Assembly (NCBI RefSeq): GCF_900099925.1
Contig: NZ_FNDE01000010.1
Coordinates: 1,812-65,811 of the forward strand
DNA length: 64,000 bases
DNA from: Aneurinibacillus thermoaerophilus
GTDB taxonomy: Bacteria; Bacillota; Bacilli; Aneurinibacillales; Aneurinibacillaceae
Reading direction: 5' to 3'
The notes beneath the pieces were generated by a model, which was not told the origin of the DNA, ran no database searches, and saw nothing but the letters and a program-made list of their open reading frames with translations. The translations under genes were made by a program, and so were the position numbers. Shown here piece by piece: positions 1-64,000 of the stretch (positions are counted from its first letter, which is position 1; each line of letters begins with the position of its first letter).

Positions 1-180
1 ATGGAGAACAACATGGAACAGACATACCAAATGGAGAACAACATGGAACAGACATACCAAATGGAGAACAACGTGGAACAGACACACCAGATGGAGAACA
101 ACGTGGAACAGATTCACCAGGTGGAGGGCAACATGGAACAGATTCACCAGGTGGAGGGCAACATGGAACAGACTCACTAG
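1..180 (+). repeat. Six tandem 30-bp units (decapeptide repeat)
   Basis: Six head-to-tail copies of a 30-bp unit beginning atggagaacaacatggaaca. Units 1 and 2 are identical; units 3 to 6 diverge step by step (a to g, ac to tt). The first unit has no stop codon in any of the six frames. The frame that stays open into the downstream gene gives a ten-residue repeat, GEQHGTDIPN, becoming GGQHGTDSPG in the later units. The array reaches the first base of the window, so its full length is unknown. Confidence 0.97.
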
Positions 181-701
181 GTGGAGGAAAACCTCCTAGT
201 GGTGGTGGAAGCACTCCTGGAAAATTCTTCGAGCATATTTGTTGGGATAAACTTTCGCCTCAAAATGATGATCAGGTAGGTTTAATTGTTGCTTTAGATG
301 AACTTTATCGTATGTCAAATAAAACTATGAAGATTAGTGGTAGAACGGTAAAAATTTATGAAGAATTTCCTGTGAGTGCAGGAATGTTATTGCGTACGGC
401 ATATGAACAAGCATTGATATTACAACTAAAGAAGACTAATTTATGGGGTAGCTTGTTGCAAAAATATAGGTTACCAATGTTAAGCAATATTGAATCACAT
501 GTTGATAGCAATATAAACATTGCATTACCATTGGAAAATATGAGAAAAGCATTTCGACAAATAAAGAGCGCCCGTTCACGAGATTTTCTTAATTCAAATG
601 TACATAATCCAGGATTAATTCGCACAACTTCTGCAACTTTAGAAGGTTTGGCAAGCGGTGGAATGTTATCATTAATTAGGCTTATTATAGAATATTTATA
701 A
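3..701 (+). CDS. 3' part of a repeat-linker protein, function unknown
   Basis: The frame is open from base 3 through the tandem repeats to the stop at 699-701, so the ATG at 312 is internal and the gene begins upstream of the window. It reads decapeptide repeats, then a flexible GGGKPPSGGGSTPGK linker, then a compact domain of about 155 residues starting FFEHICWDKLSPQNDDQ. That domain looks alpha-helical (e.g. VSAGMLLRTAYEQALILQL, FRQIKSARSRDFLNS) and resembles helical C-terminal modules of abortive-infection-like proteins, but I do not recognise a family with confidence. The segment is AT-rich compared with the housekeeping genes further on. A D12 methyltransferase starts 39 bp downstream on the same strand, which suggests a shared operon and perhaps a restriction- or defence-type role (inference). 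Confidence 0.75.
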   Translation, partial: GEQHGTDIPNGEQHGTDIPNGEQRGTDTPDGEQRGTDSPGGGQHGTDSPGGGQHGTDSLGGGKPPSGGGSTPGKFFEHICWDKLSPQNDDQVGLIVALDELYRMSNKTMKISGRTVKIYEEFPVSAGMLLRTAYEQALILQLKKTNLWGSLLQKYRLPMLSNIESHVDSNINIALPLENMRKAFRQIKSARSRDFLNSNVHNPGLIRTTSATLEGLASGGMLSLIRLIIEYL

Positions 702-740
702 AATAAGTTATTATTTTTTTTAGAAGAAGGGAGTCTTAGG

Positions 741-1619
741 ATGACTACAACGATAAATCCCTTGCGTTATCCAGGTGCCAAGAGACAACTCGTACCTTAT
801 ATTGGGAATCTAATTAAATGTAATAATCTCCATGGATGTACTTTCATTGAACCATATGCTGGAAGCGCAGTAGTAGGACTTGAACTCTTAAAGAACAATA
901 TTATAGATAGATTAATTTTAGTTGAGAGAGATGTTCTTATTTATTCTTTTTGGAAGTGTGTATTCAGTGCAACAGATGAATTGTGCAATAGGATAGAAAC
1001 TCTTCCCGTAGATATTGAAACTTGGTTGAAGATGAAGCCGCTACGAGAGGTTACTGTTCCTCATGATGATAAAATAATGGAACTAGGTGTTGCTGGTTTA
1101 TTTTTTAATAGGACTAATTTTTCGGGTATTTTAAAAGCAAATCCAATTGGTGGAATAACTCAAAACTCAAATTATAAAATAGATTGTAGGTTTAACAAAC
1201 CAGTCCTAATAGATTTAATTAAGAATTTATCCTTAATTAAGGAGAAGGTAGAAGTTTATTGGGATGATGCCATTACATTTTTGAATGGTTATAAGGCTAA
1301 TTTCCTAAAAAAACGACATTTTGTATATTTTGACCCACCTTATTTCAGTAAGGGACATAAATTATACCGTCATTACTACACAATTAACGATCATAAGAAA
1401 CTTGCAAATTTTGTTCGGAATAACAAACATTTTGATTGGCTTATTAGTTACGACGATGAACCATATATTTGTGGTCTTTACAGTGGTATGAATGCAAAAT
1501 ACTCTCCTTTTTACTTAGATTATACAGTTTCAAAAGGAAAACGGTCCTCTGGAAAAGAATTATTAATTTCCAACTTACCATTACCACCAGTCAAGTTTTC
1601 TAAAACCAATATACTTTAG
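741..1619 (+). CDS. D12-class N6-adenine DNA methyltransferase
   Basis: A 292-residue Dam-like enzyme that would transfer a methyl group from S-adenosylmethionine to adenine N6 in DNA. The N terminus carries the D12 signature NPLRYPGAKRQLVPYI (residues 6-21). The SAM-binding motif is FIEPYAGSAVVGLELL (about 35-50) and the catalytic DPPY box lies in FVYFDPPYFSKGHK (about 193-206). The ATG follows an AGAAGGGAG ribosome binding site. It is AT-rich, lies 39 bp after the repeat-linker protein, and is followed by a strong terminator. Solitary D12 enzymes occur in prophages and restriction systems. No cognate endonuclease is visible here, and it could lie upstream of the window. Confidence 0.93.
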   Translation: MTTTINPLRYPGAKRQLVPYIGNLIKCNNLHGCTFIEPYAGSAVVGLELLKNNIIDRLILVERDVLIYSFWKCVFSATDELCNRIETLPVDIETWLKMKPLREVTVPHDDKIMELGVAGLFFNRTNFSGILKANPIGGITQNSNYKIDCRFNKPVLIDLIKNLSLIKEKVEVYWDDAITFLNGYKANFLKKRHFVYFDPPYFSKGHKLYRHYYTINDHKKLANFVRNNKHFDWLISYDDEPYICGLYSGMNAKYSPFYLDYTVSKGKRSSGKELLISNLPLPPVKFSKTNIL

Positions 1620-1628
1620 GTACATTTC

Positions 1629-1660
1629 AAGATGTGAACTTTGTTTGTTCACATCTTTTT
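1629..1660 (+). terminator. Rho-independent terminator after the methyltransferase
   Basis: An 11-bp perfect stem, aagatgtgaac at 1629-1639 pairing with gttcacatctt at 1647-1657, is followed by a T-run. It closes the two-gene AT-rich accessory unit. Confidence 0.9.
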
Positions 1661-1744
1661 AAATTTGTCCTTATCACCAATATCTGTTTTGATGATAAAA
1701 ATTACTTTTTTTAGGTATAATATAGATCATTAACCTATAAGGGG

Positions 1745-3887
1745 TTGAATATTTTTATGAAAGAATTTCTTGATAATCAACATAAAAAGGCCAATCGTTT
1801 AATCAATGAAAAATCCCCATATCTGCTACAGCACGCTTACAACCCTGTGGATTGGTTCCCTTGGGGTCAAGAAGCATTCCATAAAGCGGCAAGAGAAGGC
1901 AAGCCAGTGTTCTTGTCCATCGGCTATTCGTAGCCCTGCGGGGCGCGAATAATGAACAAAGGATGTGCGAATGCCGACATGCCACTGGTGTCATGTCATG
2001 GAGCGAGAAAGCTTCGAAGACGAAGAAGTCGCGGCAATTCTGAACGAACACTATGTCTCGATCAAAGTTGACCGGGAAGAACGTCCGGACGTCGACCAGA
2101 TCTACATGACCGTTTGCCAGGCCATGACCGGGCATGGCGGCTGGCCGCTCACCATCATCATGACGCCTGACAAAGAACCTTTTTTTGCCGGCACCTATTT
2201 TCCGAAACAGAGCAAATACGGCCGCCCGGGGCTTGTCGATATTTTAAATCAAATTCATAGCAAGTGGCTTGAAGACCGGGATCGCGTTGTCCGTACCGGT
2301 AAACAGATCACGCAGGCTATTCAGGAACATCGTATAAAAACAAAAGGAAACGGCGAACTTACCGAACAGACGCTGCAAGAAGCGTACAGCCAATATGTAA
2401 GCACGTTTGACGGTGAATACGGCGGGTTCGGGTCGGCACCTAAGTTCCCTTCGCCACATAACTTAGCCTTTCTGCTGAGACACTGGAAACTGACAGGGGA
2501 AGAACGCGCGCTTGCCATGGTTGAAAAAACGCTTGATGCTATGCGCCGCGGCGGCATCTACGATCATATCGGCTTCGGATTTGCGCGCTATTCGGTTGAC
2601 CGGGAATGGCTTGTTCCGCACTTTGAAAAGATGTTGTATGACAACGCCTTGCTCGCACTCATTTATCTTGATGCCTACCAAGCAACGAAAAAAGAAGAGT
2701 ACGCAGAAACAGCGCGCCAAATTTTCACATATGTGTTGCGTGATATGACGCACCCGGAAGGCGGATTTTATTCGGCGGAAGACGCCGATTCCGAGGGCGA
2801 AGAGGGCAAGTTCTATGTCTGGCGTCCAGAAGAAATTCGCCAAATTCTTGGAGAAGAAGACGGCACGCGTTTCTGTCGGATTTACGATATTACGGAGCAT
2901 GGCAATTTTGAACACAACACAAGTATTCCTAACCTTGTTCGCAAGTCGCTGGATCAGGCGGCACGGGAAGAAGGAATGGAACTGGACGAACTGAAGCCGT
3001 TCATCGAGAAGTGCCGGGAGAAATTATTCACGGCACGGGAAACGCGCGTGCATCCGCACAAAGACGATAAAATTTTGACCGCATGGAACGGTCTGATGAT
3101 TGCGGCGCTGGCACGCGGGACAGTAGTGCTAGGTGACACGATATACGTGGCGGCAGCTGAACGGGCGCTCCGTTTTATTCAGAATCGACTGCAACGGGAA
3201 GATGGGCGTCTTCTTGCGCGGTATCGGGACGAAGAGGCGGCGTTTCTCGGTTATTTGGACGATTATGCGTTTCTGATCTGGGGGCTGCTTGAACTGTATG
3301 AAGCCACTTTTAATACGGATTATTTGTCATACGCGCTTGAGCTTCAGGAAAAGCAGGTTGCGCTTTTCTGGGACAATGAAGAGGGTGGCTTTTATTTTTA
3401 CGGCAGTGACGGCGAAGCGTTGTTGTTTCGACCAAAAGAATTGTATGACGGAGCCATACCTTCGGGGAACTCTGTGGCAGCGCTGAACTTGTTGCGGCTC
3501 GCTCGTCTTACTGGTAAAGAAGACATTGCCCGCTTAGCGGATGAGCAAATCGCTGCATTTGCGGGAGAGGTAGCCCTGTATCCACAGGCACACGCGCATT
3601 TTATGATGGCGGCGCAGTTTTTGTTTGGTCCGGTGAAAGAAATCATTGTTGCTGCACCGAACCGGGAAGCCGCACAGGAAATCGTTCAGGAAGTTCAGAC
3701 TCGTTTTATGCCGAATGCGGTAGTATCAGTTATCACAGATGAGACGCGGGAAAAATTACTCCTGCTTGCGCCTGTGTTGACGGATAAAACGACACAGGAT
3801 GGAAAGGCGACAGTCTACATTTGTGAAAACTTTGCATGCCAGAAGCCTGTGACAAGCCTTGAAGAATTGAAACGCCAATTGAAATAA
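1745..3887 (+). pseudogene. yyaL: yyaL (DUF255 thioredoxin-like), split by a 46-nt insert
   Basis: A DUF255/YyaL protein: an N-terminal thioredoxin-like domain followed by an (alpha/alpha)6-barrel region, about 700 residues in full. The first part ends LSIGYS at 1930 and meets TAG at 1931-1933. Homology resumes as TCHWCHVMERESFEDEEV at 1977. The expected junction is GYS-TCHWCH, so 1931-1976 is a 46-nt insertion (45+1) that stops and shifts the frame inside the CxxC motif. The rest is open to 3887. A GTG (1965) or an ATG (1971) preceded by AAAGGA could restart translation just before TCHWCH, giving a two-piece protein. Otherwise the gene is dead. A diverged 3' copy lies at 11890-12443. Confidence 0.88.
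1931..1976 (+). other. 46-nt insertion with a hairpin in yyaL
   Basis: The extra sequence starts with TAG directly after the last matching Ser codon. It can fold with its flank: TTCG (1927-1930) pairs with CGAA, enclosing GCCC-TGCG-GGGC. It ends with an AAAGGA and an ATG that re-enter the correct frame. No target duplication or known element end was recognised. It may be an element scar, a stop-restart cassette or, less likely, a translational bypass gap. Confidence 0.7.
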
Positions 3888-3908
3888 ATGTATGTTCTAA
3901 AGTAAAAA

Positions 3909-3953
3909 TAAAAAGTGGAGAAAGTTCTTTCCGGACGCTTCTCCACTTTTTTG
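3909..3953 (+). terminator. Terminator after yyaL
   Basis: A 12-bp stem, aaaagtggagaa (3911-3922) with ttctccactttt (3939-3950), flanked by A- and T-runs on both sides. It could act in both directions for yyaL and the minus-strand remnants. Confidence 0.9.
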
Positions 3954-4050
3954 TGTCTATTTTATTAACATAATATCATATCATAAAGTGCCAAACATCA
4001 AAGCTACGCATCTTCCAATACATTGAAAGTTGGTACAACAACCGATGGAT

Positions 4051-4661
4051 TCACATTCCAATCGCTGCAATTAAAGCAAAGGTAAATACAACAACACACC
4101 GGGATAGCATAAGTCTAGAATGCTCACGCAGATTTAGCCATAGCAAATAACCGGGCATTCCATAAAATGTAGCTGATACCATGCCATGTCCGCTTGGAAA
4201 GCTGTACCCCCCACTTTTACCAAATGTTTGATATCTGCACGGGTACGTCGGAAGATTAATTTTAGTATACCATTCAGCAAGGAACCCTCCAACAAACTGG
4301 TAGCAAGAATAACAGTTTCCCAAACGTGGTGCAAACGAAACAACAGATAACTTCCTACCAAGAGTATAACACATATGAGTGTAACGCCTGAACCGATGTG
4401 CGTAATAAAGATAGCCACCTTGGCAACTATTTCGCTGAAAAAATTTTGAATAAAATCGGTGACCACTCTATGGAAGGTTGTTACCTCTTGAGATGAAAAT
4501 TCTTCCACCAATTTTGCAAATAAGCCTAGAAAAAGGATGGCGGCTACAATTCCCCAAAGTAAATGTGCGCCAAACTTTTGAAGCGGAGACCGGAAATAGC
4601 TTTTGATTTTATCTGTTAGAAACATTCGTAATCCCGCTTTACTATTTTGATTCCATTCCAA
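4051..4661 (-). pseudogene. PAP2-type phosphatase, frameshifted and 3'-truncated
   Basis: A membrane phosphatase of the PAP2 superfamily that has decayed. The first frame (from an ATG at 4661, or more likely 4625, which overlaps the previous stop) has several membrane helices and the first half of motif 1 (KLIFRRTRADIKHLVK). The frame is then lost around 4215-4230 in an AAAAGTGGGGGG run. Motif 2 continues in another frame as GGYSFPSGHGMVSATF. The protein stops at FALIAAIGM, before the third motif (SRxxxxxHxxxD), so the 3' end is missing. One base lost from a homopolymer explains the first lesion; the second is a real truncation. Confidence 0.85.
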
Positions 4662-4825
4662 TCGGAGTCAAAGAGTAAAGGGATCAGTGCCACAATAATG
4701 GTATTACATTCTTCAAATTCGTTGTTTAGATAATCCTGAATTAAATCAACCATAAAAATGACCAGTCCAAGAAATAGAATCGTTGTTCCTAGAATAAGCA
4801 TTCCTCCTCGCCTATAAGATTTCAT
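4616..4825 (-). CDS. Small membrane protein of unknown function (69 aa)
   Basis: Starts MKSYRRGGMLILG after a good AAGGGGGA ribosome binding site (minus strand). One clear hydrophobic helix (LILGTTILFLGLVIFMV) is followed by an acidic stretch and a polar end. Its stop overlaps the probable ATG of the PAP2 remnant (4625), which suggests the two were translationally coupled. It sits in a decaying cluster, so it may itself be a remnant. No family was recognised. Confidence 0.5.
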   Translation of the reverse strand: MKSYRRGGMLILGTTILFLGLVIFMVDLIQDYLNNEFEECNTIIVALIPLLFDSDWNGIKIVKRDYECF

Positions 4826-4841
4826 TTCCCCCTTTTTATTA

Positions 4842-5696
4842 TCACGAGGCCATTTGTTTTTTCTTACTTATCTTTTCCCAAATCCATACTGTCATAATTC
4901 CCAATGAAATCCAAATCTGATATAGAAGTAGAATTCAACCAAATAAAGGGAGGTTGATACCTGCAATGACGAGTCCAGCTCCTGTTGCTGCTTTTATTGT
5001 GGCGGGTCTTTCGGTACTTTTCGGCAACCATTCTCCCATTCTTATGCTGACGGCAGCCAGTCCTACGATGAAGAACAGCAGCACAAGAAGTAGCAGAAAA
5101 ATAACAAATGGAATCCCGATCATGGTGATGGACAGTAAAATACTGAGAGCAATAACCAACAGGCTGCCAATAAATCCAATGGTAAGCAGTTGGATCGGTG
5201 AACGATATACGTAAGCAACGAATGGATCTATTCGATGTTTCAATAGGTACACCGTAAGAGGCGACAAAATAAAAAGAAGGAGACTGCACGCTATTCTCAC
5301 CAGCCAGATACTGAGAAGAGTAATGCTAGCAATGAACAGACTATTTTTTGTCGCATTATCGAATGCCAAACTCAGAACATTATCCGTTACATGGGCTCCC
5401 GGTTCCTGGTGAATGCTCCCTCCGATTACCAAAATAATGCCTTCAATTTTCGCTGATTTCTTAACGGTAAGATCACCATTAAAAATAACAATAGCCTCAC
5501 GCACCGTTCCATAAATCGTTGCATCTCCACCGATAACAATCACATTTTCAACCGATTGTTTATCAGGAATAACGGTACTTTGATGCATAAACACATCTTC
5601 GTTCGCAGCAAAAACCGTTGTGCTTGAAAAGGAAAATAGGAAACTGACGATGAAACATAACAAAAATCGTTGGTTTATTTTTAGCAAGACTATCAC
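4842..5696 (-). pseudogene. Bactofilin-like/membrane protein with a premature TGA
   Basis: A signal-peptide-like N terminus (cleavage near VFAAN) is followed by a short beta-helical polymer-forming segment (VENVIVIGGDATIYGTVREA, then LTVKKSAKIEGIILVIGG). Several transmembrane helices follow (about 115-225). The frame meets TGA at 4935-4937 right after GINLPLFG, yet it stays coding-like beyond it (ILLLYQIWISLGIMTVWIWEK) to a proper stop at 4842-4844. A TGG-to-TGA change at the expected Trp is the simplest explanation. GTG start at 5696 with a GGAAG site. It lies downstream of a broken sigma factor and was probably the effector gene of that unit (inference). Confidence 0.65.
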
Positions 5697-5700
5697 TTCC

Positions 5701-5916
5701 TTATCCTGGTATCTTCATAAGAAGGAACCGACGCAATGACCAGATTAATAAGAACAAAAGAAAAACCGTAGCCCCTGCTATCCCAATGAAAAGGGAAGGA
5801 AGCGAGGCCGCGAATACAGGAACAACTTGAAGTACGCTCACCATAATCGTAACTAACGAAGAAAAAAGGCCAATGCTAAGCGTAGCCAAAGGCGATAGGC
5901 TTACCATAAAAAGCAA
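5701..5916 (-). pseudogene. Membrane-segment remnant, possibly of an anti-sigma factor
   Basis: A 71-residue hydrophobic segment with two helices (TLSIGLFSSLVTIMVSVLQ and LFIGIAGATVFLLFLLIWSL), lying directly after the sigma-factor remnant and before the bactofilin-like gene. It has only a TTG start with no ribosome binding site. The order sigma factor, membrane protein, effector matches the usual sigma/anti-sigma layout, so this is probably the membrane half of the anti-sigma gene after deletion of its cytoplasmic domain (inference). Confidence 0.5.
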
Positions 5917-5924
5917 AAGTAAAG

Positions 5925-6448
5925 TTACAGCACTACCAGTCTCAAAGCGAGACGAGCCGTATGAAGACGAGATTTAATTGTTCCAACAGGGACTTGTAAG
6001 ATATCAGCTATCTCATCATATGTAAAGCCTTGTATATAACCATCTTTTGTTCGGGAGAAAGTTTTTGCAGGGCCTCTTCAATGCTTAGCTGCAGCTGTTT
6101 ATGCTCCATGGTATCTAGATGGTTCGCAGGGGAAAAAGGCTGTTCTTTACTTCCTTCCCATATCACCTTTTCCTCCCGCTGCTTTTTTCTCTGGAGCCGG
6201 TCATAACACAATCGAGAAACGATACGGGTTAACCAGGAAGCAAAGGCGTATTCGCTCCCTAATTTGCTAAAAGAAGCGTGAACCTTCATAAATGCCTCCT
6301 GGGAAACGTCCTCTGCTTCCATACGATCATTCAGCATTGCATATGCCTGCCGAAATACAACACCTTTGTAGCGAGTGACTAGCTGCGCGAATACTTCTTT
6401 GTCTCTCCGTTTCGCTTTTTGAATTAACGTATAAAGTTCTTGCTCCAC
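5925..6448 (-). pseudogene. ECF-type sigma factor, broken in region 4
   Basis: The N-terminal part is a clear sigma-70 region 2 (VFAQLVTRYKGVVFRQAYAM, AEDVSQEAFMKVHASF) and continues to EALQKLSPEQKMVIYKAL, where the frame stops at 6008. The expected region 4.2 continues in a neighbouring frame: QGFTYDEIADILQVPVGTIK, then SRLHTARLALR, ending at 5925. Compared with the usual LSPEQ...LRDIQGFSYDEI spacing, about four residues are missing as well as the frame, so a short deletion is likelier than a sequencing slip. The downstream membrane remnant begins at the truncated end. Confidence 0.85.
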
Positions 6449-6866
6449 ACGCTATCAACCCCCTAACCGGCCTATCATTCCATTATTTTATGCAACACGA
6501 TGCCTTCGATTTTATTCCATTCAACAATTTCACTTAAAAGGACTGGGCGTTCACCCAAAAAGTTCATTTGGAAATATTTTTATTACACTTCATCAATATA
6601 CGACTGCTGTAAAAGTTAACAACAAGCAAAGCATTCTTTAATAAATCCACCATTTTCATTGTTGTTTCTTTGAAGCCTATTTCATTATCTTAAGTTCTTT
6701 GCTTTCTTTTTTTAACTCTCTATATAACATCCATTTAAGCATTTTTTACTGTTCAATCATGGGAGTATTCATATGTCCATCATTATTTTTAAAATTTAGC
6801 TGAACTTTTTTGTAGCATAGTCAGTCCTTTGATTTGAGAGATTAAAAAATATGGAGGCAATAAATC
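6449..6866. other. Intergenic gap between divergent units
   Basis: 418 bp of AT-rich DNA between the broken sigma factor (minus) and bcrC (plus). It should hold the promoters of both units. I see no convincing open frame, hairpin or operator. The only clear signal is the GGAGG site just before 6867. Confidence 0.6.
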
Positions 6867-7484
6867 ATGGCGTTACTTAACTTAGATTATCATTTGTTTC
6901 AATTTATTAACCATCTAGCTGTGGTTTATCTTTTTTTAAACCCTATTATGCGTTTTTTAGCTCAGGATGGTGAAAATGTATTTTACGTAGGGATTATTTT
7001 TTATTGGTTTACTCGAAAGAAAGAAAATCGCTGGATGGTTATTCAATCTTTAGTAGCTGCTTGTGTAGCTCTTGGTATCAGTGGGTTAATCGGGGATTTT
7101 TTATATCGTGATCGGCCTTTTGTTACTCATCATGTTATTCAGTTAATTCCACATGCCGTAAATGCTTCCTTTCCAAGCGATCACGCTACAGCTGCTTTTG
7201 TTATTGCTACATCGATCTTGATTTTTCGTAAAAAGGAAGGGTTTGTATGGCTTACACTGGCAGCCGGCATTGCTTTCTCACGTATTTGGGTAGGGGCACA
7301 TTATCCTGGGGATGTATTTGCCGGGATTTTACTAGGGATTTTCTCAGCGAAAGCCATACATAAGTGGCTCCAAAAATGGGGAATCATTGCTCTTCTTTTA
7401 CATCGAGGCCTTGTTTTATATGAGAGGGTAGAACAGCGAATTTTACCTGTAAATGGTAATAAAAGTAAGCAACCAGTAGGGTGA
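6867..7484 (+). CDS. bcrC: Undecaprenyl-diphosphatase, BcrC type (PAP2)
   Basis: A 205-residue membrane enzyme predicted to remove the outer phosphate of undecaprenyl diphosphate, recycling the lipid carrier for wall synthesis and giving bacitracin tolerance. The PAP2 motifs are all present: DFLYRDRPF (motif 1), FPSDHAT (motif 2) and SRIWVGAHYPGDV (motif 3), among about six hydrophobic helices. ATG with GGAGG seven to eight bases upstream. Its stop overlaps the GTG of the DedA gene by four bases. It is AT-rich like the following glycosyltransferases. The symbol reflects the family; orthology was not tested. Confidence 0.92.
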   Translation: MALLNLDYHLFQFINHLAVVYLFLNPIMRFLAQDGENVFYVGIIFYWFTRKKENRWMVIQSLVAACVALGISGLIGDFLYRDRPFVTHHVIQLIPHAVNASFPSDHATAAFVIATSILIFRKKEGFVWLTLAAGIAFSRIWVGAHYPGDVFAGILLGIFSAKAIHKWLQKWGIIALLLHRGLVLYERVEQRILPVNGNKSKQPVG

Positions 7485-8092
7485 AAAACATGAAAGAATA
7501 TGCTTCTGTCTTTTTACTATCACTTACAAGTTTGGGGTATGTAGGTATTATGTTAGGGTTAATGGTGGAATTTATCCCAAGCGAGATTGTACTGGCTTAT
7601 GGGGGATATCTCGTATCACAAGGAAAAATCAGCTTTTTTGAGGCGGTTATTGCTGGAATTATTGGTGGTACAATTGCTCAATGGTTTCTGTATTGGATAG
7701 GGAGATTTGGAGGAAGGCCTTTCCTAAAGAAATACGGAAAATACTTGTTCATTCATGAAAAACATATTAATGTAGCTGAATCATGGTTTACTAAGTATGG
7801 GCCCGGTGTTATTTTTAGTGCCCGTTTTATTCCAATCGTGAGACATGCTATTTCTATACCAGCTGGAATCTCTAAAATGAGCTTCAAAAAGTTTACTTTA
7901 TACACCATCTTGGCCATCATTCCGTGGTCTATGCTTTTTATTTATTTAGGAAATAAATTAGGTGATAATTGGGGGCGAATAAATGAAACAGCAAACCCAT
8001 ACGTTCAACTTGTGATTGTAATCGTAATTTTAGCCACCGTTTTATATTTCTTATTTACTGTGTTTAAGAAAAAGAGAACTAAGTTTGAATAA
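7481..8092 (+). CDS. DedA-family membrane protein
   Basis: A 203-residue DedA/SNARE-associated (VTT domain) protein. Typical features are FIPSEIVLAYGGYL near the N terminus, the GGTIAQWFLYWIGRFGGRPF segment, and the ARFIPIVRHAISIPAG motif with two arginines in re-entrant helices. DedA members include recently described undecaprenyl-phosphate flippases. Its overlap (GTGA) with bcrC fits a phosphatase-then-flippase recycling pair (inference). Start may be the overlapping GTG at 7481 or the ATG at 7490; the GTG gives better coupling. Confidence 0.92.
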   Translation: MKNMKEYASVFLLSLTSLGYVGIMLGLMVEFIPSEIVLAYGGYLVSQGKISFFEAVIAGIIGGTIAQWFLYWIGRFGGRPFLKKYGKYLFIHEKHINVAESWFTKYGPGVIFSARFIPIVRHAISIPAGISKMSFKKFTLYTILAIIPWSMLFIYLGNKLGDNWGRINETANPYVQLVIVIVILATVLYFLFTVFKKKRTKFE

Positions 8093-8306
8093 TATAATTT
8101 TTTGTACAAATGAACAAGTGGAAAGATTTTGTATACGAGTTCTTCTTTCAGTGTTTTTAGTTAGTCTCTGGCTCATCTACTCCTTGCAGAGTGTGATATT
8201 CGTAATCTTTAATTTTTCAAAATAATAAAAGAGAATTTAGGCAGATACTATTTAGTCTTTTCTATTTTATTGCATAACATTAATATTAAAAAGGGGGGAG
8301 CGAGAG

Positions 8307-9413
8307 TTGGACATTTTAATAGTGGCCCCTCCAATGCTTTCTGTTTCAGAAACTACTGGAGGTTCAGTTGAAATCAGTATATATCAAACTGCTAAGCGAC
8401 TCGCATTACAAAATAATGTTACTATTATTAGTCGGAAATCAAACAGCCTTCCCCGTATTTCTGAAAGTGGAAACCTAACTATTGTCCGAGTTCCAGGTGG
8501 AAAAGGTTATGTACGTAATGTCATACACTATATAAAATCTCATAAATTTGACTGTATTCAGGTTGATAACCGTCCCCGCTTTATTCCGATTCTGCGTCGT
8601 CACTTTCCTAATATTCCACTTGTTCTTGTGCTACATTCCTTAACTTTTATGAACTTCTTAACGATAAAAGAAAAACATGATGTTATTCGTAAATCAACTG
8701 CAATTATATGTAATAGTCAATTTCTTCGAAATTACTACGCGAGTAAATTTCCACATTATGAAAATAAAATTACTGCAATTCACCTAGGAACAGACTTGTC
8801 CCGTTTTAGGAAGCCTACTCCTGAAGAAAAAAGTGATATGTACGCTCGCTATGCTCTCCCGTCTTCTTTTATTATTTTATACGCTGGGCGAATTATTCCA
8901 GGAAAAGGTGTGCATATCCTTATTAAAGCCGCTAGTCTTGTCAAAAAAACGATTCCTTCCGTTCGTCTTGTTTTAGTAGGTCCATATCTAAAAGGTTATA
9001 AAGCAAGGCTTATGCGTGAAGCAAAACGAAGAAAGGTCCCTGTATTATTTACAGGGAGTGTGAAACCCTCTGTTATGTATAAAATGTATTGGTTAGGGGA
9101 TTGTTTTGTTTTTCCAACTCAATTCCACGAAGCGTTCGGACTGGTTAGTGTAGAAGCTATGGCTAGTGAACTACCTGTAATTGCATCAAGACGTGGTGGG
9201 GTTGTAGAAATTATCAATGGACAGAACGGTATACTTATTCTTGATTATAAAAATCCTGTAGCTTTTGCTAAAGAAATAAATAAGATTTTCAATGAACCTG
9301 CGTATGCAAAAAAATTAGCTGAAGTAGGAAGAAAAACGGTACTTTCCCATTTTAGCTGGGAACGTGTTGCAGCTGATTATCAGCAATTCTATACAAAAAT
9401 TTTACAAAAGTAA
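8307..9413 (+). CDS. Glycosyltransferase family 4 (GT-B)
   Basis: A 368-residue retaining GT4 enzyme. The N-terminal domain has ILIVAPPMLSVSETTGGSVE (acceptor side). The C-terminal nucleotide-sugar domain has ILYAGRIIPGKGVHILIKA (about 190-208), the FHEAFGLVSVEAMASELPVI signature with its EX7E pattern, and a closing helix. TTG start at 8307 after GGGGGGAG. It resembles spore-coat or exopolysaccharide enzymes such as CotSA/YtcC, but the substrate cannot be read from sequence. It is the first of three glycosyltransferases in an AT-rich block. Confidence 0.9.
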   Translation: MDILIVAPPMLSVSETTGGSVEISIYQTAKRLALQNNVTIISRKSNSLPRISESGNLTIVRVPGGKGYVRNVIHYIKSHKFDCIQVDNRPRFIPILRRHFPNIPLVLVLHSLTFMNFLTIKEKHDVIRKSTAIICNSQFLRNYYASKFPHYENKITAIHLGTDLSRFRKPTPEEKSDMYARYALPSSFIILYAGRIIPGKGVHILIKAASLVKKTIPSVRLVLVGPYLKGYKARLMREAKRRKVPVLFTGSVKPSVMYKMYWLGDCFVFPTQFHEAFGLVSVEAMASELPVIASRRGGVVEIINGQNGILILDYKNPVAFAKEINKIFNEPAYAKKLAEVGRKTVLSHFSWERVAADYQQFYTKILQK

Positions 9414-9683
9414 CTCTTTCATAAAACATAATTAGAATGATGAAGACTCGTTTTGAATTCTAACATACTTGAGCTTGTTGCAAAATTAGCATAATTTTCT
9501 CTTTCAAATTAGAAAAAACACACTCAATCAAGCAAGCAAAGAGTGATAGAGTTTTATTTTAAGTGATAGAGAAAAAAGTATATTTTTAATAAATAGGTAC
9601 AAGCTCATACACTCAATTCTTTGCCACATAATTTGTACTAAGCGATAGAAATCCTACTATAACAACATGAGGAGGAAGAAAGG

Positions 9684-10394
9684 ATGTCATTTCAAAGAGT
9701 TCCGGGACGTGTAAGCATTATTGTTACGGCTTATAATCGAGCGCGCTATATTAGAAAATGTTTGGATAGTTTGCGCAAACAAAGCTATAACAATATTGAA
9801 ATTATCATCGTTAATGATGCTTCAACAGATAGAACTTCCCAGGTCATTGAGGCATGGAGAAAATCATCAGGTGTAGCACTTTCGCGCAAGCGTCGTGTTC
9901 TAGAAGTTAAGATGCCGCGAAATATTGGGTTTCCTGGGGCTGTAACGACGGGATTATTTATGGCAAGAGGGGAATTTATCGCCATTCAGGATTCCGATGA
10001 TTTATCCCATCCGAAACGCTTGGAAAAACAAGTACAGTTCCTTCGTAGTCATCCCGAAGTGGGCTTGGTTGGAACAAACTACGCCTCCTTTACAAATGGC
10101 GCATTCAATAAACAGGAACAAGCTAACTGGATTAAATATGGTAATGATATCAGGGAAACATATGCCGCAGGTGGACATTGTGTGTGCCATGGAACGATTA
10201 TGTTTCGAGGTTCGATATTTGACCAAATAGGTGGCCTGACAAGGAGAATGGAGGGGGCAGAGGACTACGAGTTTATTGTCAAGTTTCTTAATAACGGTAT
10301 ACCTATTAACAATATTCCTGAAGTTCTCTACTACTATCGTGCCCATTCGCTACAGCGTTCAAGAAAATACTTCGGTAAAGAAGAGGATAAATGA
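9684..10394 (+). CDS. Glycosyltransferase family 2 (GT-A)
   Basis: A 236-residue inverting GT2 enzyme. VSIIVTAYNRARYIRKCLDS (10-29) and EIIIVNDASTDRTSQVIE are the nucleotide-binding start, and FIAIQDSDDLSHPKRLEKQV contains the DxD-like metal site. GAEDYEFIVKFL is the expected ED motif near the catalytic base. ATG with a GAGGAGG site. Its end overlaps the next GT4 gene as ATGA, so the two are translated together. No membrane segments. Acceptor unknown. Confidence 0.92.
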   Translation: MSFQRVPGRVSIIVTAYNRARYIRKCLDSLRKQSYNNIEIIIVNDASTDRTSQVIEAWRKSSGVALSRKRRVLEVKMPRNIGFPGAVTTGLFMARGEFIAIQDSDDLSHPKRLEKQVQFLRSHPEVGLVGTNYASFTNGAFNKQEQANWIKYGNDIRETYAAGGHCVCHGTIMFRGSIFDQIGGLTRRMEGAEDYEFIVKFLNNGIPINNIPEVLYYYRAHSLQRSRKYFGKEEDK

Positions 10395-11533
10395 CAATGA
10401 CGCTACAAAACGAACGTGTTTTAATCATTATGGACGGATTATATATTGGTGGTACAGAGACACACGTTTTAGCCATAGCCAAAGAAATGATAAAACAGGG
10501 GGTACATGTTGTTATCGTTGGGAAAACAGGGCCTCTACATCGCTCTTTTTTGTCCCTTGGTTGTCCTATTTATCCAATTGAGTGCAAAGTAGAAGGAAGC
10601 GTTTCTTCTGATATATGGGAAGAAACGAAGAATATACTAAGGGAAATTATGAAGTGGGAGAAAATCACCGTTGTACATGGTCATCAAACAACTTCAGCAC
10701 GATTTGCTTTTCCTGTCGCCAGAGAACTAGGCATTCCTTTCGTGTTTACAGTACATGGTACGTATGAAAGCTTAGAAAATCTACGTGATATTGCGGAAAA
10801 TGGTGGTACTATCATCAGTGTGAGTCAACCGATACAACATTGGCTCATGCAACAAAATATTTCTTCTACGTTAATTCCTAACGGAATCAATCTAAAACAA
10901 TACCGACCCTTACAAAAAACGAATCTTCTTAAAAAAATGAGGATTCCCTTACATGCCCCGGTTGTTCTGTACGCAGCTCGATTAAGTTGGGAAAAGGCAA
11001 AAATATGTAAACAGGTTATTCAAGCCTGCTGTTATTTACGCAAAAGATATTTTCCCTCTTTGCATTTGATTATTGCTGGGAAGGGCTTTCATGATGGTGA
11101 GATTAAAAAAATGATAGAAAAAGTTCAAGGTAAATCTAAATACAAATTTATTCATTTTTTAGGTGAATATACCATGATGAGTTCTTTATATTCAATCAGT
11201 AACTGTGTCGTTGGCACAGGACGTGTCGCCCTGGAGGCGATGGCATGTTCTCGTCTGGTCGTTTCTGCAGGACGGCATGGTTTTTTTGGTACTCTATATC
11301 CTAACAACCTTCAGCAAGCCTGGTATTACTACTTTGGTGATCATAATTCTATTCAGCCATGCACGAGTTCTCTCCTCGCAAAAAATATAAAAACGGTTCT
11401 TTCTACTTCAAAGAGACAAAGATTGATTTGGGGACGACAAAACCGCCTTTTTATTAAGGAAAATTTTGGGATCGAGCAAGTTACAAAAACATTATTGAAC
11501 ACCTATGCTTCCCTTATTCCGCCCTCTCCATAA
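10391..11533 (+). CDS. Glycosyltransferase family 4 (GT-B), overlapping the GT2 gene
   Basis: A 380-residue GT4-like protein. The N terminus has VLIIMDGLYIGGTETHVLA, with the GGTE loop typical of the family. The C-terminal domain has VVLYAARLSWEKAKICKQV and GTGRVALEAMACSRLVV, in which the first Glu of the usual EX7E motif is replaced by Gly-Arg; the second is kept. That deviation may alter donor binding. Start ATG overlaps the GT2 stop. Immediately after its stop lie two deacetylase stubs, so the polysaccharide cluster may originally have been longer (inference). Confidence 0.88.
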   Translation: MTMTLQNERVLIIMDGLYIGGTETHVLAIAKEMIKQGVHVVIVGKTGPLHRSFLSLGCPIYPIECKVEGSVSSDIWEETKNILREIMKWEKITVVHGHQTTSARFAFPVARELGIPFVFTVHGTYESLENLRDIAENGGTIISVSQPIQHWLMQQNISSTLIPNGINLKQYRPLQKTNLLKKMRIPLHAPVVLYAARLSWEKAKICKQVIQACCYLRKRYFPSLHLIIAGKGFHDGEIKKMIEKVQGKSKYKFIHFLGEYTMMSSLYSISNCVVGTGRVALEAMACSRLVVSAGRHGFFGTLYPNNLQQAWYYYFGDHNSIQPCTSSLLAKNIKTVLSTSKRQRLIWGRQNRLFIKENFGIEQVTKTLLNTYASLIPPSP

Positions 11534-11563
11534 GTTCCTATTAAACTACGAACAAGTACTTAA

Positions 11564-11731
11564 ACTGTTGAGGGTACTATTCAATTGCTTAAAAAAGCAG
11601 GGTATACAATGGCTTTTACCACTCGTCCCGGCAAAGTTCAACCAGGCACTCCGCCTTTTGAAATTCCGCGCTACGGAATTCTTTCAACCACTACAACACA
11701 GCAATTTAAAAACATGGTGGGGATTAGGTAA
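11564..11731 (+). pseudogene. 3' stub of a polysaccharide deacetylase (plus strand)
   Basis: With no start, this frame reads TVEGTIQLLKKAGYTMAFTT, then PGKVQPGTPPFEIPRYGILS, ending MVGIR and TAA at 11729-11731. This is the usual C-terminal part of NodB-type polysaccharide deacetylases. The frame is closed by TAA at 11561, so the catalytic domain is gone. It converges on a second deacetylase stub across a symmetrical terminator. Confidence 0.7.
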
Positions 11732-11887
11732 CTGACACACAAAAAATGGAGGGGTATGGGTTCTCCATTTTTTGTGTGTTTTCTTTTAGGTTTTGATGGA
11801 CTAGATCAGAAATTGTAACAAATTTGTATTCTTGTTTAGAAAGGATATTTAATATTTTATCCAAAGCTTTTACAGTTTGTGTTCGAT
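11724..11887 (-). pseudogene. 3' stub of a second polysaccharide deacetylase (minus strand)
   Basis: On the minus strand, up to the stop at 11724-11726, the frame reads KRDRTQTVKALDKILNILSK, then QEYKFVTISDLVHQN. This is the closing helix and strand of many polysaccharide deacetylases (normally R-T-V/L-x-A-L-x-x-I-I-x-x-L-K-x-x-G-Y-x-F-V-T). The residues upstream belong to the yyaL fragment in a shadow frame, so the stub is joined to yyaL at about 11888. Confidence 0.6.
11733..11782. terminator. Symmetrical (two-way) terminator
   Basis: A 17-bp inverted repeat, acacacaaaaaatggag (11735-11751) and ctccattttttgtgtgt (11763-11779), with an 11-nt loop. It sits exactly between the two convergent deacetylase stubs and would have served both genes. 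Confidence 0.88.
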
Positions 11888-12443
11888 CGCGCTTCAGCTT
11901 CAGGAGAAGCAGTTTGCGCTCTTCTGGGACAATGAAGAGGGTGGCTTTTATTTCTATGGCAGTGACGGCGAACAATTGCTGGTTCGACCGAAAGAATTAT
12001 ATGATGGAGCGATGCCGTCCGGCAACTCGGTAACAGCGATGAATCTGCTTAGATTGGCACGCCTGACGGGAAAAAACGATATTATGCGTCTTTCCAGCGA
12101 ACAAATCTCGGCGTTTGCTGGGGAGATTTCTCTTTATCCACAGGCACATGCCCATTTCATGATGGCGATTCAGTTCCTGTTTGGACCAACCAAGGAAATT
12201 ATTATTGCGGCGCCGGATAAAAAGGTGGCAGAGGAGATGATTCAGGAAATTCGAGCGCACTTCATACCGAACAGCGTCGTATCGGTTGTGACGGATGAAA
12301 CACGTGAGAAATTGCTGCTGCTTGCCCCGCTGCTCACCGATAAAACCGCTCGAAAGGGCAAAGCGACTGTGTACGTGTGTGAAAATTTTGCGTGCCAGGC
12401 CCCGGTTACGGATGTACAAATGGTCAGAGAACGACTACACTGA
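11888..12443 (+). pseudogene. 3' fragment of a second yyaL copy
   Basis: The frame reads LQLQEKQFALFWDNEEGGFY and on to the end, matching the last ~175 residues of the yyaL gene at 1745-3887 residue for residue with scattered changes. The DNA is clearly homologous as well. The thioredoxin-like domain and most of the barrel are absent, and the left edge abuts a deacetylase stub. The fragment is uninterrupted and keeps its own terminator, so it is either the stump of the resident gene after insertion of the 3.9-11.9 kb block or a partial duplication. Confidence 0.9.
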
Positions 12444-12512
12444 CAGGCCTGTTTAACTGAACAGCCAAGAAGTCTCCTCTTCAAGCGATAGCTAAGTGGT
12501 GGGGAGTTCACG

Positions 12513-12560
12513 AAAGTACATATTTCTTTGAATGGATACAGGAATATGTGCTTTTTTTTT
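12513..12560 (+). terminator. Terminator after the yyaL fragment
   Basis: A 12-bp stem, aaagtacatatt (12513-12524) with aatatgtgcttt (12543-12554; one G-T pair), followed by a run of T. Confidence 0.85.
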
Positions 12561-12703
12561 AATAGTTAGAAAAGGGAAACTTTCCATGCGCTTGTTCGCG
12601 AATGTTTCATGTGAGCCAGATTTTTGAAACGATACGGTAAGTGAACCGTAAAACATAGTGAACGCTTTGTAAGGCGCACACTTGTTAAGGGAGGAATCAT
12701 GGT

Positions 12704-13018
12704 ATGATCATTACGACAACGCCGACGATTCAAGGAAGAGAAATTCAGGAGTACCTGGGTGTGATTTCAGGCGAGGCCATCATGGGATCAAACGTGGTAC
12801 GGGATTTTTTGGCCGGGATTACAGACATTATCGGTGGTCGTAGCGGCGCGTATGAAAGCAAACTCGCGGAGGGGCGGGAAATTGCTTTGAAAGAGATGGC
12901 AGATAAAGCGCGAGCGATGGGAGCCGACGCGGTTGTTGGGGTAGATTTAGATTTTGAAACGTTGCGCGATGGTATGATGATGTGTATCGCTACAGGAACA
13001 GCGGTAAAAGTAAGATAA
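12704..13018 (+). CDS. YbjQ/UPF0145 family protein
   Basis: A 104-residue member of the YbjQ (UPF0145) family, a small pentameric fold once named heavy-metal-binding. Typical features are the N-terminal [17 protein letters not shown], the central [13 protein letters not shown] loop, and [17 protein letters not shown]. Function in the cell is not established for the family. ATG at 12704 after GGGAGGAATC, and a strong terminator follows. It is an isolated single-gene unit. Confidence 0.93.
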
Positions 13019-13025
13019 GATCTAT

Positions 13026-13062
13026 GAGGGTGTCCCCAAAAGTGGTGGGACACCCTCTTTTT
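13026..13062 (+). terminator. Terminator after the ybjQ-like gene
   Basis: An 11-bp perfect stem, gagggtgtccc (13026-13036) and gggacaccctc (13047-13057), then TTTTT. Confidence 0.95.
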
Positions 13063-13356
13063 CGCTACCGCATATACGCATATAAAAACGATAAATAACA
13101 TATTGTATCGTGTTTGAGAGTAAACCACCACTTCTTTAGGGAGTTGACTTGTTTGTTTTTACCGATTATAGTTTGGCTGTAAGTTAGTTAACCGACATAA
13201 TTGTTGGTTAGAAACAGGGAACTCTTGATGGAGTCGGCGCTGCGCGGGTGAAATGACTCCATTGTCGCATGTATATGCGCACAGCTCTGGCTGTTTTTCT
13301 TCTCTGTGCTATAATTCAGATGGGATATCATTTCAGATGGGGAGGAGTGAATAGAA

Positions 13357-14220
13357 GTGAGGAGGCTGCTTTTAGCCCTACTTCTTTTTATCCTGACGAC
13401 TGCGACCGCGTATGCGGACGCTGCGGTGGGTGACACCATTATCACGCTTGGCCAGGATTTAAAACCGGCGCAGAAAGAACAAATCAAAAGCAGGTTTAAT
13501 GCGCCGAACGCGCAAGAAATTACCGTCACTAACGCGGAGGAGCATAAATATCTGGAAGGTTTGCTCAGTAAAAGCGTGATCGGTACCCGTGCCATTTCGT
13601 CGGCGATGATTCAAATCGCTGAACCTGGCAAGGGGATTGTGGTTGAAACAAACAATATTACCTGGGTTAGCAAAGCCATGTACGAAAACGCATTGGCGAC
13701 GGCGGGTGTAAAAGACGCGATTGTAAAAATTGATGCCCCGTTCCCGGTGTCTGGCACGGCTGCGCTGACAGGAATTATGAAGGCGTATGAAACGGTAACC
13801 GGGAAAAAAATTGATGAAACGCAGAAAAAAGTGGCAAACGAAGAGATGGTCACCACCGCGAAAATCGGTGAGACGATCGGCGATAAAGAAAAAGCGGCTG
13901 AGCTTCTGACACGCCTGAAAGCGGAACTGGCCAAACAGACGAGTAAATTGTCTGACGACCAATTGCGCGAAATGATTCGCAGCGTAGCGGATCAGATGGG
14001 ACTGAATCTTTCCGACGCGGAGATTGAATCCCTCGTCAGCATTCTACGTAAAATCCAAAATTTAGATATTGACTGGAACAAAACGCTGGAGCAGGTTTCA
14101 AGCTATAAAGGAAAAATTCAAGAGTTCCTGAATAACAACCCGGAAGCAAAATCGCTCGTACAGGAAATTCTTTTATTTTTGAAACATTTGATCGAGCAAA
14201 TTCTCTCTTGGTTCAAGTAG
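13357..14220 (+). CDS. Secreted DUF1002 protein
   Basis: A 287-residue exported protein of the DUF1002 family (B. subtilis YpuA-like). A signal peptide (RRLLLALLLFILTTATAYAD) is likely cleaved after AYA. The body has the family block GDTIITLGQDLKPAQKEQI, SAMIQIAEPGKGIVVE and NNITWVSKAMYENALATAG, and a helical C-terminal half. GTG start at 13357 after GGGGAGGAG. Role unknown, and it stands alone upstream of the hom S-box. Confidence 0.88.
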   Translation: MRRLLLALLLFILTTATAYADAAVGDTIITLGQDLKPAQKEQIKSRFNAPNAQEITVTNAEEHKYLEGLLSKSVIGTRAISSAMIQIAEPGKGIVVETNNITWVSKAMYENALATAGVKDAIVKIDAPFPVSGTAALTGIMKAYETVTGKKIDETQKKVANEEMVTTAKIGETIGDKEKAAELLTRLKAELAKQTSKLSDDQLREMIRSVADQMGLNLSDAEIESLVSILRKIQNLDIDWNKTLEQVSSYKGKIQEFLNNNPEAKSLVQEILLFLKHLIEQILSWFK

Positions 14221-14265
14221 CTTGAATCTCTGGCGGAAAACCATAAAAAAAGCTTGTACAAATAT

Positions 14266-14297
14266 TTGACATTCGCGGAAAAACACGATAGTATAAT
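14266..14297 (+). promoter_or_regulatory. Probable promoter of the hom S-box unit
   Basis: TTGACA at 14266-14271 and an overlapping TAGTATAAT at 14289-14297. TAGTAT gives 17-bp spacing and TATAAT gives 20, so the exact -10 is uncertain. It lies just before the riboswitch. Confidence 0.6.
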
Positions 14298-14332
14298 TTT
14301 TAAATCAATTAAATAGCGAACGAAACGGAAAA

Positions 14333-14448
14333 CTCTTATCCAGAGAGGCGGAGGGAAATGGCCCGATGAAACCTCAGCAACCGCAGGCAAAAGCCTGAAA
14401 GGTGCTAATTCCATCAAAGCTTGTGTATAAGCTTTGGCAGATGAGAGG
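14333..14448 (+). ncRNA. SAM-I (S-box) riboswitch upstream of hom
   Basis: Canonical S-box features are present in order: a P1 strand cttatc, AGAGAGGCGGAGGGA, GGCCCgaTGAAACCTCAGCAACC, AGGTGCTAATTCC, and a closing gatgag. It should sense S-adenosylmethionine and stop transcription at the following terminator when SAM is plentiful. It thus ties homoserine synthesis to the methionine branch. Confidence 0.96.
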
Positions 14449-14481
14449 AGGAACGTGTTGCGGATCGATATGGTCCAACAG

Positions 14482-14510
14482 CCCTCTTCTCTGGAAGAGG
14501 GTTTTTTATT
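14482..14510 (+). terminator. S-box expression-platform terminator
   Basis: Perfect 8-bp stem, CCCTCTTC (14482-14489) and GAAGAGGG (14494-14501), followed by six T residues, between the SAM aptamer and the hom start. Confidence 0.93.
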
Positions 14511-14542
14511 TCGCAGGCTATAGATTTTGGGAGGGATACGTT

Positions 14543-15841
14543 ATGAAAACTTGGAAAATTGCGTTACTTGGGTTGGGTACAGTCGGTTCAGGAGTTATGA
14601 CGATTTTACATACACATGCTACACGAATCGAAAAGCAGGCGGGGGTCAAGTTTGAAGTGGTAGGCGTTCTGGTGCGCGATGTTAAAAAGCCGCGCCGCGT
14701 GAAAGTAAAACGGGAACTTTTGACTACAGAGATCGAAACCATTTGGGAGAAAAATCCGGAGATTGTGATTGATGCGATGGGCGGGATTTCCCCCGCACTC
14801 GGTTATATCGAGCAAGCGATTGAACGGAAGTGCCACGTTGTATCTGCGAATAAGGAAATGATCGCTGCCTATGGCACACATTTGCACAGGCTGGCTGACA
14901 AAAATGGTGTTTCGCTCCTATACGAAGCGAGCGTAGGTGGCGGCATTCCAATTTTAAATGCGTTAAGCCAGCTATTAAAGGCAAACCGGATTACGCGTGT
15001 ATACGGTATTTTAAACGGTACGACCAACTATATTTTAACCAAGATGGAAGAAGAAGGACTCACATATCAAGAAGCGCTGGAACAGGCACAGGAATTTGGC
15101 TTTGCAGAGGCTGATCCTACGGCGGATGTAGAAGGGTATGATGCATTTAACAAAATTCAGATTATAGCTAATCTGTGCTTCGGCCCCGACACCCCGGTAC
15201 TGGAACAGGAGCGCGAAGGAATTGCGTCCATAACCGGTGAAGAGATGAAAGTATGTGAGAAGCTGGGATACCGTATTAAGTTGCTTGCTTCCGCAGAACG
15301 CACGGACGCAGGATGCTGCTTACGGGTTGTGCCGACGTTGGTGCCGTACGCTCATCCACTCTCCGGAGTTAAAAATGAATGCAATGGTGTTTTTATTACC
15401 GGCGATGTAGTTGGAGATGTATCATTTACCGGAAAGGGAGCAGGAGCGCTGCCTACAGGAAGCGCGATTGTGGAAGATATGTTAAACATTGTTCGTGGTT
15501 GGACATTTACACCCGATAAAGAGGGGCTCATGAGAGAAGACGTGGAGCAAAGCACAGGTGTGGAAAAAGTGGTGCTGGCGTTCTTTACCTTTTCAAAACA
15601 AACGAATGACAGTCAGAAAATTCGTCTGATTTCCTTTTTATCAGGTGGAGAAGGGTTTTTGCACGCGGTGGAAACAGTTAGCAGTGGGAGCGAAGTACAT
15701 GTAGCTGCCGTAATCAGCAATCCGGATGTGTACGCGTTGAAAGCATTGGCCGACGACTTACAGGCGGAACTCAAGCTTCGCCCGGTGTTAGACGAACGGC
15801 TGAGCGCAGCAAGAGAAGATGCCGCAGTACTGGTAAAATAA
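14543..15841 (+). CDS. hom: Homoserine dehydrogenase
   Basis: A 432-residue enzyme reducing aspartate semialdehyde to homoserine with NAD(P)H. The Rossmann start is IALLGLGTVGSGVM. VVSANKEMIAAYG and YEASVGGGIPIL are catalytic-domain blocks, and GILNGTTNYIL and GFAEADPTADVEGYDA form the substrate site. The last ~90 residues are where an ACT-like domain sits in the family, but the usual ACT consensus is weak here. ATG at 14543 after GGGAGGG, downstream of the S-box and its terminator, so SAM represses it. No thrB or thrC follows, so this is a single-gene unit aimed at methionine supply (inference). Confidence 0.96.
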   Translation: MKTWKIALLGLGTVGSGVMTILHTHATRIEKQAGVKFEVVGVLVRDVKKPRRVKVKRELLTTEIETIWEKNPEIVIDAMGGISPALGYIEQAIERKCHVVSANKEMIAAYGTHLHRLADKNGVSLLYEASVGGGIPILNALSQLLKANRITRVYGILNGTTNYILTKMEEEGLTYQEALEQAQEFGFAEADPTADVEGYDAFNKIQIIANLCFGPDTPVLEQEREGIASITGEEMKVCEKLGYRIKLLASAERTDAGCCLRVVPTLVPYAHPLSGVKNECNGVFITGDVVGDVSFTGKGAGALPTGSAIVEDMLNIVRGWTFTPDKEGLMREDVEQSTGVEKVVLAFFTFSKQTNDSQKIRLISFLSGGEGFLHAVETVSSGSEVHVAAVISNPDVYALKALADDLQAELKLRPVLDERLSAAREDAAVLVK

Positions 15842-16031
15842 ATGTCAGGTAAACAAAAATGTAATTTTTCATAATATAACGGATATAGACAAGAATCAAC
15901 AGCTATTTAGCGAAATTATCTTTTTGTTTCTCTTCTATCCTCACTTTTTCTATTGTATAAGCGATTGGAGAATAGATATAGCTTTTCGGTATAATAATTA
16001 CGATAGGAAAAAATATATGGGAGAGATTTGT

Positions 16032-16619
16032 ATGGCTCAACGAGTAGCCACCGAATACAAGAAGCTTGTGCTTGAATTAAGTACTTGGCAGTTGCAATCT
16101 TTTATCGAAATGTTTCAATGTGCAGAGTTTGAGACAGAAGTTCGAGTGTATGACAATGGTGAAAAGGAAATCGTACTGTTTGATAGGGAAAAAGAAATCC
16201 CCCTATCCTTTAAACTGATCGGAAATATGTACACTTTTGAGGGCAGGTATACTATTCGGGACGCCAAATTGGCGAACCAAATGCGCCAGGCTGTGCGCCG
16301 CTTTAAAGGGGACGCTGTCGTTTATCGGGTATATCCAGCGTATACGATGATTTATCATTACAAAGAAGGGAAAGTTATGAAAATTATCGAACGGAAAGGA
16401 GATAGCGAAACGCTTGTCTTTGAATACCGGGATACGGTAGGAGACTTGCAGCGTCTATACGAAGCGCAGGGCGCTGAAGATCAAATCGCATGGCTTAGGG
16501 TGCATATTGATCAGTTGCTCGATTTTCGCAATCAACGCCAAGCAGCACATTTGCCAACGGAAGAGGTGGATCGTCAGTTAGCTACGCTCTCTCATCAATT
16601 GTTTGTATTAGAAGCGTAA
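16032..16619 (+). CDS. Conserved hypothetical protein (195 aa)
   Basis: I do not recognise this family. The protein is soluble. It has an N-terminal alpha/beta part (YKKLVLELSTWQLQSFIEMF), a strand-rich middle with alternating charged residues (FKLIGNMYTFEGRYTIRDAK, VVYRVYPAYTMIYHY) and a helical, charged C terminus (QAAHLPTEEVDRQLATLSHQ). ATG at 16032 with a GGGAGAG site; a longer frame upstream has no ribosome binding site. It stands between hom and speD as a single gene. Confidence 0.75.
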   Translation: MAQRVATEYKKLVLELSTWQLQSFIEMFQCAEFETEVRVYDNGEKEIVLFDREKEIPLSFKLIGNMYTFEGRYTIRDAKLANQMRQAVRRFKGDAVVYRVYPAYTMIYHYKEGKVMKIIERKGDSETLVFEYRDTVGDLQRLYEAQGAEDQIAWLRVHIDQLLDFRNQRQAAHLPTEEVDRQLATLSHQLFVLEA

Positions 16620-16705
16620 AAAGTTTCCCAAGTATCCATAAGAAACTGTTGCAAATTTTTTAGAAACATGCTATCTTCTTTGTTGTGAAAAGATTAGGAA
16701 CCAGG

Positions 16706-16790
16706 ATTCACTCAAGGAAGTTTCTCCTCGAAATATAGTGAATGACGTAGGTCCTAGCGAGATTTTCAACACAAAATTGCTAGGAGGGGG
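16706..16790 (+). promoter_or_regulatory. Structured speD leader covering the ribosome binding site
   Basis: Two consecutive inverted repeats. ATTCACT (16706-16712) pairs with AGTGAAT (16737-16743). TCCTAGC (16752-16758) pairs with GCTAGGA (16779-16785), with an inner ATTTT/AAAAT stem. The right arm of the second hairpin is the speD Shine-Dalgarno itself (GCTAGGAGGGGGG), so folding would block initiation. No known riboswitch was recognised. Confidence 0.6.
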
Positions 16791-16801
16791 GGGACCGAAA
16801 A

Positions 16802-17203
16802 GTGGAATATTCTACTTTCGGAAGACATGTTGCGATTGATACTTGGGGTGTCGATTTTGAAAAGTTGAACAGTGCGGAGTTTTTGCAGCATCATCTTGTT
16901 GAAGCTGCGGAGGCCTGCGGTGCTACGGTTTTGTCCGTACAATCGAAGCAATTCGAACCGCAAGGGGCAACAGTACTGGTTCTATTATCTGAAAGCCATA
17001 TTTCGATTCATACATATCCGGAAAAAGGGTTTGCTGCGCTCGATTGCTACACGTGTGGCGAGACGGTTGATCCGGAACTTGCGATCGAATATATGGTCAA
17101 CATTTTGCAGCCCGAAAAGCTCTATACCCGTAAGCTGATTCGTGGTATGGGCGAGCTGCAGGTTTTGGAATCTGAAATCACGAAGCAAAAGCAAAACATG
17201 TAA
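16802..17203 (+). CDS. speD: S-adenosylmethionine decarboxylase proenzyme (SpeH type)
   Basis: A 133-residue prokaryotic class 1B AdoMet decarboxylase proenzyme, which supplies decarboxylated SAM for spermidine. The self-cleavage site is in LLSESHISIHTYPEKG (Glu-Ser bond; the Ser becomes the pyruvoyl group). GFAALDCYTCGE carries the processing/catalytic Cys, and the protein begins YSTFGRHVAIDTWGVD. GTG start at 16802 after AGGAGGGGGGG, which lies in a hairpin. No speE is adjacent. A strong terminator follows. Confidence 0.95.
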   Translation: MEYSTFGRHVAIDTWGVDFEKLNSAEFLQHHLVEAAEACGATVLSVQSKQFEPQGATVLVLLSESHISIHTYPEKGFAALDCYTCGETVDPELAIEYMVNILQPEKLYTRKLIRGMGELQVLESEITKQKQNM

Positions 17204-17222
17204 AAGAAAATAACGGTATAGA

Positions 17223-17260
17223 AGAAAGTCCACCCTGAAACTGCGGGGTGGACTTTTCAC
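17223..17260 (+). terminator. Terminator after speD
   Basis: An 11-bp stem, aaagtccaccc with gggtggacttt, within 17223-17258, followed by a short T-rich tail. Confidence 0.92.
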
Positions 17261-17422
17261 TTATTCTTAACAGAAAATTGGTTGCTTGCATAAGCTTTGG
17301 CATTTATGATGAATAAAGGAAAAATACTCGCTGTACAGTTTTTGATGTTTTGATATTCGCCCTGTGGTAAGAAAATACGATGCTGATATATCAAGTTAAC
17401 TGTATATATGGAGGTTGAATGA

Positions 17423-18715
17423 ATGGATCAGTTCATTGATTTGGAGAACAAACGAAAAACGCCACAAGATGTATTAGCGTACATCAAGAGCGGGGATGAC
17501 ATTATTGTTCCGCTCGCGAACGGTGAGCCGCTCGTGCTTTTGGATACGATTGAGAAACATGCGGAGCGCTGGTTCGACGTGCGTATTCACCAGATGCATG
17601 CGCTTAAAGAGCGCGACTACATTCACGGAAAATACCGGAAACATTTGCGCCATGTTGCGTATTTCTTAAGCGGCGCCTCGCGCAAAGCGTTTCTTGCTGG
17701 CGAATGCGATCTTGTTCCCAATCATTTTCATGAGGTACCGCGTCTATTACGGGAAACAACGAAAATGTCGCTCGTGCTGGCCGCTGCCGCGCCGATGGAT
17801 GAGCACGGATATTTCTCGCTTGGTACGCAGGCTGACTATGTTGCTTCCTTTATTGGAAAAGTACCGTTTTTCCTTGAAGTGAATCCAAACATGCCGCGTA
17901 CCTTCGGATCGAATCAGATACATATTAGCCAGATTCTTGGCTACATTGAAGTAGATTATCCGCTGTACGAGGTAAAAGAAAAGGAAGTGACCGATATCGA
18001 CCGCAAAATTGCTGCCTATGTGGTGGAACGGATTCCGAACGGAGCGACGTTGCAAGTAGGAATCGGCGCCATTCCGAACGCGATTATCGGGTTTTTGCAA
18101 GATCATAAAAATCTCGGTATTCATACAGAGCTTATAACGGACGGTATTGTTGATCTAGCGGAGCAAGGAATCGTCAACGGTATTGAAAAGAAAACGCATA
18201 GAGGAAAAATTGTCGGAACCTTTGCGCTTGGCACAAAGAAATTGTATGATTTTATTGATGAGAATACCAGCGTAGAAATGCTGCCGGTTGATTATGTCAA
18301 TGACCCGCGTATTATCGGACAGGAGGATAACATCGTCTCCATCAATGCGACGACAGAAGTGGACTTTATGGGACAGTGCGCCTCGGAAACGATTGCTGGA
18401 CGTTATTATAGTTCCAGCGGAGGTCAGGCGGACTTTGCACGCGGAATCCGTTTTGCTAAGAACGGAAAGGGCTTTATTTGCTTGCACTCTACCACGCGTG
18501 ATGGCTCGATCTCCCGCATTCGTCCGCAGCTTACGCTCGGCTCGGTTGTCACTACTTCAAAAAACGATGTAGATCACATTGTGACGGAATACGGTGTGGC
18601 TTCCTTGCGCGGAAAAAGCATTGCTGAGCGTACAAAAGCGCTTTTAGCAATTGCTCATCCGAAATTTAGGGAAGAACTGGAATTCGAGGCGAGGAAGTTT
18701 GGTTTGTTATATTAA
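17423..18715 (+). CDS. Acetyl-CoA hydrolase/CoA-transferase family protein
   Basis: A 430-residue enzyme of the acetyl-CoA hydrolase / 4-hydroxybutyrate CoA-transferase family, moving CoA between acyl-CoAs and carboxylates. Family blocks are LQVGIGAIPNAIIGFL, GIHTELITDGIVDLAEQGIV (active-site Glu region), MGQCASETIAGRYYSSSGGQ and IVTEYGVASLRGKSIAERT. ATG at 17423 with GGAGG. Substrate unknown. It is monocistronic, closed by a terminator. Several other CoA enzymes occur in the window. Confidence 0.93.
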   Translation: MDQFIDLENKRKTPQDVLAYIKSGDDIIVPLANGEPLVLLDTIEKHAERWFDVRIHQMHALKERDYIHGKYRKHLRHVAYFLSGASRKAFLAGECDLVPNHFHEVPRLLRETTKMSLVLAAAAPMDEHGYFSLGTQADYVASFIGKVPFFLEVNPNMPRTFGSNQIHISQILGYIEVDYPLYEVKEKEVTDIDRKIAAYVVERIPNGATLQVGIGAIPNAIIGFLQDHKNLGIHTELITDGIVDLAEQGIVNGIEKKTHRGKIVGTFALGTKKLYDFIDENTSVEMLPVDYVNDPRIIGQEDNIVSINATTEVDFMGQCASETIAGRYYSSSGGQADFARGIRFAKNGKGFICLHSTTRDGSISRIRPQLTLGSVVTTSKNDVDHIVTEYGVASLRGKSIAERTKALLAIAHPKFREELEFEARKFGLLY

Positions 18716-18732
18716 ATTACCAAAGGATAAAG

Positions 18733-18763
18733 AACCGTTCCAGACTCCGGAGCGGTTTTTTTC
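18733..18763 (+). terminator. Terminator after the CoA-transferase
   Basis: AACCGTTCC (18733-18741) pairs with GGAGCGGTT (18749-18757; one G-T pair), followed by a T-run. Confidence 0.92.
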
Positions 18764-18933
18764 CTCTGTTTGGAAGGATACATACCAGCACGAAGCGAAA
18801 CAATAAAAAGAGCATATTTTGCAGTTTCGCTTCTACATCAATAAACGAAACGATTATTTATCATAATGATGAATATATTTGTAGTATTTTCATATGAATA
18901 CATCATTTTTCTTACATCTAAAGAGGGGTACGG

Positions 18934-19470
18934 ATGACAAAAGCCTTTTTTTTGGATCGTGATGGGGTCATTAACGAAAATCCTCACCCGATCAACCATG
19001 TTGGACAGTTTGTTTTTATACCGGGAGCGCTCGAGGCGATACGCACGCTTCATGAGCGAGGATACAAAGTGTTTGTCGTAACAAACCAAGGCGGTGTTGG
19101 TTTGGGATACATGAAACGGGAAGCGCTCGCTGAAATTCATAACTATATGGAAGAAAAAATTAAAGAAGCGGGTGGGATGTTAGCGGAAATTTTGGCTTGT
19201 ACTCATAAACCGCAGGAAGGGTGTACTTGCCGTAAACCGGAACCGGGAATGATATTTGATTTAATAAAACGATATAATATTGAACCTTCTAAAAGTTATA
19301 TGGTGGGCGACTTTTATACAGATATTCAAGCCGGGCATCGAGCTGGTTTAAAAACGGTGTATATCGGTAAAGAAAATCTAAAGGGAAAAGAACCGCAACC
19401 GGACTATGTTTTTGGTTCGCTCGCGGAGGCGGTGGCCTCGCTTGTCGGTACAAGCGAACACCATATATAG
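18934..19470 (+). CDS. gmhB: HAD-IIIA phosphatase, GmhB-like
   Basis: A 178-residue HAD-superfamily phosphatase of the histidinol-phosphatase/GmhB group, which removes the C7 phosphate of heptose 1,7-bisphosphate. The nucleophile motif is FFLDRDGVIN, motif 2 is VVTNQGGVG, CTHKPQEGCTCRKPEPGM is the zinc loop (Cys/His) plus the motif 3 lysine, and MVGDFYTDIQAGHRAG is motif 4. ATG at 18934 after GAGGGG. No other ADP-heptose genes are near, so the physiological substrate could be another sugar bisphosphate. Confidence 0.92.
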   Translation: MTKAFFLDRDGVINENPHPINHVGQFVFIPGALEAIRTLHERGYKVFVVTNQGGVGLGYMKREALAEIHNYMEEKIKEAGGMLAEILACTHKPQEGCTCRKPEPGMIFDLIKRYNIEPSKSYMVGDFYTDIQAGHRAGLKTVYIGKENLKGKEPQPDYVFGSLAEAVASLVGTSEHHI

Positions 19471-19544
19471 AAGTTGTATAACATATAAAGATAGCGTTTA
19501 TACATGGGTAACGAATACGATATATGGCATGGGGGAAACGGAAG

Positions 19545-19742
19545 ATGAGCGAACACAAAAGTCTTTATGAACGTTACAGCAGTTTACCGACGAGCGAACT
19601 CGAAGACATTTTGTACGATATTGAGATGTCGGCCGCATTAACGCTCGGGATGAATACGTACACTGAGCAGCAGCACAAACAGGTGCTACGTCAGATTTTG
19701 CGGGAACGGGGCGTAGACATCAACCGGTTGTTCGAATCATAA
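19545..19742 (+). CDS. Small soluble protein (65 aa), unknown
   Basis: Starts MSEHKSLYERYSSLPTSELE after GGGGGAAACGGAAG; the upstream in-frame start at 19524 has no ribosome binding site. Predicted to be mostly helical and acidic, with YEQ-like amphipathic helices (LEDILYDIEMSAALTLGM, YTEQQHKQVLRQILRERG). I do not recognise a named family. It lies 74 bp after gmhB and upstream of ispG. Confidence 0.65.
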   Translation: MSEHKSLYERYSSLPTSELEDILYDIEMSAALTLGMNTYTEQQHKQVLRQILRERGVDINRLFES

Positions 19743-19910
19743 AAGGCTACAAAAGGAGGAGGGGTTGAAGAAGAGCTGGTCAATGCGCTAAACCATAAGC
19801 TGTTAGTGTGAAGCGTTATTGCCGTAGATGATACATTCTCGCGTTTTCTATTTTATGATAAGATAGAAAAGGCAAGAAACAAATATATTCCTGAAAAGGA
19901 GACGTAAAGG

Positions 19911-21014
19911 ATGTATCATCGTACACAAACCAGACCTGTGAAGGTAGGGAATTTGACAATCGGCGGCAGCAATCAGGTGATCGTGCAGAGCATGACCACG
20001 ACAAAAACCGCGGACATAAAAGCGACCGTGGAGCAAATTTACCGCCTTGAAGAAGCGGGCTGCCAGATTGTGCGTGTGACTGTGAACAACATGGAAGCAG
20101 CGGAAGCCATTAAGGAGATTAAAAAGCAGATTTCCATTCCGCTTGTATCCGATATTCATTTTGACTATAGACTTGCGTTGAAAGCGATTGAGAATGGGAT
20201 TGATAAAGTGCGGATTAACCCTGGTAATATCGGAAGGCGCGAAAAAGTCGAGGAAGTTGTCCGGGCCTGCAAAGCACATGGCGTGCCGATTCGAATCGGG
20301 GTGAATGCCGGTTCTTTGGAAAAGCATCTGTTGGAGAAGTATGGCTATCCGACAGCTGACGCGATGGTCGAGAGCGCGCTACACCATATCCAAATTTTAG
20401 AAGAGCTCGATTTTCATGATATTATTGTATCGTTGAAAGCTTCCAATGTACCGTTGGCGATCGAAGCATATCAGAAGGCGGCCGCAGCGTTTCGCTATCC
20501 GCTTCACCTCGGCATTACGGAAGCGGGCACATTGTTTGCTGGTACGGTAAAAAGCGCCGCTGGCCTCGGAGCGTTGCTGGCGCAAGGTATCGGATCGACG
20601 CTGCGCGTGTCGCTGAGTGCCGACCCCGTGGAAGAAATTAAAGTGGGTCGTGAACTGCTGAAGACGTTCGGCCTTTTGTCTGATGCAGCAACATTGATTT
20701 CCTGCCCGACGTGCGGGCGGATCGAGATTGATTTAATCTCTGTGGCCAATGAAATTGAAGAATATATTGCAAAAGTGAAGGCACCCATTAAAGTTGCGGT
20801 GCTCGGCTGTGCGGTCAACGGACCGGGTGAGGCACGCGAAGCAGATATAGGTATTGCCGGGGCGCGCGGAGAAGGACTGCTGTTTAAACATGGTGAAATC
20901 GCCCGCAAAATTCCGGAAGAGAAGCTTGTAGAAGAATTGAAAAAAGAAATTGATGAACTGGCCGAGATTTATCATCGGACTGGTTCGTTGCCACGTCCGG
21001 CACATATGAAATAA
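19911..21014 (+). CDS. ispG: 4-hydroxy-3-methylbut-2-enyl diphosphate synthase
   Basis: A 367-residue IspG (GcpE), the penultimate MEP-pathway enzyme for isoprenoid precursors. The TIM-barrel domain opens [20 protein letters not shown] and carries [13 protein letters not shown]. The 4Fe-4S ligands are in the C-terminal domain: [12 protein letters not shown] (two Cys) and [18 protein letters not shown] (third Cys), plus the following Glu. ATG after AAAAGGAGACG. Monocistronic, with a terminator shortly after the stop. The length matches other Bacillales. Confidence 0.98.
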
Positions 21015-21026
21015 GATGAAAAGAGA

Positions 21027-21064
21027 ACGCATGAATTCACAATATGGATTTATGCGTTTTTTGT
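21027..21064 (+). terminator. Terminator after ispG
   Basis: AACGCATGAATTC and GGATTTATGCGTT form an imperfect stem around acaatat, followed by TTTTT. Confidence 0.8.
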
Positions 21065-21242
21065 TTGAGTGGATAAGTGGCTGTTTCACTTTGTTGCGGA
21101 AAAAAGTGAGTGGCAATGCCCACGAGGCTTTCTTAATCTGTATTTTTATGAGTTTTTATGTAGGATTTTGTCGATCGAGATTACACTTAATTTATAGATA
21201 ATTAACATAAAGTTGAGAATCCTGAATGAAAGCGGTGACAAA

Positions 21243-22517
21243 ATGAAGAAATTCGGACTCGTAGGACAAATTCTGCTTGGTCTGATCCTCGGTATCGCCG
21301 TGGGTGCGATTTTCTATGGCAATCCGAAAGTAGCAGAAATTCTTGAGCCGATCGGAACCATTTTTATTCATCTTATTAAGATGATTGTTGTGCCGATTGT
21401 CATTTCTACGCTTATTGTCGGTGTAGCTGGAGTCGGTGATGTTAAGAAACTTGGTAAGCTCGGCGGTAAAACAATCATTTACTTCGAAATTGTAACAACG
21501 ATCGCTATCATTATTGGTCTTTTAGTAGCGAACATTTTTAAGCCCGGCGTTGGTGTGGACATGTCTCATCTTTCTCAAACAGATATCAGTAAGTATGTTC
21601 ACACAACAGAAGAAACAAAAGCGCACGGTTTTGCGGAAACGCTTGTTAACATTGTACCGACCAATATCATTGAATCCATGGCCAAAGCGGACATGCTGGC
21701 AGTTATTTTCTTTGCAGTGATGTTTGGTCTTGGTTTGGCCAAGCTTGGCGAACGCGGCAAACCGTTATTGAATTTCTTTGAACTGGTAGCGGATACAATG
21801 TTTAACGTAACGAATATGGTTATGCGGTTTGCACCGTTCGGTGTATTTGCGTTAATTGGCGTAACAGTTTCCAAGTTCGGGGTATCTTCTCTCATTCCGC
21901 TTGGCAAGTTGTTTATTACAGTGTATCTCACGATGATATTCTTTGTTGTTGTCATATTGGGCGTTATTTCAAAATGGGCAGGCATTAGTATCTTCCGCTT
22001 AATGGGCGTATTAAAAGAAGAACTGTTGCTGGCTTATTCCACTTCCAGCAGCGAAACCGTACTTCCGCGCATTATGGAAAAGCTTGAGAAAATGGGCTGT
22101 CCGAAATCGATCGTATCCTTTGTTATCCCGACCGGCTATTCGTTTAATCTGGATGGAAGTACACTATATCAAGCGTTAGCTGGCATTTTTATCGCGCAGA
22201 TGTACGGCATTGAGCTTTCTATTACCCAACAGATTACATTTGTGCTTGTTCTGATGCTGACATCAAAAGGGATTGCCGGTGTACCGGGTGTATCCTTCGT
22301 TGTGTTGCTGGCAACGCTCGGCTCTGTTGGTATTCCGGTGGAAGGTTTGGCGTTCATTGCAGGTATTGACCGTTTGCTTGATATGGCACGTACGGTTGTA
22401 AACGTATTGGGTAACACGGTAGCTGGCATTGTCATGTCCAAATGGGAAGGCCAATTCAACAAAAAAGAAGCAGATTATTACATTCAAAAACTTAGCCATG
22501 CTGCGGAAAGTAACTAA
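21243..22517 (+). CDS. gltP: Dicarboxylate/amino acid:cation symporter (GltP/GltT type)
   Basis: A 424-residue DAACS transporter for glutamate/aspartate or C4-dicarboxylates with H+ or Na+. It has eight helices plus two re-entrant hairpins. Diagnostic segments are the serine-rich AYSTSSSETVLPRIMEKLE (HP1), VIPTGYSFNLDGSTLYQALA (TM7) and TSKGIAGVPGVSFVVLLATL (HP2), then FIAGIDRLLDMARTVVNVLG (TM8 with the substrate-binding Asp/Arg/Asn). ATG at 21243; the longer in-frame start at 21213 lacks the typical MKK beginning. Terminator follows. Confidence 0.95.
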   Translation: MKKFGLVGQILLGLILGIAVGAIFYGNPKVAEILEPIGTIFIHLIKMIVVPIVISTLIVGVAGVGDVKKLGKLGGKTIIYFEIVTTIAIIIGLLVANIFKPGVGVDMSHLSQTDISKYVHTTEETKAHGFAETLVNIVPTNIIESMAKADMLAVIFFAVMFGLGLAKLGERGKPLLNFFELVADTMFNVTNMVMRFAPFGVFALIGVTVSKFGVSSLIPLGKLFITVYLTMIFFVVVILGVISKWAGISIFRLMGVLKEELLLAYSTSSSETVLPRIMEKLEKMGCPKSIVSFVIPTGYSFNLDGSTLYQALAGIFIAQMYGIELSITQQITFVLVLMLTSKGIAGVPGVSFVVLLATLGSVGIPVEGLAFIAGIDRLLDMARTVVNVLGNTVAGIVMSKWEGQFNKKEADYYIQKLSHAAESN

Positions 22518-22533
22518 ATGATGTATAGAACAG

Positions 22534-22572
22534 AAAAGTCTCCCTAGGAAAAAATAGGGAGGCTTTTATTTT
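22534..22572 (+). terminator. Terminator after the symporter gene
   Basis: AAGTCTCCCTA and TAGGGAGGCTT pair around GGAAAAAA, followed by TTATTTTTATT. Confidence 0.88.
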
Positions 22573-22689
22573 TATTACAAAATGCAACTAAAATTCGCTT
22601 GCATCCAAAGATGTCTTCTTTAATATTAGGTAGTAGACAGACATATAGATGAAGTAGGAGGATGTTTGTTGCACATCGTTTTTTAGTAC

Positions 22690-22920
22690 TGTATAAGTAA
22701 GGATAAACAGGTAATAACTATTCCGCTAAAAGAGTTGAATTTGGCACAACAAGATGTAAAAATCATGAATATAAAAAAGAAACAGCTACATCATTAAAAA
22801 TCCGACAGGAAGCACCGTGATTCAACCTGGGGACTGTGTGCTGTGTATGGTGATGCAAGAAAGATACGACAGTTTTTCAGTCTTGAAGAAAGTCATACGG
22901 ACTAGAACGACAGCTTGAGA
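22690..22920 (+). pseudogene. Remnant of a TrkA_C (RCK-C) domain
   Basis: Two frames together read DKQVITIPLKELNLAQQDVK, then IMNI, then (frame change in an A-run) NSYIIKNPTGSTVIQPGDCV and LCMVMQERYDSF. That is the strand-helix pattern of a TrkA C-terminal domain, the ligand-binding module of K+ transport and other regulators. The remnant is cut on the left by stop codons and has no start. It fills most of the 429-bp gap between gltP and the pseudokinase gene. Confidence 0.5.
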
Positions 22921-22946
22921 AACCGATGTGAGGGGTATGATTGCAT

Positions 22947-24098
22947 ATGAAAAAAGGATTGTACGAGCGTTATGTGCCGGATATGCTGCTGCACGAGGAT
23001 GAAATAGGGCAGCTTCACCGCGGGCACGATAAAATTTTAAAGCGCGATGTTCTTCTCTATATTTTTCCGCGCAGATCGTCGTACCCGGAATGCATGATGC
23101 ACGGCTCATCCGTTCTGCAAATCCTGGATCGAGGGGAGACGGAAAACGAAGCGTTTGTCGTCTTGGAATACATCCCGGGCCTGCTGCTTGGCACGGCGGC
23201 CAAGTCGCGTGCACTGTCTTTGAAGGAGGCGCTTGGTATGGCTCGCCAGTTTGTGCAAATTTTGCAAGAGGCCAGCCAAACGAAAGGCCGGGGGTTGCTT
23301 TTTACTAAAAATAATCTTTGGTTAACGGAAACTGGAGAAGTGAAAGTGATCAATAGCTGGGCTGTATCTGAAGAAGCCGTCGGCCGTGAAATTAGCGATA
23401 TGTTTCGTCTTATGCATTATATGATGTTCGGCGAGGTAAAGATTGAGCTACCGCTTGAGCAAGTCATTGAAGAAATGTCTTTATCATATCCGGGAGATCT
23501 ATTTATTATCCGCAAATCGCTCCGGGCGATCTGGCGTCGTGAACAGAAGAATAGGGCAGAACAGTATGAAAGAATGCTGGCGCAAACGCTGGAAGATATT
23601 ACATCTCTTTATCATTATATTAAAAAGACACAAGCGGGCCTTCGTCCTTTTTCTGTGCAGGAAGAGGGAAAGAATACAACATCGCATGGGCTGCTTTCAG
23701 CTCCGCTAAAAACGCGCGCCCACGTAGAAGCGAAAAAACGCAAGGTTCCAGGCCTGTCGCCTAAACGCTTGGCTGCGGTTGCGCTGGTAGCAATCGTTTG
23801 TGTAGTGGCGTTCGCATTTGCACAAAACGATAAACCGAGTTCGGCTAAATCGGTTGAAACGATTTCCCAAGAGACAGGCGGACAGCAGTCGGAAGAAAAT
23901 AAAGCGGGAGTAGAGGTGCCGGACGTAGAAGGTCTATCCCTTCAGGAAGCCAGCCAGAAGCTAAGTGAATCGGGCTTGCGTTATAAATATTATCTTGAAT
24001 CTTCGTTCTTTAAAAAAGGGACTGTGTTGAAGCAAAACCCAAAACCTGGTGAGAAAATTCCGAGAGTCGAAGTTGTAGAACTGTGGGTTAGTGAATAG
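22947..24098 (+). CDS. PASTA-domain membrane pseudokinase
   Basis: About 384 residues. Residues 1-220 follow a Ser/Thr protein kinase outline (FVVLEYIPGLLLGTAAKSRA, then GLLFTKNNLWLTETGEVKVI) but the catalytic landmarks are gone. There is no HRD loop, and the DFG position reads NSW. A basic linker is followed by one membrane helix (LAAVALVAIVCVVAFAFA, about 276-293), then a single external PASTA domain (VEVPDVEGLSLQEASQKLSE and onward). It thus resembles PrkC in layout, with one PASTA repeat and a dead kinase. ATG at 22947; a TTG at 22941 is also possible. Monocistronic with its own terminator. Probably a scaffold or sensor (inference). Confidence 0.82.
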   Translation: MKKGLYERYVPDMLLHEDEIGQLHRGHDKILKRDVLLYIFPRRSSYPECMMHGSSVLQILDRGETENEAFVVLEYIPGLLLGTAAKSRALSLKEALGMARQFVQILQEASQTKGRGLLFTKNNLWLTETGEVKVINSWAVSEEAVGREISDMFRLMHYMMFGEVKIELPLEQVIEEMSLSYPGDLFIIRKSLRAIWRREQKNRAEQYERMLAQTLEDITSLYHYIKKTQAGLRPFSVQEEGKNTTSHGLLSAPLKTRAHVEAKKRKVPGLSPKRLAAVALVAIVCVVAFAFAQNDKPSSAKSVETISQETGGQQSEENKAGVEVPDVEGLSLQEASQKLSESGLRYKYYLESSFFKKGTVLKQNPKPGEKIPRVEVVELWVSE

Positions 24099-24130
24099 CC
24101 AATAGCACCTTAGTGTGCTATTTTTTTATT
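24099..24130 (+). terminator. Terminator after the pseudokinase gene
   Basis: AATAGCAC (24101-24108) pairs with GTGCTATT (from 24115), followed by a T-run. Confidence 0.9.
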
Positions 24131-24164
24131 TGAAAGGAAAAAATCTATAGAGAGAAGGGAGAAT

Positions 24165-25337
24165 ATGCATCGGACGTTGCATGGAATCAAGGTGCTTGAT
24201 TTAACCCGGTTGCTTCCAGGGCCGTTGTGTACGATGTATCTGGCGGATTGGGGAGCGGATGTAGTAAAGATTGAAGACCCCGGATTGGGAGATTATGCGC
24301 GCGAAATGGAACCGATGCTTGCGGGTGCGGGTGCGCTTTACCAACTCGTTAACCGTGGCAAACGAAGCATGACGCTCGATTTGCGGCAGGAAGAGGGAAA
24401 AGAGATTTTACGGAAGATGGTCTGCAAGGCCGATATACTGGTGGAAGGATTTCGTCCGGGCGTTATGCGGAGGCTTGGATTGGACTATGAGGCATTGTGC
24501 GAAATAAATCCGCGTCTTGTTTATTGCTCGATTACTGGATACGGACAGAACGGGCCGTATGCGAAAAAGGCCGGCCATGATCTGAATTATATAGGATTTA
24601 CCGGGTTGCTCCATGATTGCATTCACTCAGGAAAGACGCCCATGCCATGGCTTCCTCCGGTTCAGATCGCGGATATAGGGGCCGGTACATTACACGCGGT
24701 TAGCGGAATTTTGCTTGCGCTTTTTGGCAGGGAGCGAACAGGAAAAGGCACATATCTTGATGTTGCCATGACGGATGGTGTGTTGCCGTTTATGATTCCG
24801 GCACTGGGGTACCATCTTGCGGCCCGAGAAAGTGGCAGACCTTCGTTCAATCCGCTGACCGGGGCGCTTGCTTGCTATAATGTTTATGAGACAAAGGATG
24901 GGAAATGGATGGCTCTCGGAGCGCTTGAGGCGAAGTTTTGGAAGCGCTTTTGTGAAGTGGCCGGACTTGATGATCACATGCCGGATTATTTGGAGCCTGC
25001 CAAGCAGCTGTGCATTAAAAAGGAAGTAACGGCCTATTTCAAGAAATATACAGCTGAGCAGATTATGGATATTTTTAAAGAAGAAGACGTTTGTCTGACA
25101 CCGGTATTATCGTTGGCAGAGGCATTGGACGATCCGCATTTGCTTGACCGGGGCATGTTTGCGCGCTGGAACGAGCACCCTTCCGTTACACAGGTGAAGA
25201 ATCCTTTGCTGGCTGAGGCGAACATTGAAGCGCAAGCTTTTCCGCCTGCGCGCGGCGCGCAGACGGAAGAAGTGTTGCGCGGGTTAGGATATGATGACAA
25301 GATGATTCAAGAATTAAAAGAAAAAAGCATTATTTAG
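24165..25337 (+). CDS. CaiB/BaiF family (type III) CoA-transferase
   Basis: A 390-residue type III CoA-transferase or alpha-methylacyl-CoA racemase-like enzyme. Family blocks are GIKVLDLTRLLPGPLCTMYL, LADWGADVVKIEDPG, NRGKRSMTLDLRQEEGK, ADILVEGFRPGVMRRLGLDY and YCSITGYGQNGPYAKKAGHD, which carries the conserved Asp used in catalysis by transferases and racemases. ATG after AGAAGGGAG. It converges with the DUF2935 gene, overlapping it by eight bases. Substrate not predictable; the GLLH segment where many transferases have different residues hints at the racemase side (weak). Confidence 0.93.
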   Translation: MHRTLHGIKVLDLTRLLPGPLCTMYLADWGADVVKIEDPGLGDYAREMEPMLAGAGALYQLVNRGKRSMTLDLRQEEGKEILRKMVCKADILVEGFRPGVMRRLGLDYEALCEINPRLVYCSITGYGQNGPYAKKAGHDLNYIGFTGLLHDCIHSGKTPMPWLPPVQIADIGAGTLHAVSGILLALFGRERTGKGTYLDVAMTDGVLPFMIPALGYHLAARESGRPSFNPLTGALACYNVYETKDGKWMALGALEAKFWKRFCEVAGLDDHMPDYLEPAKQLCIKKEVTAYFKKYTAEQIMDIFKEEDVCLTPVLSLAEALDDPHLLDRGMFARWNEHPSVTQVKNPLLAEANIEAQAFPPARGAQTEEVLRGLGYDDKMIQELKEKSII

Positions 25338-26136
25338 CGGAGGGCTCCGGTCCTGCTGTCAAGCTCGCTTCCAGATGTCCGAGCAGCTCAAGGAAATGGT
25401 TCGCTTCCCGGTACGTATGATCAGCAAAAAGCGGATGTATGATGCCCCGGAGGCAGCACAGATCCAGTAACTCACGTATCGTTTGTTTAAAGGCGTGGAT
25501 GTTTTGCATGGCTTCGCGATGTTCCTCAAGGAGCCGGGTTAAAATGCCCGCGGTTTGCGAAGCAGGGCGCATCGATTCAAGATCGACCATCTGGAATAGC
25601 AATTGCTCGAACTGATAGCTTAAATCGGTCGCTTCGCTGATAAGGTTTCGCTCCGACGGATCGAGCATGTGCGCGATAAATTTTGCATGATCGGCCATCA
25701 GGCGGAGAAAGAAAACATTCTCATTAATCACAGTGTCTGGTAGCGGATCGAGCATGCCGCGATTCAATTGTTCAAGCCGGTTCATAAAGTAGGCGGCTTC
25801 CCGGCTTATATGATCAATGAACGATGGAAAGAGATGAGCGTGGATTTTACAGGATAGAATGAGCCCAAGCACGTTGCGCTTATAGGTCCAAAGGTGGGTC
25901 GTCGCCTGATACACTTCCATATTAAAGCGTGCGATCGCTTCATGGTCAGTATCAGCAGCAAAAGCACCTGCGCGCTCCTCAATGTTTTCGAACATATGGT
26001 AAAATTGGTTTGCTTCTTGAATCAGCCGTGATTGGTCAGAAGTAAACCCGAGGCGTAGAAAAAAGGCGTGTTCTTTCATAATCTGGCTCCAGAAGCGGAT
26101 TTCGTGGAGTGAACGTTCAGCAAAAAGGTTGGACAT
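25330..26136 (-). CDS. DUF2935 four-helix protein (duplicated)
   Basis: A 268-residue protein with two DUF2935 repeats. The first starts RSLHEIRFWSQIMKEHAFFL and the second INENVFFLRLMADHAKFIAH. Each has the spaced His/Glu residues (E..FW...M..H..F) expected of a di-metal four-helix bundle. Homologues occur in spore formers, but the function is unknown. ATG at 26136 after GGGAGGAAAATGC. Its 3' end overlaps that of the CoA-transferase gene, an antisense arrangement that could affect both transcripts. Confidence 0.9.
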   Translation of the reverse strand: MSNLFAERSLHEIRFWSQIMKEHAFFLRLGFTSDQSRLIQEANQFYHMFENIEERAGAFAADTDHEAIARFNMEVYQATTHLWTYKRNVLGLILSCKIHAHLFPSFIDHISREAAYFMNRLEQLNRGMLDPLPDTVINENVFFLRLMADHAKFIAHMLDPSERNLISEATDLSYQFEQLLFQMVDLESMRPASQTAGILTRLLEEHREAMQNIHAFKQTIRELLDLCCLRGIIHPLFADHTYREANHFLELLGHLEASLTAGPEPSAK

Positions 26137-26307
26137 GCATTTTCCTCCCTCGTAACAGTTGCTAGTAATATTGTTATGAGAGAAGAAGAGAATTTAGAAA
26201 AATGAAAGAGAGGCTGTTCGTGTTTTTTTGCGCAGGAAAAAGATAAGATAATGAAAGAGATAGTTCTCTTGAAAAACGATTACACCAATGTCAAGGAGTG
26301 AATATTT

Positions 26308-26652
26308 ATGCAAGAAATCAAAACAGCTGAACAATTTCGGGAAGCGATTCAATCCGATGAGCTTACTGTTGCGAAATTTTATACCGATTGGTGCCCGGAT
26401 TGCCACCGGATTGACCCATTTATGCCGGAAGTTGAAGAGGCGTATAAAGATAAGGTAACATTCATCAGCGTGGATCGTGATGCGTTTCCCGAGCTTTCCG
26501 AAGAGCTTAACATTTTTGGTATTCCGAGTTTTGTCGCATTTCGGAACGGCAGGGAGATTGTTCGCTTTGTAAGCCGCGCTGGCAAAACACGTGAGGAGAT
26601 CGAAACGTTCCTTAATCGTGCTGTGCAGGTAGCGGAAGCGCTGCAAAAATAA
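26308..26652 (+). CDS. Thioredoxin-family protein (WCPDC)
   Basis: A 114-residue single thioredoxin domain without signal peptide, so cytoplasmic. The active site is [15 protein letters not shown] (CPDC rather than CGPC), and the cis-proline is in [16 protein letters not shown]. It resembles YtpP/YdbP-type Bacillales proteins. ATG after AAGGAGTG. The gene lies 52 bp before moaB in the same direction, so it may share a transcript. CPDC motifs suggest a redox potential different from TrxA (inference). Confidence 0.93.
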
Positions 26653-26704
26653 ACCTTATGTTTACGTGAGCCGGTATTCACGGGAAAAGGGGAGGAAGAT
26701 CCAC

Positions 26705-27214
26705 GTGTCAGTAGCGGAACATAAAAAAGAAGCACCGAAGCAGGTCGGCTGCATGATTATTACGGTAAGCGATACCCGAAATGAGGAAACGGATAAAAGC
26801 GGGCAGCTTATTCGCAGATTTCTAATAGAAGCAGGCCATCCGGTCGTGCGCTACCAGATTGTCAAAGACGAGCGGGATGCGATTGCGGCGGCAATCGAAG
26901 AAGCGGTATCCGCTTCGGATGTGCATGCTATTCTTTTGAACGGAGGAACAGGGATTGCGAAGCGGGATGTGACGTATGAAGTGGTCGCTTCTTTGTTAGA
27001 AAAAGAGTTGCCGGGGTTTGGCGAGATTTTCCGCATGCTCAGTTATACGGAAGATATCGGTTCAGCGGCCATTTTGAGTCGGGCAATTGCGGGCGTATAT
27101 AAAGACCGAGCTATTTTCTCCATGCCGGGCTCTTCGGGTGCGGTGCGACTTGCGATGAGCAAGTTGATTATTCCTGAATTAGGTCATGTGATAAGGGAGA
27201 TATATAAAAAATAG
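26705..27214 (+). CDS. moaB: Molybdenum cofactor biosynthesis protein B
   Basis: A 169-residue MoaB/MogA-type protein that adenylylates molybdopterin before metal insertion. Typical motifs are MIITVSDTRNEETDKSGQLI, ILLNGGTGIAKRDVTYEVV (the GGTG nucleotide site), LPGFGEIFRMLSYTEDIGSA and FSMPGSSGAVRLAMSKLIIP. GTG start at 26705 after GGGGAGGAAG. It stands apart from the mobA-moaD operon at 35-38 kb. Confidence 0.95.
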   Translation: MSVAEHKKEAPKQVGCMIITVSDTRNEETDKSGQLIRRFLIEAGHPVVRYQIVKDERDAIAAAIEEAVSASDVHAILLNGGTGIAKRDVTYEVVASLLEKELPGFGEIFRMLSYTEDIGSAAILSRAIAGVYKDRAIFSMPGSSGAVRLAMSKLIIPELGHVIREIYKK

Positions 27215-27229
27215 AAAAGGAAAAGAAAA

Positions 27230-27325
27230 CCAGCGTAGCGACGCTGGGACATAAAGATGGATTGCTAATCAAGCAATCATAACTTATTCTTAGAGCACCT
27301 TTGGATGACGAGGGTGCTTTTTTTA
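27230..27325 (+). ncRNA. Three-hairpin element ending in a terminator (candidate small RNA or 3' UTR)
   Basis: After moaB there are three successive stems: CCAGCG/CGCTGG (27230-27247), ATTGCT/AGCAAT (27261-27277) and AGCACC/GGTGCT (27294-27318) followed by seven T. The third is a plain terminator for moaB. The first two are extra structure in a 165-bp gap without an open frame. Confidence 0.4.
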
Positions 27326-27380
27326 TCCCAAACCGCATAGGCTCTTTACCCCCAAGTGTTAGCGGAGGTGGGGAAGTTGA

Positions 27381-27716
27381 CTATGGACGAATGTATACCG
27401 GCGTTCCAATAGGGACGATCCGTGCCAGTTCATTGACGTCTCGGTTGTGCATCCGAATGCAACCTTTCGATACGTTTTTGCCGATGGAAGCCGGGTTGTT
27501 GGTGCCGTGTATGCCGTAATGTTTTTTGGAAAGGCCAATCCACATGGTGCCGTACGGCCCCCCGGGATTGGGAGCTTTGTTGATGATATAAAATGTGCCG
27601 ATAGGTGTACGTGTGAGCATTTTTCCGACGCCGATGGGGTATGTTTTGATCGCGCGATTATTTTGCTGAAGCGTCAGCGTGTGGGCAAAAAGGGAAACAT
27701 GAATAGAGTATGCCAA
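27381..27716 (-). CDS. L,D-transpeptidase (YkuD family)
   Basis: A 111-residue YkuD-type L,D-transpeptidase, which makes 3-3 crosslinks in peptidoglycan. The catalytic block [20 protein letters not shown] contains the His and the nucleophilic Cys (SKGCIRM). [18 protein letters not shown] is the substrate-binding strand. I chose the TTG at 27716 because AAAGGAGGTGATCGC precedes it and it gives the family's MAYSI start; a longer upstream frame has no such site. No signal peptide or LysM is present, as in small spore-associated members. Confidence 0.92.
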
Positions 27717-28016
27717 GCGATCACCTCCTTTCTTATCGTATGAAGAGAGGGTTGGCCGGGCATGGATGGGTAACAAAAACGTAATGACGGAATCATTGTT
27801 GAAAATCAAGGTCGATGGGTTGCAAAGAATAACTGAGGAAACGATCATGGTAGTGACGAAAGCGTGTTAGCGGTAAAGGTACTGCGTTTGTACACAATGT
27901 ATAAAAATTTGTGTGATTTTCAGATGCCGCGGCGGATGTCTTGCGCCCTGCTTTTTTCTTATGATGGAGACGAAGAAGGTGCATAAGACTGGCTGAAGAA
28001 GGAGAGGAAGAAGAAT

Positions 28017-29198
28017 ATGAAAGAAGCGGTGATCGTAGCGGGTGCACGTACGCCTGTAGGAGCGTTTGGAAAATCGTTGCGCGACGTGCCGGCGGTTGAG
28101 CTAGGTGTGCAGGTGTTGGAAGGATTGATGACGAAAACTTCGCTGAAGAAAGAAGAGGTTAATGAAATTATTTTTGGGCACGGATATGTGCACGGCGGCG
28201 GATTGAACTCTGCGCGCATTGCATCCCAGCGCGCAGGATTCCCACGCAGCGCCCCGGCTCATGTTGTCATAAAAGCATGCGGCTCCGGCCTGAAAGCGAT
28301 TACGACGGCCGCGCTTACGATAGCGGCAGGCCAAGAAGACGTTGTTATCGCCGGAGGTGTAGAAAGCATGAGCAATGTACCATACCTTGTGAAAAACAGG
28401 TGGGGCAGCAAATTTGGAAACATTGAAATGGAAGATGCGCTGCTTGCAGACGGACTTATTTGCTCGCTTGAAAACGAACATATGGGCATGACAGCAGAAC
28501 GTTTAGCTGAACGCTACGGCATCAGTCGTGAAGAACAGGATAAGTTTGCGTACGATAGTCACAAAAAAGCGTTGCAGGCGATTGAGAACGGGCATTTTAA
28601 CGATGAGATTGTCCCGGTAAAAGTGACCGGGCGGAAAGAGGTGCAGCTGTTTACGACGGATGAGTCGGTTCGCGCTGATATTAATCTTGACAGCCTGGCG
28701 CAGCTTCGTCCGGTCTTTAAAAAAGACGGCACGATTACGGCGGGCAACGCTTGCCCGATGAATGACGGAGCGGCAGCCGTACTGATGATGTCACGTGAAA
28801 AAGCGGAAGAAAAAGGGCTTACACCGTTGCTAAAGGTGAAAGCTTTCGCGAGCGCGGGCGTGGAACCGAATATTATGGGGATCGGCCCGGTGCCGGCGAC
28901 ACGCAAGGCATTGGAGAAAGCGGGATTAAAGTTAGAGGATATTGGGCGGATCGAGCTAAACGAAGCGTTTGCGGCCCAGGCGCTTGCAGTAATAAAAGAG
29001 CTCGACTTGAACCCGGATGTCGTGAATGTGAATGGGGGCGCTATTGCGCTGGGCCATCCCGTGGGTGCAACCGGAGCGAAGTTGACGGTCACGCTGATGA
29101 ATGAGATGCTGCGTTCAGGTGTGAAGTATGGTATGGTAACGCTTTGTATGGCTGGTGGCATGGGGCTGTCAGTCATTTATGAAAATATGACGATATAA
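28017..29198 (+). CDS. Acetyl-CoA C-acetyltransferase (thiolase)
   Basis: A 393-residue thiolase II that condenses or cleaves acyl-CoA units. The nucleophile Cys is in VIKACGSGLKAITTAA, ELNEAFAAQALAVIKEL is the NEAF loop, GGAIALGHPVGATGAKL holds the catalytic His, and TLCMAGGMGLSVIY the second Cys. Start MKEAVIVAGARTPVGAFGKS is typical. ATG after GGAAGAAGAAT. Single gene with terminator. It could serve fatty-acid breakdown, butanoate or PHB metabolism. Confidence 0.96.
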   Translation: MKEAVIVAGARTPVGAFGKSLRDVPAVELGVQVLEGLMTKTSLKKEEVNEIIFGHGYVHGGGLNSARIASQRAGFPRSAPAHVVIKACGSGLKAITTAALTIAAGQEDVVIAGGVESMSNVPYLVKNRWGSKFGNIEMEDALLADGLICSLENEHMGMTAERLAERYGISREEQDKFAYDSHKKALQAIENGHFNDEIVPVKVTGRKEVQLFTTDESVRADINLDSLAQLRPVFKKDGTITAGNACPMNDGAAAVLMMSREKAEEKGLTPLLKVKAFASAGVEPNIMGIGPVPATRKALEKAGLKLEDIGRIELNEAFAAQALAVIKELDLNPDVVNVNGGAIALGHPVGATGAKLTVTLMNEMLRSGVKYGMVTLCMAGGMGLSVIYENMTI

Positions 29199-29216
29199 AG
29201 ATGAATAAGCATAATA

Positions 29217-29252
29217 AAAGAGCGCGGAAATGTTGCCCCGTGCTCTTTCTTT
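29217..29252 (+). terminator. Terminator after the thiolase gene
   Basis: AAGAGCGCGG and CCGTGCTCTT pair (one G-T) around aaatgttgcc, followed by TCTTTTTT. Confidence 0.88.
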
Positions 29253-29501
29253 TTTCTGCTGCCTTCGTTGCGTTGCTGTGATAAAGCACATCCGTTATAT
29301 GTACTCCTCTTCTCCGGCGTCATTAAAGATTTTCTGCTGGCGTTTTACTTTTATTAATAGTCTGTATGAAAGCTGCGGTAAATTCTCGGCTAAAAAAGCT
29401 TGAGAAAAGGAAGAAGATTCAATAAAATTAATGTATAAAAATACTGCGTATAAAATAACAAACCATAAACCAAACACACCAAAAAAGAAGGAGGGAGTGC
29501 T

Positions 29502-30359
29502 ATGAACTATCGCTTCAGCTACCACGATGAGTACGAACAATATCTGATCGAGCAGATGAGAGCTGATTTAACGATTCATTCTTATATGATGGAAATGACC
29601 ATCTTTTTCGCCTGGCTTGGCAGGGTGCATCCCCATATGGAATTGCATCAAATCGGTTACTCGACAGTAACCCAATTTATCGAAGAAGAATTGAAAGCAG
29701 GGCGTCAGGTGTCGACCGTTAACAAAAAAATATCGGCGCTCAAATCCTACTTTCATTTTTTATGGCTTAAAGGTGTAATTGGCATTGATCCGTGCGCTAA
29801 ACTGAAGCGGCGACCGGATAAAAAGGAGGAGCAGGCGTTCTATTTAACGGATGAGGAAGTGGACTTTTTGCTTCGTACCGTCGAACAGGATGCGGCCGCG
29901 AAAAATAAGCAGGAGATCTATTTGCGCAACATGGCGCTTATCTCGCTGTTTCTATGGGGAGGGCTGCGAATTCAGGAGGCGTCGAATTTATTGTGGAACG
30001 AAATCATATGGGAAAATGACAGCACAATTATCGGCATTTCGCTTGGAAATATACGACGGGTTGTCCTCACGGCGCACGAAGCCAGATTTTTACGGGCATA
30101 CAAAGAAGTCAGCGGGGATTCACCGTTTGTGTTTACATCACGGCAGGGGGAAAGAATGAGCCCGCGCAGCATCCAATTTATTCTGAACACGCTCGGCAAA
30201 AAAGCGGGGCTGCACATCCATGCGCAAAAACTGCGCAACACGTTTGTTGTGCAGAAGATGCTGCGCGGTTACAGCCGGGACGAAGTGGCCGATATGCTTG
30301 GCATCGAGCAGTTGATTTTGCCTGATCACATTATGGAAGAAATCGCGGCACAAAGATAG
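29502..30359 (+). CDS. Tyrosine recombinase homologue, catalytically degenerate
   Basis: A 285-residue protein with the two-domain layout of XerC/D-type recombinases: an N-terminal SAM-like DNA-binding domain (about 1-105) and a catalytic-type domain. The first active-site Arg is present (WGGLRIQEASNLLW). Box II reads QKLRNTFVVQKML instead of H-x-L-R-H-T-F, so only the second Arg stays. The LGH box is DMLGIEQL, and no Tyr nucleophile follows (LPDHIMEEIAAQR). It therefore cannot do normal strand cleavage. ATG after AAGGAGGGAG. The frame is intact and its base use resembles its neighbours, which argues for a kept non-catalytic role. Confidence 0.85.
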   Translation: MNYRFSYHDEYEQYLIEQMRADLTIHSYMMEMTIFFAWLGRVHPHMELHQIGYSTVTQFIEEELKAGRQVSTVNKKISALKSYFHFLWLKGVIGIDPCAKLKRRPDKKEEQAFYLTDEEVDFLLRTVEQDAAAKNKQEIYLRNMALISLFLWGGLRIQEASNLLWNEIIWENDSTIIGISLGNIRRVVLTAHEARFLRAYKEVSGDSPFVFTSRQGERMSPRSIQFILNTLGKKAGLHIHAQKLRNTFVVQKMLRGYSRDEVADMLGIEQLILPDHIMEEIAAQR

Positions 30360-30395
30360 GAAGATAAAATTTGTATATCATGTAATTAAACTTAG

Positions 30396-30424
30396 TTGAC
30401 TAATTGGAACTGTAGTAATAAAAT
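30396..30424 (+). promoter_or_regulatory. Promoter of the second S-box operon
   Basis: TTGACT (30396-30401), a 17-bp spacer and TAAAAT (30419-30424) lie about 30 bp before the riboswitch. A good SigA-type match. Confidence 0.7.
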
Positions 30425-30455
30425 AACACAAAGTAAACTGCTTTGAATACTTACT

Positions 30456-30565
30456 TTCTTATCTAGAGAGGTGGAGGGACTGGCCCGGTGAAACCTCGGC
30501 AACCATTGGAGACTACATCCAAACGGTGCCAATTCCAACAGGATTTATGTCCTGAAAGATAAGGA
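30456..30565 (+). ncRNA. SAM-I (S-box) riboswitch upstream of metQ
   Basis: Full S-box consensus: cttatcTAGAGAGGTGGAGGGA, GGCCCggTGAAACCTCGGCAACC, a short P3, GGTGCCAATTCC, P4, and a closing gataag that pairs with the first strand. It should bind SAM and terminate transcription of the three-gene operon downstream. Confidence 0.97.
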
Positions 30566-30596
30566 GGTGCGATGTGACAACTTTTCATCATCCGTC

Positions 30597-30632
30597 GGCC
30601 TCTTGTGTAACAAGAGGCCAATTTTTTTATTC
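30597..30632 (+). terminator. S-box expression-platform terminator before metQ
   Basis: GGCCTCTTG (30597-30605) pairs perfectly with CAAGAGGCC (30611-30619), followed by AATTTTTTT. Confidence 0.95.
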
Positions 30633-30742
30633 ATTCAGGAGGTGAAAGAGTAAAAAAATATTGTCGGTACATAGATTTCATGTAGACGTGTAAGGGATGG
30701 GCTGGATTCAGAAAGTATATAACTTGTTGAGGAGGATTTCCG

Positions 30743-31585
30743 GTGAAAACAAAGTCTGTATTCATTATGGCGCTTATTCTCATTTTTTCAATGATTGCAT
30801 CAGCTTGCGGCTCGGCGAAGGAAGAAACAGCTGCAGCCGGTAAAGCAAACGGAGAGAAAAAGGAATTGAAAATCGGTGCTACAGCAGGACCATACAGCGA
30901 TCAGATTAACAAAGGGATTAAACCGATTCTTGAGAAGAAAGGGTATAAAATTGAAGTGGTTGAGTTCAGTGATTATGTGCAGCCAAACAAAGCGTTGGCC
31001 GAAGGTTCGCTGGATGCCAACGTATTTCAAAATCCACTATACTTGAAAAAGTTTGCGCAAGACCATAACTTGCATCTTACAGGGGTGCTTGAAGTGCCGA
31101 CAGCGCCGATAGGGCTATATTCTAGGAAACATAAGTCATTGAATGATATTCAGGAAGGGGCAACGGTTACACTGCCGAACGATCCAGTAAATCAGGCACG
31201 AGCTTTAACCATGCTTGACCAGTTTGGCTGGATTAAGCTGAAAGAAGGGATCGATCCAACCAAAGCCTCTGAAAAAGATATTGCACAAAACATTAAAAAA
31301 CTTACTATTCTTCCGCTGGAGGCGGCCCAACTTCCACGTTCGCTTGATGACGCCGATTACGCATTTATTAACGGAAACTTTGCCATCGCATCCGGATTAA
31401 AGCTTAAAGAAGCGGTTGCGTTGGAAAAAACGCCACCTCACTACATGATCGTATTAACAGTTAGAACAGAAGACAAAGATAAAATGTTTGTGAAAGATTT
31501 AGTTGAAGCTTACAAATCATCTGAATTTAAAGAAATTACAGATAAAGAATTTGAAGGATTCGTAAAGCCAGATTATCAAAAATAA
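30743..31585 (+). CDS. metQ: MetQ-type methionine-binding lipoprotein
   Basis: A 280-residue NlpA/MetQ solute-binding lipoprotein. The lipobox is in MIASACGSAK (Cys at about residue 22). KKELKIGATAGPYSDQINKG and DYVQPNKALAEGSLDANVFQ are family hallmarks, as is LTILPLEAAQLPRSLDDADY. GTG at 30743 after GAGGAGG. No metN or metP (ATPase, permease) is adjacent. Instead two CoA-transferase subunits follow, so the receptor would have to work with a transporter encoded elsewhere. SAM repression through the S-box supports a methionine or methionine-analogue ligand. Confidence 0.94.
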   Translation: MKTKSVFIMALILIFSMIASACGSAKEETAAAGKANGEKKELKIGATAGPYSDQINKGIKPILEKKGYKIEVVEFSDYVQPNKALAEGSLDANVFQNPLYLKKFAQDHNLHLTGVLEVPTAPIGLYSRKHKSLNDIQEGATVTLPNDPVNQARALTMLDQFGWIKLKEGIDPTKASEKDIAQNIKKLTILPLEAAQLPRSLDDADYAFINGNFAIASGLKLKEAVALEKTPPHYMIVLTVRTEDKDKMFVKDLVEAYKSSEFKEITDKEFEGFVKPDYQK

Positions 31586-31622
31586 TGGGCTGAATGGTTT
31601 AAGTAAGGAGATGAGATCGCTG

Positions 31623-32639
31623 ATGACAAGCGAAGCAACACAAGTAAACCCCTACCTGTTTGGATGGGCGGACCCGGATGAGATACGGGCATACCGACGT
31701 CAGCATAAATCGGTAGAACTGCGCGACAAAAGAACAACGTTACGAGAAGCGATAAGCTGGGGTGTCAAACCGGGAAGCTATATTGTCTTTGGCGGTATGG
31801 GTTCCGTGCGTACCCCTATGGCTGCCGTCTACGAAATAATTCGACAGGGGATCGGCGATTTGACAGTAGGAGCCAAAGGTTCTCAGCATGACTGGAATTT
31901 GTTAACAGCCGCCGGACTAGTTTCAAAAGCGGAAGTGGCCTATGGCTTCGGGGATGAAATTAGAGGACTGTCCCGTCCAGCTCGTGCGGCAGTAGAAAGT
32001 GGAAAGTTAAAGGTCATTTCTGAGACAACAAATGCCGCCTTCCAATGGCGTTTTACGGCTGCTATGAAGGGCCTGTCGTTTTATCCCACACGCACGGCAA
32101 TCGGCACCGACACGCTGCACTACAGTGGTTCTGTACGCATACAAGACCCGTTTACTGGAAGGCCGGTGGAATTGATTCCTGCCTGCTATCCCGATGTTGT
32201 GATTCTGCATGTCCATCGTGCGGATAAATATGGTAACTGTCAAATTGACGGCAATATCACAGAAGATTTCGAACTGGCCCATGCTGCCAAGCACGTTATT
32301 GTCACGACGGAAAAAATTGTGGCAACGGATGAAATTCGAAAGCGTCCTGACCATACGAAAATCCCTTATTTTGTAGTGGATTCAGTCGTTGAAGTGCCGT
32401 ACGGTTCTCATCCGAACCAGGTTCCATATCTGTATTCCTTTGATGAAATACACTGGCAGGAATGGCTGGACGCGTCGTTGACCGATGAAGGTGTGGAAGA
32501 GTATCTCAACACGTATATCCGGGGCACAAAAGACCACTATGAGTACTTGGAGCGAATCGGGGGTCTGCGCGTACTGCGTGAACTGGAGCATATTGAGAAA
32601 GGAATTGCGGATTATCCGCCGGTAGCGAAAAGGAGGTAA
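31623..32639 (+). CDS. CoA-transferase subunit A (glutaconate CoA-transferase-like)
   Basis: A 338-residue type I CoA-transferase alpha subunit. Typical parts are TTLREAISWGVKPGSYIVFG, the GGMGSVRTPMAAVYEIIRQG glycine-rich CoA loop, and VILHVHRADKYGNCQIDG. I start at ATG 31623 because the AAGGAG directly abuts the ATG at 31611. It sits 37 bp after metQ and five bases before subunit B, all behind one S-box. SAM control suggests a sulfur-containing acid, for instance from methionine breakdown, as substrate (inference; not visible in sequence). Confidence 0.9.
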   Translation: MTSEATQVNPYLFGWADPDEIRAYRRQHKSVELRDKRTTLREAISWGVKPGSYIVFGGMGSVRTPMAAVYEIIRQGIGDLTVGAKGSQHDWNLLTAAGLVSKAEVAYGFGDEIRGLSRPARAAVESGKLKVISETTNAAFQWRFTAAMKGLSFYPTRTAIGTDTLHYSGSVRIQDPFTGRPVELIPACYPDVVILHVHRADKYGNCQIDGNITEDFELAHAAKHVIVTTEKIVATDEIRKRPDHTKIPYFVVDSVVEVPYGSHPNQVPYLYSFDEIHWQEWLDASLTDEGVEEYLNTYIRGTKDHYEYLERIGGLRVLRELEHIEKGIADYPPVAKRR

Positions 32640-32644
32640 GAGCT

Positions 32645-33403
32645 ATGGCAACAGATATGGAACGGATGATCGTTGCTTCTTCAAGATTATTGGAAAACAA
32701 TAAAAGTGTATTTGTTGGAACGGGAATGCCGCTTTTATCTGCGGTCTTGGCCCAGCGGACGCATGCACCGGGCCTGCTTACTATCTATGAGGGAGGCGGA
32801 GTCGGGGGCCAGCCGACCGGAAGATTGCCCATTCAGGTGAGTGAGTCGTTGACGTTTCAGAACGGAATTATTGTCGGTTCCATGGATTATGTAATGAGCC
32901 TCGCACAGGCGGGTTTTGTCGAGTATGGGTTTCTTGGGGGAGCGGAAATTGATCCTTATGGAAATTTAAATACAACGGTGATTGGAAGCTGGGAAAATCC
33001 GAAAGTCAGACTTCCCGGTTCCGGTGGCGGAGCGGATATCGCTTCCTTCTGCTGGAGAACGATTATTTTAATGAAGCAGGATAAAAGAAAATTTACGCCC
33101 AAACTCGATTTTATCACCAGTCCGGGATACTTTGACGGTCCAGGTGCACGTGAGAGCCGAGGATTGCCCGCGGATACGGGGCCGTACCGCGTGGTGACGC
33201 AGTTAGGTGTTTACGGTTTTCCCAAAGAAACGCGTCGATTGACTCTTTTGCACTTATACGAAGGAGTGAAACTGGAGCAAGTGCAGGAGAACAGCGGTTT
33301 TGCCATTGATATTGATCCGAATTGGAGTTACCTCCCTGAGCCGACACAAGAGGAATTGAAGATATTATATACTTTAGATCCAGGCGGAATCGTGCTTGGC
33401 TAA
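32645..33403 (+). CDS. CoA-transferase subunit B (glutaconate CoA-transferase-like)
   Basis: A 252-residue type I CoA-transferase beta subunit and partner of the gene before it. FVGTGMPLLSAVLAQRTHAP is the start of the fold. LLTIYEGGGVGGQP carries the Glu expected to form the glutamyl-CoA thioester. VRLPGSGGGADIASFCWRTI is the glycine-rich block. ATG after AAAAGGAGGTAAGAGCT. Last gene of the S-box operon. No clear terminator was seen directly after it. Confidence 0.9.
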   Translation: MATDMERMIVASSRLLENNKSVFVGTGMPLLSAVLAQRTHAPGLLTIYEGGGVGGQPTGRLPIQVSESLTFQNGIIVGSMDYVMSLAQAGFVEYGFLGGAEIDPYGNLNTTVIGSWENPKVRLPGSGGGADIASFCWRTIILMKQDKRKFTPKLDFITSPGYFDGPGARESRGLPADTGPYRVVTQLGVYGFPKETRRLTLLHLYEGVKLEQVQENSGFAIDIDPNWSYLPEPTQEELKILYTLDPGGIVLG

Positions 33404-33663
33404 TTTTGATAAAAGTGAAGTTTGCTTTTTCGTTTCAGCAAAACCGTTTGAAAAACGGAAAAAACATGGGCTATCTCCAACATTGGACTACTTGGATGTT
33501 TTGGGTGTTCTGCCTGAAGAACGGCTTTGCAAGCGAACGCATTTTATCCGTCTATTCCAAAAAATCTGGAAGAAAAATAGCGTAAGGTCTTGCCAATCTC
33601 GCTCAAAAGGTATAATGTATTTTTAATATTTTAAAAAGCAAAGCATATCGAGGTGGCTGGATT

Positions 33664-34881
33664 ATGAAATACGCATTTGCACAACGAACCCGGAACTTCC
33701 AATCATCCGCGGTCCGGGATATTTTAAAAGTTATTGACCAAGGGAACATCATCTCGTTCGCTGGTGGATTGCCCGATGATGATTTGTTTCCGCTTGAAGC
33801 GGTAGAAGAAGCATATAAGCGGGTATTTGAGAGCGGAAAACATTCGCTGCAATATGGTTTAACCGAAGGGTTTATTCTGTTGCGCGAAGCGATTGCGGAA
33901 CGGATGGCGCAGCGCAAGAACATTCGTATGGATACGCAAAATATTTTGCTTACAACCGGTTCCCAGCAAGCGATTGACTTGTTCGCCCGCATTATGCTGA
34001 ACCCGGGCGACATTATTCTTACGGAGAATCCTACATATCTAGCGGCGCTTCAGGTATTCCAATCGTACGAAGCACAGGTCATTCCGGTTGAATCGGACGC
34101 GTTCGGTATGTTGCCGGAAGACCTAGAGAAAAAAATGAAAACTCATCTGCCGAAATTCGTATATGTTGTGCCGACATTTTCCAATCCGAGCGGCAAAGTA
34201 TGGTCGCTTGAGCGCCGCGAACACCTGTTGCGCCTTGCGAAAAAATATAATGTCATTATTTTTGAAGATGATCCGTACGGAGAAATTCAATTCGATGAAG
34301 CGGCCAATTACACACCCATTGCTGCGCTTGATAACGGTGAAACGGTACTGTATACGAGCACGTTTTCCAAAACGGTCGTGCCCGCCTTGCGCACTGGCTG
34401 GGTAATGGGGCCCTATCAGATCATCCGAATGATGGCGCAAGCCAAGCAAGCTGCTGATCTTCATTCCAGTTCCATCGACCAGCAGGCCCTGTATTATTTG
34501 CTGCGCGATTTTGATTTGAACGGGCATATTGCGGTATTGCGCGCCGTTTACAAAGAAAGAATGCATGCCATGCTTAACCAGCTGCAAAGATTAGACTTGC
34601 CTGGTCTCGAGTATGTCGTTCCGCAGGGAGGCATGTTCTTCTGGGTTTCTCTGCATGAGAAAATCAATACGAAATCGCTGCTTCCTAAAGCGATTGAAAA
34701 AGGCGTAGCGTACGTTCCGGGTTCCCCGTTCTATGTAGAAGAACCGAAACATAACACGTTCCGTCTCAATTATACGCACTCTGTTCCGGAGAAAATCGAA
34801 TTTGGCATGAGTCAGCTTGTCAGCGTCCTTGAAGAAGCGTATGAAGCCATTACAACGGATAAAGCGTTGACGGAAATATAA
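33664..34881 (+). CDS. PLP-dependent aminotransferase, class I/II (LysN/MocR-like fold)
   Basis: A 405-residue fold-type I aminotransferase. ISFAGGLPDDDLFPLEAVEE and LQYGLTEGFILLREAIAERM are typical of 2-aminoadipate/aromatic aminotransferases of the PLP family that MocR regulators share. ILLTTGSQQAIDLFARIML binds the phosphate, and YVVPTFSNPSGKVWSLERRE and FEDDPYGEIQF hold the Asn and Asp/Tyr. STFSKTVVPALRTGWVMGP carries the PLP lysine. No DNA-binding domain. Preceded by a TATAAT hexamer (33613) and closed by a strong terminator. Substrate uncertain. Confidence 0.94.
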   Translation: MKYAFAQRTRNFQSSAVRDILKVIDQGNIISFAGGLPDDDLFPLEAVEEAYKRVFESGKHSLQYGLTEGFILLREAIAERMAQRKNIRMDTQNILLTTGSQQAIDLFARIMLNPGDIILTENPTYLAALQVFQSYEAQVIPVESDAFGMLPEDLEKKMKTHLPKFVYVVPTFSNPSGKVWSLERREHLLRLAKKYNVIIFEDDPYGEIQFDEAANYTPIAALDNGETVLYTSTFSKTVVPALRTGWVMGPYQIIRMMAQAKQAADLHSSSIDQQALYYLLRDFDLNGHIAVLRAVYKERMHAMLNQLQRLDLPGLEYVVPQGGMFFWVSLHEKINTKSLLPKAIEKGVAYVPGSPFYVEEPKHNTFRLNYTHSVPEKIEFGMSQLVSVLEEAYEAITTDKALTEI

Positions 34882-34889
34882 GAAACTAG

Positions 34890-34936
34890 GAAAGATAAAG
34901 AGAGCGAAGCTGCGCGTTCGCTCTCTTTATCTTTCA
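34890..34936. terminator. Long terminator after the aminotransferase gene
   Basis: A near-perfect 19-bp stem, gaaagataaagagagcgaa (34890-34908) and ttcgctctctttatctttc (34917-34935), with an 8-nt loop. Confidence 0.93.
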
Positions 34937-35011
34937 TCAACCGTTTTTTTAAATTGTAAATAAGGTAAAATAGATGAATAATACCAACTTTTGTAGAGAA
35001 GGAGCGAGCGA

Positions 35012-35599
35012 ATGGAAGGCGTGATTCTCGCTGGCGGGCGGAGCTCGCGGATGGGAAGGCCCAAAGAGCTGCTTCCAGTGAGCGGCGTTACGTTCATTGA
35101 GCGGACATGGAAATTGCTTGATTTAGTGGCGAATAGTTGTCTAATTGTGTCCAATCACCGGGAACGGTTGACCATGATTTCAGACAGTGTTCCTATATAT
35201 TCAGACGACATACTAGGGCAGGGACCTCTTGGCGGTATAGCGACCGCCATGCGTGTATCTAAGCACGATGTATTACTGGTGGTAGCGTGCGATATGCCCG
35301 CGCTTACTCTGGAACTGTTACGAATGTTGCGTGCGCAGTCGGACGAGTTGCGTGCCGATTTTGATATCGTTCTCCCGCTGTGGAATGGACGGGCGCATCC
35401 GTTATGTGCGCTTTACCACCGCAGGTTATATCCGCTTGTCATCAAGCTTTTGCAAAGTGGACGGCGACGTATGTTCGATGTGATACAGGCATCCAGAGTG
35501 AAACAGTGGGACGCCACGCCTTATTTTGCAGCCGATCCTTTTTATAACGTAAATACGATGGAAGAGTACAATCATTTTCGAAAGGGAGAGAGAACATGA
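35012..35599 (+). CDS. mobA: Molybdenum cofactor guanylyltransferase
   Basis: A 195-residue MobA-type nucleotidyltransferase that adds GMP to molybdopterin. The nucleotide-binding start is GVILAGGRSSRMGRPKELLP, LGQGPLGGIATAMR is the second conserved loop, and VVACDMPALTLELLRML carries the metal-binding Asp. ATG after GAAGGAGCGAG. First gene of the mobA-moeA-mobB-moaE-moaD unit, whose genes overlap or almost touch. Its stop overlaps the moeA ATG. Confidence 0.95.
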   Translation: MEGVILAGGRSSRMGRPKELLPVSGVTFIERTWKLLDLVANSCLIVSNHRERLTMISDSVPIYSDDILGQGPLGGIATAMRVSKHDVLLVVACDMPALTLELLRMLRAQSDELRADFDIVLPLWNGRAHPLCALYHRRLYPLVIKLLQSGRRRMFDVIQASRVKQWDATPYFAADPFYNVNTMEEYNHFRKGERT

Positions 35600-36849
35600 G
35601 GTTTCACCGAGAACCCATTCAGGTGGCGGAAGCCCAGCAACGTATTCTTGCATTTGCCGAAACAGGCGCCGTGGAGCTTGTTCCGTTGACGGAAAGCGAA
35701 GGCCGCAGGCTGGCGGAGCCGATTCGTGCCACTAATGATGTGCCACATTTCCCAAAATCTCCGTACGATGGGTTTGCTGTACGCTCAGAAGACACCATTG
35801 GCGCTTGCATCACCAAACCTGTTGAACTGGAAATTGTCGGAGCGATTGCCTGCGGTGATGAGCCAGCTTTTTTTGTCGGAAAAAGACAGGCCGCACGCAT
35901 TATGACCGGCGCCGCCATTCCAAAAGGAGCCGACTGTGTTATTATGTTTGAGATGACAACGGAAAACGAAGCGCCAACGAAAAAAATCGTTGGTATTAAA
36001 AAGGAAATGAAACCTGGTGAGAATGTTATTCAATTGGGAGAAGAGGCGAAAACAGGCGATTTGCTTATTGAGGCCGGCAAACGCATCGGTCCGGGAGAGA
36101 TGGCCCTACTTGCCACGTTCGGTTATGCACAGGTGCCTGTATATTGCCAGCCGAAAATTGGGATTCTGGCCACCGGCTCGGAACTTTTGCAGCCGGAGGA
36201 GCCGCTGCGCTACGGAAAAATTCGCAACAGTAATAGCTATATGACGGCAAGCCAAGTTCGTCAGGCAGGAGGCATTCCCGTATTATATGGCAACCTTGAA
36301 GATAACCCGGATAAAGCGGTAGAAACGGTGCTTTCCATTCTGGAGGAAACCGATATACTGATTACGTCCGGCGGCGTGTCAGTCGGCGATTTTGATATTA
36401 TGGTCGAAGTTTTTCAACGTTTGAAAGCAGAACTTTTGTTCAACAAAATCGCGATGCGCCCGGGCAGCGTAACGTCAGCGGTTCGCTATAAGGATAAATT
36501 CATCTTCGGGCTTTCCGGTAATCCAGGCGCTTGTTTCGTCGGATTCGAGCTGTTTGTCCGTCCGCTGTTGCAGACGATGCAAGGGAAAAAACAAGTGACT
36601 TTACCTGAAATCGAAGCGACAATGGGGCTCGATATGAAAAAGCCATCTTCGTTCACGCGGTACGTCCGCAGTTCCTGGACGGTAGAAGACGGAAAAATAG
36701 TCGTCTACCCGGTTGGTCAGGATAAATCCGGTGTCGTGACCAATATCACCGACGCGAATTGTCTGCTTCGTATCCCGCCGGGAGGAAGCGGCATAAGCAG
36801 AGGGGATAAAGCTACGATTCTATTGCTACCGTACAATGCGGGAGAATAA
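35596..36849 (+). CDS. moeA: Molybdopterin molybdotransferase
   Basis: A 417-residue MoeA that inserts molybdate into adenylylated molybdopterin. Markers are VPHFPKSPYDGFAVRSED, RIMTGAAIPKGADCVIMFE, PKIGILATGSELLQPEEPLR, ILITSGGVSVGDFDIM and FGLSGNPGACFVGFELFVRP. The C-terminal beta-barrel (domain IV) is present. ATGA overlap with mobA. Twelve bases separate it from mobB. Confidence 0.97.
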   Translation: MRFHREPIQVAEAQQRILAFAETGAVELVPLTESEGRRLAEPIRATNDVPHFPKSPYDGFAVRSEDTIGACITKPVELEIVGAIACGDEPAFFVGKRQAARIMTGAAIPKGADCVIMFEMTTENEAPTKKIVGIKKEMKPGENVIQLGEEAKTGDLLIEAGKRIGPGEMALLATFGYAQVPVYCQPKIGILATGSELLQPEEPLRYGKIRNSNSYMTASQVRQAGGIPVLYGNLEDNPDKAVETVLSILEETDILITSGGVSVGDFDIMVEVFQRLKAELLFNKIAMRPGSVTSAVRYKDKFIFGLSGNPGACFVGFELFVRPLLQTMQGKKQVTLPEIEATMGLDMKKPSSFTRYVRSSWTVEDGKIVVYPVGQDKSGVVTNITDANCLLRIPPGGSGISRGDKATILLLPYNAGE

Positions 36850-36861
36850 GGGGAGAGCATT

Positions 36862-37365
36862 ATGACGCAACACAGGCCGCACGTATTACAGGTTGTCGGT
36901 TATTCAGGCAGCGGGAAGACGACATTGCTTGTCAAACTGATCGCTAGGCTGACCGCATGTGGCTATAAAGTCGGAACTATTAAGCATGACGCCCACGATT
37001 TTGATGTGGATAAACCGGGCAAGGACACATGGCAACACAGGGAAGCGGGTGCGTGCATTGTATCCATTACCTCTGCCGCCAAAACGGCGATCATGATTCA
37101 GGAACGGCGCTCCATTGAAGAATTGCTCCCGATGTATGAAGATATGGATGTGGTGTTTATTGAGGGATATAAATGGGCCGATTATCCGAAAATCGTCGTT
37201 CTCCGGCATCCGGAACATACAGAGTTATTGGAGAATGTTACATCTGTGCTTATGGTTGCCGCCTGGGAACCCCTTCCCAACATTTCATGTCCACAGTATC
37301 ACATAAATGATGTAACCGGCCTGATGAAGGAAGTGTTACTTTATCTTGGAGGAGAAACGGATTGA
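36862..37365 (+). CDS. mobB: Molybdopterin-guanine dinucleotide biosynthesis protein B
   Basis: A 167-residue MobB GTPase, an adaptor for the guanylylation step. P-loop LQVVGYSGSGKTTLLVKLI, KVGTIKHDAHDFDVDKPGKD with the TWQHREAGA motif, and DMDVVFIEGYKWADYPKIVV. ATG after GGGGAGAGC. The stop overlaps the TTG start of moaE (ATTGA). Confidence 0.96.
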   Translation: MTQHRPHVLQVVGYSGSGKTTLLVKLIARLTACGYKVGTIKHDAHDFDVDKPGKDTWQHREAGACIVSITSAAKTAIMIQERRSIEELLPMYEDMDVVFIEGYKWADYPKIVVLRHPEHTELLENVTSVLMVAAWEPLPNISCPQYHINDVTGLMKEVLLYLGGETD

Positions 37366-37829
37366 AGCTGTTTGAAATTGTGGAAGATACGATATCTGTA
37401 GAGCAGGTCATGCGCAAAGTGATTCATCCGAACTGCGGTGCCGTTAATTTATTCGTCGGTACCGTGCGTGAACTAACGAAAGGTAAAAAAACACTGTATC
37501 TTGAATATGCTGCTTACAAAGAAATGGCGGAGAAACAACTGGAACGAATCGGCCGCGAAATTCAGGAGAAGTGCCCGGAGGCCCGCGTCGCTATTACCCA
37601 TCGCATCGGGCGGCTCGACATTAGCGATATCGCTGTCACCATTGCAGTTGCGACTCCGCACCGAGCGGATTCTTACGAATATTCTCGTTACGCCATCGAA
37701 CGAATGAAAGAAATCGTCCCGATTTGGAAAAAAGAGCATTGGGAAGATGGGGAAGAATGGATTGGTGATCAAAAAGAAATCACACCATACCCGACCGGAA
37801 AACCGGAGATTGGAGGAAAAGACGCTTGA
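37362..37829 (+). CDS. moaE: Molybdopterin synthase catalytic subunit
   Basis: A 155-residue MoaE, which with MoaD converts cyclic pyranopterin monophosphate to molybdopterin. The conserved block PHRADSYEYSRYAIERMKEI and the lysine-rich active site PIWKKEHWEDGEEWIGDQ are intact. TTG start overlapping the mobB stop, with GGAGGAG upstream; it in turn overlaps the moaD start. moaA and moaC are not in the window. Confidence 0.96.
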   Translation: MKLFEIVEDTISVEQVMRKVIHPNCGAVNLFVGTVRELTKGKKTLYLEYAAYKEMAEKQLERIGREIQEKCPEARVAITHRIGRLDISDIAVTIAVATPHRADSYEYSRYAIERMKEIVPIWKKEHWEDGEEWIGDQKEITPYPTGKPEIGGKDA

Positions 37830-38068
37830 TTACGATCAAACTTTTTGCAGCCATGGCGGAAGAGGCAGGCAAAGAAACGATCGAAATGACGTGGCAGGAA
37901 GGAATGACCACGGAAGACGTGAAAAGGTGGCTTGCCGAACAATATCCGTCGCTTGCCTCCCGGATTCCAGCCGCAATGGTCGCGGTGAATCAGGAATTTG
38001 CCGCCTTTGCGAACCCGTTGCAAGACGGCGACGAAGTAGCATTCATTCCACCCGTTAGCGGTGGCTGA
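37826..38068 (+). CDS. moaD: Molybdopterin synthase sulfur carrier subunit
   Basis: An 80-residue ubiquitin-like MoaD. It ends in the required di-glycine (VAFIPPVSGG) that carries the thiocarboxylate. IKLFAAMAEEAGKETIEM is the first strand pair and AAMVAVNQEFAAF the central one. TTG start at 37826 overlapping moaE, preceded by GGAGGAAA. Last gene of the cofactor operon. Confidence 0.96.
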   Translation: MITIKLFAAMAEEAGKETIEMTWQEGMTTEDVKRWLAEQYPSLASRIPAAMVAVNQEFAAFANPLQDGDEVAFIPPVSGG

Positions 38069-38297
38069 TTCTACATGATAAGAAGCACTCGCGGGTGTTG
38101 CTGTTCGCTCTTTTTCCTCAAAAAAGCCAAACGGCCGCTTTGTGGCTCTTCAGTCGAATCGGCAAAACATCTAGGTACTTTGAGGAAGGAGACCATTGTT
38201 GATCTTTCTCCGTCCCACACGCTCCACATGGAAAAAGCAATGTTTGAAACACACCTCGCGAGTGTTTCCTCGTTTGCTCGACGGGGGTGCTTCATCG

Positions 38298-38693
38298 CTA
38301 TTCTGTTCCGCCCTGTTCTTTTTTGTACTGTTCCAATCCTTTCTTAAACACTTCAAGCAGAGCTTCATGCTGCGTTTTACTTTTGACATAGCTTCGAATC
38401 GCGTTAATCTCTTTTACCAATTCGGCATCCAAATGAAGGTTTACTGTTTTTCCCTTTTCTCCGTCTACAAGTTCGAATTCTTCGCCGCGCGGATGAAGCA
38501 AGCCTTTTATTTTTATGTTAGGGAGGGGAAACTTTTTGCAGGGAATCAGCAGTTTGTTCCCTTCAATAATAATGGTACTGTTATCTTCGCTGAAATAAAG
38601 ATTAAAATTTTCTACATTGTATTTGTTCTTATCTCGAAATTTTCTTGCAACCAAAATATTTTCATTTGTATTTTTCATTTCAATTTTGACCAT
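38298..38693 (-). CDS. Hypothetical protein with a ribbon-helix-helix-like C terminus
   Basis: About 131 residues from ATG 38693, which overlaps the stop of the upstream gene (a longer frame begins at 38705). The first 80 residues are strand-rich and unknown. The C-terminal 45 (KTVNLHLDAELVKEINAIRS, then YVKSKTQHEALLEVFKKGLE) follow a ribbon-helix-helix pattern. With the HTH-type remnant upstream it may form a small regulatory or plasmid-type pair (inference). It was probably cotranscribed with that gene before the IS insertion. Confidence 0.55.
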   Translation of the reverse strand: MVKIEMKNTNENILVARKFRDKNKYNVENFNLYFSEDNSTIIIEGNKLLIPCKKFPLPNIKIKGLLHPRGEEFELVDGEKGKTVNLHLDAELVKEINAIRSYVKSKTQHEALLEVFKKGLEQYKKEQGGTE

Positions 38694-39024
38694 GTTCTTG
38701 TACACCTGCCAGTGCTTTTTCGTCTATATCCTGCAATACCGTGTAATCTTCTAACTGGATTTTATATAAGAAGCGGCCCTCGCTCATTCGCACATCTGTT
38801 ACAACTGCGTACAGCATTTCGTCTCCGTCAGTATACATTACTTCGTCCAATATATCATAGAGAGGAGCGATATATCTTTTTTCATACAAAAAAGAAAAAA
38901 CGATGGACACGGAGTAGAGGTTGCGTTTTTTTTCCCTGCTTCAGCTTTAGTGCCCAAAACCGTTCACGTTCGTCAATCACTTCTTCGAGATAGCCTTCGT
39001 CGGTCCAACGCTTGATGGTTGACA
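38680..39024 (-). pseudogene. HTH-type (MerR-like) protein remnant, frameshifted and cut by the IS
   Basis: From ATG 39024 the frame reads MSTIKRWTDEGYLEEVIDER and continues ERFWALKLKQGKK. This is the recognition part of a MerR/excisionase-like helix-turn-helix. It then loses frame in a run of eight A (plus-strand T-run 38926-38933) and resumes as SVSIVFSFLYEKRYIAPLYD to VQEHGQN at 38680. The usual preceding helix is absent because the IS110 gene ends only three bases upstream of the ATG. Confidence 0.6.
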
Positions 39025-39027
39025 TAT

Positions 39028-40243
39028 TTAGCGTTTTTCCCGAGCGATTTGTTTACGTACAAGCACAAATATGATACGAAGTAAACGACAACATAAGGCA
39101 ATCAACGATTGTTGCTTGCGTAATGGATTTTCCTGGCGTGTCGTATAGTAGGTATGCAGTGCTTGAAAAGCTGGATTTACGAGCACCATTGGTCGAATGA
39201 CTCGATAGAGTAAAGTACGAAGCCGAGGACGTCCTCGCTTAGTAATCTGTGTTTTTCCACGATATTTTCCAGAACGATTTTCTTTTAAACTCAATCTGGA
39301 TAATTTTTGAAGTTGTCGAGGATGCCGGTATCGCGACAAATCTCCAACTTCGGCAAAAAAACCCGCCACGGTGGTTATTCCCATTCCAGGGATTGTTAGA
39401 ATCTCTTGAACCCCTGGGATATGAGCCAGTAGCTCTTCGCTCTCTTTCATAACTTGATTAAGTAATTGTTCCTTTAGTTCATAGCTCATGAGCAATGTTT
39501 TTAGTTCCAATTGAGCCATTTTGGCACCTTCATGCAAGCCAATAGAATGCCTAGCTTGTTCCACAAGTTCAACGGCCCGTACGGGCCGTAATCCTCTCTT
39601 CATCTTATTCTGCCATACAGACAGAATGACGGAAGAGCCTGCTTCGATGATATCTTGAGGCAAAGGAAAGTGTTTAAGCGTTTCTAAAGCTGCTTTGTCT
39701 TCCCAGCTTGCAAATACCTCCAGAAACTCTGGAAAGTAGCGATCTAACCAGTTATGAATGTTTCCTTGAATACGCTGAATCTCGCAAGAGATATCGTCTC
39801 TTATTTTCACAGCTTCCCGCAACTCGGCGTATACACCATTCGGGAAATAAGGTACAGAGTATCGCCCATCTTTCACGAGTTGTGCAATCACACGCGCATC
39901 CTTCGGATCGTTCTTTGTTGGCGAATTATCATCTAATTCTTTTGACTTTTTTACATGCATAGGATTAACAACGACGATCGAAATCTTACGATTTCGTAAA
40001 AAAGCAGCTAGTGTTAACCAATAATGCCCAGTAGGTTCTAAACCGACAATAACTTCTGTCTTTTGATGTTCTGTCATCAAACTTTGTATCCAATAATAGA
40101 AGGATTCGAAGCCACGGCGTGTACTTGAAAAAGAAATTGAGCATGTATTCTGCTGCCTAAAGAACAAACTCTCTTTTGAGTAGCCTCGTTGGTATGGTAA
40201 AAATCGCTACTATTTCCACTGTCAGTTGTGCGTACTTATTCAT
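39028..40243 (-). mobile_element. IS110-family transposase, 5'-damaged
   Basis: From FSSTRRGFESFYYWIQSL to the C terminus this is a typical IS110 transposase: VIVGLEPTGHYWLTLAAFLR (second acidic residue of DEDD), VNPMHVKKSKELDD, SPTKNDPKDARVIAQLVKDG (DAR), then the Tnp20 domain LTIPGMGITTVAGFFAEVGD and the GRPRLRTLLYRVIRPMV box. The N-terminal V-G-I-D-I-A-K strand with the first Asp is missing. An ATG at 40243 opens MNKYAQLTVEIVAIF but stops at about 40160, so bases were deleted near the start. Probably inactive. Element ends were not identified. Confidence 0.9.
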
Positions 40244-40443
40244 AATATTGAATTTTTATGTTAGTTTTGCAATATCATCTATAAATAAAAAAGTACAAAT
40301 TCATTTTTTATTGCTTTATGTTTGATTATATATACTTAATAAACTTTAATCAACGAAATATTATAAAAATTATTTATATTAATAATTTTTTGTCATTAAA
40401 CAAATCGTAAAACTAGCTCCTGTAAACATTTGTTCATTTTGAT
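40244..40443. other. AT-rich gap upstream of the IS110 transposase
   Basis: About 200 bp of very AT-rich DNA on the 5' side of the transposase gene. In IS110 elements this non-coding flank can encode the bridge RNA. I see no convincing stem set here and cannot place the element end. Confidence 0.4.
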
Positions 40444-40617
40444 GAATGCGGAATTTACAGCGGGATTTTTATTTCGACTGAATCAGCGGTCGTAGCTGTG
40501 TTTTACAGTTTTTTTGTTGGAATTGTGATTTACAAGACAATCAAATGGGGAAATATCCCTGAAATTTTATTGAACTCGGCTTTGTTTCGCTCACATTTCA
40601 TTTATAATAAAAGATGA
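40444..40617 (+). pseudogene. C-terminal remnant of a TRAP transporter large permease (DctM)
   Basis: The frame reads CGIYSGIFISTESAVVAVFY, then SFFVGIVIYKTIKWGNIPEI and LLNSALF, ending TGA at 40615-40617. The G-I-F-x-x-T-E-x-A-x-V-A-V motif is typical of DctM/TRAP-T large subunits. No start and no other TRAP genes, so this is debris beside the IS. Confidence 0.65.
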
Positions 40618-40656
40618 GAAAACTAGATGATTACATAGAAAAGGATCGTTGTATTT

Positions 40657-42561
40657 ATGAACATCTTGACGGCAGAAAATCTTTCTAAATCGTATGGCAT
40701 AAAAACGCTGTTTGAAAACATTTCCTTCGGTATTCAGGAAAGGGAGCGAATCGGTCTGATTGGTGTGAATGGCACAGGCAAATCGACGTTGCTGAAAGTA
40801 TTGGCCGGCATCATTCCACCTGATACCGGAACGATCACTATCGGAAATCGCATACGCGTCGAATATCTTCCGCAGAATCCAGCATTTGAAGAAGAAGGAA
40901 CGGTACTGGATCAAGTTTTTCTGGGCGATTCTCCGTTGATCCAACTGGTTAAAGAATATGAACAGACGATAGAGCAATTAGCTCGACATCCGGAAAATGA
41001 AAAGCTCCAGCAGAAGCTGGCTAGCCTTAACGAGCAAATGGATCGCGCTGGTGCCTGGGATTTGGAAACGAACGCCAAAACAATTTTAACGCGTCTTGGC
41101 ATCGATAACTTTTCTGCGGAAACCCGCTTGCTTTCCGGGGGGCAGCGCAAGCGGGTGGCGATGGCGCGCGCCCTGATTAATCCGGCTGATTTGTTGATTT
41201 TGGATGAGCCGACCAACCATCTCGATAACGAGACGATAGAATGGCTGGAAAGTTATCTGTCGCGTTTCAAAGGGGCGCTGCTTTTGATCACGCATGATAG
41301 ATATTTTCTTGATCGTGTTGTCCATCGTATTATTGAACTTGATAGAGGGAAGCTGTACTCATATGCCGGAAATTATGGTTATTTTCTGGAACAAAAAGCG
41401 GCGCGCGAAGAGCGTGAGGCGGCGATGGAAGCGACCCGGCAGAATATTTTGCGCCGCGAGCTTGCCTGGCTCAGGCGCGGGGCGAAGGCGCGTACAACGA
41501 AGCAGAAAGCCCGTATCGACCGCATCCGTGAACTACAGGAAAACAAGCCACAGGAACGAAGCAAAACGCTACAAATTGAGCTAAAAACGCAGCGACTTGG
41601 CAAAAAAATCATCGAGCTTGATCATGTTTCGATATCATTTGACGGAAAAACGCTCATCCGCGATTTCAGCTACATCGCTGTCCCTGGCGACCGTGTCGGT
41701 ATCGTCGGGCCGAACGGGAGCGGCAAAACAACTTTATTGCAAATCATTGCTGGTCGTCTCGAACCGACGGAAGGGACGGCGGTGCTGGGACCGACTGTAC
41801 GGCTTGGTTATTACGGACAGGAAAATACAGAAATGGACGAAACGCAGCGTGTTATTGATTATATTAAAGAAGCCGGGCATATCATTCATCTTGCGGACGG
41901 CAAAACACTTTCGGCAGGCCAACTTTTGGAACGCTTCTTGTTTCCATCCGATATGCATGGGACGCCGCTTGGCAGGTTATCCGGCGGGGAAAAGCGCCGC
42001 TTGTATTTGCTTCGTGTCTTAATGGGTGAGCCGAACGTTTTGCTATTGGACGAACCCACGAATGATCTGGATATCCAGACGCTTTCCATTCTGGAAGACT
42101 ATCTCGAAACGTTCCCTGGTGCTGTTATTACCGTGTCACACGATCGGTATTTTCTCGATCGTATGGCGGACCGCCTATTTGCATTTGAAGGTGATGGCGT
42201 AATTCGGGAGTATATCGGCAATTATAGCGAATATTTGGAAGTAAAGAAACGGGAAGAGCAAAAAGCGACTGAAGTCGTAAAAGGGAAGAAGGAGCTTGCT
42301 CTCCGTGAGAAAAAAGACAAGCCGCGCCGCCTGTCATACAAAGAAAAACGGGAGTTTGAAACGATTGAGCAAGAGATTAGCGAACTGGAGCGGCGCAGCC
42401 AGGAGCTTGAAGAGGAAATGGCGCTGGCCGCTACCGACTATGGCAAATTGCAGGAATTGACCGCCGCAAAAGAAAAGATCGACGCCGAGCTGGAAGCAAA
42501 AGTGGAGCGCTGGGCGGAATTAAGTTTGCTTGTGGAAGAAATAGAGGCGCAGAAAAATTGA
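40657..42561 (+). CDS. ABC-F ATPase, Uup/YfmR type
   Basis: A 634-residue soluble protein with two ABC domains and no membrane part. Walker A sites are IGVNGTGKSTLLK (about 35-47) and VGPNGSGKTTLLQ. Signatures are LLSGGQRKRVAMAR and LSGGEKRRLYLLR, and Walker B are LLILDEPTNHLD and LLLDEPTNDLD. The inter-domain linker is charged (EREAAMEATRQNILRRELAW), and the last ~90 residues form a coiled coil, as in Uup/YfmR. Such proteins act on the ribosome E site (translation of hard sequences). ATG at 40657 after a weak GAAAAGGA. Not an obvious resistance ABC-F. Confidence 0.94.
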   Translation: MNILTAENLSKSYGIKTLFENISFGIQERERIGLIGVNGTGKSTLLKVLAGIIPPDTGTITIGNRIRVEYLPQNPAFEEEGTVLDQVFLGDSPLIQLVKEYEQTIEQLARHPENEKLQQKLASLNEQMDRAGAWDLETNAKTILTRLGIDNFSAETRLLSGGQRKRVAMARALINPADLLILDEPTNHLDNETIEWLESYLSRFKGALLLITHDRYFLDRVVHRIIELDRGKLYSYAGNYGYFLEQKAAREEREAAMEATRQNILRRELAWLRRGAKARTTKQKARIDRIRELQENKPQERSKTLQIELKTQRLGKKIIELDHVSISFDGKTLIRDFSYIAVPGDRVGIVGPNGSGKTTLLQIIAGRLEPTEGTAVLGPTVRLGYYGQENTEMDETQRVIDYIKEAGHIIHLADGKTLSAGQLLERFLFPSDMHGTPLGRLSGGEKRRLYLLRVLMGEPNVLLLDEPTNDLDIQTLSILEDYLETFPGAVITVSHDRYFLDRMADRLFAFEGDGVIREYIGNYSEYLEVKKREEQKATEVVKGKKELALREKKDKPRRLSYKEKREFETIEQEISELERRSQELEEEMALAATDYGKLQELTAAKEKIDAELEAKVERWAELSLLVEEIEAQKN

Positions 42562-42752
42562 AATGCGGTTTTGCGCTCAAACGCAAGCAGTGATATGATA
42601 TATATATACATTTGACTTGATGTTTCGACATTGTCGGGTGTCTTTTTTATTTCTCTCGATCCCATGAAAAAATGTCGATATATCGAGTTGTATTGATATA
42701 GATAACGCTTTGTGTGATAGGATAGATGTTAATAAATGTAAAGGAGGAAGCT

Positions 42753-42938
42753 ATGGCCAAAAAATCAATGATCGCAAAATCCAAGCGGAAGCCGAAATTC
42801 AAAGTTCGCGCATATACCCGCTGCGAGCGGTGCGGTCGTCCGCATTCCGTATACCGCAAATTTAAGTTGTGCCGAATTTGCATCCGGGAACTGGCTTACC
42901 AGGGGCAGTTGCCTGGCGTGAAAAAAGCAAGCTGGTAA
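42753..42938 (+). CDS. rpsN: 30S ribosomal protein S14, zinc type, outside the spc operon
   Basis: A 61-residue type Z S14 with both zinc pairs ([11 protein letters not shown] and [11 protein letters not shown]) and the basic start [23 protein letters not shown] after AAAGGAGGAAGCT. It stands alone between an ABC-F gene and a small minus-strand gene, not beside rplE/rpsH, so it is either a second copy or a relocated gene. No Zur-type palindrome was seen upstream. Terminator right after. Confidence 0.95.
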
Positions 42939-42957
42939 TGTGGATGCTTGAGAACAG

Positions 42958-42984
42958 ACCCGAAGTCGATATAGGCTTCGGGTT
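42958..42984. terminator. Terminator after rpsN
   Basis: ACCCGAAG (42958-42965) and CTTCGGGT (42976-42983) form a perfect 8-bp stem followed by TT; short U-tract. Confidence 0.8.
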
Positions 42985-42991
42985 TCATACG

Positions 42992-43150
42992 TTATCCATT
43001 TTTCTTATTGTTTTCTTCTTCTAGCTCCTGTACGTATCCGATAGTCTGGAGAACAGCGCCAATCGTAGCCAGCACCTGTCCGATCAGTTGTAAATTTTGG
43101 GGCGAGAAAATTTCTTCGCCTTTTTTCTGTTTGCCCTTTTTTCGTTTCAT
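42992..43150 (-). CDS. Small protein (52 aa), unknown
   Basis: On the minus strand an ATG at 43148-43150 opens a 52-residue frame. It has a very basic start (MKRKKGKQKKGEE), a hydrophobic middle (LQLIGQVLATIGAVLQTIGY) and an acidic end (VQELEEENNKKNG). This three-part design is coherent and unlike random translation, and an AGGTGA lies upstream. It could be a small membrane-associated or spore protein. I know no family. It shares the short gap with rpsN, converging on it. Confidence 0.6.
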   Translation of the reverse strand: MKRKKGKQKKGEEIFSPQNLQLIGQVLATIGAVLQTIGYVQELEEENNKKNG

Positions 43151-43386
43151 TATAAAGGTCACCTGCTCGTATTCAGGTTTTGCGTCAGAATTCTTTTCTT
43201 TTCACAAGGTATGTAACAAATGAACATATCGTACCTATCGCTCCAACAATCGCACGAATTCTTCATCTTTCATTCATAGATGATAAAGTGATTGATGGGC
43301 CGCTTTTACATAAGAAATTATGAAGGAATTTCGCAAATTTTGTCGAAAAAAATACTGAATAGAAAGAAAAAACAGGAGGTTATAGA

Positions 43387-44499
43387 GTGGAGAACGCGGT
43401 ACAAGCAAACAATGAGGTGCTGTTTAGTGTAACAAATGGAGTCGGACATATTCTGTTAAACCGACCGAAAGCAATTAACGCTTTGTCTATTAGAATGGTG
43501 GAGGAAATTGGAAAAAGATTGACTGAATGGGAACAAGACGATTCCGTTGCGATTATTATAATTGAAGGTGCTGGCGAAAAAGGGCTCTGTGCTGGTGGAG
43601 ATATGCGCTCGTTCTACGATAAGCGTAACGATAATGTGGAGGCACATGCGCTTACGTTTTTTTCTACCGAATATAAAATGAACCTTGCGTTATATCGTTA
43701 TACAAAGCCGATTGTTGCTTACATGAATGGGATTGTCATGGGGGGCGGTGTCGGCTTATCGATCTTTGCCAGTGACCGCGTGGTGACTGAGCGCTCGAAA
43801 TTATCCATGCCAGAGATGAATATTGGTTTCTTTCCGGATGTGGGGGGCAGTTACTTCTTAAACCAAATGCCTGGCCATATGGGACGTTATCTCGCATTGA
43901 CTGCACACTTGTTCAACGGCGCGGACGCGATTTATCTTGGAGCAGCTGACCATTACATGGAATCCACGAATTGGGACGCGCTGAAAAAAGACGTGCAGAC
44001 CATGGATTGGATCGCATGCGGCGGACGTAAAGTGGTGGAAGACAAACTGCGTGAAATTATCCAAAAATACACGGTGAAAGAGGTGCCGGAATCACAGCTT
44101 GCAAACGTGCAAGACAAAGTGGACAAACATTTCGCACATAACTCTGTCGCAGACATTCTCGCTTCCTTGGATGCATCTGCCGCAGAAGGAGACGAATGGG
44201 CGGCTGAAACCGCCAAAACGCTGCGCAGCAAATCCCCGATTTCGATGGCCGTGGCGCTTGAACAGCTTATCCGTGGCAAAAACATGTCGGCTGCTGATTG
44301 TTTCCGTATGGAGATGAACATGAGCATGCATTTCATGCACAGTCACGATTTCTACGAAGGTGTACGTTCCGTGCTTGTGGACAAAGACCGTAATCCGAAC
44401 TGGAGACCGGCTTCTATTGAAGAGGTAAAGCGTGAAGATGTGGAAGCGTTTTTCAAAAACCCGTGGGAAGGTGGACAGCATCCGCTTGCGGATGAATAG
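43387..44499 (+). CDS. Enoyl-CoA hydratase/3-hydroxyisobutyryl-CoA hydrolase family
   Basis: A 370-residue crotonase-fold enzyme of the HIBCH type. ILLNRPKAINALSIRMVEEI, GLCAGGDMRSFYD (oxyanion hole), YMNGIVMGGGVGLSIFASDR, and SMPEMNIGFFPDVGGSYFLN with the Glu and Asp of hydrolases. The length (long C-terminal extension) fits HIBCH rather than hydratases. It would act in valine breakdown. GTG start after ACAGGAGG. A two-way terminator separates it from yeiH. Confidence 0.93.
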   Translation: MENAVQANNEVLFSVTNGVGHILLNRPKAINALSIRMVEEIGKRLTEWEQDDSVAIIIIEGAGEKGLCAGGDMRSFYDKRNDNVEAHALTFFSTEYKMNLALYRYTKPIVAYMNGIVMGGGVGLSIFASDRVVTERSKLSMPEMNIGFFPDVGGSYFLNQMPGHMGRYLALTAHLFNGADAIYLGAADHYMESTNWDALKKDVQTMDWIACGGRKVVEDKLREIIQKYTVKEVPESQLANVQDKVDKHFAHNSVADILASLDASAAEGDEWAAETAKTLRSKSPISMAVALEQLIRGKNMSAADCFRMEMNMSMHFMHSHDFYEGVRSVLVDKDRNPNWRPASIEEVKREDVEAFFKNPWEGGQHPLADE

Positions 44500-44552
44500 A
44501 TGCAGGAAAAGCAAATAACTGATTGTTTATGATATGGATAACACATGCATAG

Positions 44553-44608
44553 AAAAAACCTGGCAGAACATCCTACGATGTGATGTAAGGATGATGTCAG
44601 GTTTTTTC
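44553..44608. terminator. Two-way terminator between the HIBCH-like gene and yeiH
   Basis: AAAAAACCTGGCAGAACATCC at the left pairs imperfectly with GGATGATGTCAGGTTTTTT at the right. A- and T-runs on both sides serve the two convergent genes. Confidence 0.88.
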
Positions 44609-44618
44609 GTTTTAGCGC

Positions 44619-45698
44619 TTAAGAAAGTCTTAGGAAGCAAACAAGAGCAAAACCAAACAAGGAAAGCAGGATCGAGCCAATGAATCCCGCCCAGAAAGGA
44701 CGGGCTCCCATTTTTTTAAACGCGCTTGCTTCAATGTTAAGCCCAAGCCCGGCCATTGCCATCGCAATCAGCAGGTAGGCTGCTGTAACAATCTGGGCGG
44801 CGACATTTTCCGGTATAATACCTAGCGTATTGACTCCGCTCATAAGCAGAAAACCTAAAATAAACCAAGGAATTTGCAAAGAAGTGCGTTTATCGTCATT
44901 CTGCCCGGCTTGTTTTGCCGCGTGCCGCTGAAACCACCAGCCGATGAGTATCGCTACGGGTACGAGTAATGCTACTCGCGTCAGTTTCACAATAATGGCA
45001 ATATCCATTGCCGCCTGCCCGCCCGGCGCCGCTGCGGCAATGACATGGGCGATTTCGTGTAATGTTGCTCCGGAAAACACGCCGAAACCCTTCTCCGTAA
45101 GTCCTAGTACTGGATACAATAGCGTATAGGCTAGCGTGAATAGTGTACCGAGCACGGCGATGATCGCAACGCCGACCGCTGTTTCTTTTTCGTCCGCTTT
45201 GACTTGCGGAGCTACCGCCGCCACGGCCGCTGCACCGCAAATCGCTGTTCCGCATGCCGTCAGCATGCCCAGTTTCCTGTCAACGTTAAATAGCCGGGTA
45301 AGCCAGTATACAACCAAGAGCGCAAATGCGATATCAGCGGCCGCAATCGTGAACACTTTCGGTCCGGACGCTATAATATCGGATAAATTCAGCCTCATAC
45401 CAAGCAAAATAATTCCCCAACGTAGCAGCTTTTTGCTGGAGAAAGTGATTCCACTATGTGCTCTTTCCGGGACAGGAAGAGTCGATCGCCATAGCATCCC
45501 GAGCAGAATAGCGATGACCAATTGACCGATGATGCTAAGTAAAGGAAGCATCGCCACATATTTTGCTACTACGGCAATCAGCAATGTTAGGCCGATACCC
45601 AGCAGAAACGGAAGAACAGTCCCTTTTTTTTCGGGAGATGTCTTCTCAATAGAAACGTCTTTGCTGGCAGAAGGTTTTTGCATAGCTGTTTGATCCAT
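44619..45698 (-). CDS. UPF0324 (YeiH) membrane protein, putative sulfate/sulfite exporter
   Basis: A 359-residue integral membrane protein with about ten helices, UPF0324/YeiH family. Typical are LLRWGIILLGMRLNLSDII, MLTACGTAICGAAAVAAVAP, and GATLHEIAHVIAAA with its conserved His/Glu. ATG 45698 is preferred: GAGGAGGG lies just upstream and overlaps the first six codons of the longer frame. Divergent from a LysR regulator 119 bp away, an arrangement seen for yeiE-yeiH in E. coli. Substrate is inferred from that pairing. Confidence 0.92.
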   Translation of the reverse strand: MDQTAMQKPSASKDVSIEKTSPEKKGTVLPFLLGIGLTLLIAVVAKYVAMLPLLSIIGQLVIAILLGMLWRSTLPVPERAHSGITFSSKKLLRWGIILLGMRLNLSDIIASGPKVFTIAAADIAFALLVVYWLTRLFNVDRKLGMLTACGTAICGAAAVAAVAPQVKADEKETAVGVAIIAVLGTLFTLAYTLLYPVLGLTEKGFGVFSGATLHEIAHVIAAAAPGGQAAMDIAIIVKLTRVALLVPVAILIGWWFQRHAAKQAGQNDDKRTSLQIPWFILGFLLMSGVNTLGIIPENVAAQIVTAAYLLIAMAMAGLGLNIEASAFKKMGARPFWAGFIGSILLSLFGFALVCFLRLS

Positions 45699-45716
45699 GT
45701 TTCGCCCTCCTCTCAT

Positions 45717-45817
45717 AATCTTTTTTCATTTTTCAATATATGAAAGATTAAATGATAAGTAAAATATAGATATATTATGCTAAAGATTAATATTTTTAAT
45801 GATAGAAGGGAAGATAT
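45717..45817. promoter_or_regulatory. Divergent promoter region yeiH / lysR
   Basis: A 101-bp AT-rich intergenic stretch with short dyads (e.g. ATATATTATGCT, TTAAATGATAAG) where a LysR protein would be expected to bind. I cannot define a single T-N11-A box with confidence. Confidence 0.4.
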
Positions 45818-46702
45818 ATGTACTACGACGCATTGCGTACATTTATTACGGTGGTGGAAGAAAAAAGTTTTACGAGAGCAGGGGAAAAGCTTCGTTTATC
45901 CCAACCAAGCGTAAGTCTTCATATTAAACATCTTGAAACGGAGTTCCAGGCAAAACTGATTGATCGTTCGCCGAAGCATCTGTATGTTACGACGGTGGGA
46001 AAAATGTTGTATGAAAGAGCCAAACAAATTGTAAACCTATATGAAAAGACGAAAGAAGACATCTACGCGCATCAACACACGGTAACAGGAAAGCTCCGCA
46101 TTGGAGCGAGCTTCACTATCGGGGAGTACGTGCTGCCGGTTTTGCTGGCCGACTTCAGCCGCAGGTACTCGGAGGTCGAAGTGGAGGTAACGATCGGCAA
46201 TACAAAACGCATTGCTGAAGCTGTGAAACTGTTACAGATGGATATCGGTTTAATTGAAGGACAAACGAGCGATAAAGAATTGCGGATTACCCCGTTTATG
46301 CAAGACGAAATGGTGCTTGTTGTCCCCATTGCACATCCGCTTGCAGCGCGTGGGACAGTAACACCTGATGAACTACAGGATGAAACGTGGGTAGTGAGGG
46401 AGGAAGGTTCCGGCACACGCGTCTATTCTGACTACGTGATCCGGGCATTCGGTCTTAGAGTGAAAAAAATGATTACATTAAGCAGCAATCAGGGGGTCAA
46501 AGAAGCGGTTATTGCCGGATTGGGGATTACGCTGTTATCCCGCTGGGTGGTCAAAAAGCATTTGCAGCACGGCGAACTTGCTGAATTATCACTTCAAAGC
46601 GAGCCGTTTTTGCGGCGGTTTTCGTACATTTATCCGGCGCATGCGGAAAGAACGAGACTGGTTGAAGTTTTTCTTTCCAGCCTTGTGCAAAAATTGGAGT
46701 AG
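45818..46702 (+). CDS. LysR-family regulator (CysL/YeiE-like)
   Basis: A 294-residue LysR regulator. N-terminal winged HTH: YDALRTFITVVEEKSFTRAG, then LRLSQPSVSLHIKHLE. The effector domain starts GKLRIGASFTIGEYVLPVLL and has EEGSGTRVYSDYVIRAFGLR and SSNQGVKEAVIAGLGITLLS. It is divergent from the yeiH-type exporter gene, suggesting autoregulated control of that gene in response to sulfite or another sulfur anion (inference). ATG after GAAGGGAAG. Terminator follows. Confidence 0.94.
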   Translation: MYYDALRTFITVVEEKSFTRAGEKLRLSQPSVSLHIKHLETEFQAKLIDRSPKHLYVTTVGKMLYERAKQIVNLYEKTKEDIYAHQHTVTGKLRIGASFTIGEYVLPVLLADFSRRYSEVEVEVTIGNTKRIAEAVKLLQMDIGLIEGQTSDKELRITPFMQDEMVLVVPIAHPLAARGTVTPDELQDETWVVREEGSGTRVYSDYVIRAFGLRVKKMITLSSNQGVKEAVIAGLGITLLSRWVVKKHLQHGELAELSLQSEPFLRRFSYIYPAHAERTRLVEVFLSSLVQKLE

Positions 46703-46724
46703 ATGTGATACACGGTTGGACTTC

Positions 46725-46773
46725 AAAGAAAAAACGGGGAGGAAATTTGAATTTCCTCCCCGTTTTTTCTTTT
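46725..46773. terminator. Two-way terminator between lysR and nfo
   Basis: A 22-bp perfect inverted repeat: aaagaaaaaacggggagga... (46725-46746) with its complement (46751-46772) around a 4-nt loop. It serves both convergent genes. Confidence 0.95.
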
Positions 46774-46778
46774 TCAAT

Positions 46779-47885
46779 TTAGTTTGTTTGAAGACCAGCC
46801 AGCCAAGCAATCAGGCGTTTGTAAATGCCTTCTTCAGACTCGCTTGGTAAAAGCTCTGCGTCTACGACCGTGTCGAATAGCTTCTCAAGCGGTTCGCGCG
46901 GATCTGCTTTTTTCAATTGTTTATCCTGTAGCACTTCCCAATTTTGTACCACATATTCGCGGCGGTCAATACCTTCTTTGGCGAAATAAGCAGTCAGTCG
47001 TTCGACATCGCTACGGAAGTTATCCGTAAAACGTTCTTCCACTGTACCACGCAGAAGAGCGATTTCGATTTCATACATTGGAGATTGGTCATTTTTGTTT
47101 TTGCCGATCCATGGTGTTTCTAGAATAATCGGTTTGTTCCGTGCGACTTCGTGGTGAACGATGTAATGGATGGCGTCAAATCCGATAAGTCCGGAACCAA
47201 CGGGCGCATGCCGATCTTTCGCGGCGCCACGGAAGTTTTTGCTGTCATTGATATGGAAGACGGCAAGACGATCAAGCCCAATTATCCGGTCAAAATGTTC
47301 CATTACGCCGTCAAAGTCGTTCACGATATCATATCCGGCGTCATGCGTATGACATGTGTCAAAGCAAATCGTCAGTTTGTCGTTCAATGTCACTTTATCG
47401 ATAATTGCCGCTAATTCTTCAAATGTACGGCCCACTTCGGAGCCTTTGCCCGCCATCGTCTCAAGCGCGATGTTGACGGTCTGCCCCCGATGCAGCACTT
47501 CATTTAGTCCTTCGGCAATCCGATTGATGCCGTATTCCGGGTCTTTGTCTGTGTATGCTCCCGGATGTAGCACAATGTTTTTTACCCCAAGATATTCAGC
47601 TCGCTTGATCTCTTCCTGCAAAAACGAAACCGCAAGTTCAAATGTGTTCGGTTTATAGGAACCGAGATTGATAATATAGGGAGCATGTACAACAATGTCA
47701 TCGATCCCGTGCTGCTTCATTAGTTCCAGGCCTTCTGCGACGTATTGTTCTTCCATCGGTTTTCGTTTTGTGTTTTGTGGTGCCCCCGTATACACCATAA
47801 ACGAAGTGGAACCGTAGCTAATGGCTTCTTCCACCGCGTTTAATAATCCTTTTTTTGAAAACGAAACATGCGATCCAATTTTCAT
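46779..47885 (-). CDS. nfo: Endonuclease IV with a C-terminal extension
   Basis: A 368-residue AP endonuclease IV (TIM barrel, three metals) for base-excision repair. Metal ligands are visible: [56 protein letters not shown] and ILETPWIG. The family ends near residue 280-300; here about 75 extra residues follow ([20 protein letters not shown] ... [14 protein letters not shown]), charged and probably helical. ATG at 47885 after GGAGGAGTG. Monocistronic, opposite to serC. Confidence 0.95.
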
Positions 47886-48052
47886 CTATATATCACTCCT
47901 CCAACGTCCTATTGTATCAGAAAATCCCTCCCCTCAATCTTTAAAAAGTGTAAAAGTATTCAGATTGAATGAAAACCTCTCTTTTCTTTTATGAAAATTA
48001 GGTGTAGGATAAAGACAAAGTTTTTTCTAAACCGACCAAGGAGTGAATAGAG

Positions 48053-49150
48053 ATGTTAAAACAGGCACAACGCGCCTATAACTTTAATGCGGGCCCGTCC
48101 GCTTTGCCGTTCGCCGTTTTGGAAAAGGCTCAACAAGAACTTGTAAACTTCCAGGGAACTGGCATGTCCGTGATGGAATTAAGTCACCGCAGTGCCACTT
48201 ACGAGCAGGTACATAACGAGGCGATCGCGTCCTTAAAAGAGCTAATGAATATTCCGGAAGACTATCACGTTCTGTTTTTGCAGGGCGGGGCCAGCACGCA
48301 GTTTGCGACCATTCCGATGAATTTTCTTGCACAAGGTAAAAAAGCGGGATACATTATGACCGGTTCTTGGTCTGAGAAAGCACATAAAGAAGCGAAAATG
48401 CTTGGCGAAACATACGTGGTCGCTTCCACAAAAGAAACAAATTACAACCGTATTCCGGCGCTGGATGAGTTGAAATACGAAGACAATACGGCGTATGTGC
48501 ATCTTACGTCCAATAATACGATTTTTGGCACCGAGTGGTTTACGTTTCCCGATACCGGTGATTTACCACTCATTGCGGATATGTCAAGCGATATCCTGTC
48601 CCATCCGATCGATGTCAGCAAGTTCGCGATGATCTATGCGGGTGCACAAAAGAATCTGGGGCCTTCCGGTGTTACCGTCGTCATCTTGCGACCGGACATG
48701 CTGGAGCGTGCTAACGCGAACGTGCCGACAATGTTTCGTTATGATACACATGTGAAAAACAACTCCCTCTATAACACGCCGCCGACGTTTGGGATTTATA
48801 TGCTTAGCCTTGTGCTTGAGTGGGCAAAAGAGCAAGGTGGCCTTGAAGCGCTTGCGAAAATGAATAAAGAAAAAGCGGCACTCATTTACGATGTTATTGA
48901 TCAAAGTGAAGGTTTCTATAGAGGACATGCGGAAAAAGACAGCCGTTCCCTGATGAACATTACGTTCCGTCTCGCTTCTGAAGAGCTGGAGAAAAAGTTC
49001 CTCGCCGAAGCAAAAGAAGCAGGTTTTGTAGGTCTGAACGGTCACCGTTCCGTCGGAGGTTGTCGCGCGTCCATTTACAATGCTGTGCCGTATGAAAGCT
49101 GCAAGGTACTCAGCGAATTCATGAAAGACTTTATGAAGAAAAACGGATAA
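48053..49150 (+). CDS. serC: Phosphoserine aminotransferase
   Basis: A 365-residue SerC: 3-phosphohydroxypyruvate plus glutamate to phosphoserine. RAYNFNAGPSALPFAVLEKA, GMSVMELSHRSATYEQVHNE, LFLQGGASTQFATIPMNFL (phosphate loop), and YAGAQKNLGPSGVTVVIL with the PLP lysine. C-terminal GLNGHRSVGGCRASIYNAV is typical. ATG after AAGGAGTG. No serA nearby. A large hairpin follows. Confidence 0.97.
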   Translation: MLKQAQRAYNFNAGPSALPFAVLEKAQQELVNFQGTGMSVMELSHRSATYEQVHNEAIASLKELMNIPEDYHVLFLQGGASTQFATIPMNFLAQGKKAGYIMTGSWSEKAHKEAKMLGETYVVASTKETNYNRIPALDELKYEDNTAYVHLTSNNTIFGTEWFTFPDTGDLPLIADMSSDILSHPIDVSKFAMIYAGAQKNLGPSGVTVVILRPDMLERANANVPTMFRYDTHVKNNSLYNTPPTFGIYMLSLVLEWAKEQGGLEALAKMNKEKAALIYDVIDQSEGFYRGHAEKDSRSLMNITFRLASEELEKKFLAEAKEAGFVGLNGHRSVGGCRASIYNAVPYESCKVLSEFMKDFMKKNG

Positions 49151-49154
49151 TGAA

Positions 49155-49250
49155 GAAAGCAGGAAGAAGATGCAGTGTGCTTGGTTTTTGCCTGTGTAAC
49201 TTTGCCGGGCAGAAAGCAGTTATGTGCGCGTGCATCTTCTTTATTGTTTT
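49155..49250 (+). terminator. Extended hairpin terminator after serC
   Basis: AGAAGATGCA and TGCATCTTCTTT pair across about 45 nt of partly paired loop, followed by ATTGTTTTTT. Confidence 0.7.
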
Positions 49251-49338
49251 TTCATTCTGATTCTGAAGCATTGCTGCGTCTCCGTGCAACATGTTAGAGT
49301 AAGGAGCGAAGACAAAAAAACAAAGGAGTGGCAAAGAA

Positions 49339-50235
49339 ATGGAAGTAGGATTGGTCGGACTCGGAAAAATGGGATACAATCTGGCGTTAAACATGTTGGA
49401 CAAGAAGCATGAAGTCGTTGCCTATGATACGGTAGGCGAACACGTGGAACGCATTGCGAAAGAAGGTGCGATAGGAGCTGATTCTCTGGCCGCACTCGCG
49501 GAAAAACTAAAGGCGCCACGTGTTATTATTATGTTGGTACCAGCTGGAAAAATCACCAGTCAAGTGATCGAGGAGTTGGTACCCTATCTCGAAAAGGGTG
49601 ATATTTTAATCGATGCCGGGAATTCCAATTATAAAGATACGCTCGCTCGCTATACGCAGCTTAAGGAAAAAGGAATTTATTTCGTCGATTGTGGCACAAG
49701 CGGCGGCACGGAAGGTGCGCGGCACGGGATATGTGCCATGGTCGGCGGCGACCCGGAAGCGCTTGCTTATATCACTCCGTTGTTTGAAAGCATTTCTGTG
49801 CCGAACGGTTTTCTCAAAGCAGGACAGCCGGGCAGCGGCCACTTCTTAAAAATGGTGCACAACGGTATTGAATATGGGATGATGCAGGCCATCGGTGAAG
49901 GGTTTGAAATTCTGGACAAAAGTCCGTTTGACTATGATTACGAAGCGGTGGCCCGTGTATGGAACAACGGTTCCGTTATCCGCAGTTGGCTGATGGAACT
50001 GATGCAAAACGCGTTTTCCAAACAACCGAGACTAGAAAATATTAAAGGCGTTATGCATTCGTCCGGTGAAGGAATCTGGACAGTGGAGACTGCGATGGAA
50101 CTGCAAGCGAGCGCTCCAGTTATCGCGCTGTCCCAGTTCATGCGCTTTCGTTCGCTTGAAGACGATACGTTCCATGGCAAAGTTGTCGCCGCACTGCGCA
50201 ACGAATTTGGCGGACACGCGGTCGTGAAGAAGTAA
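49339..50235 (+). CDS. gnd: 6-phosphogluconate dehydrogenase, short NAD-type
   Basis: A 298-residue decarboxylating 6-phosphogluconate dehydrogenase of the short (YqeC/GntZ-like) class. Rossmann motif VGLVGLGKMGYNLALNML, VDCGTSGGTEGARHGICAMV (substrate loop), GSGHFLKMVHNGIEYGMMQA (catalytic Lys/Asn) and SSGEGIWTVETAMEL. The usual enzyme has about 470 residues; this class lacks the C-terminal tail. ATG after AAAGGAGTGG. Monocistronic. Confidence 0.94.
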   Translation: MEVGLVGLGKMGYNLALNMLDKKHEVVAYDTVGEHVERIAKEGAIGADSLAALAEKLKAPRVIIMLVPAGKITSQVIEELVPYLEKGDILIDAGNSNYKDTLARYTQLKEKGIYFVDCGTSGGTEGARHGICAMVGGDPEALAYITPLFESISVPNGFLKAGQPGSGHFLKMVHNGIEYGMMQAIGEGFEILDKSPFDYDYEAVARVWNNGSVIRSWLMELMQNAFSKQPRLENIKGVMHSSGEGIWTVETAMELQASAPVIALSQFMRFRSLEDDTFHGKVVAALRNEFGGHAVVKK

Positions 50236-50304
50236 CGGTACGAAGAAGGGATAAAGGAGAGTAAACGTTTCTTAAAGTAAGTATGGAAAGGAGAGGGAAA
50301 GCGG

Positions 50305-52398
50305 ATGGCTTCGTACGCAAAAGAAAAAGACGGAATATTTCCTTCCGTTTGTTCGCTTGATTGTCCGGATACGTGTGGCTTGCTTGTACATAAAAAGGAT
50401 GGAAAAATCGTCAAAGTGGAAGGGGATTCGACACACCCAGTAACACAGGGGGCCATTTGCAACAAAGTGCGCAACATGCCGGCGCGCATTCATGATCCGA
50501 ACCGACTCAAATACCCGCTAAAGCGCATCGGGGCGAAGGGAGAGGGCAAGTTTGCCCGCATTACATGGGAAGAAGCGATCGAAACCATTTCATCTAAATG
50601 GAAAGCGCTTATCCGCGAACATGGCGCGGAAAGCATTCTGCCGTATAGCTTTTACGGCAATATGGGAATTCTGAACGCGGAAGGCATGGATCGCCGTTTT
50701 TTTCACCGACTCGGCGCAAGTCAGCTAGAGCGTACCATTTGCAATGCCGCTGGCAAAGCCGGATATATGTATACGTTGGGCGGTGGGTATGGCACCGACC
50801 CGGAGGAAACCGTGCATGCGAAACTTTTTATTTTCTGGGGTTGCAATGCGGTCAGTACGAATATGCATCAGGTTACGCTCGCAGAAAAAGCGCGGAAAAA
50901 CGGTGCCCAGGTTGTCGTCATTGATGTACACAAAAACCAGACTGGCCGCTGGGCAGACTGGTTTATTCCGATTTTGCCGGGAACTGATACGGCACTCGCA
51001 CTCGGACTGATGCATGTGTTATTTGCTGAAAATCTGGTGGATGAGGAGTTTCTTACTGCGCATACAGTCGGGCATGAGGAATTGCGTGAACATGTTAAGC
51101 GATATGATCCGGAAACGGTTTCCGCCATCACAAAAGTACCAGCGGAAGATATTTATAAGCTGGCGCGCTTGTACGGTACAACATCGCCCGCATTTATCCG
51201 AATTGGCAATGGGCCACAGCATCATGACAATGGTGGCATGTTCGTGCGTAGCGTTGCCTGTCTTCCGGCCTTAACCGGCCAGTGGCATATCAAAGGTGGA
51301 GGGGCCATTAAAGGAAACAGCGACTACTCAGCCGTCAATTTTCAAGTATTGCAACGTCCGGATTTGCTGAAGCAGAAGACACGCTCCATTAATATGAATC
51401 AAATTGGCGAAGCGCTCACTGAACTCGATCCGCCCGTTTACTCTGTTTTTGTTTACAATAGCAACCCGCTTGTCGTGGCGCCGGATACAAATAAAGTAAA
51501 AGCGGGTTTTGCGCGCGAAGATTTGTTTACGGTTGTGCATGATTTATTTTTAACAGAGACCGCCCGTTACGCCGATATTGTGCTGCCGGCGACATCGGCG
51601 TTTGAAAATTTGGATTTGTACACGTCATACTGGCATTTGTACGTGCATTTGCACGAGCCGGTGCTTGAACCATACGGGGAAAGCAAATCCAATGTGGACG
51701 TGTTTCGTCTGCTTGCACAGGCGATGGGGTTCGAAGAACAAGCGTTTAAAGATACGGAAGAGGAGATGATTCGGCAAATTCTCGACCGCGAGGCGAATCC
51801 ATACTTGGACGGCATTACGTATGAAGCGCTGCATGAGAAACGGTTTATGAAAATCGATAGTAGCAAGGCTCCGAAATTCCCCGGGCGCCTGCCGACACCG
51901 AGCGGCAAGATTGAACTGTATTCCACGCGGATGGAAAAAGAGGGATTGCCGCCGCTCCCGACATACGAACCTATTAAAGAAGAAGAGATGTTTCCGCTTT
52001 TGTTCGTTTCGGCGCCGAACCATAATTTCTTAAACTCAACGTTTTCTAATAATGCTAAGCATGTAGCGATGGAGAAAACGCCGCGCCTGCACATTCATCC
52101 GGAAGATGCCCGGAAACGGGGCATTGAGCATGGAGAAAAGGTTCGTGTCTATAATAACCGTGGTGAATGCGAACTGACCGCTTTCGTTGCAGAAAATGTT
52201 TTGCCAGGTGCGGTTGTCAGCCAGGGGCTCTGGGCGGATGAGCCAGGAACAAAACGCATTGTGAACGCTCTGACGCCAAGCCGTTTATCTGATATGGGAG
52301 GAGGTGCCACTTTCTTTTCAACGAGAGTGGAGGTAGAGAAACTGGCAGCAGACGCAAACGGAATGGATGATAAAAAGAATTCGGACAGCGATGTGTAA
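50305..52398 (+). CDS. Molybdopterin oxidoreductase (YyaE type)
   Basis: A 697-residue DMSO-reductase-family enzyme without Tat signal, so cytoplasmic. The N-terminal 4Fe-4S site is CSLDCPDTCGLLVHKKDG with the fourth Cys in GAICNKVRNMP. Domains II and III bind two MGD (LFIFWGCNAVSTNMHQVTLA, IRIGNGPQHHDNGGMFVRS, FVYNSNPLVVAPDTNKV). C-terminal domain IV is present (IHPEDARKRGIEHGEKVRVY). Substrate unknown; the class includes formate dehydrogenase-like proteins. It needs the cofactor made by the mob/moa genes in this window. Confidence 0.94.
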   Translation: MASYAKEKDGIFPSVCSLDCPDTCGLLVHKKDGKIVKVEGDSTHPVTQGAICNKVRNMPARIHDPNRLKYPLKRIGAKGEGKFARITWEEAIETISSKWKALIREHGAESILPYSFYGNMGILNAEGMDRRFFHRLGASQLERTICNAAGKAGYMYTLGGGYGTDPEETVHAKLFIFWGCNAVSTNMHQVTLAEKARKNGAQVVVIDVHKNQTGRWADWFIPILPGTDTALALGLMHVLFAENLVDEEFLTAHTVGHEELREHVKRYDPETVSAITKVPAEDIYKLARLYGTTSPAFIRIGNGPQHHDNGGMFVRSVACLPALTGQWHIKGGGAIKGNSDYSAVNFQVLQRPDLLKQKTRSINMNQIGEALTELDPPVYSVFVYNSNPLVVAPDTNKVKAGFAREDLFTVVHDLFLTETARYADIVLPATSAFENLDLYTSYWHLYVHLHEPVLEPYGESKSNVDVFRLLAQAMGFEEQAFKDTEEEMIRQILDREANPYLDGITYEALHEKRFMKIDSSKAPKFPGRLPTPSGKIELYSTRMEKEGLPPLPTYEPIKEEEMFPLLFVSAPNHNFLNSTFSNNAKHVAMEKTPRLHIHPEDARKRGIEHGEKVRVYNNRGECELTAFVAENVLPGAVVSQGLWADEPGTKRIVNALTPSRLSDMGGGATFFSTRVEVEKLAADANGMDDKKNSDSDV

Positions 52399-52498
52399 GA
52401 AAAGGGAAAAAGCAACCGTCCTTACCTCTCTGCCCGAACTGTAGCACAAAACAGGAGTAAAATACGGATATAATACGTGCGTCATGCGAATGTTATCG

Positions 52499-52879
52499 CT
52501 AAAATGAACCTGATTTCGTGCTTTTTTGCAGTACAAACTCTTCGATGACATGGCGCACGCCTTCTTCATTGTTGGAGCGCGTTACATAATCGGCTTTTTG
52601 TTTAATAAACTCCGGCGCGTTGCCCATCGCGACGCCGAGACCGGCGACTTTAATCAAATCGATGTCATTATAGCTATCCCCGATGCCGATGATTTTCGAA
52701 CGGTCAATGCCAAACATTTTTGCCAGATGAAGAATCGCTTGGCCTTTGCTGGCTTCGGGGTGCATAACTTCAAGAAAATATGGCTTTGATTTCGTAATAT
52801 ATGCCGCCTCCCCAAATTCTTCGTTTAGCTCTTTTGCTAGTGCATCAAGTGCTTCAGGTTCATCATAGTATAACAGCAT
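52499..52879 (-). pseudogene. 3' half of a Cof-type HAD phosphatase
   Basis: The remaining 126 residues match the end of Cof-type sugar phosphatases: YFLEVMHPEASKGQAILHLA, KIIGIGDSYNDIDLIKVAGL (motif 4 DD), GVAMGNAPEFIKQKADYVTR and NNEEGVRHVIEEFVL. The nucleophile DxDGT motif and the first half are missing, and the upstream sequence on the minus strand is AT-rich and non-coding. 5'-truncated, probably non-functional. Confidence 0.85.
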
Positions 52880-53026
52880 CGATAGAAATCATTTTATACA
52901 ATATATCATCGCTCCTTTTCTTTTTATTCGAATTTTGCCCATATGATCATATCACATCGGGCGGAGGGTACGGACCCCTATTTACACAAACTTCTTGATG
53001 GTACCAACTGTATATGGAAAAGGATA
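52880..53026. other. Gap between the Cof stub and the Fur-box promoter
   Basis: About 147 bp with no open frame. It includes the lost 5' side of the Cof-type gene. Nothing recognisable. Confidence 0.5.
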
Positions 53027-53060
53027 TTGACAGTGTACCTAATAATAACTAAACTATAAT
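53027..53060 (+). promoter_or_regulatory. Probable SigA promoter of the stalk-domain gene
   Basis: TTGACA at 53027-53032, then TAAACT (53050-53055) at 17-bp spacing, overlapping a TATAAT (53055-53060). The Fur-like palindrome starts seven bases downstream. Confidence 0.6.
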
Positions 53061-53067
53061 TGATATT

Positions 53068-53086
53068 GATAATAATAATCATTATT
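53068..53086 (+). promoter_or_regulatory. Fur-box-like operator
   Basis: GATAATAATAATCATTATT matches the classical 19-bp Fur consensus GATAATGATAATCATTATC at 17 of 19 positions by eye. It sits at or just after the expected transcription start. A weaker copy, GATAATGAGTTTCATTTTT (53149-53167), matches at 14 of 19. Iron repression of the next gene is predicted. Confidence 0.7.
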
Positions 53087-53189
53087 GATTAAAAGATGAA
53101 AAAGGAGGAAGTAAATCGGCTAGATTATTTTTTTTGTTGTTTTTAATTGATAATGAGTTTCATTTTTATTTATTAAGGGGAGAATGTAA

Positions 53190-54557
53190 GTGATAAAAAG
53201 AAAGACAATACAACGAGTAGGATCGGCTACACTTGTTATATCTTCTATTTTATTTTCGTATCCGTCATATGGACAAGCGAGTAGTTCGGATAAATCGGTG
53301 AAGAGTGAAAAAGAAGAATACAAGGTATCCGTTACCGTGGATAAAGTTCATACGTTGGTAGCGGGAAAGAAGGATGAAAATGCATTGACCACGGTTGAAA
53401 TCGAGGAGCTGATTCCTGGGACATTCCTGCCTGGAAGGGAAGTTACTTTTTCCTTGCCAAAAGGGCTTTCATCGGTGGACAAAATTAAGGTTTGGCATAA
53501 TAGCGATTTACGCGTCGAAACGACAACAAGTAAAATTACGATCCATGTCCCAGCCTATCGTTCAGAGGAGAAATATAAACTGACAGCAACCATGCGCCTT
53601 GTCGCCAGGATTGATCAAGAAGGAGAATTAAAAGCGACAATTAAAGGGGATGGCGTTACGGAAAGCAAGGTTTTGATTGCAAGGGTTATTCAGGGCGCAA
53701 GCATTGAGCCCGTTAAAAACGAAAAACAACGTCCGCTCCGTTTAGGTGTTCAAGCTCAGCCGGCACCCGATCTTCTTTTTACTGAACGTGTGGCAGGTGC
53801 ATTTAGAAAAGAGGGAAATGCCGATATTACATTTCATCTTCCCAGAGTTGGTATGCGCTTTAGTGAAGTGCCGACGGTTAAAGTCATCAAGGGAGATTTG
53901 CAAATCGATGAGCATTCGGTTCAGCTGGTAGAGGAGAAAGAACTGAAAGATGACTCTTATTCTAATGGAATTACTTTTAAAATCAAAAAAGAAAGTTCCA
54001 AACCTTCCGTCATCCAGGTTTCTGATATTAAAATTTCTACCAACCGTACGATGGCAGATGGATTGTATGATTTAACCGTATGGGGAGATGCTCTGGCGCA
54101 TGAAAAACAGTTGAAAGATTCGAAGGTGATGTCTTTTCCGTACGTTTCAGTTAACGGTTCAGATGAAAAGCATGAAGTAAAAAGAGAGATATCTTTTTCG
54201 GTTGGAGAGCTGGTTTATTACATAGGGCACACAGAGAAAAAAATGAATATTGCTCCTTACATGAAGAAGAACCACATTTATGCGCCGATTCATCATTTGG
54301 CCGAAGCGCTGGGGATTCATGAAAATGAGTTGCTCTGGGATGAAGCAAGCCAAACGATGACCATTCTTAAAGACAAAAAGATTCTTCAGTTACAGGCAGG
54401 AAGCGATATCGTGGGTATTAACAGTATGAAAGTGCCGATTCCTACAGATATTGAAATGAAAGATGCACATATTATGGTGCCGCTTGATGTGGTTGCCGCA
54501 TTTTTAGGAGTGAAAGCAAAGTGGGAGCCGGCAAGCAAAAAAATTATACTGAGCTAG
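53190..54557 (+). CDS. Secreted protein with a copper-amine-oxidase-N-like stalk domain
   Basis: A 455-residue exported protein; signal peptide about 1-30 (ATLVISSILFSYPSYGQA). The long middle part is beta-rich with no family I recognise (VSVTVDKVHTLVAGKKDENA, LPGREVTFSLPKGLSSVDKI). The last ~110 residues form a stalk domain of the Cu-amine-oxidase N1 type: ENELLWDEASQTMTILKDKK, then VPLDVVAAFLGVKAKWEPAS. GTG start at 53190 after AAGGGGAGAATGTAA. An upstream AAAGGAGG has no start codon. Preceded by a Fur-box match, so expression is probably iron-controlled (inference). Likely wall-associated. Confidence 0.82.
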   Translation: MIKRKTIQRVGSATLVISSILFSYPSYGQASSSDKSVKSEKEEYKVSVTVDKVHTLVAGKKDENALTTVEIEELIPGTFLPGREVTFSLPKGLSSVDKIKVWHNSDLRVETTTSKITIHVPAYRSEEKYKLTATMRLVARIDQEGELKATIKGDGVTESKVLIARVIQGASIEPVKNEKQRPLRLGVQAQPAPDLLFTERVAGAFRKEGNADITFHLPRVGMRFSEVPTVKVIKGDLQIDEHSVQLVEEKELKDDSYSNGITFKIKKESSKPSVIQVSDIKISTNRTMADGLYDLTVWGDALAHEKQLKDSKVMSFPYVSVNGSDEKHEVKREISFSVGELVYYIGHTEKKMNIAPYMKKNHIYAPIHHLAEALGIHENELLWDEASQTMTILKDKKILQLQAGSDIVGINSMKVPIPTDIEMKDAHIMVPLDVVAAFLGVKAKWEPASKKIILS

Positions 54558-54667
54558 ATCGTAGATTTCCGGTATAATTCATTAAAATCCATTCAGTTTC
54601 ATTTGTATGATGTTCAACGGCTATTATTTTTAAATCATTATTAATTATTATTTATAAAGGTATTCGT

Positions 54668-54712
54668 CATAAAGAAAGTAGGGTGCATAATGTGCCCTAC
54701 TTTCTTTATGCC
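54668..54712. terminator. Two-way terminator
   Basis: A 16-bp perfect stem, cataaagaaagtaggg (54668-54683) and ccctactttctttatg (54695-54710). It lies about 110 bp after the stalk-domain gene. Confidence 0.9.
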
Positions 54713-54747
54713 TAAATATTAGGAATGTATATAGGGGTTTTATCCCA

Positions 54748-54860
54748 TGCGGGCACGGTAGCGCGAGAATATAAAGTTCCTTCCGTTGTAGAATGGCCAC
54801 CACTGTTTTAAAGGATGTTACAGGCCGTTCCCAAAAAGATGACAGGAATTGCATCGGGAA
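54748..54860 (+). pseudogene. Remnant of a PEP-utilising enzyme mobile domain
   Basis: AGTVAREYKVPSVV in one frame followed by MATTVLKDVTG in the next resembles the A-x-V-A-R-E-Y-x-I-P-x-V-V-G-x-x-x-A-T segment of PEP synthases and rifampin phosphotransferases (the phosphohistidine domain). Only about 35 residues remain, frameshifted and without start. Confidence 0.5.
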
Positions 54861-54861
54861 T

Positions 54862-55008
54862 TTTTTCAACGTTTCGTTGTTTCGTTATGTTGGCGGCATG
54901 ATCGCTTCCGTATTAGTGAGTCTATTAAGGGAGAAAATATGGATGTATAGCATGCTTTTATTCGCTTTCATTATAGGCTGGAAGTTCGAATGTCCCTTTG
55001 ATGTTTAG
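54862..55008 (+). pseudogene. Remnant of an MFS transporter
   Basis: NFFNVSLFRYVGGMIASVLV, then SLLREKIWMYSMLLFAFIIG and WKF, ending TAG. The F-x-x-x-R-Y-x-G-G-M-I-A-S motif is usual in a late helix of drug-efflux MFS proteins. It joins directly to the PEP-domain remnant, so at least two deletions met here. Confidence 0.45.
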
Positions 55009-55689
55009 AACGGTTTCTCCGCAATCCGTTGTAAACGAGAGATCCTCATCAATACGTAGTTCTGAAACAACGATGTTACTGAAATCCGGGCAGGGATTTT
55101 CAGCGCGCGTAAAGTAAATCGTATGATTCACGTGAACTGAGCCCAAGCGACTAATCGCTGCTAAATCTCTGCCAACGTTTCCCGTAATGTTAGAGATACT
55201 GACAATAAACTGGATATAGCCTACCGCTCTCACGCGTTGAAGGCTCCCGCTACAATTCGCTTCCTTTTGGTCAAAATGAGGGATATGTTCAGCGGTTTGT
55301 GTACAAGTATCAATAATGCATTCGATCCCCTCTGTGTTAAAAGCAATGTCAGGAGCAAAAGAAGGGGCAAGCCTGAATCCTTGTGGTAGCACAATATTGC
55401 AACTAAAAGGGACAGACCGGTTACATATGGTTTCATCGTAAGGAGCCGATGTTTGTTGGCTGCTCACTACCTTTGTACGTCTTTCAGATAATAGTTGCTT
55501 TTGAATATTTGTTGGCATTTCCTCGTCCAGTTCTTTTTGCTCTTCCAGGTTTGCCACTAAGCATGTTGCGACTTTTTTTGGCGTTGATGTACTATGTTTA
55601 TTTTTATATGTAGCAGATTGAGCTTTGTATATAATCGATTGATTTTTATATATATTGTATTGAGCCTGGGAAATAATATAGGAACGCAT
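54958..55689 (-). CDS. Unknown protein with heptad N-terminal repeats (243 aa)
   Basis: I do not recognise this protein. The start at ATG 55689 has GAAAGGA upstream; the ATG at 55698 is too close to it. The N terminus has three near-repeats of seven residues, NIYKNQS-IIYKAQS-ATYKNKH. The main part (about 90-240) is strand-rich with six spaced Cys (ETICNRSVPFSCNIVLPQ, IECIIDTCTQTAE, EANCSGSL) and a VGYIQFIVSISNIT segment, a layout seen in spore outer-layer and DUF3794-like proteins. Divergent from two ATP-grasp genes, with which it may work (inference). Confidence 0.65.
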   Translation of the reverse strand: MRSYIISQAQYNIYKNQSIIYKAQSATYKNKHSTSTPKKVATCLVANLEEQKELDEEMPTNIQKQLLSERRTKVVSSQQTSAPYDETICNRSVPFSCNIVLPQGFRLAPSFAPDIAFNTEGIECIIDTCTQTAEHIPHFDQKEANCSGSLQRVRAVGYIQFIVSISNITGNVGRDLAAISRLGSVHVNHTIYFTRAENPCPDFSNIVVSELRIDEDLSFTTDCGETVLNIKGTFELPAYNESE

Positions 55690-55959
55690 ACGATCCATCC
55701 TTTCTTTTTCATACTGAACGGTGTTATCACATGTTATCTTTAGGTTAGTTTTGCAACACCCTCACACTGTATAGAGAATGCAAAAAAGAATGGATTGGTG
55801 ACGACAAACGTGGAGAAATTTATATCCGTCGCTTTCAAATACAGTTCATTCACCTATAACCAACCCGTTTTGTACGTGCATAAGATACATTGTATTTGTA
55901 AACACAATGAGACAATGTGCGGTTCTACTTTAATGAGAGAAAAAGAGGTGGTTGGCTGT

Positions 55960-57171
55960 ATGAGAACGATGGTATTTATAGGAACAAGCAAGTCCGGTTC
56001 GAGTCGGGAAGCGATTCGGGCGGCCGAACGGCTTGGTTTTTATACCGTTCTCTTTACGAGGCGTAAGCTAAATCTGGAGCAACGAGCGGAATTTTCCGAT
56101 GTCCACGAATTAATATCGATTGATTTAGATGATGTACCATCAATGAGAGAAAAGATCAAACAGCTACAAAAACAAGGAAAAATCATTGAGGCGATTGTTA
56201 GTTTTGTTGATGGACTTGTTTATACGGCCGCGGTTCTTTCGGAGGAATTTTGTCATACAGACCTGTCCAAGGAAGCCATTTTAAAAATGGAAGATAAAAT
56301 ACAAACACGCAGCGCTTTGCAAAAGACTCCTTTTAATATGAATTATGCGATATATAAGCAAGGATCTTTATCTTTTTTTATAGAAGAAAACGAGCTGACA
56401 TTCCCGCTCATTGTAAAGGCTCCCCATTCAGCTGGTTCGAAAGACGTTTTAAAAGTTGACCGCAAATCTGAGTTTGAATCTTGTGTAAACAAATTAAAGC
56501 AAAAGTATCCAGGAAGCCCTATTTTAGTTGAGGAATATATTGATGGACCGCAATATTTGGTAGAAACGTTGGTTTACCAAAATAAGGTGAACATTGTAGC
56601 TATTATTGAACAAGAAATTTCAAAAGAGCAACGCTTTATTGTAACAGGCTATTCTTTGCTTGCAAAAGTAGAGGAGCATTTATATGAAAGTCTTTCGCGT
56701 GCTGTTATATCAATCATTCGAATGTTAGGGATGAAAAACGGGGCATGCCATCTGGAATTAAAATTCCACAAAAACCAATGGAAACTGATAGAAGCGAATC
56801 CCAGAATATCCGGGGGAGCCATGAACAAAATGATTGAGGTTGCTTATGGCATTAATTTAGCTGAACAAATTATTAAAATAGCTATTGGAGAAGCGCCGTC
56901 CTTACAAAAAACATATAAGAAATTCGTTTTTACTCAGTATATTACGTTAGCTTCGTCAGGAGAACTGCAATTGGTAACCGGAAGAAACAGAGCTTGGCGA
57001 TATGAAGGGGTTGATGATGTATATATTAAGCCAAAGCGGGGAACGTATTTGCATCCTCCATTATCGATGGGGCACCGTTATGCCTATGTCATGGCTTCGT
57101 CTTCTACAAAGGAAGAAGCCAAAACAATCGCGAAAGCCGCAGCCAAGGAAATCCACTTTCATCTTTATTGA
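55960..57171 (+). CDS. ATP-grasp ligase-like protein
   Basis: A 403-residue ATP-grasp enzyme of the carboxylate-amine ligase type. N-terminal Rossmann-like part TMVFIGTSKSGSSREAIRAA, nucleotide domain FPLIVKAPHSAGSKDVLKVD and ILVEEYIDGPQYLVETLV. The metal-binding end is GACHLELKFHKNQWKLIEAN with PRISGGAMNKMIE (the E-x-N-x-R motif). I start at ATG 55960 because the longer frame from 55795 has no ribosome binding site and an odd composition. Such enzymes make dipeptides or modify peptides. The next gene, 21 bp away, is a second ATP-grasp protein. Confidence 0.9.
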   Translation: MRTMVFIGTSKSGSSREAIRAAERLGFYTVLFTRRKLNLEQRAEFSDVHELISIDLDDVPSMREKIKQLQKQGKIIEAIVSFVDGLVYTAAVLSEEFCHTDLSKEAILKMEDKIQTRSALQKTPFNMNYAIYKQGSLSFFIEENELTFPLIVKAPHSAGSKDVLKVDRKSEFESCVNKLKQKYPGSPILVEEYIDGPQYLVETLVYQNKVNIVAIIEQEISKEQRFIVTGYSLLAKVEEHLYESLSRAVISIIRMLGMKNGACHLELKFHKNQWKLIEANPRISGGAMNKMIEVAYGINLAEQIIKIAIGEAPSLQKTYKKFVFTQYITLASSGELQLVTGRNRAWRYEGVDDVYIKPKRGTYLHPPLSMGHRYAYVMASSSTKEEAKTIAKAAAKEIHFHLY

Positions 57172-57192
57172 TTTTAAGAAAGGAGGGGGAAC

Positions 57193-58220
57193 ATGACGAC
57201 AATCGGCATGCTCCATTATCGTAAACACCCGGAGAAAGTTCTAAAAGCATATGCATTTGCTGCTGTTGCCAAGGCGGAAGGGGTTGATTTTTTCTATTTT
57301 ACCCCCGGAAAAGTGAATATGGAAAAGAAAACGATTCTAGGGTATGCATTGGAAAAAGGAGATGGATAGAAAGAAAAATGCCATTTCCTGATGTGATTTA
57401 TAATGCAGGCAGTCCTTTGACTGAGAAGGCGTATGATATTCATGAAAAACTTTCTGAACAAATTCCTTTTACAAGTCACTCGCTAGGCAGTAAAACGAGT
57501 GTGTATGAACGAGTCAAGAAAAATGGCCAATTTTCTCAATATCTTCTTCCTTTTATGATGATAAAGAGTATGAAAGATGTTTTTGAATTTTTGGCTGCGC
57601 ATCAAAATGTAGTCATAAAGCCTGTATCCGGTCATAAAGGGATTGGGGTTATCTTTATAGAAGAAAATAATGGCACGTACACTGTTATTAATCAGGACGA
57701 TACTTCAACTTATAGTAAACAAACGCTTCGGGAATTGTTAAATCCGTTGGTTATAGATGAAGAATATTTGATTCAGCGTTATGTTTCATCAAAAACAAAA
57801 TATGGAAGCGCCTATGATTTTCGCCTGCATGTTCAGAAAAACGGAGAAGGCAAATGGGTGATTACAAACATTTATCCACGAATCGCCAATCCGGGAAAAA
57901 TTGTAACTAATCTAAATAGCGGGGGCGCCATCTCGATGCTGGAATCTTTTTTAATTCAGGAGTTTGAGGAGGAGTCCTACAATGTTAAACGATATCTCGA
58001 ACAATTTTCCCTCGTTTTTGCCGAACATATGGATAAAATCTATGACGAATCTTTTGATGAACTGGGCATTGATGTAGGATTAGACGCCAACCGGAAGATA
58101 TGGATTTACGAGGTGAATTGGCGTCCCGGAGTTCCTCCCACGTTTGATTTAGAGCTGGATGTAGCCAGAAATACCATTCATTATGCCGTATATTTGTCGA
58201 ACAAATTCCACGGACGTTAA
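57193..58220 (+). pseudogene. YheC/YheD-type ATP-grasp protein, frameshifted
   Basis: Starts MTTIGMLHYRKHPEKVLKAY after AAAGGAGGGGGA and reads to LEKGDG, TAG at about 57367. The homology continues in another frame as RWIERKMPFPDVIYNAGSPL, typical of YheC/YheD (spore coat-associated) proteins, and runs to 58220. ATP-grasp motifs follow (VVIKPVSGHKGIGVIFIEEN, DFRLHVQKNGEGKWV, WIYEVNWRPGVPPTF). One short indel near 57360-57375 explains the break. An internal ATG at 57378 could still give the 280-residue ATP-grasp domain. It forms an operon with the preceding gene. Confidence 0.85.
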
Positions 58221-58290
58221 ACGGTAAGAAGGTGGAAGGTTTCATTGACAAAAACGCTAAGCTTGCATTGATTTTTATTTATATTTTATG

Positions 58291-58332
58291 CCGCAAACCG
58301 GATTTTCATTCCGGGTTTGCGGTTTTTTTATG
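58291..58332 (+). terminator. Terminator after the ATP-grasp pair
   Basis: CCGCAAACC (58291-58299) pairs with GGTTTGCGG (58314-58322), followed by TTTTTTT. Confidence 0.92.
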
Positions 58333-58650
58333 GAAAATTTTTAATATGCCATCTTTTAAACTTTTGATGTTTTTACATCGTTCTTTTGTTTCAGCAGCAA
58401 GATGGTTGGAAGCAGGCAACCGGCAAGGCATGTAGTATCTACCGTTATTTTTGGCCGGCCGGAAGTCTCCCAATATTTTTTGGAGGCCGATATTTTTGTT
58501 CATGAATGAATGTAGAATTTGTCAAAAAGGCGAAAAATTAAATCGTACAGCCTGTCTTTTTTTTCAAAATGTCTACATATAATTTGCATAAAAAAGCAAT
58601 CTTTCCATGCAGTAAGGTTTTGTGAGTTTACTGTTTACAGGGGTGGGGAT
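58333..58650. other. Intergenic gap before the YkvI-type gene
   Basis: 318 bp without a convincing frame. A TATAAT at 58578-58583 may be the -10 of the transporter gene. A GC-rich ggccggccgg patch near 58452 has no evident role. Confidence 0.5.
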
Positions 58651-59676
58651 ATGAAGAAAAGATGGGGAACTATATTACAAATTGCAGCCACTTATATCGG
58701 CACTGTGGTTGGGGCAGGGTTTGCTTCCGGGAAGGAAATTGTTGAATTTTTTACTGTTTACGGACTGGTAGGACTAATCGGCATCTTAGTAAGTGGAATG
58801 TTGTTTATTTGGATTGGCACGAAAATGATGCTCCTATCCCACCGGATTGGCGCCTATTCCTATGAAGAATTAAATACCTATATATTCGGTGAAATGGTTG
58901 GTAAGGTGATCAATGTACTGACGCTGCTTATTTTATTTGGTGTTACGTCGGTCATGTTGTCAGGAACGGGTTCCATTTTTGAAGAACAATTAGGCTTTTC
59001 TTATCAATGGGGGATTTTATTTACGCTGATTCTTTGCTATGCCGTCATGATAAAAGGACTGGATGGCATTCTTGCTGTTAATTCCTTGGTCGTTCCGATG
59101 ATGCTCTTTTTTAGTTTTCTGATTGCTACTTCTTTGTTGGGACACCATGATTTTTCCCATGTTTTTCAGAAAGAAGAACCACAGGTAACCTGGAAGTCGC
59201 TTGTGAGTCCCTTTGCTTATGTGGCATTTAATCTGGCTATGGCACAGGCTGTTCTTGTTCCTCTTGGAAAAGAAATAAAGGACGAAAGCGTGTTGAAGTG
59301 GGGAGGTTTTTGGGGAGGGATCGGTCTTTGTTGTATGCTGATCTCTTATCATTTAGCTCTTTCTTCTTTACCGAACGTAGCACAATTTAATGTTCCTATC
59401 GCTGAAGTGCTCGAAGATTTTGGTTCGTTTATTCATATTTTATTCCTGATCGTCGTTTATGGCGAAATTTTTACTACGCTAATTGGTAACGTGTTTGGAA
59501 TTTCGCGCAAAATGCAGAAATTCTTCGTTATATCGGAAAAATGGATGATAGTAGGGATTTTATTACTTAGCTTTTTAATTAGTCAGATTGGATTTGGTTC
59601 CCTGCTTGGCTTCCTCTATCCTTTATTTGGCTACACCGGATTATTGTTACTTTTTTGTATAGCTGTGAAACAGTAG
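58651..59676 (+). CDS. YkvI-family membrane transporter
   Basis: A 341-residue integral membrane protein with about ten helices, YkvI family (LeuT/APC-fold relatives). The N terminus has the unwound-helix motif AATYIGTVVGAGFASGKEIV, followed by FFTVYGLVGLIGILVSGMLF. Substrate unknown. ATG at 58651 after GGGGTGGGGAT; the longer upstream frame reads through AT-rich leader sequence. Single gene. Confidence 0.9.
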   Translation: MKKRWGTILQIAATYIGTVVGAGFASGKEIVEFFTVYGLVGLIGILVSGMLFIWIGTKMMLLSHRIGAYSYEELNTYIFGEMVGKVINVLTLLILFGVTSVMLSGTGSIFEEQLGFSYQWGILFTLILCYAVMIKGLDGILAVNSLVVPMMLFFSFLIATSLLGHHDFSHVFQKEEPQVTWKSLVSPFAYVAFNLAMAQAVLVPLGKEIKDESVLKWGGFWGGIGLCCMLISYHLALSSLPNVAQFNVPIAEVLEDFGSFIHILFLIVVYGEIFTTLIGNVFGISRKMQKFFVISEKWMIVGILLLSFLISQIGFGSLLGFLYPLFGYTGLLLLFCIAVKQ

Positions 59677-59807
59677 AAAAAGACTGCAATATCCAATAAA
59701 TACAAGCGATTTTTCATGCATAATTTGCTTCCTTTTTTAAGAAACTGTGAAGGAACGGAACAAATGCAAAAAAGCCGGGAATACTAAAAGTTGAAGGAGG
59801 TGATAAA

Positions 59808-60068
59808 ATGGATGAAGTAAAGGAAACAAGAAAGGAAACAAGAGAGGAAGAAACACGTGATACCTCTGCTCTATGGTTGGGGTGGATCGGCATCGTAGCG
59901 GGGATTGTTGCTTTCTTCTACGCTCCGCTTCTTTTTGGCGGGGCTGCCGTAATCCTTGGATTGATCACAGTGTTTAGTAAGGCGAACACCCTGGGATGGT
60001 GGGCGATTGGCCTTGGAGTCGTAGGCATCATTGTCCAGTGGTTTTATCGTGGCTCCCTTTTTTATTGA
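59808..60068 (+). CDS. Small membrane protein (86 aa)
   Basis: A charged N terminus (MDEVKETRKETREEETRDTS) is followed by two or three hydrophobic helices (LWLGWIGIVAGIVAFFYAPL, FGGAAVILGLITVFSKAN, WWAIGLGVVGIIVQWFY). ATG after AAGGAGGTGATAAA. It resembles short Bacillales membrane proteins with glycine-rich DUF4190-like helices, but I cannot name it. A hairpin terminator follows. Confidence 0.78.
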   Translation: MDEVKETRKETREEETRDTSALWLGWIGIVAGIVAFFYAPLLFGGAAVILGLITVFSKANTLGWWAIGLGVVGIIVQWFYRGSLFY

Positions 60069-60125
60069 ATGTATTTTTTCGTTTGGATACCGGTATTGTA
60101 GTTGGAAAATCGAAAAGCAGGAAAA

Positions 60126-60162
60126 AAAGAGGTTGGATGATATTTCCAATCTCTTTATTTTT
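60126..60162 (+). terminator. Terminator after the small membrane protein gene
   Basis: AAAGAGGTTGGA (60126-60137) and TCCAATCTCTTT (60145-60156) pair with one mismatch, then ATTTTTTC. Confidence 0.82.
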
Positions 60163-60327
60163 TCTGTGTCCCGTTGCGCTTGTTTTCATTCCCCTAAATG
60201 GAAATCATAAAGTGAGAAGATTATGAATGTTTCCTTGTTCCCCTTTTTTTCATGAAGAAATGGTATGCTGATTGATGTGTAAACGATTGATTGTTCTAAA
60301 AGGAAATTTAGAAAGGAGAACGAGGAA

Positions 60328-61218
60328 GTGTTTCAAAAAAATGTTCGATTTTTACTTCTCATTTTGATGCTCGGGCTTGTGCTCATCACCAGTGCATGCT
60401 CAAATGAACAAGCCGTAGCTCGCGTAAATGGGGAAACGATTAGCAGGGATGATTTGTATAATTTTATGGTGAAACAAAATGGAGAGCAAGCATTAGACGT
60501 CTTAATTACAAACAGTATCATCAACCAGGAAGCCAAAAAGCAAAACATTTCCGTTTCACAGGCGGATATAGATAAGGAGTTAAAAAAAGTAAAGGATTCC
60601 TTCGGAACGGAAGAAGCATTTAATGAAGCGTTGAAACAAACCGGTTTTTCTTTGCAGGATCTGCGAGAAGATGCGGCCATCAATATAAAAGTGAAAAAGC
60701 TGCTTGAACCGAAAGTTCCAATAACTGAAGAAGAAATGAAAAAGTATTTTGAAGAAAACAAGGCGATGTTTGCAACGGAAGAGCAAGTAAAAGCCCGCCA
60801 TATTTTGGTAGAAACGAAAGAAAAAGCGGACGAAGTGAAAAAGAAATTAGCGGCTGGCGAAGATTTTGCCGAGCTGGCAAAAAAATATTCGATAGATATA
60901 AACAATAAGGATCAGGGAGGCGATCTTGGTTTTTTTGGCAAGGGCCAGATGGTAGAACCGTTTGACAAAGTCGCCTTTTCATTAGCGCCAGGGAAAATCA
61001 GCGACCCAGTGAAAACAGAATTTGGATACCACATTATTAAGGTAGAACAAAAAAAGCCAGCGAAACAAGCGAATTATGAAGAAAGCAAAAGTGAAATAAA
61101 AGACATGTTATTCGCCAAGAAAATGCAGCCTGTATACAATACTTGGATGGAAGAGAAGAGGGCCGAATATAAAATCGAGAATTTCTTGACGAAGAAACAA
61201 ACAGACACAAAATCATAA
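60328..61218 (+). CDS. prsA: Foldase lipoprotein PrsA (parvulin PPIase)
   Basis: A 296-residue extracytoplasmic foldase. Lipobox LVLITSACSNEQ (Cys at about 24), then an N-terminal SurA-like chaperone part (VARVNGETISRDDLYNFMVK). The parvulin domain (about 150-245) has EQVKARHILVETKEKADEVK, GGDLGFFGKGQMVEPFDKVA and TEFGYHIIKVEQ. GTG start after GAAAGGAGAACGAGGAA. It helps exported proteins fold outside the membrane. Monocistronic. Confidence 0.96.
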   Translation: MFQKNVRFLLLILMLGLVLITSACSNEQAVARVNGETISRDDLYNFMVKQNGEQALDVLITNSIINQEAKKQNISVSQADIDKELKKVKDSFGTEEAFNEALKQTGFSLQDLREDAAINIKVKKLLEPKVPITEEEMKKYFEENKAMFATEEQVKARHILVETKEKADEVKKKLAAGEDFAELAKKYSIDINNKDQGGDLGFFGKGQMVEPFDKVAFSLAPGKISDPVKTEFGYHIIKVEQKKPAKQANYEESKSEIKDMLFAKKMQPVYNTWMEEKRAEYKIENFLTKKQTDTKS

Positions 61219-61291
61219 TTTGGTTGTTTTTAACATTGCGCTGTCTGATATGGATGGGAAGTGTGTTTTAGTCAACAGAAGGAAGAGAAGA

Positions 61292-61330
61292 CGGAGGAAA
61301 AGATAAAAACGAATCTTTTCCTCTTCCTCA
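61292..61330. terminator. Probable terminator between prsA and the DUF2339 gene
   Basis: GAGGAAAAGAT (61294-61304) and ATCTTTTCCTC (61313-61323) form a perfect 11-bp stem between convergent genes. The U-tract is poor on the plus strand. Confidence 0.7.
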
Positions 61331-61365
61331 TGCCACATTACAAATATTGAAATTTCAACGTACAT

Positions 61366-62976
61366 TTATTTAGTTGTATAGAAAAAGCGCGATACAATGA
61401 GTCCAATAACGCCAAGACCAATGAACAAAACAGCACGGACAAGAAGCGACAGAAACGGTAAATCAAAGAAAATTGCTTTCAGCAGTGTTATAATAAGCAG
61501 CGCCATTCCCAGGCGGCGCAGATCTTTGTTGGCGCTTCTCGCACCATAAAGAATTCCTGCCACTGCATACAGTGCCCAAACTGTAGAAATAGCTAGCTGC
61601 ATTATTTCAAACGACATCTCACGCATGACCGCTCCGGTAATTTCCGTTAAAAAAACAAGCAACAAAAATGCATAACCTACACCCATTATGCGTAATACTT
61701 TTTCTTCCTTAAATAGCCTCTTCTGCTTAAGCAGTTTATATAACCAGGCTGCCGTAATGAGCATAACACACCAGTTGAACGTCACTGATGAAACGACAAA
61801 TTCAATATCACGCGCAATGGTTACCATCAGACTGAGACCATAAATAAGGCCACCAGTAATTTGCTGTAACTTTGACTGCAGGACAATCCCCAGATACAAT
61901 GCCAGCGTTCCTTCCAACAGTATCATTATCGTCTCATTTTCGTTTTCCAGTACGTACAGTATATAGCTTGCTAGCGCGAAAGAAGCGATCGATATGGCAA
62001 CGGCCGCTTTCTTCCGGTTTCGTCCCAGCAAAGCATAAGCTATGCTTCCATACAACACAAATATGCCAAGCAGCATCCATTCTACCTGTACTTCAGCAAA
62101 TGCGATGTTCAGCCATACCGTTGTCAGTACAAATGTAGTAAACAGCATACCTGTCTGACTGCGCATGTACACGGTTTGTCGCAGGAAAAACAAAAGCAGG
62201 GCTGCATGCTGAATTATACTGCCAACCGCAAAAGTACTTCCTTCTTCGCCTCCAGTAATGATGAAAAAGAGAAAGAAAACAATCTGTAACAGAGCTGCCG
62301 ACGTGTAATACAAAACGAGATATTGCTTTCGTATTGCCACATATAAAAACGTGACGTACAATGCTATCTCGTATGCAACAAAAAACAAAGAATTCGGATT
62401 ATGGCTTTCTACAAGAAACGGAATAAATACACCGGCTAGGGATGATAGCACAGCCAGCGCCTGTGACCGATGGCGATACGATAAAAAGACACCGCCCGCG
62501 ATCCAGATGATATTGAGCGGAAAGGCTAGGGAAGCTGGGATAAATCCGTACAGCATATGCATAGCAAATGTCGTCAGTATCACAATACAAATGGCAGCTC
62601 CTAACAAAACCTGGCCAAGCCCGGTTCGTTGATGCTTCATTTGACGACTCCCCATCCAGAGGAGCCACCCGGATACGATAAAACCAAGCACAATACGCAC
62701 AGGTTCGGTAATGTATCCTCGATCAATCGAAGCTTTAAATGCCCAAACAATGCCGACCAGTAGCACGATGACAAAGATGCGTGGCAGCCAGACACGACCG
62801 ATAAGTGTTTCCCAGTCTGTCGGCTCTTTTTTCTCTGACACCGTGTGCGATTTCACCGCAGGCGAAACGTTGTTTATCCCAGTCAGTGTAGGTTTTTGGG
62901 GCTGAAGGGCCGCTATTTTTCGTTCCAGCTGCGCCACGCGGGCCTCTAACTCGGCAATTCGTTGTTCTTGATCCAT
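61366..62976 (-). CDS. DUF2339 polytopic membrane protein
   Basis: A 536-residue DUF2339 protein. Residues 1-40 form a coiled coil (QRIAELEARVAQLERKIAAL), then a linker and DWETLIGRVWLPRIFVIVLL, the family entry motif. About 14-15 hydrophobic helices follow to the end. The family is widespread in bacteria with no settled function; a scaffold or wall-related role has been guessed. ATG after AAAGGAGGAAATGT. Opposite to prsA. Confidence 0.9.
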   Translation of the reverse strand: MDQEQRIAELEARVAQLERKIAALQPQKPTLTGINNVSPAVKSHTVSEKKEPTDWETLIGRVWLPRIFVIVLLVGIVWAFKASIDRGYITEPVRIVLGFIVSGWLLWMGSRQMKHQRTGLGQVLLGAAICIVILTTFAMHMLYGFIPASLAFPLNIIWIAGGVFLSYRHRSQALAVLSSLAGVFIPFLVESHNPNSLFFVAYEIALYVTFLYVAIRKQYLVLYYTSAALLQIVFFLFFIITGGEEGSTFAVGSIIQHAALLLFFLRQTVYMRSQTGMLFTTFVLTTVWLNIAFAEVQVEWMLLGIFVLYGSIAYALLGRNRKKAAVAISIASFALASYILYVLENENETIMILLEGTLALYLGIVLQSKLQQITGGLIYGLSLMVTIARDIEFVVSSVTFNWCVMLITAAWLYKLLKQKRLFKEEKVLRIMGVGYAFLLLVFLTEITGAVMREMSFEIMQLAISTVWALYAVAGILYGARSANKDLRRLGMALLIITLLKAIFFDLPFLSLLVRAVLFIGLGVIGLIVSRFFYTTK

Positions 62977-63068
62977 ACATTTCCTCCTTTTTCATTTTTG
63001 ATATAATCATTTTTTTCAAACAAAACAAATAGCGCGTGGTTGGTACCGGCATAAGGAATAAGATTCAT
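62946..63068 (-). CDS. Possible 40-residue leader peptide
   Basis: ATG at 63066-63068 with GGAGGAAC at the right distance opens MNLIPYAGTNHALFVLFEKN and runs 40 codons. It overlaps the ribosome binding site and the first 31 bases of the DUF2339 gene in another frame. It could be an upstream open reading frame controlling that gene, or chance. Confidence 0.3.
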   Translation of the reverse strand: MNLIPYAGTNHALFVLFEKNDYIKNEKGGNVWIKNNELPS

Positions 63069-63482
63069 ATTTGTTCCTCCCATTCATTCTAAATTTTGTA
63101 ATCCATGCGGCATTTTCTTTATTGATTGCGGTATTTTCTCTATTATGGAATAGATCATAAGATTCTCACAAGAAATAAAAATATATATTTTAATTATTTG
63201 GTAAATATGGATGATATAAAAAATTAGATAAGAGAGAAGATACGATAAGTAAAAATACATGAGATGCAGAATGATATGACAGCAAAATTAGTTATGTATC
63301 TCAAATTCGGAGAAGATACGGTAACACTACTTCAACCGCAGGGTATTGATCAAAAGACATCGGATGTATATTATATGGTTGGATTGGTTCGTTGATTTGC
63401 TTTATCGTCGTTTCTATTATGCTATGAGCACTCAGAACGTATATACATAAAGCATAAAGAGATATAGCGATGGGAGAGAAGA
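62977..63482. other. Divergent intergenic region
   Basis: 506 bp between the DUF2339 gene (minus) and the lysozyme-like gene (plus). It is AT-rich. Apart from the possible leader peptide at 62946-63068 and a 39-codon frame without ribosome binding site (63276-63395), I see nothing definite. Confidence 0.5.
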
Positions 63483-64000
63483 ATGGAACGAATAAAGAAA
63501 TGGATAGGTATCCTATCTATCATGTTCGGGCTTTTCATTATGGCGTTACTGTTTACTTACAGAACGGATTATGATACCCCGACACCCCCTAGGATAGATA
63601 GGTACGAGAAAGTTAAGCAGTATGAACCTATGTTACGAGCTGAATTAAGAAAGTATCATTTGGAAGAATATACACTTACGCTGCTTGCCTTGATGCATCA
63701 GGAAAGCAGAGGGGAAGGAGGCGACCCAATGCAGGCATCAGAGTCGGCCGGTCTTCCACCAAATACAATCAATGATCCTGCCTGGAGCATCCGACAGGGG
63801 GTAAAACATTTTAATGACGTTCTTACGTACGGAACAAAAAAGAAAGTCGACTTCCCTACTGTTATACAGGCGTATAATATGGGGAAAGGATACATTGACT
63901 TTATAGCTGCACATGGTAAGAAGCATACGGAAGAACTGGCAAAGCAATATTCCGCAATTCAGGTAAAAAAAGAACCTAATGTCTACAATTGTGGAGAGGA
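63483..64000 (+). CDS. Lysozyme-like (CwlT N-domain type) protein, 3' partial
   Basis: The frame is open from ATG 63483 (after GGGAGAGA) to the end of the window, 172 codons. A membrane anchor or signal (WIGILSIMFGLFIMALLFTY) is followed by a bacteriophage-type lysozyme-like domain. TLLALMHQESRGEGGDPMQA has the catalytic Glu, and SAGLPPNTINDPAWSIRQGV, KHFNDVL and IQAYNMGKGYIDF follow. This is the muramidase domain found in CwlT of ICEs and in Bacillales wall enzymes. Whether a second (NlpC/P60) domain follows cannot be seen. No conjugation genes are visible here. Confidence 0.88.
   Translation, partial: MERIKKWIGILSIMFGLFIMALLFTYRTDYDTPTPPRIDRYEKVKQYEPMLRAELRKYHLEEYTLTLLALMHQESRGEGGDPMQASESAGLPPNTINDPAWSIRQGVKHFNDVLTYGTKKKVDFPTVIQAYNMGKGYIDFIAAHGKKHTEELAKQYSAIQVKKEPNVYNCGE

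Follow-up and report, generated by a model that had tools for sequence, protein, structure and literature searches.

YheC and YheD have long been known as sporulation proteins, and we know of no function for these two coat proteins. Ddl, an ATP-grasp enzyme, makes a dipeptide, which is then coupled by a MurF-type ligase. The L-amino acid ligases, such as BL00235 (3vot), BacD/YwfE (3vmm, 3wnz) and RizA (4wd3), also have the ATP-grasp fold. In the available parts of two reports, Bacillus subtilis yheC and yheD were placed in the sigma-E regulon with stimulation by SpoIIID (PMC517825), and YheD was described as strongly self-associating and covering the spore (PMC7911427). Cyanophycin synthetases (CphA, CphA2) carry an ATP-grasp part and a Mur half, as described in the part of PMC11915815 available to us, and a role of cyanophycin synthetase in Clostridium perfringens spore assembly was cited in PMC5532821. 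In Bacillus horikoshii, the same paper described three genes in tandem, annotated by RAST as cyanophycin synthetases, in which the residues for aspartate were kept and those for arginine were lacking (PMC5532821). These tandem genes may belong to the group of YheC/YheD-type (YheC/D) and MurF-like proteins considered below.

We analysed a stretch of 64,000 nucleotides from Aneurinibacillus thermoaerophilus (the window). An unassigned gene had been described in the first-pass annotation as lying back to back with two ATP-grasp genes, and the listing of open reading frames bore out this layout, with a minus-strand frame of 246 codons divergent from two plus-strand ATP-grasp genes. The features of the locus were as follows.

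54958..55698, minus strand: gene of a 246-aa Cys-containing protein (243 aa if the start is Met4 at 55689)
55165..55416, minus strand: weak CryBP1-like stretch, residues 95-178 (PF07029, below the Pfam cut-off)
55603..55665, minus strand: three 7-residue repeats, AQYNIYK NQSIIYK AQSATYK, residues 12-32 (shuffle test)
55772..55800, minus strand: weak sigma-K-like site upstream of the 246-aa gene (matrix score 10.0)
55862..55887, plus strand: strong sigma-K-like promoter (AACC ... CATAAGATA) upstream of ATPG1 (exact pattern and matrix score 15.2)
55960..57171, plus strand: ATPG1, a 403-aa ATP-grasp enzyme with L-amino-acid-ligase fold and LAL_C2 (Pfam, predicted structure, alignment)
57193..58220, plus strand: YheC/YheD-type ATP-grasp gene with a one-base frameshift (PF14398; segments 57193-57369 and 57378-58220)

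The GC content was ~38–42% across 52.5–61.5 kb of the window and 45–50% at 48–53 kb. This drop fits a foreign origin, suggesting that the ~9 kb low-GC stretch around the enzyme pair is an acquired region. The sequence of a 126-aa open reading frame on the minus strand at 52499-52879 suggests the C-terminal portion of a phosphatase of the HAD type; the gene, which borders the low-GC stretch, has probably been truncated.

Inspection of ATPG1 (ATG at 55960, stop at 57171) agreed with its earlier description as an ATP-grasp ligase gene, since it matched both ATP-grasp_4 (E = 4.6e-19) and LAL_C2 (E = 1.4e-19, 70.6 bits against a cut-off of 29.4). The structure was predicted with a mean pLDDT of 93.2. 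The L-amino acid ligase BL00235 was the closest structure (Z 39.3, rmsd 2.5 over 380) and was also ranked first by Foldseek; RizA (Z 33.5) and BacD/YwfE (Z 31) likewise scored high, alongside further ATP-grasp enzymes. It was found that residues E266, E278, N280 and R282 were invariant in 45 aligned homologues. From the roles of such residues in the superfamily, we take them to be catalytic, as the ATP/metal-binding Glu, the Glu-x-Asn and the substrate Arg. ATPG1 therefore resembles the L-amino acid ligases in its full-length ATP-grasp fold, its LAL_C2 domain and its conserved residues, and ATP-dependent dipeptide formation would be its predicted activity; the identity in the structural alignments was 15–22%. 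The NCBIfam model PRK02186 spanned residues 2-397 and was rejected, because the score of 127.6 was far below the cut-off of 625. ATPG1 was matched at E ≤ 1e-60 in 42 of 398 Bacilli genomes, 36 of which matched at E ≤ 1e-100; the six genomes matching at ~1e-61 look like a different family. Among the genomes listed, ATPG1 was absent from 6 congeners, 4 other members of the family and 4 other members of the order, so its occurrence is sporadic. Two further ATP-grasp genes, ~23–26% identical to ATPG1, were observed elsewhere in the genome (contig C84, L034 5429-11236), together with genes that read by eye as transporter-, aldolase- and regulator-like, among phage-type genes. This is possibly a dipeptide-type biosynthetic cluster on a prophage.

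The second ATP-grasp gene scored 211.8 bits against PF14398 (cut-off 26.8), with weak RimK and TTL similarity of the encoded protein. Its earlier assignment to the YheC/YheD type thus held, and its start had to be moved from 57378 to 57193. The first 58 codons lie in one frame, which is closed by a stop at 57367-57369, and the remainder lies in another frame, which is already open before 57378. The frame was therefore not intact, with a one-base shift between ~57340 and 57369, and programmed frameshifting was set aside, as no classical slippery heptamer was seen by eye at the junction. In relatives, the gene ran through the shift point in a single continuous frame. As the assembly consists of 103 contigs, the frameshift may be either genuine or an assembly error. 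The window gene was similar to B. subtilis YheC and YheD in its PF14398 domain and its sporulation context, as far as the available parts of PMC517825 and PMC7911427 describe the latter, but differed in being frameshifted and in lying beside a partner of the L-amino-acid-ligase type; elsewhere, YheC/D was fused to a MurF-like domain. For comparison with the linkage counts given below, there were only six YheC/D matches in the 3.66 Mb genome, in three places. One of these places, on contig C46 (L106 6710-12100), contained four YheC/D-type ATP-grasp genes in tandem.

To describe the surroundings of ATPG1 in other genomes, 50 loci were collected by scanning genomes with an alignment of three ATPG1 homologues, the window being excluded. 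They came mostly from Bacillales, with some Acholeplasmatales and Haloplasmataceae assemblies. The Bacillales genera among them are mostly spore formers. A second sample covered 20 of the 42 ATPG1-matching genomes, and 3 of its 20 loci repeated loci of the first. Profiles of YheC/D, MurF-like, CotZ and ATPG1 proteins were run on six-frame translations. YheC/D was found within 8 kb of ATPG1 in 45/50 loci (19/20 in the second sample), a MurF-like ligase in 29/50 (13/20) and CotZ in 19/50 (9/20); these counts are not independent events, because the sampled loci share ancestry, and their borderline labels lean towards the profiled families, because proteins from the same loci had served to build the profiles. 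YheC/D lay within 500 bp of ATPG1 in 38/50 loci (27 downstream on the same strand, 8 divergent and 3 upstream on the same strand), and with the window counted, 12/51 loci had none at this distance. At least one of the three families was present within 8 kb in 49/50 loci, and at loci L078 and L152 none of them was near ATPG1. The CotZ identity was borne out by Pfam in the 2 members tested. The single CotZ gene of our genome lies away from the window locus.

A single polypeptide combined YheC/D with a MurF-like domain in 7 of the 50 loci. Pfam analysis of one fusion revealed YheC/D and Mur domains, with the full Mur middle and C-terminal models covered. The best model for the MurF-like proteins was murF, yet the scores of 254.4, 234.5 and 278.7 bits were below its cut-off of 288.6, and the fused forms and that of our genome matched the model only from position ~66–73, that is, without the N-terminal domain. 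The MurF-like ligase of our genome (378 aa, on contig C59, unlinked to the window locus) was 43–45% identical to the fused Mur domains. It lies directly before a gene that reads by eye as a D-alanyl-D-alanine carboxypeptidase (L105 4082-5979), and several congeners have similar Mur copies. The combination is reminiscent of Ddl plus MurF in its proposed logic and in the best match of the Mur halves, and differs in the missed murF cut-off and the lack of the N-terminal domain. It likewise recalls cyanophycin synthetase, whose ATP-grasp and Mur ligase domains act on a single amino-acid polymer, as is proposed here. In contrast to cyanophycin synthetase, the ATP-grasp half of the fusion is YheC/D and the other half is MurF-like; the TIGR02068 scores of the L063 fusion and two Mur proteins were 67.1, 55.4 and 78.2 bits, respectively, against a cut-off of 850.

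Sporulation promoters, which had been put forward as a check, were searched with a sigma-K-like matrix of our own construction. The 51 ATPG1 upstream regions (50 loci and the window) scored higher than 510 control upstream regions from the same loci (Mann-Whitney p = 1.5e-10), and 12/51 reached the top-5% level of the controls, compared with 27/510 of the controls themselves. Against their own shuffles, the ATPG1 upstream regions had a mean score of 8.5 versus 4.5 (combined p = 2.5e-10); both p-values are optimistic, because the loci are related. The exact sigma-K-like –10 pattern was present in 11/51 ATPG1 upstream regions and 50/508 controls, so many loci are without a clear site. The window site was the best of all with a score of 15.2, which was reached by 0/510 controls and 0/100 shuffles (p floor 0.01). 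With a sigma-E matrix, no enrichment over the controls was observed in the ATPG1 upstream regions (p = 0.10; 0/51 in the top 5%), although yheC and yheD of B. subtilis are published as sigma-E genes. Unlike the L-amino acid ligases, ATPG1 is accompanied by YheC/D, MurF-like and CotZ neighbours and preceded by a sigma-K-like promoter. Spore-coat modification had been one of two settings suggested by the first-pass annotation, and the co-occurrence of ATPG1, YheC/D and CotZ in spore-forming Bacilli, together with this promoter, upheld that part of it.

Taken together, the enzyme pair beside coat genes and Mur-ligase relatives suggests a little-studied route for bringing peptide into spore coats. 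With moderate confidence, we propose that ATPG1 and YheC/D together form a module for amino-acid ligation that is specific to sporulation, works without the ribosome and either produces a coat peptide or attaches it. The proposal is based on computed results: the domains and the fold, the conservation of ATP-grasp residues, the conserved gene linkage and the enrichment of promoters. We infer the timing, substrate, product and order of steps as follows. ATPG1 would be made late in the mother cell from the sigma-K-like promoter, and would turn a small amino-acid substrate into an acyl phosphate at its carboxylate and join it to an amine, as in L-amino acid ligases. YheC/D at the forespore surface would then extend or transfer the ATPG1 product, in many species with the MurF-like ligase. 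What is deposited in the coat, the site of assembly of the Cys-rich CotZ-type proteins, would be either a polymer (peptide or isopeptide) or a peptide tag. More tentatively, an ATPG1-type enzyme, YheC/YheD and the MurF-like ligase, the last two sometimes fused, might build a ribosome-independent coat peptide polymer by an undescribed pathway in spore-forming Bacilli. In the genome studied here, the frameshift in YheC/D and the unlinked position of the MurF-like partner on contig C59 speak against the module.

The third gene of the locus had been regarded as a possible substrate of the two enzymes. Its open reading frame has 246 codons, and the earlier length of 243 aa applies if translation starts at Met4, which has the better-placed ribosome-binding site by eye. 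Eight cysteines were counted (residues 46, 92, 100, 127, 132, 149, 203 and 226), not six as previously given. The seven-residue N-terminal repeats are real: three copies occupy residues 12-32 with 3/7 columns identical, a regularity reached by 0/2000 shuffles of the whole protein and 2/20000 shuffles of its first 40 residues. Repeated Tyr-Lys motifs were also observed. The best Pfam match was CryBP1 (PF07029, E = 0.0088), and membership was rejected, because the score was 16.5 bits against a cut-off of 25 and only 1/5 members of the protein's own family matched even at E ≤ 1; a PF07029 search of 299 genomes gave zero matches, with its controls also at zero. Superoxide dismutase matches (E 0.16–0.23, with further weak rows over the same stretch) were taken as chance. 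The structure predicted for the protein alone had a mean pLDDT of 40, too low to be of use. At E ≤ 0.001, homologues were found in 4/398 Bacilli genomes including our own, with identities of 22–29%. An alignment of five sequences showed 12 invariant columns, including C127, C132, C203, P105, G107, F108 and R157. In 2 of the 3 other genomes, the domain was joined to an apparent repeat domain (read by eye), and one genome had two such genes; at L036 9200-12037, two tandem genes carry the domain followed by a repeat-rich C-terminal half. A plasmid search with the protein gave zero matches, and a search of viral contigs with the family alignment found zero relatives. The sigma-K-like site upstream of its gene was weak, as roughly 6–8% of control upstream regions reached its score of 10.0.

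Failure of the three genes to occur together in other genomes had been named beforehand as the refutation of the first reading. With profile and single-sequence searches of six-frame translations, no homologue of the 246-aa protein was found in the 50 loci or in the 20 of the second sample, and the copy in the window was the single hit when the window and the 50 loci were searched in the same way. The trio is thereby refuted as a unit, whereas the two enzymes are widely found together. The 246-aa protein is rare, and its link with the enzymes is one of position. The likeliest reading is that it stands on its own as a surface or coat-type protein and shares the intergenic region by chance; a role as enzyme substrate is possible but finds no support in the comparison of loci.

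The main rival to the ligation module is a modification of the coat in which both ATP-grasp enzymes would append amino acids to one of its proteins, acting like RimK, tubulin-tyrosine ligase or graspetide enzymes. The target would be the 246-aa protein here, and CotZ or another Cys-rich protein at other loci. We consider this unlikely. The frequency of CotZ near ATPG1, the weak similarity of YheC/D to RimK and TTL, and the Tyr-Lys motifs of the 246-aa protein are in its favour. So is a protein of 118 aa that contains 9 Cys as well as Tyr-Lys motifs (L033 8162-8518, and L045), matched no Pfam family and is encoded directly upstream of an ATPG1 59% identical to ours. Nevertheless, no candidate substrate was conserved across the ATPG1 loci and no single Cys-rich family occurred in most of them, the 246-aa protein being absent from the 50 loci and from the second sample as described above, and the fold of ATPG1 was nearest to that of enzymes joining free amino acids.

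A purely structural role in the coat, taken on by the enzymes with catalysis lost or irrelevant, is improbable. The strong self-association and spore coverage of YheD, in the part of PMC7911427 available, and the amplification of YheC/D in tandem arrays, four in a row on contig C46, would fit such a role. It is opposed by the YheC/D fusions, whose MurF-like domains span the whole of the Mur middle and C-terminal models. The invariance in 45 sequences of the four ATPG1 residues, presumed catalytic from their roles in the superfamily, also argues against it.

We likewise give little credence to a small soluble dipeptide or antibiotic, for which the linkage to spore genes would reflect sporulation regulation only. 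The nearest solved relatives of ATPG1 are indeed dipeptide ligases, including BacD and RizA, but no transporter or other biosynthetic family recurred beside ATPG1 in 51 loci, and with the enzyme families and CotZ set aside, the most frequent family was present in only 7/51. The other setting first suggested, a graspetide or amino-acid-tailing cluster with the 246-aa protein as substrate, is not supported. A graspetide or other RiPP with this protein as precursor was rejected because no conserved small precursor gene lies beside the ligase in the 50 and 20 loci and the 246-aa protein, of which just 3 further genomes among the 398 hold a homologue, is absent from every other ATPG1 locus examined.

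The interest of the locus therefore lies in the enzyme module and not in the trio as first described. No literature describing a coupling of YheC/YheD to amino-acid or MurF-like ligases was found in a search mostly outside subscription papers. The coupling of ATPG1, YheC/D and MurF-like ligases, even as fusions, makes it testable whether the coat contains peptide or isopeptide material dependent on these genes. Such a polymer, if real, would be a new spore-coat component, and the polymer pathway, if true, would give YheC and YheD their first chemistry.
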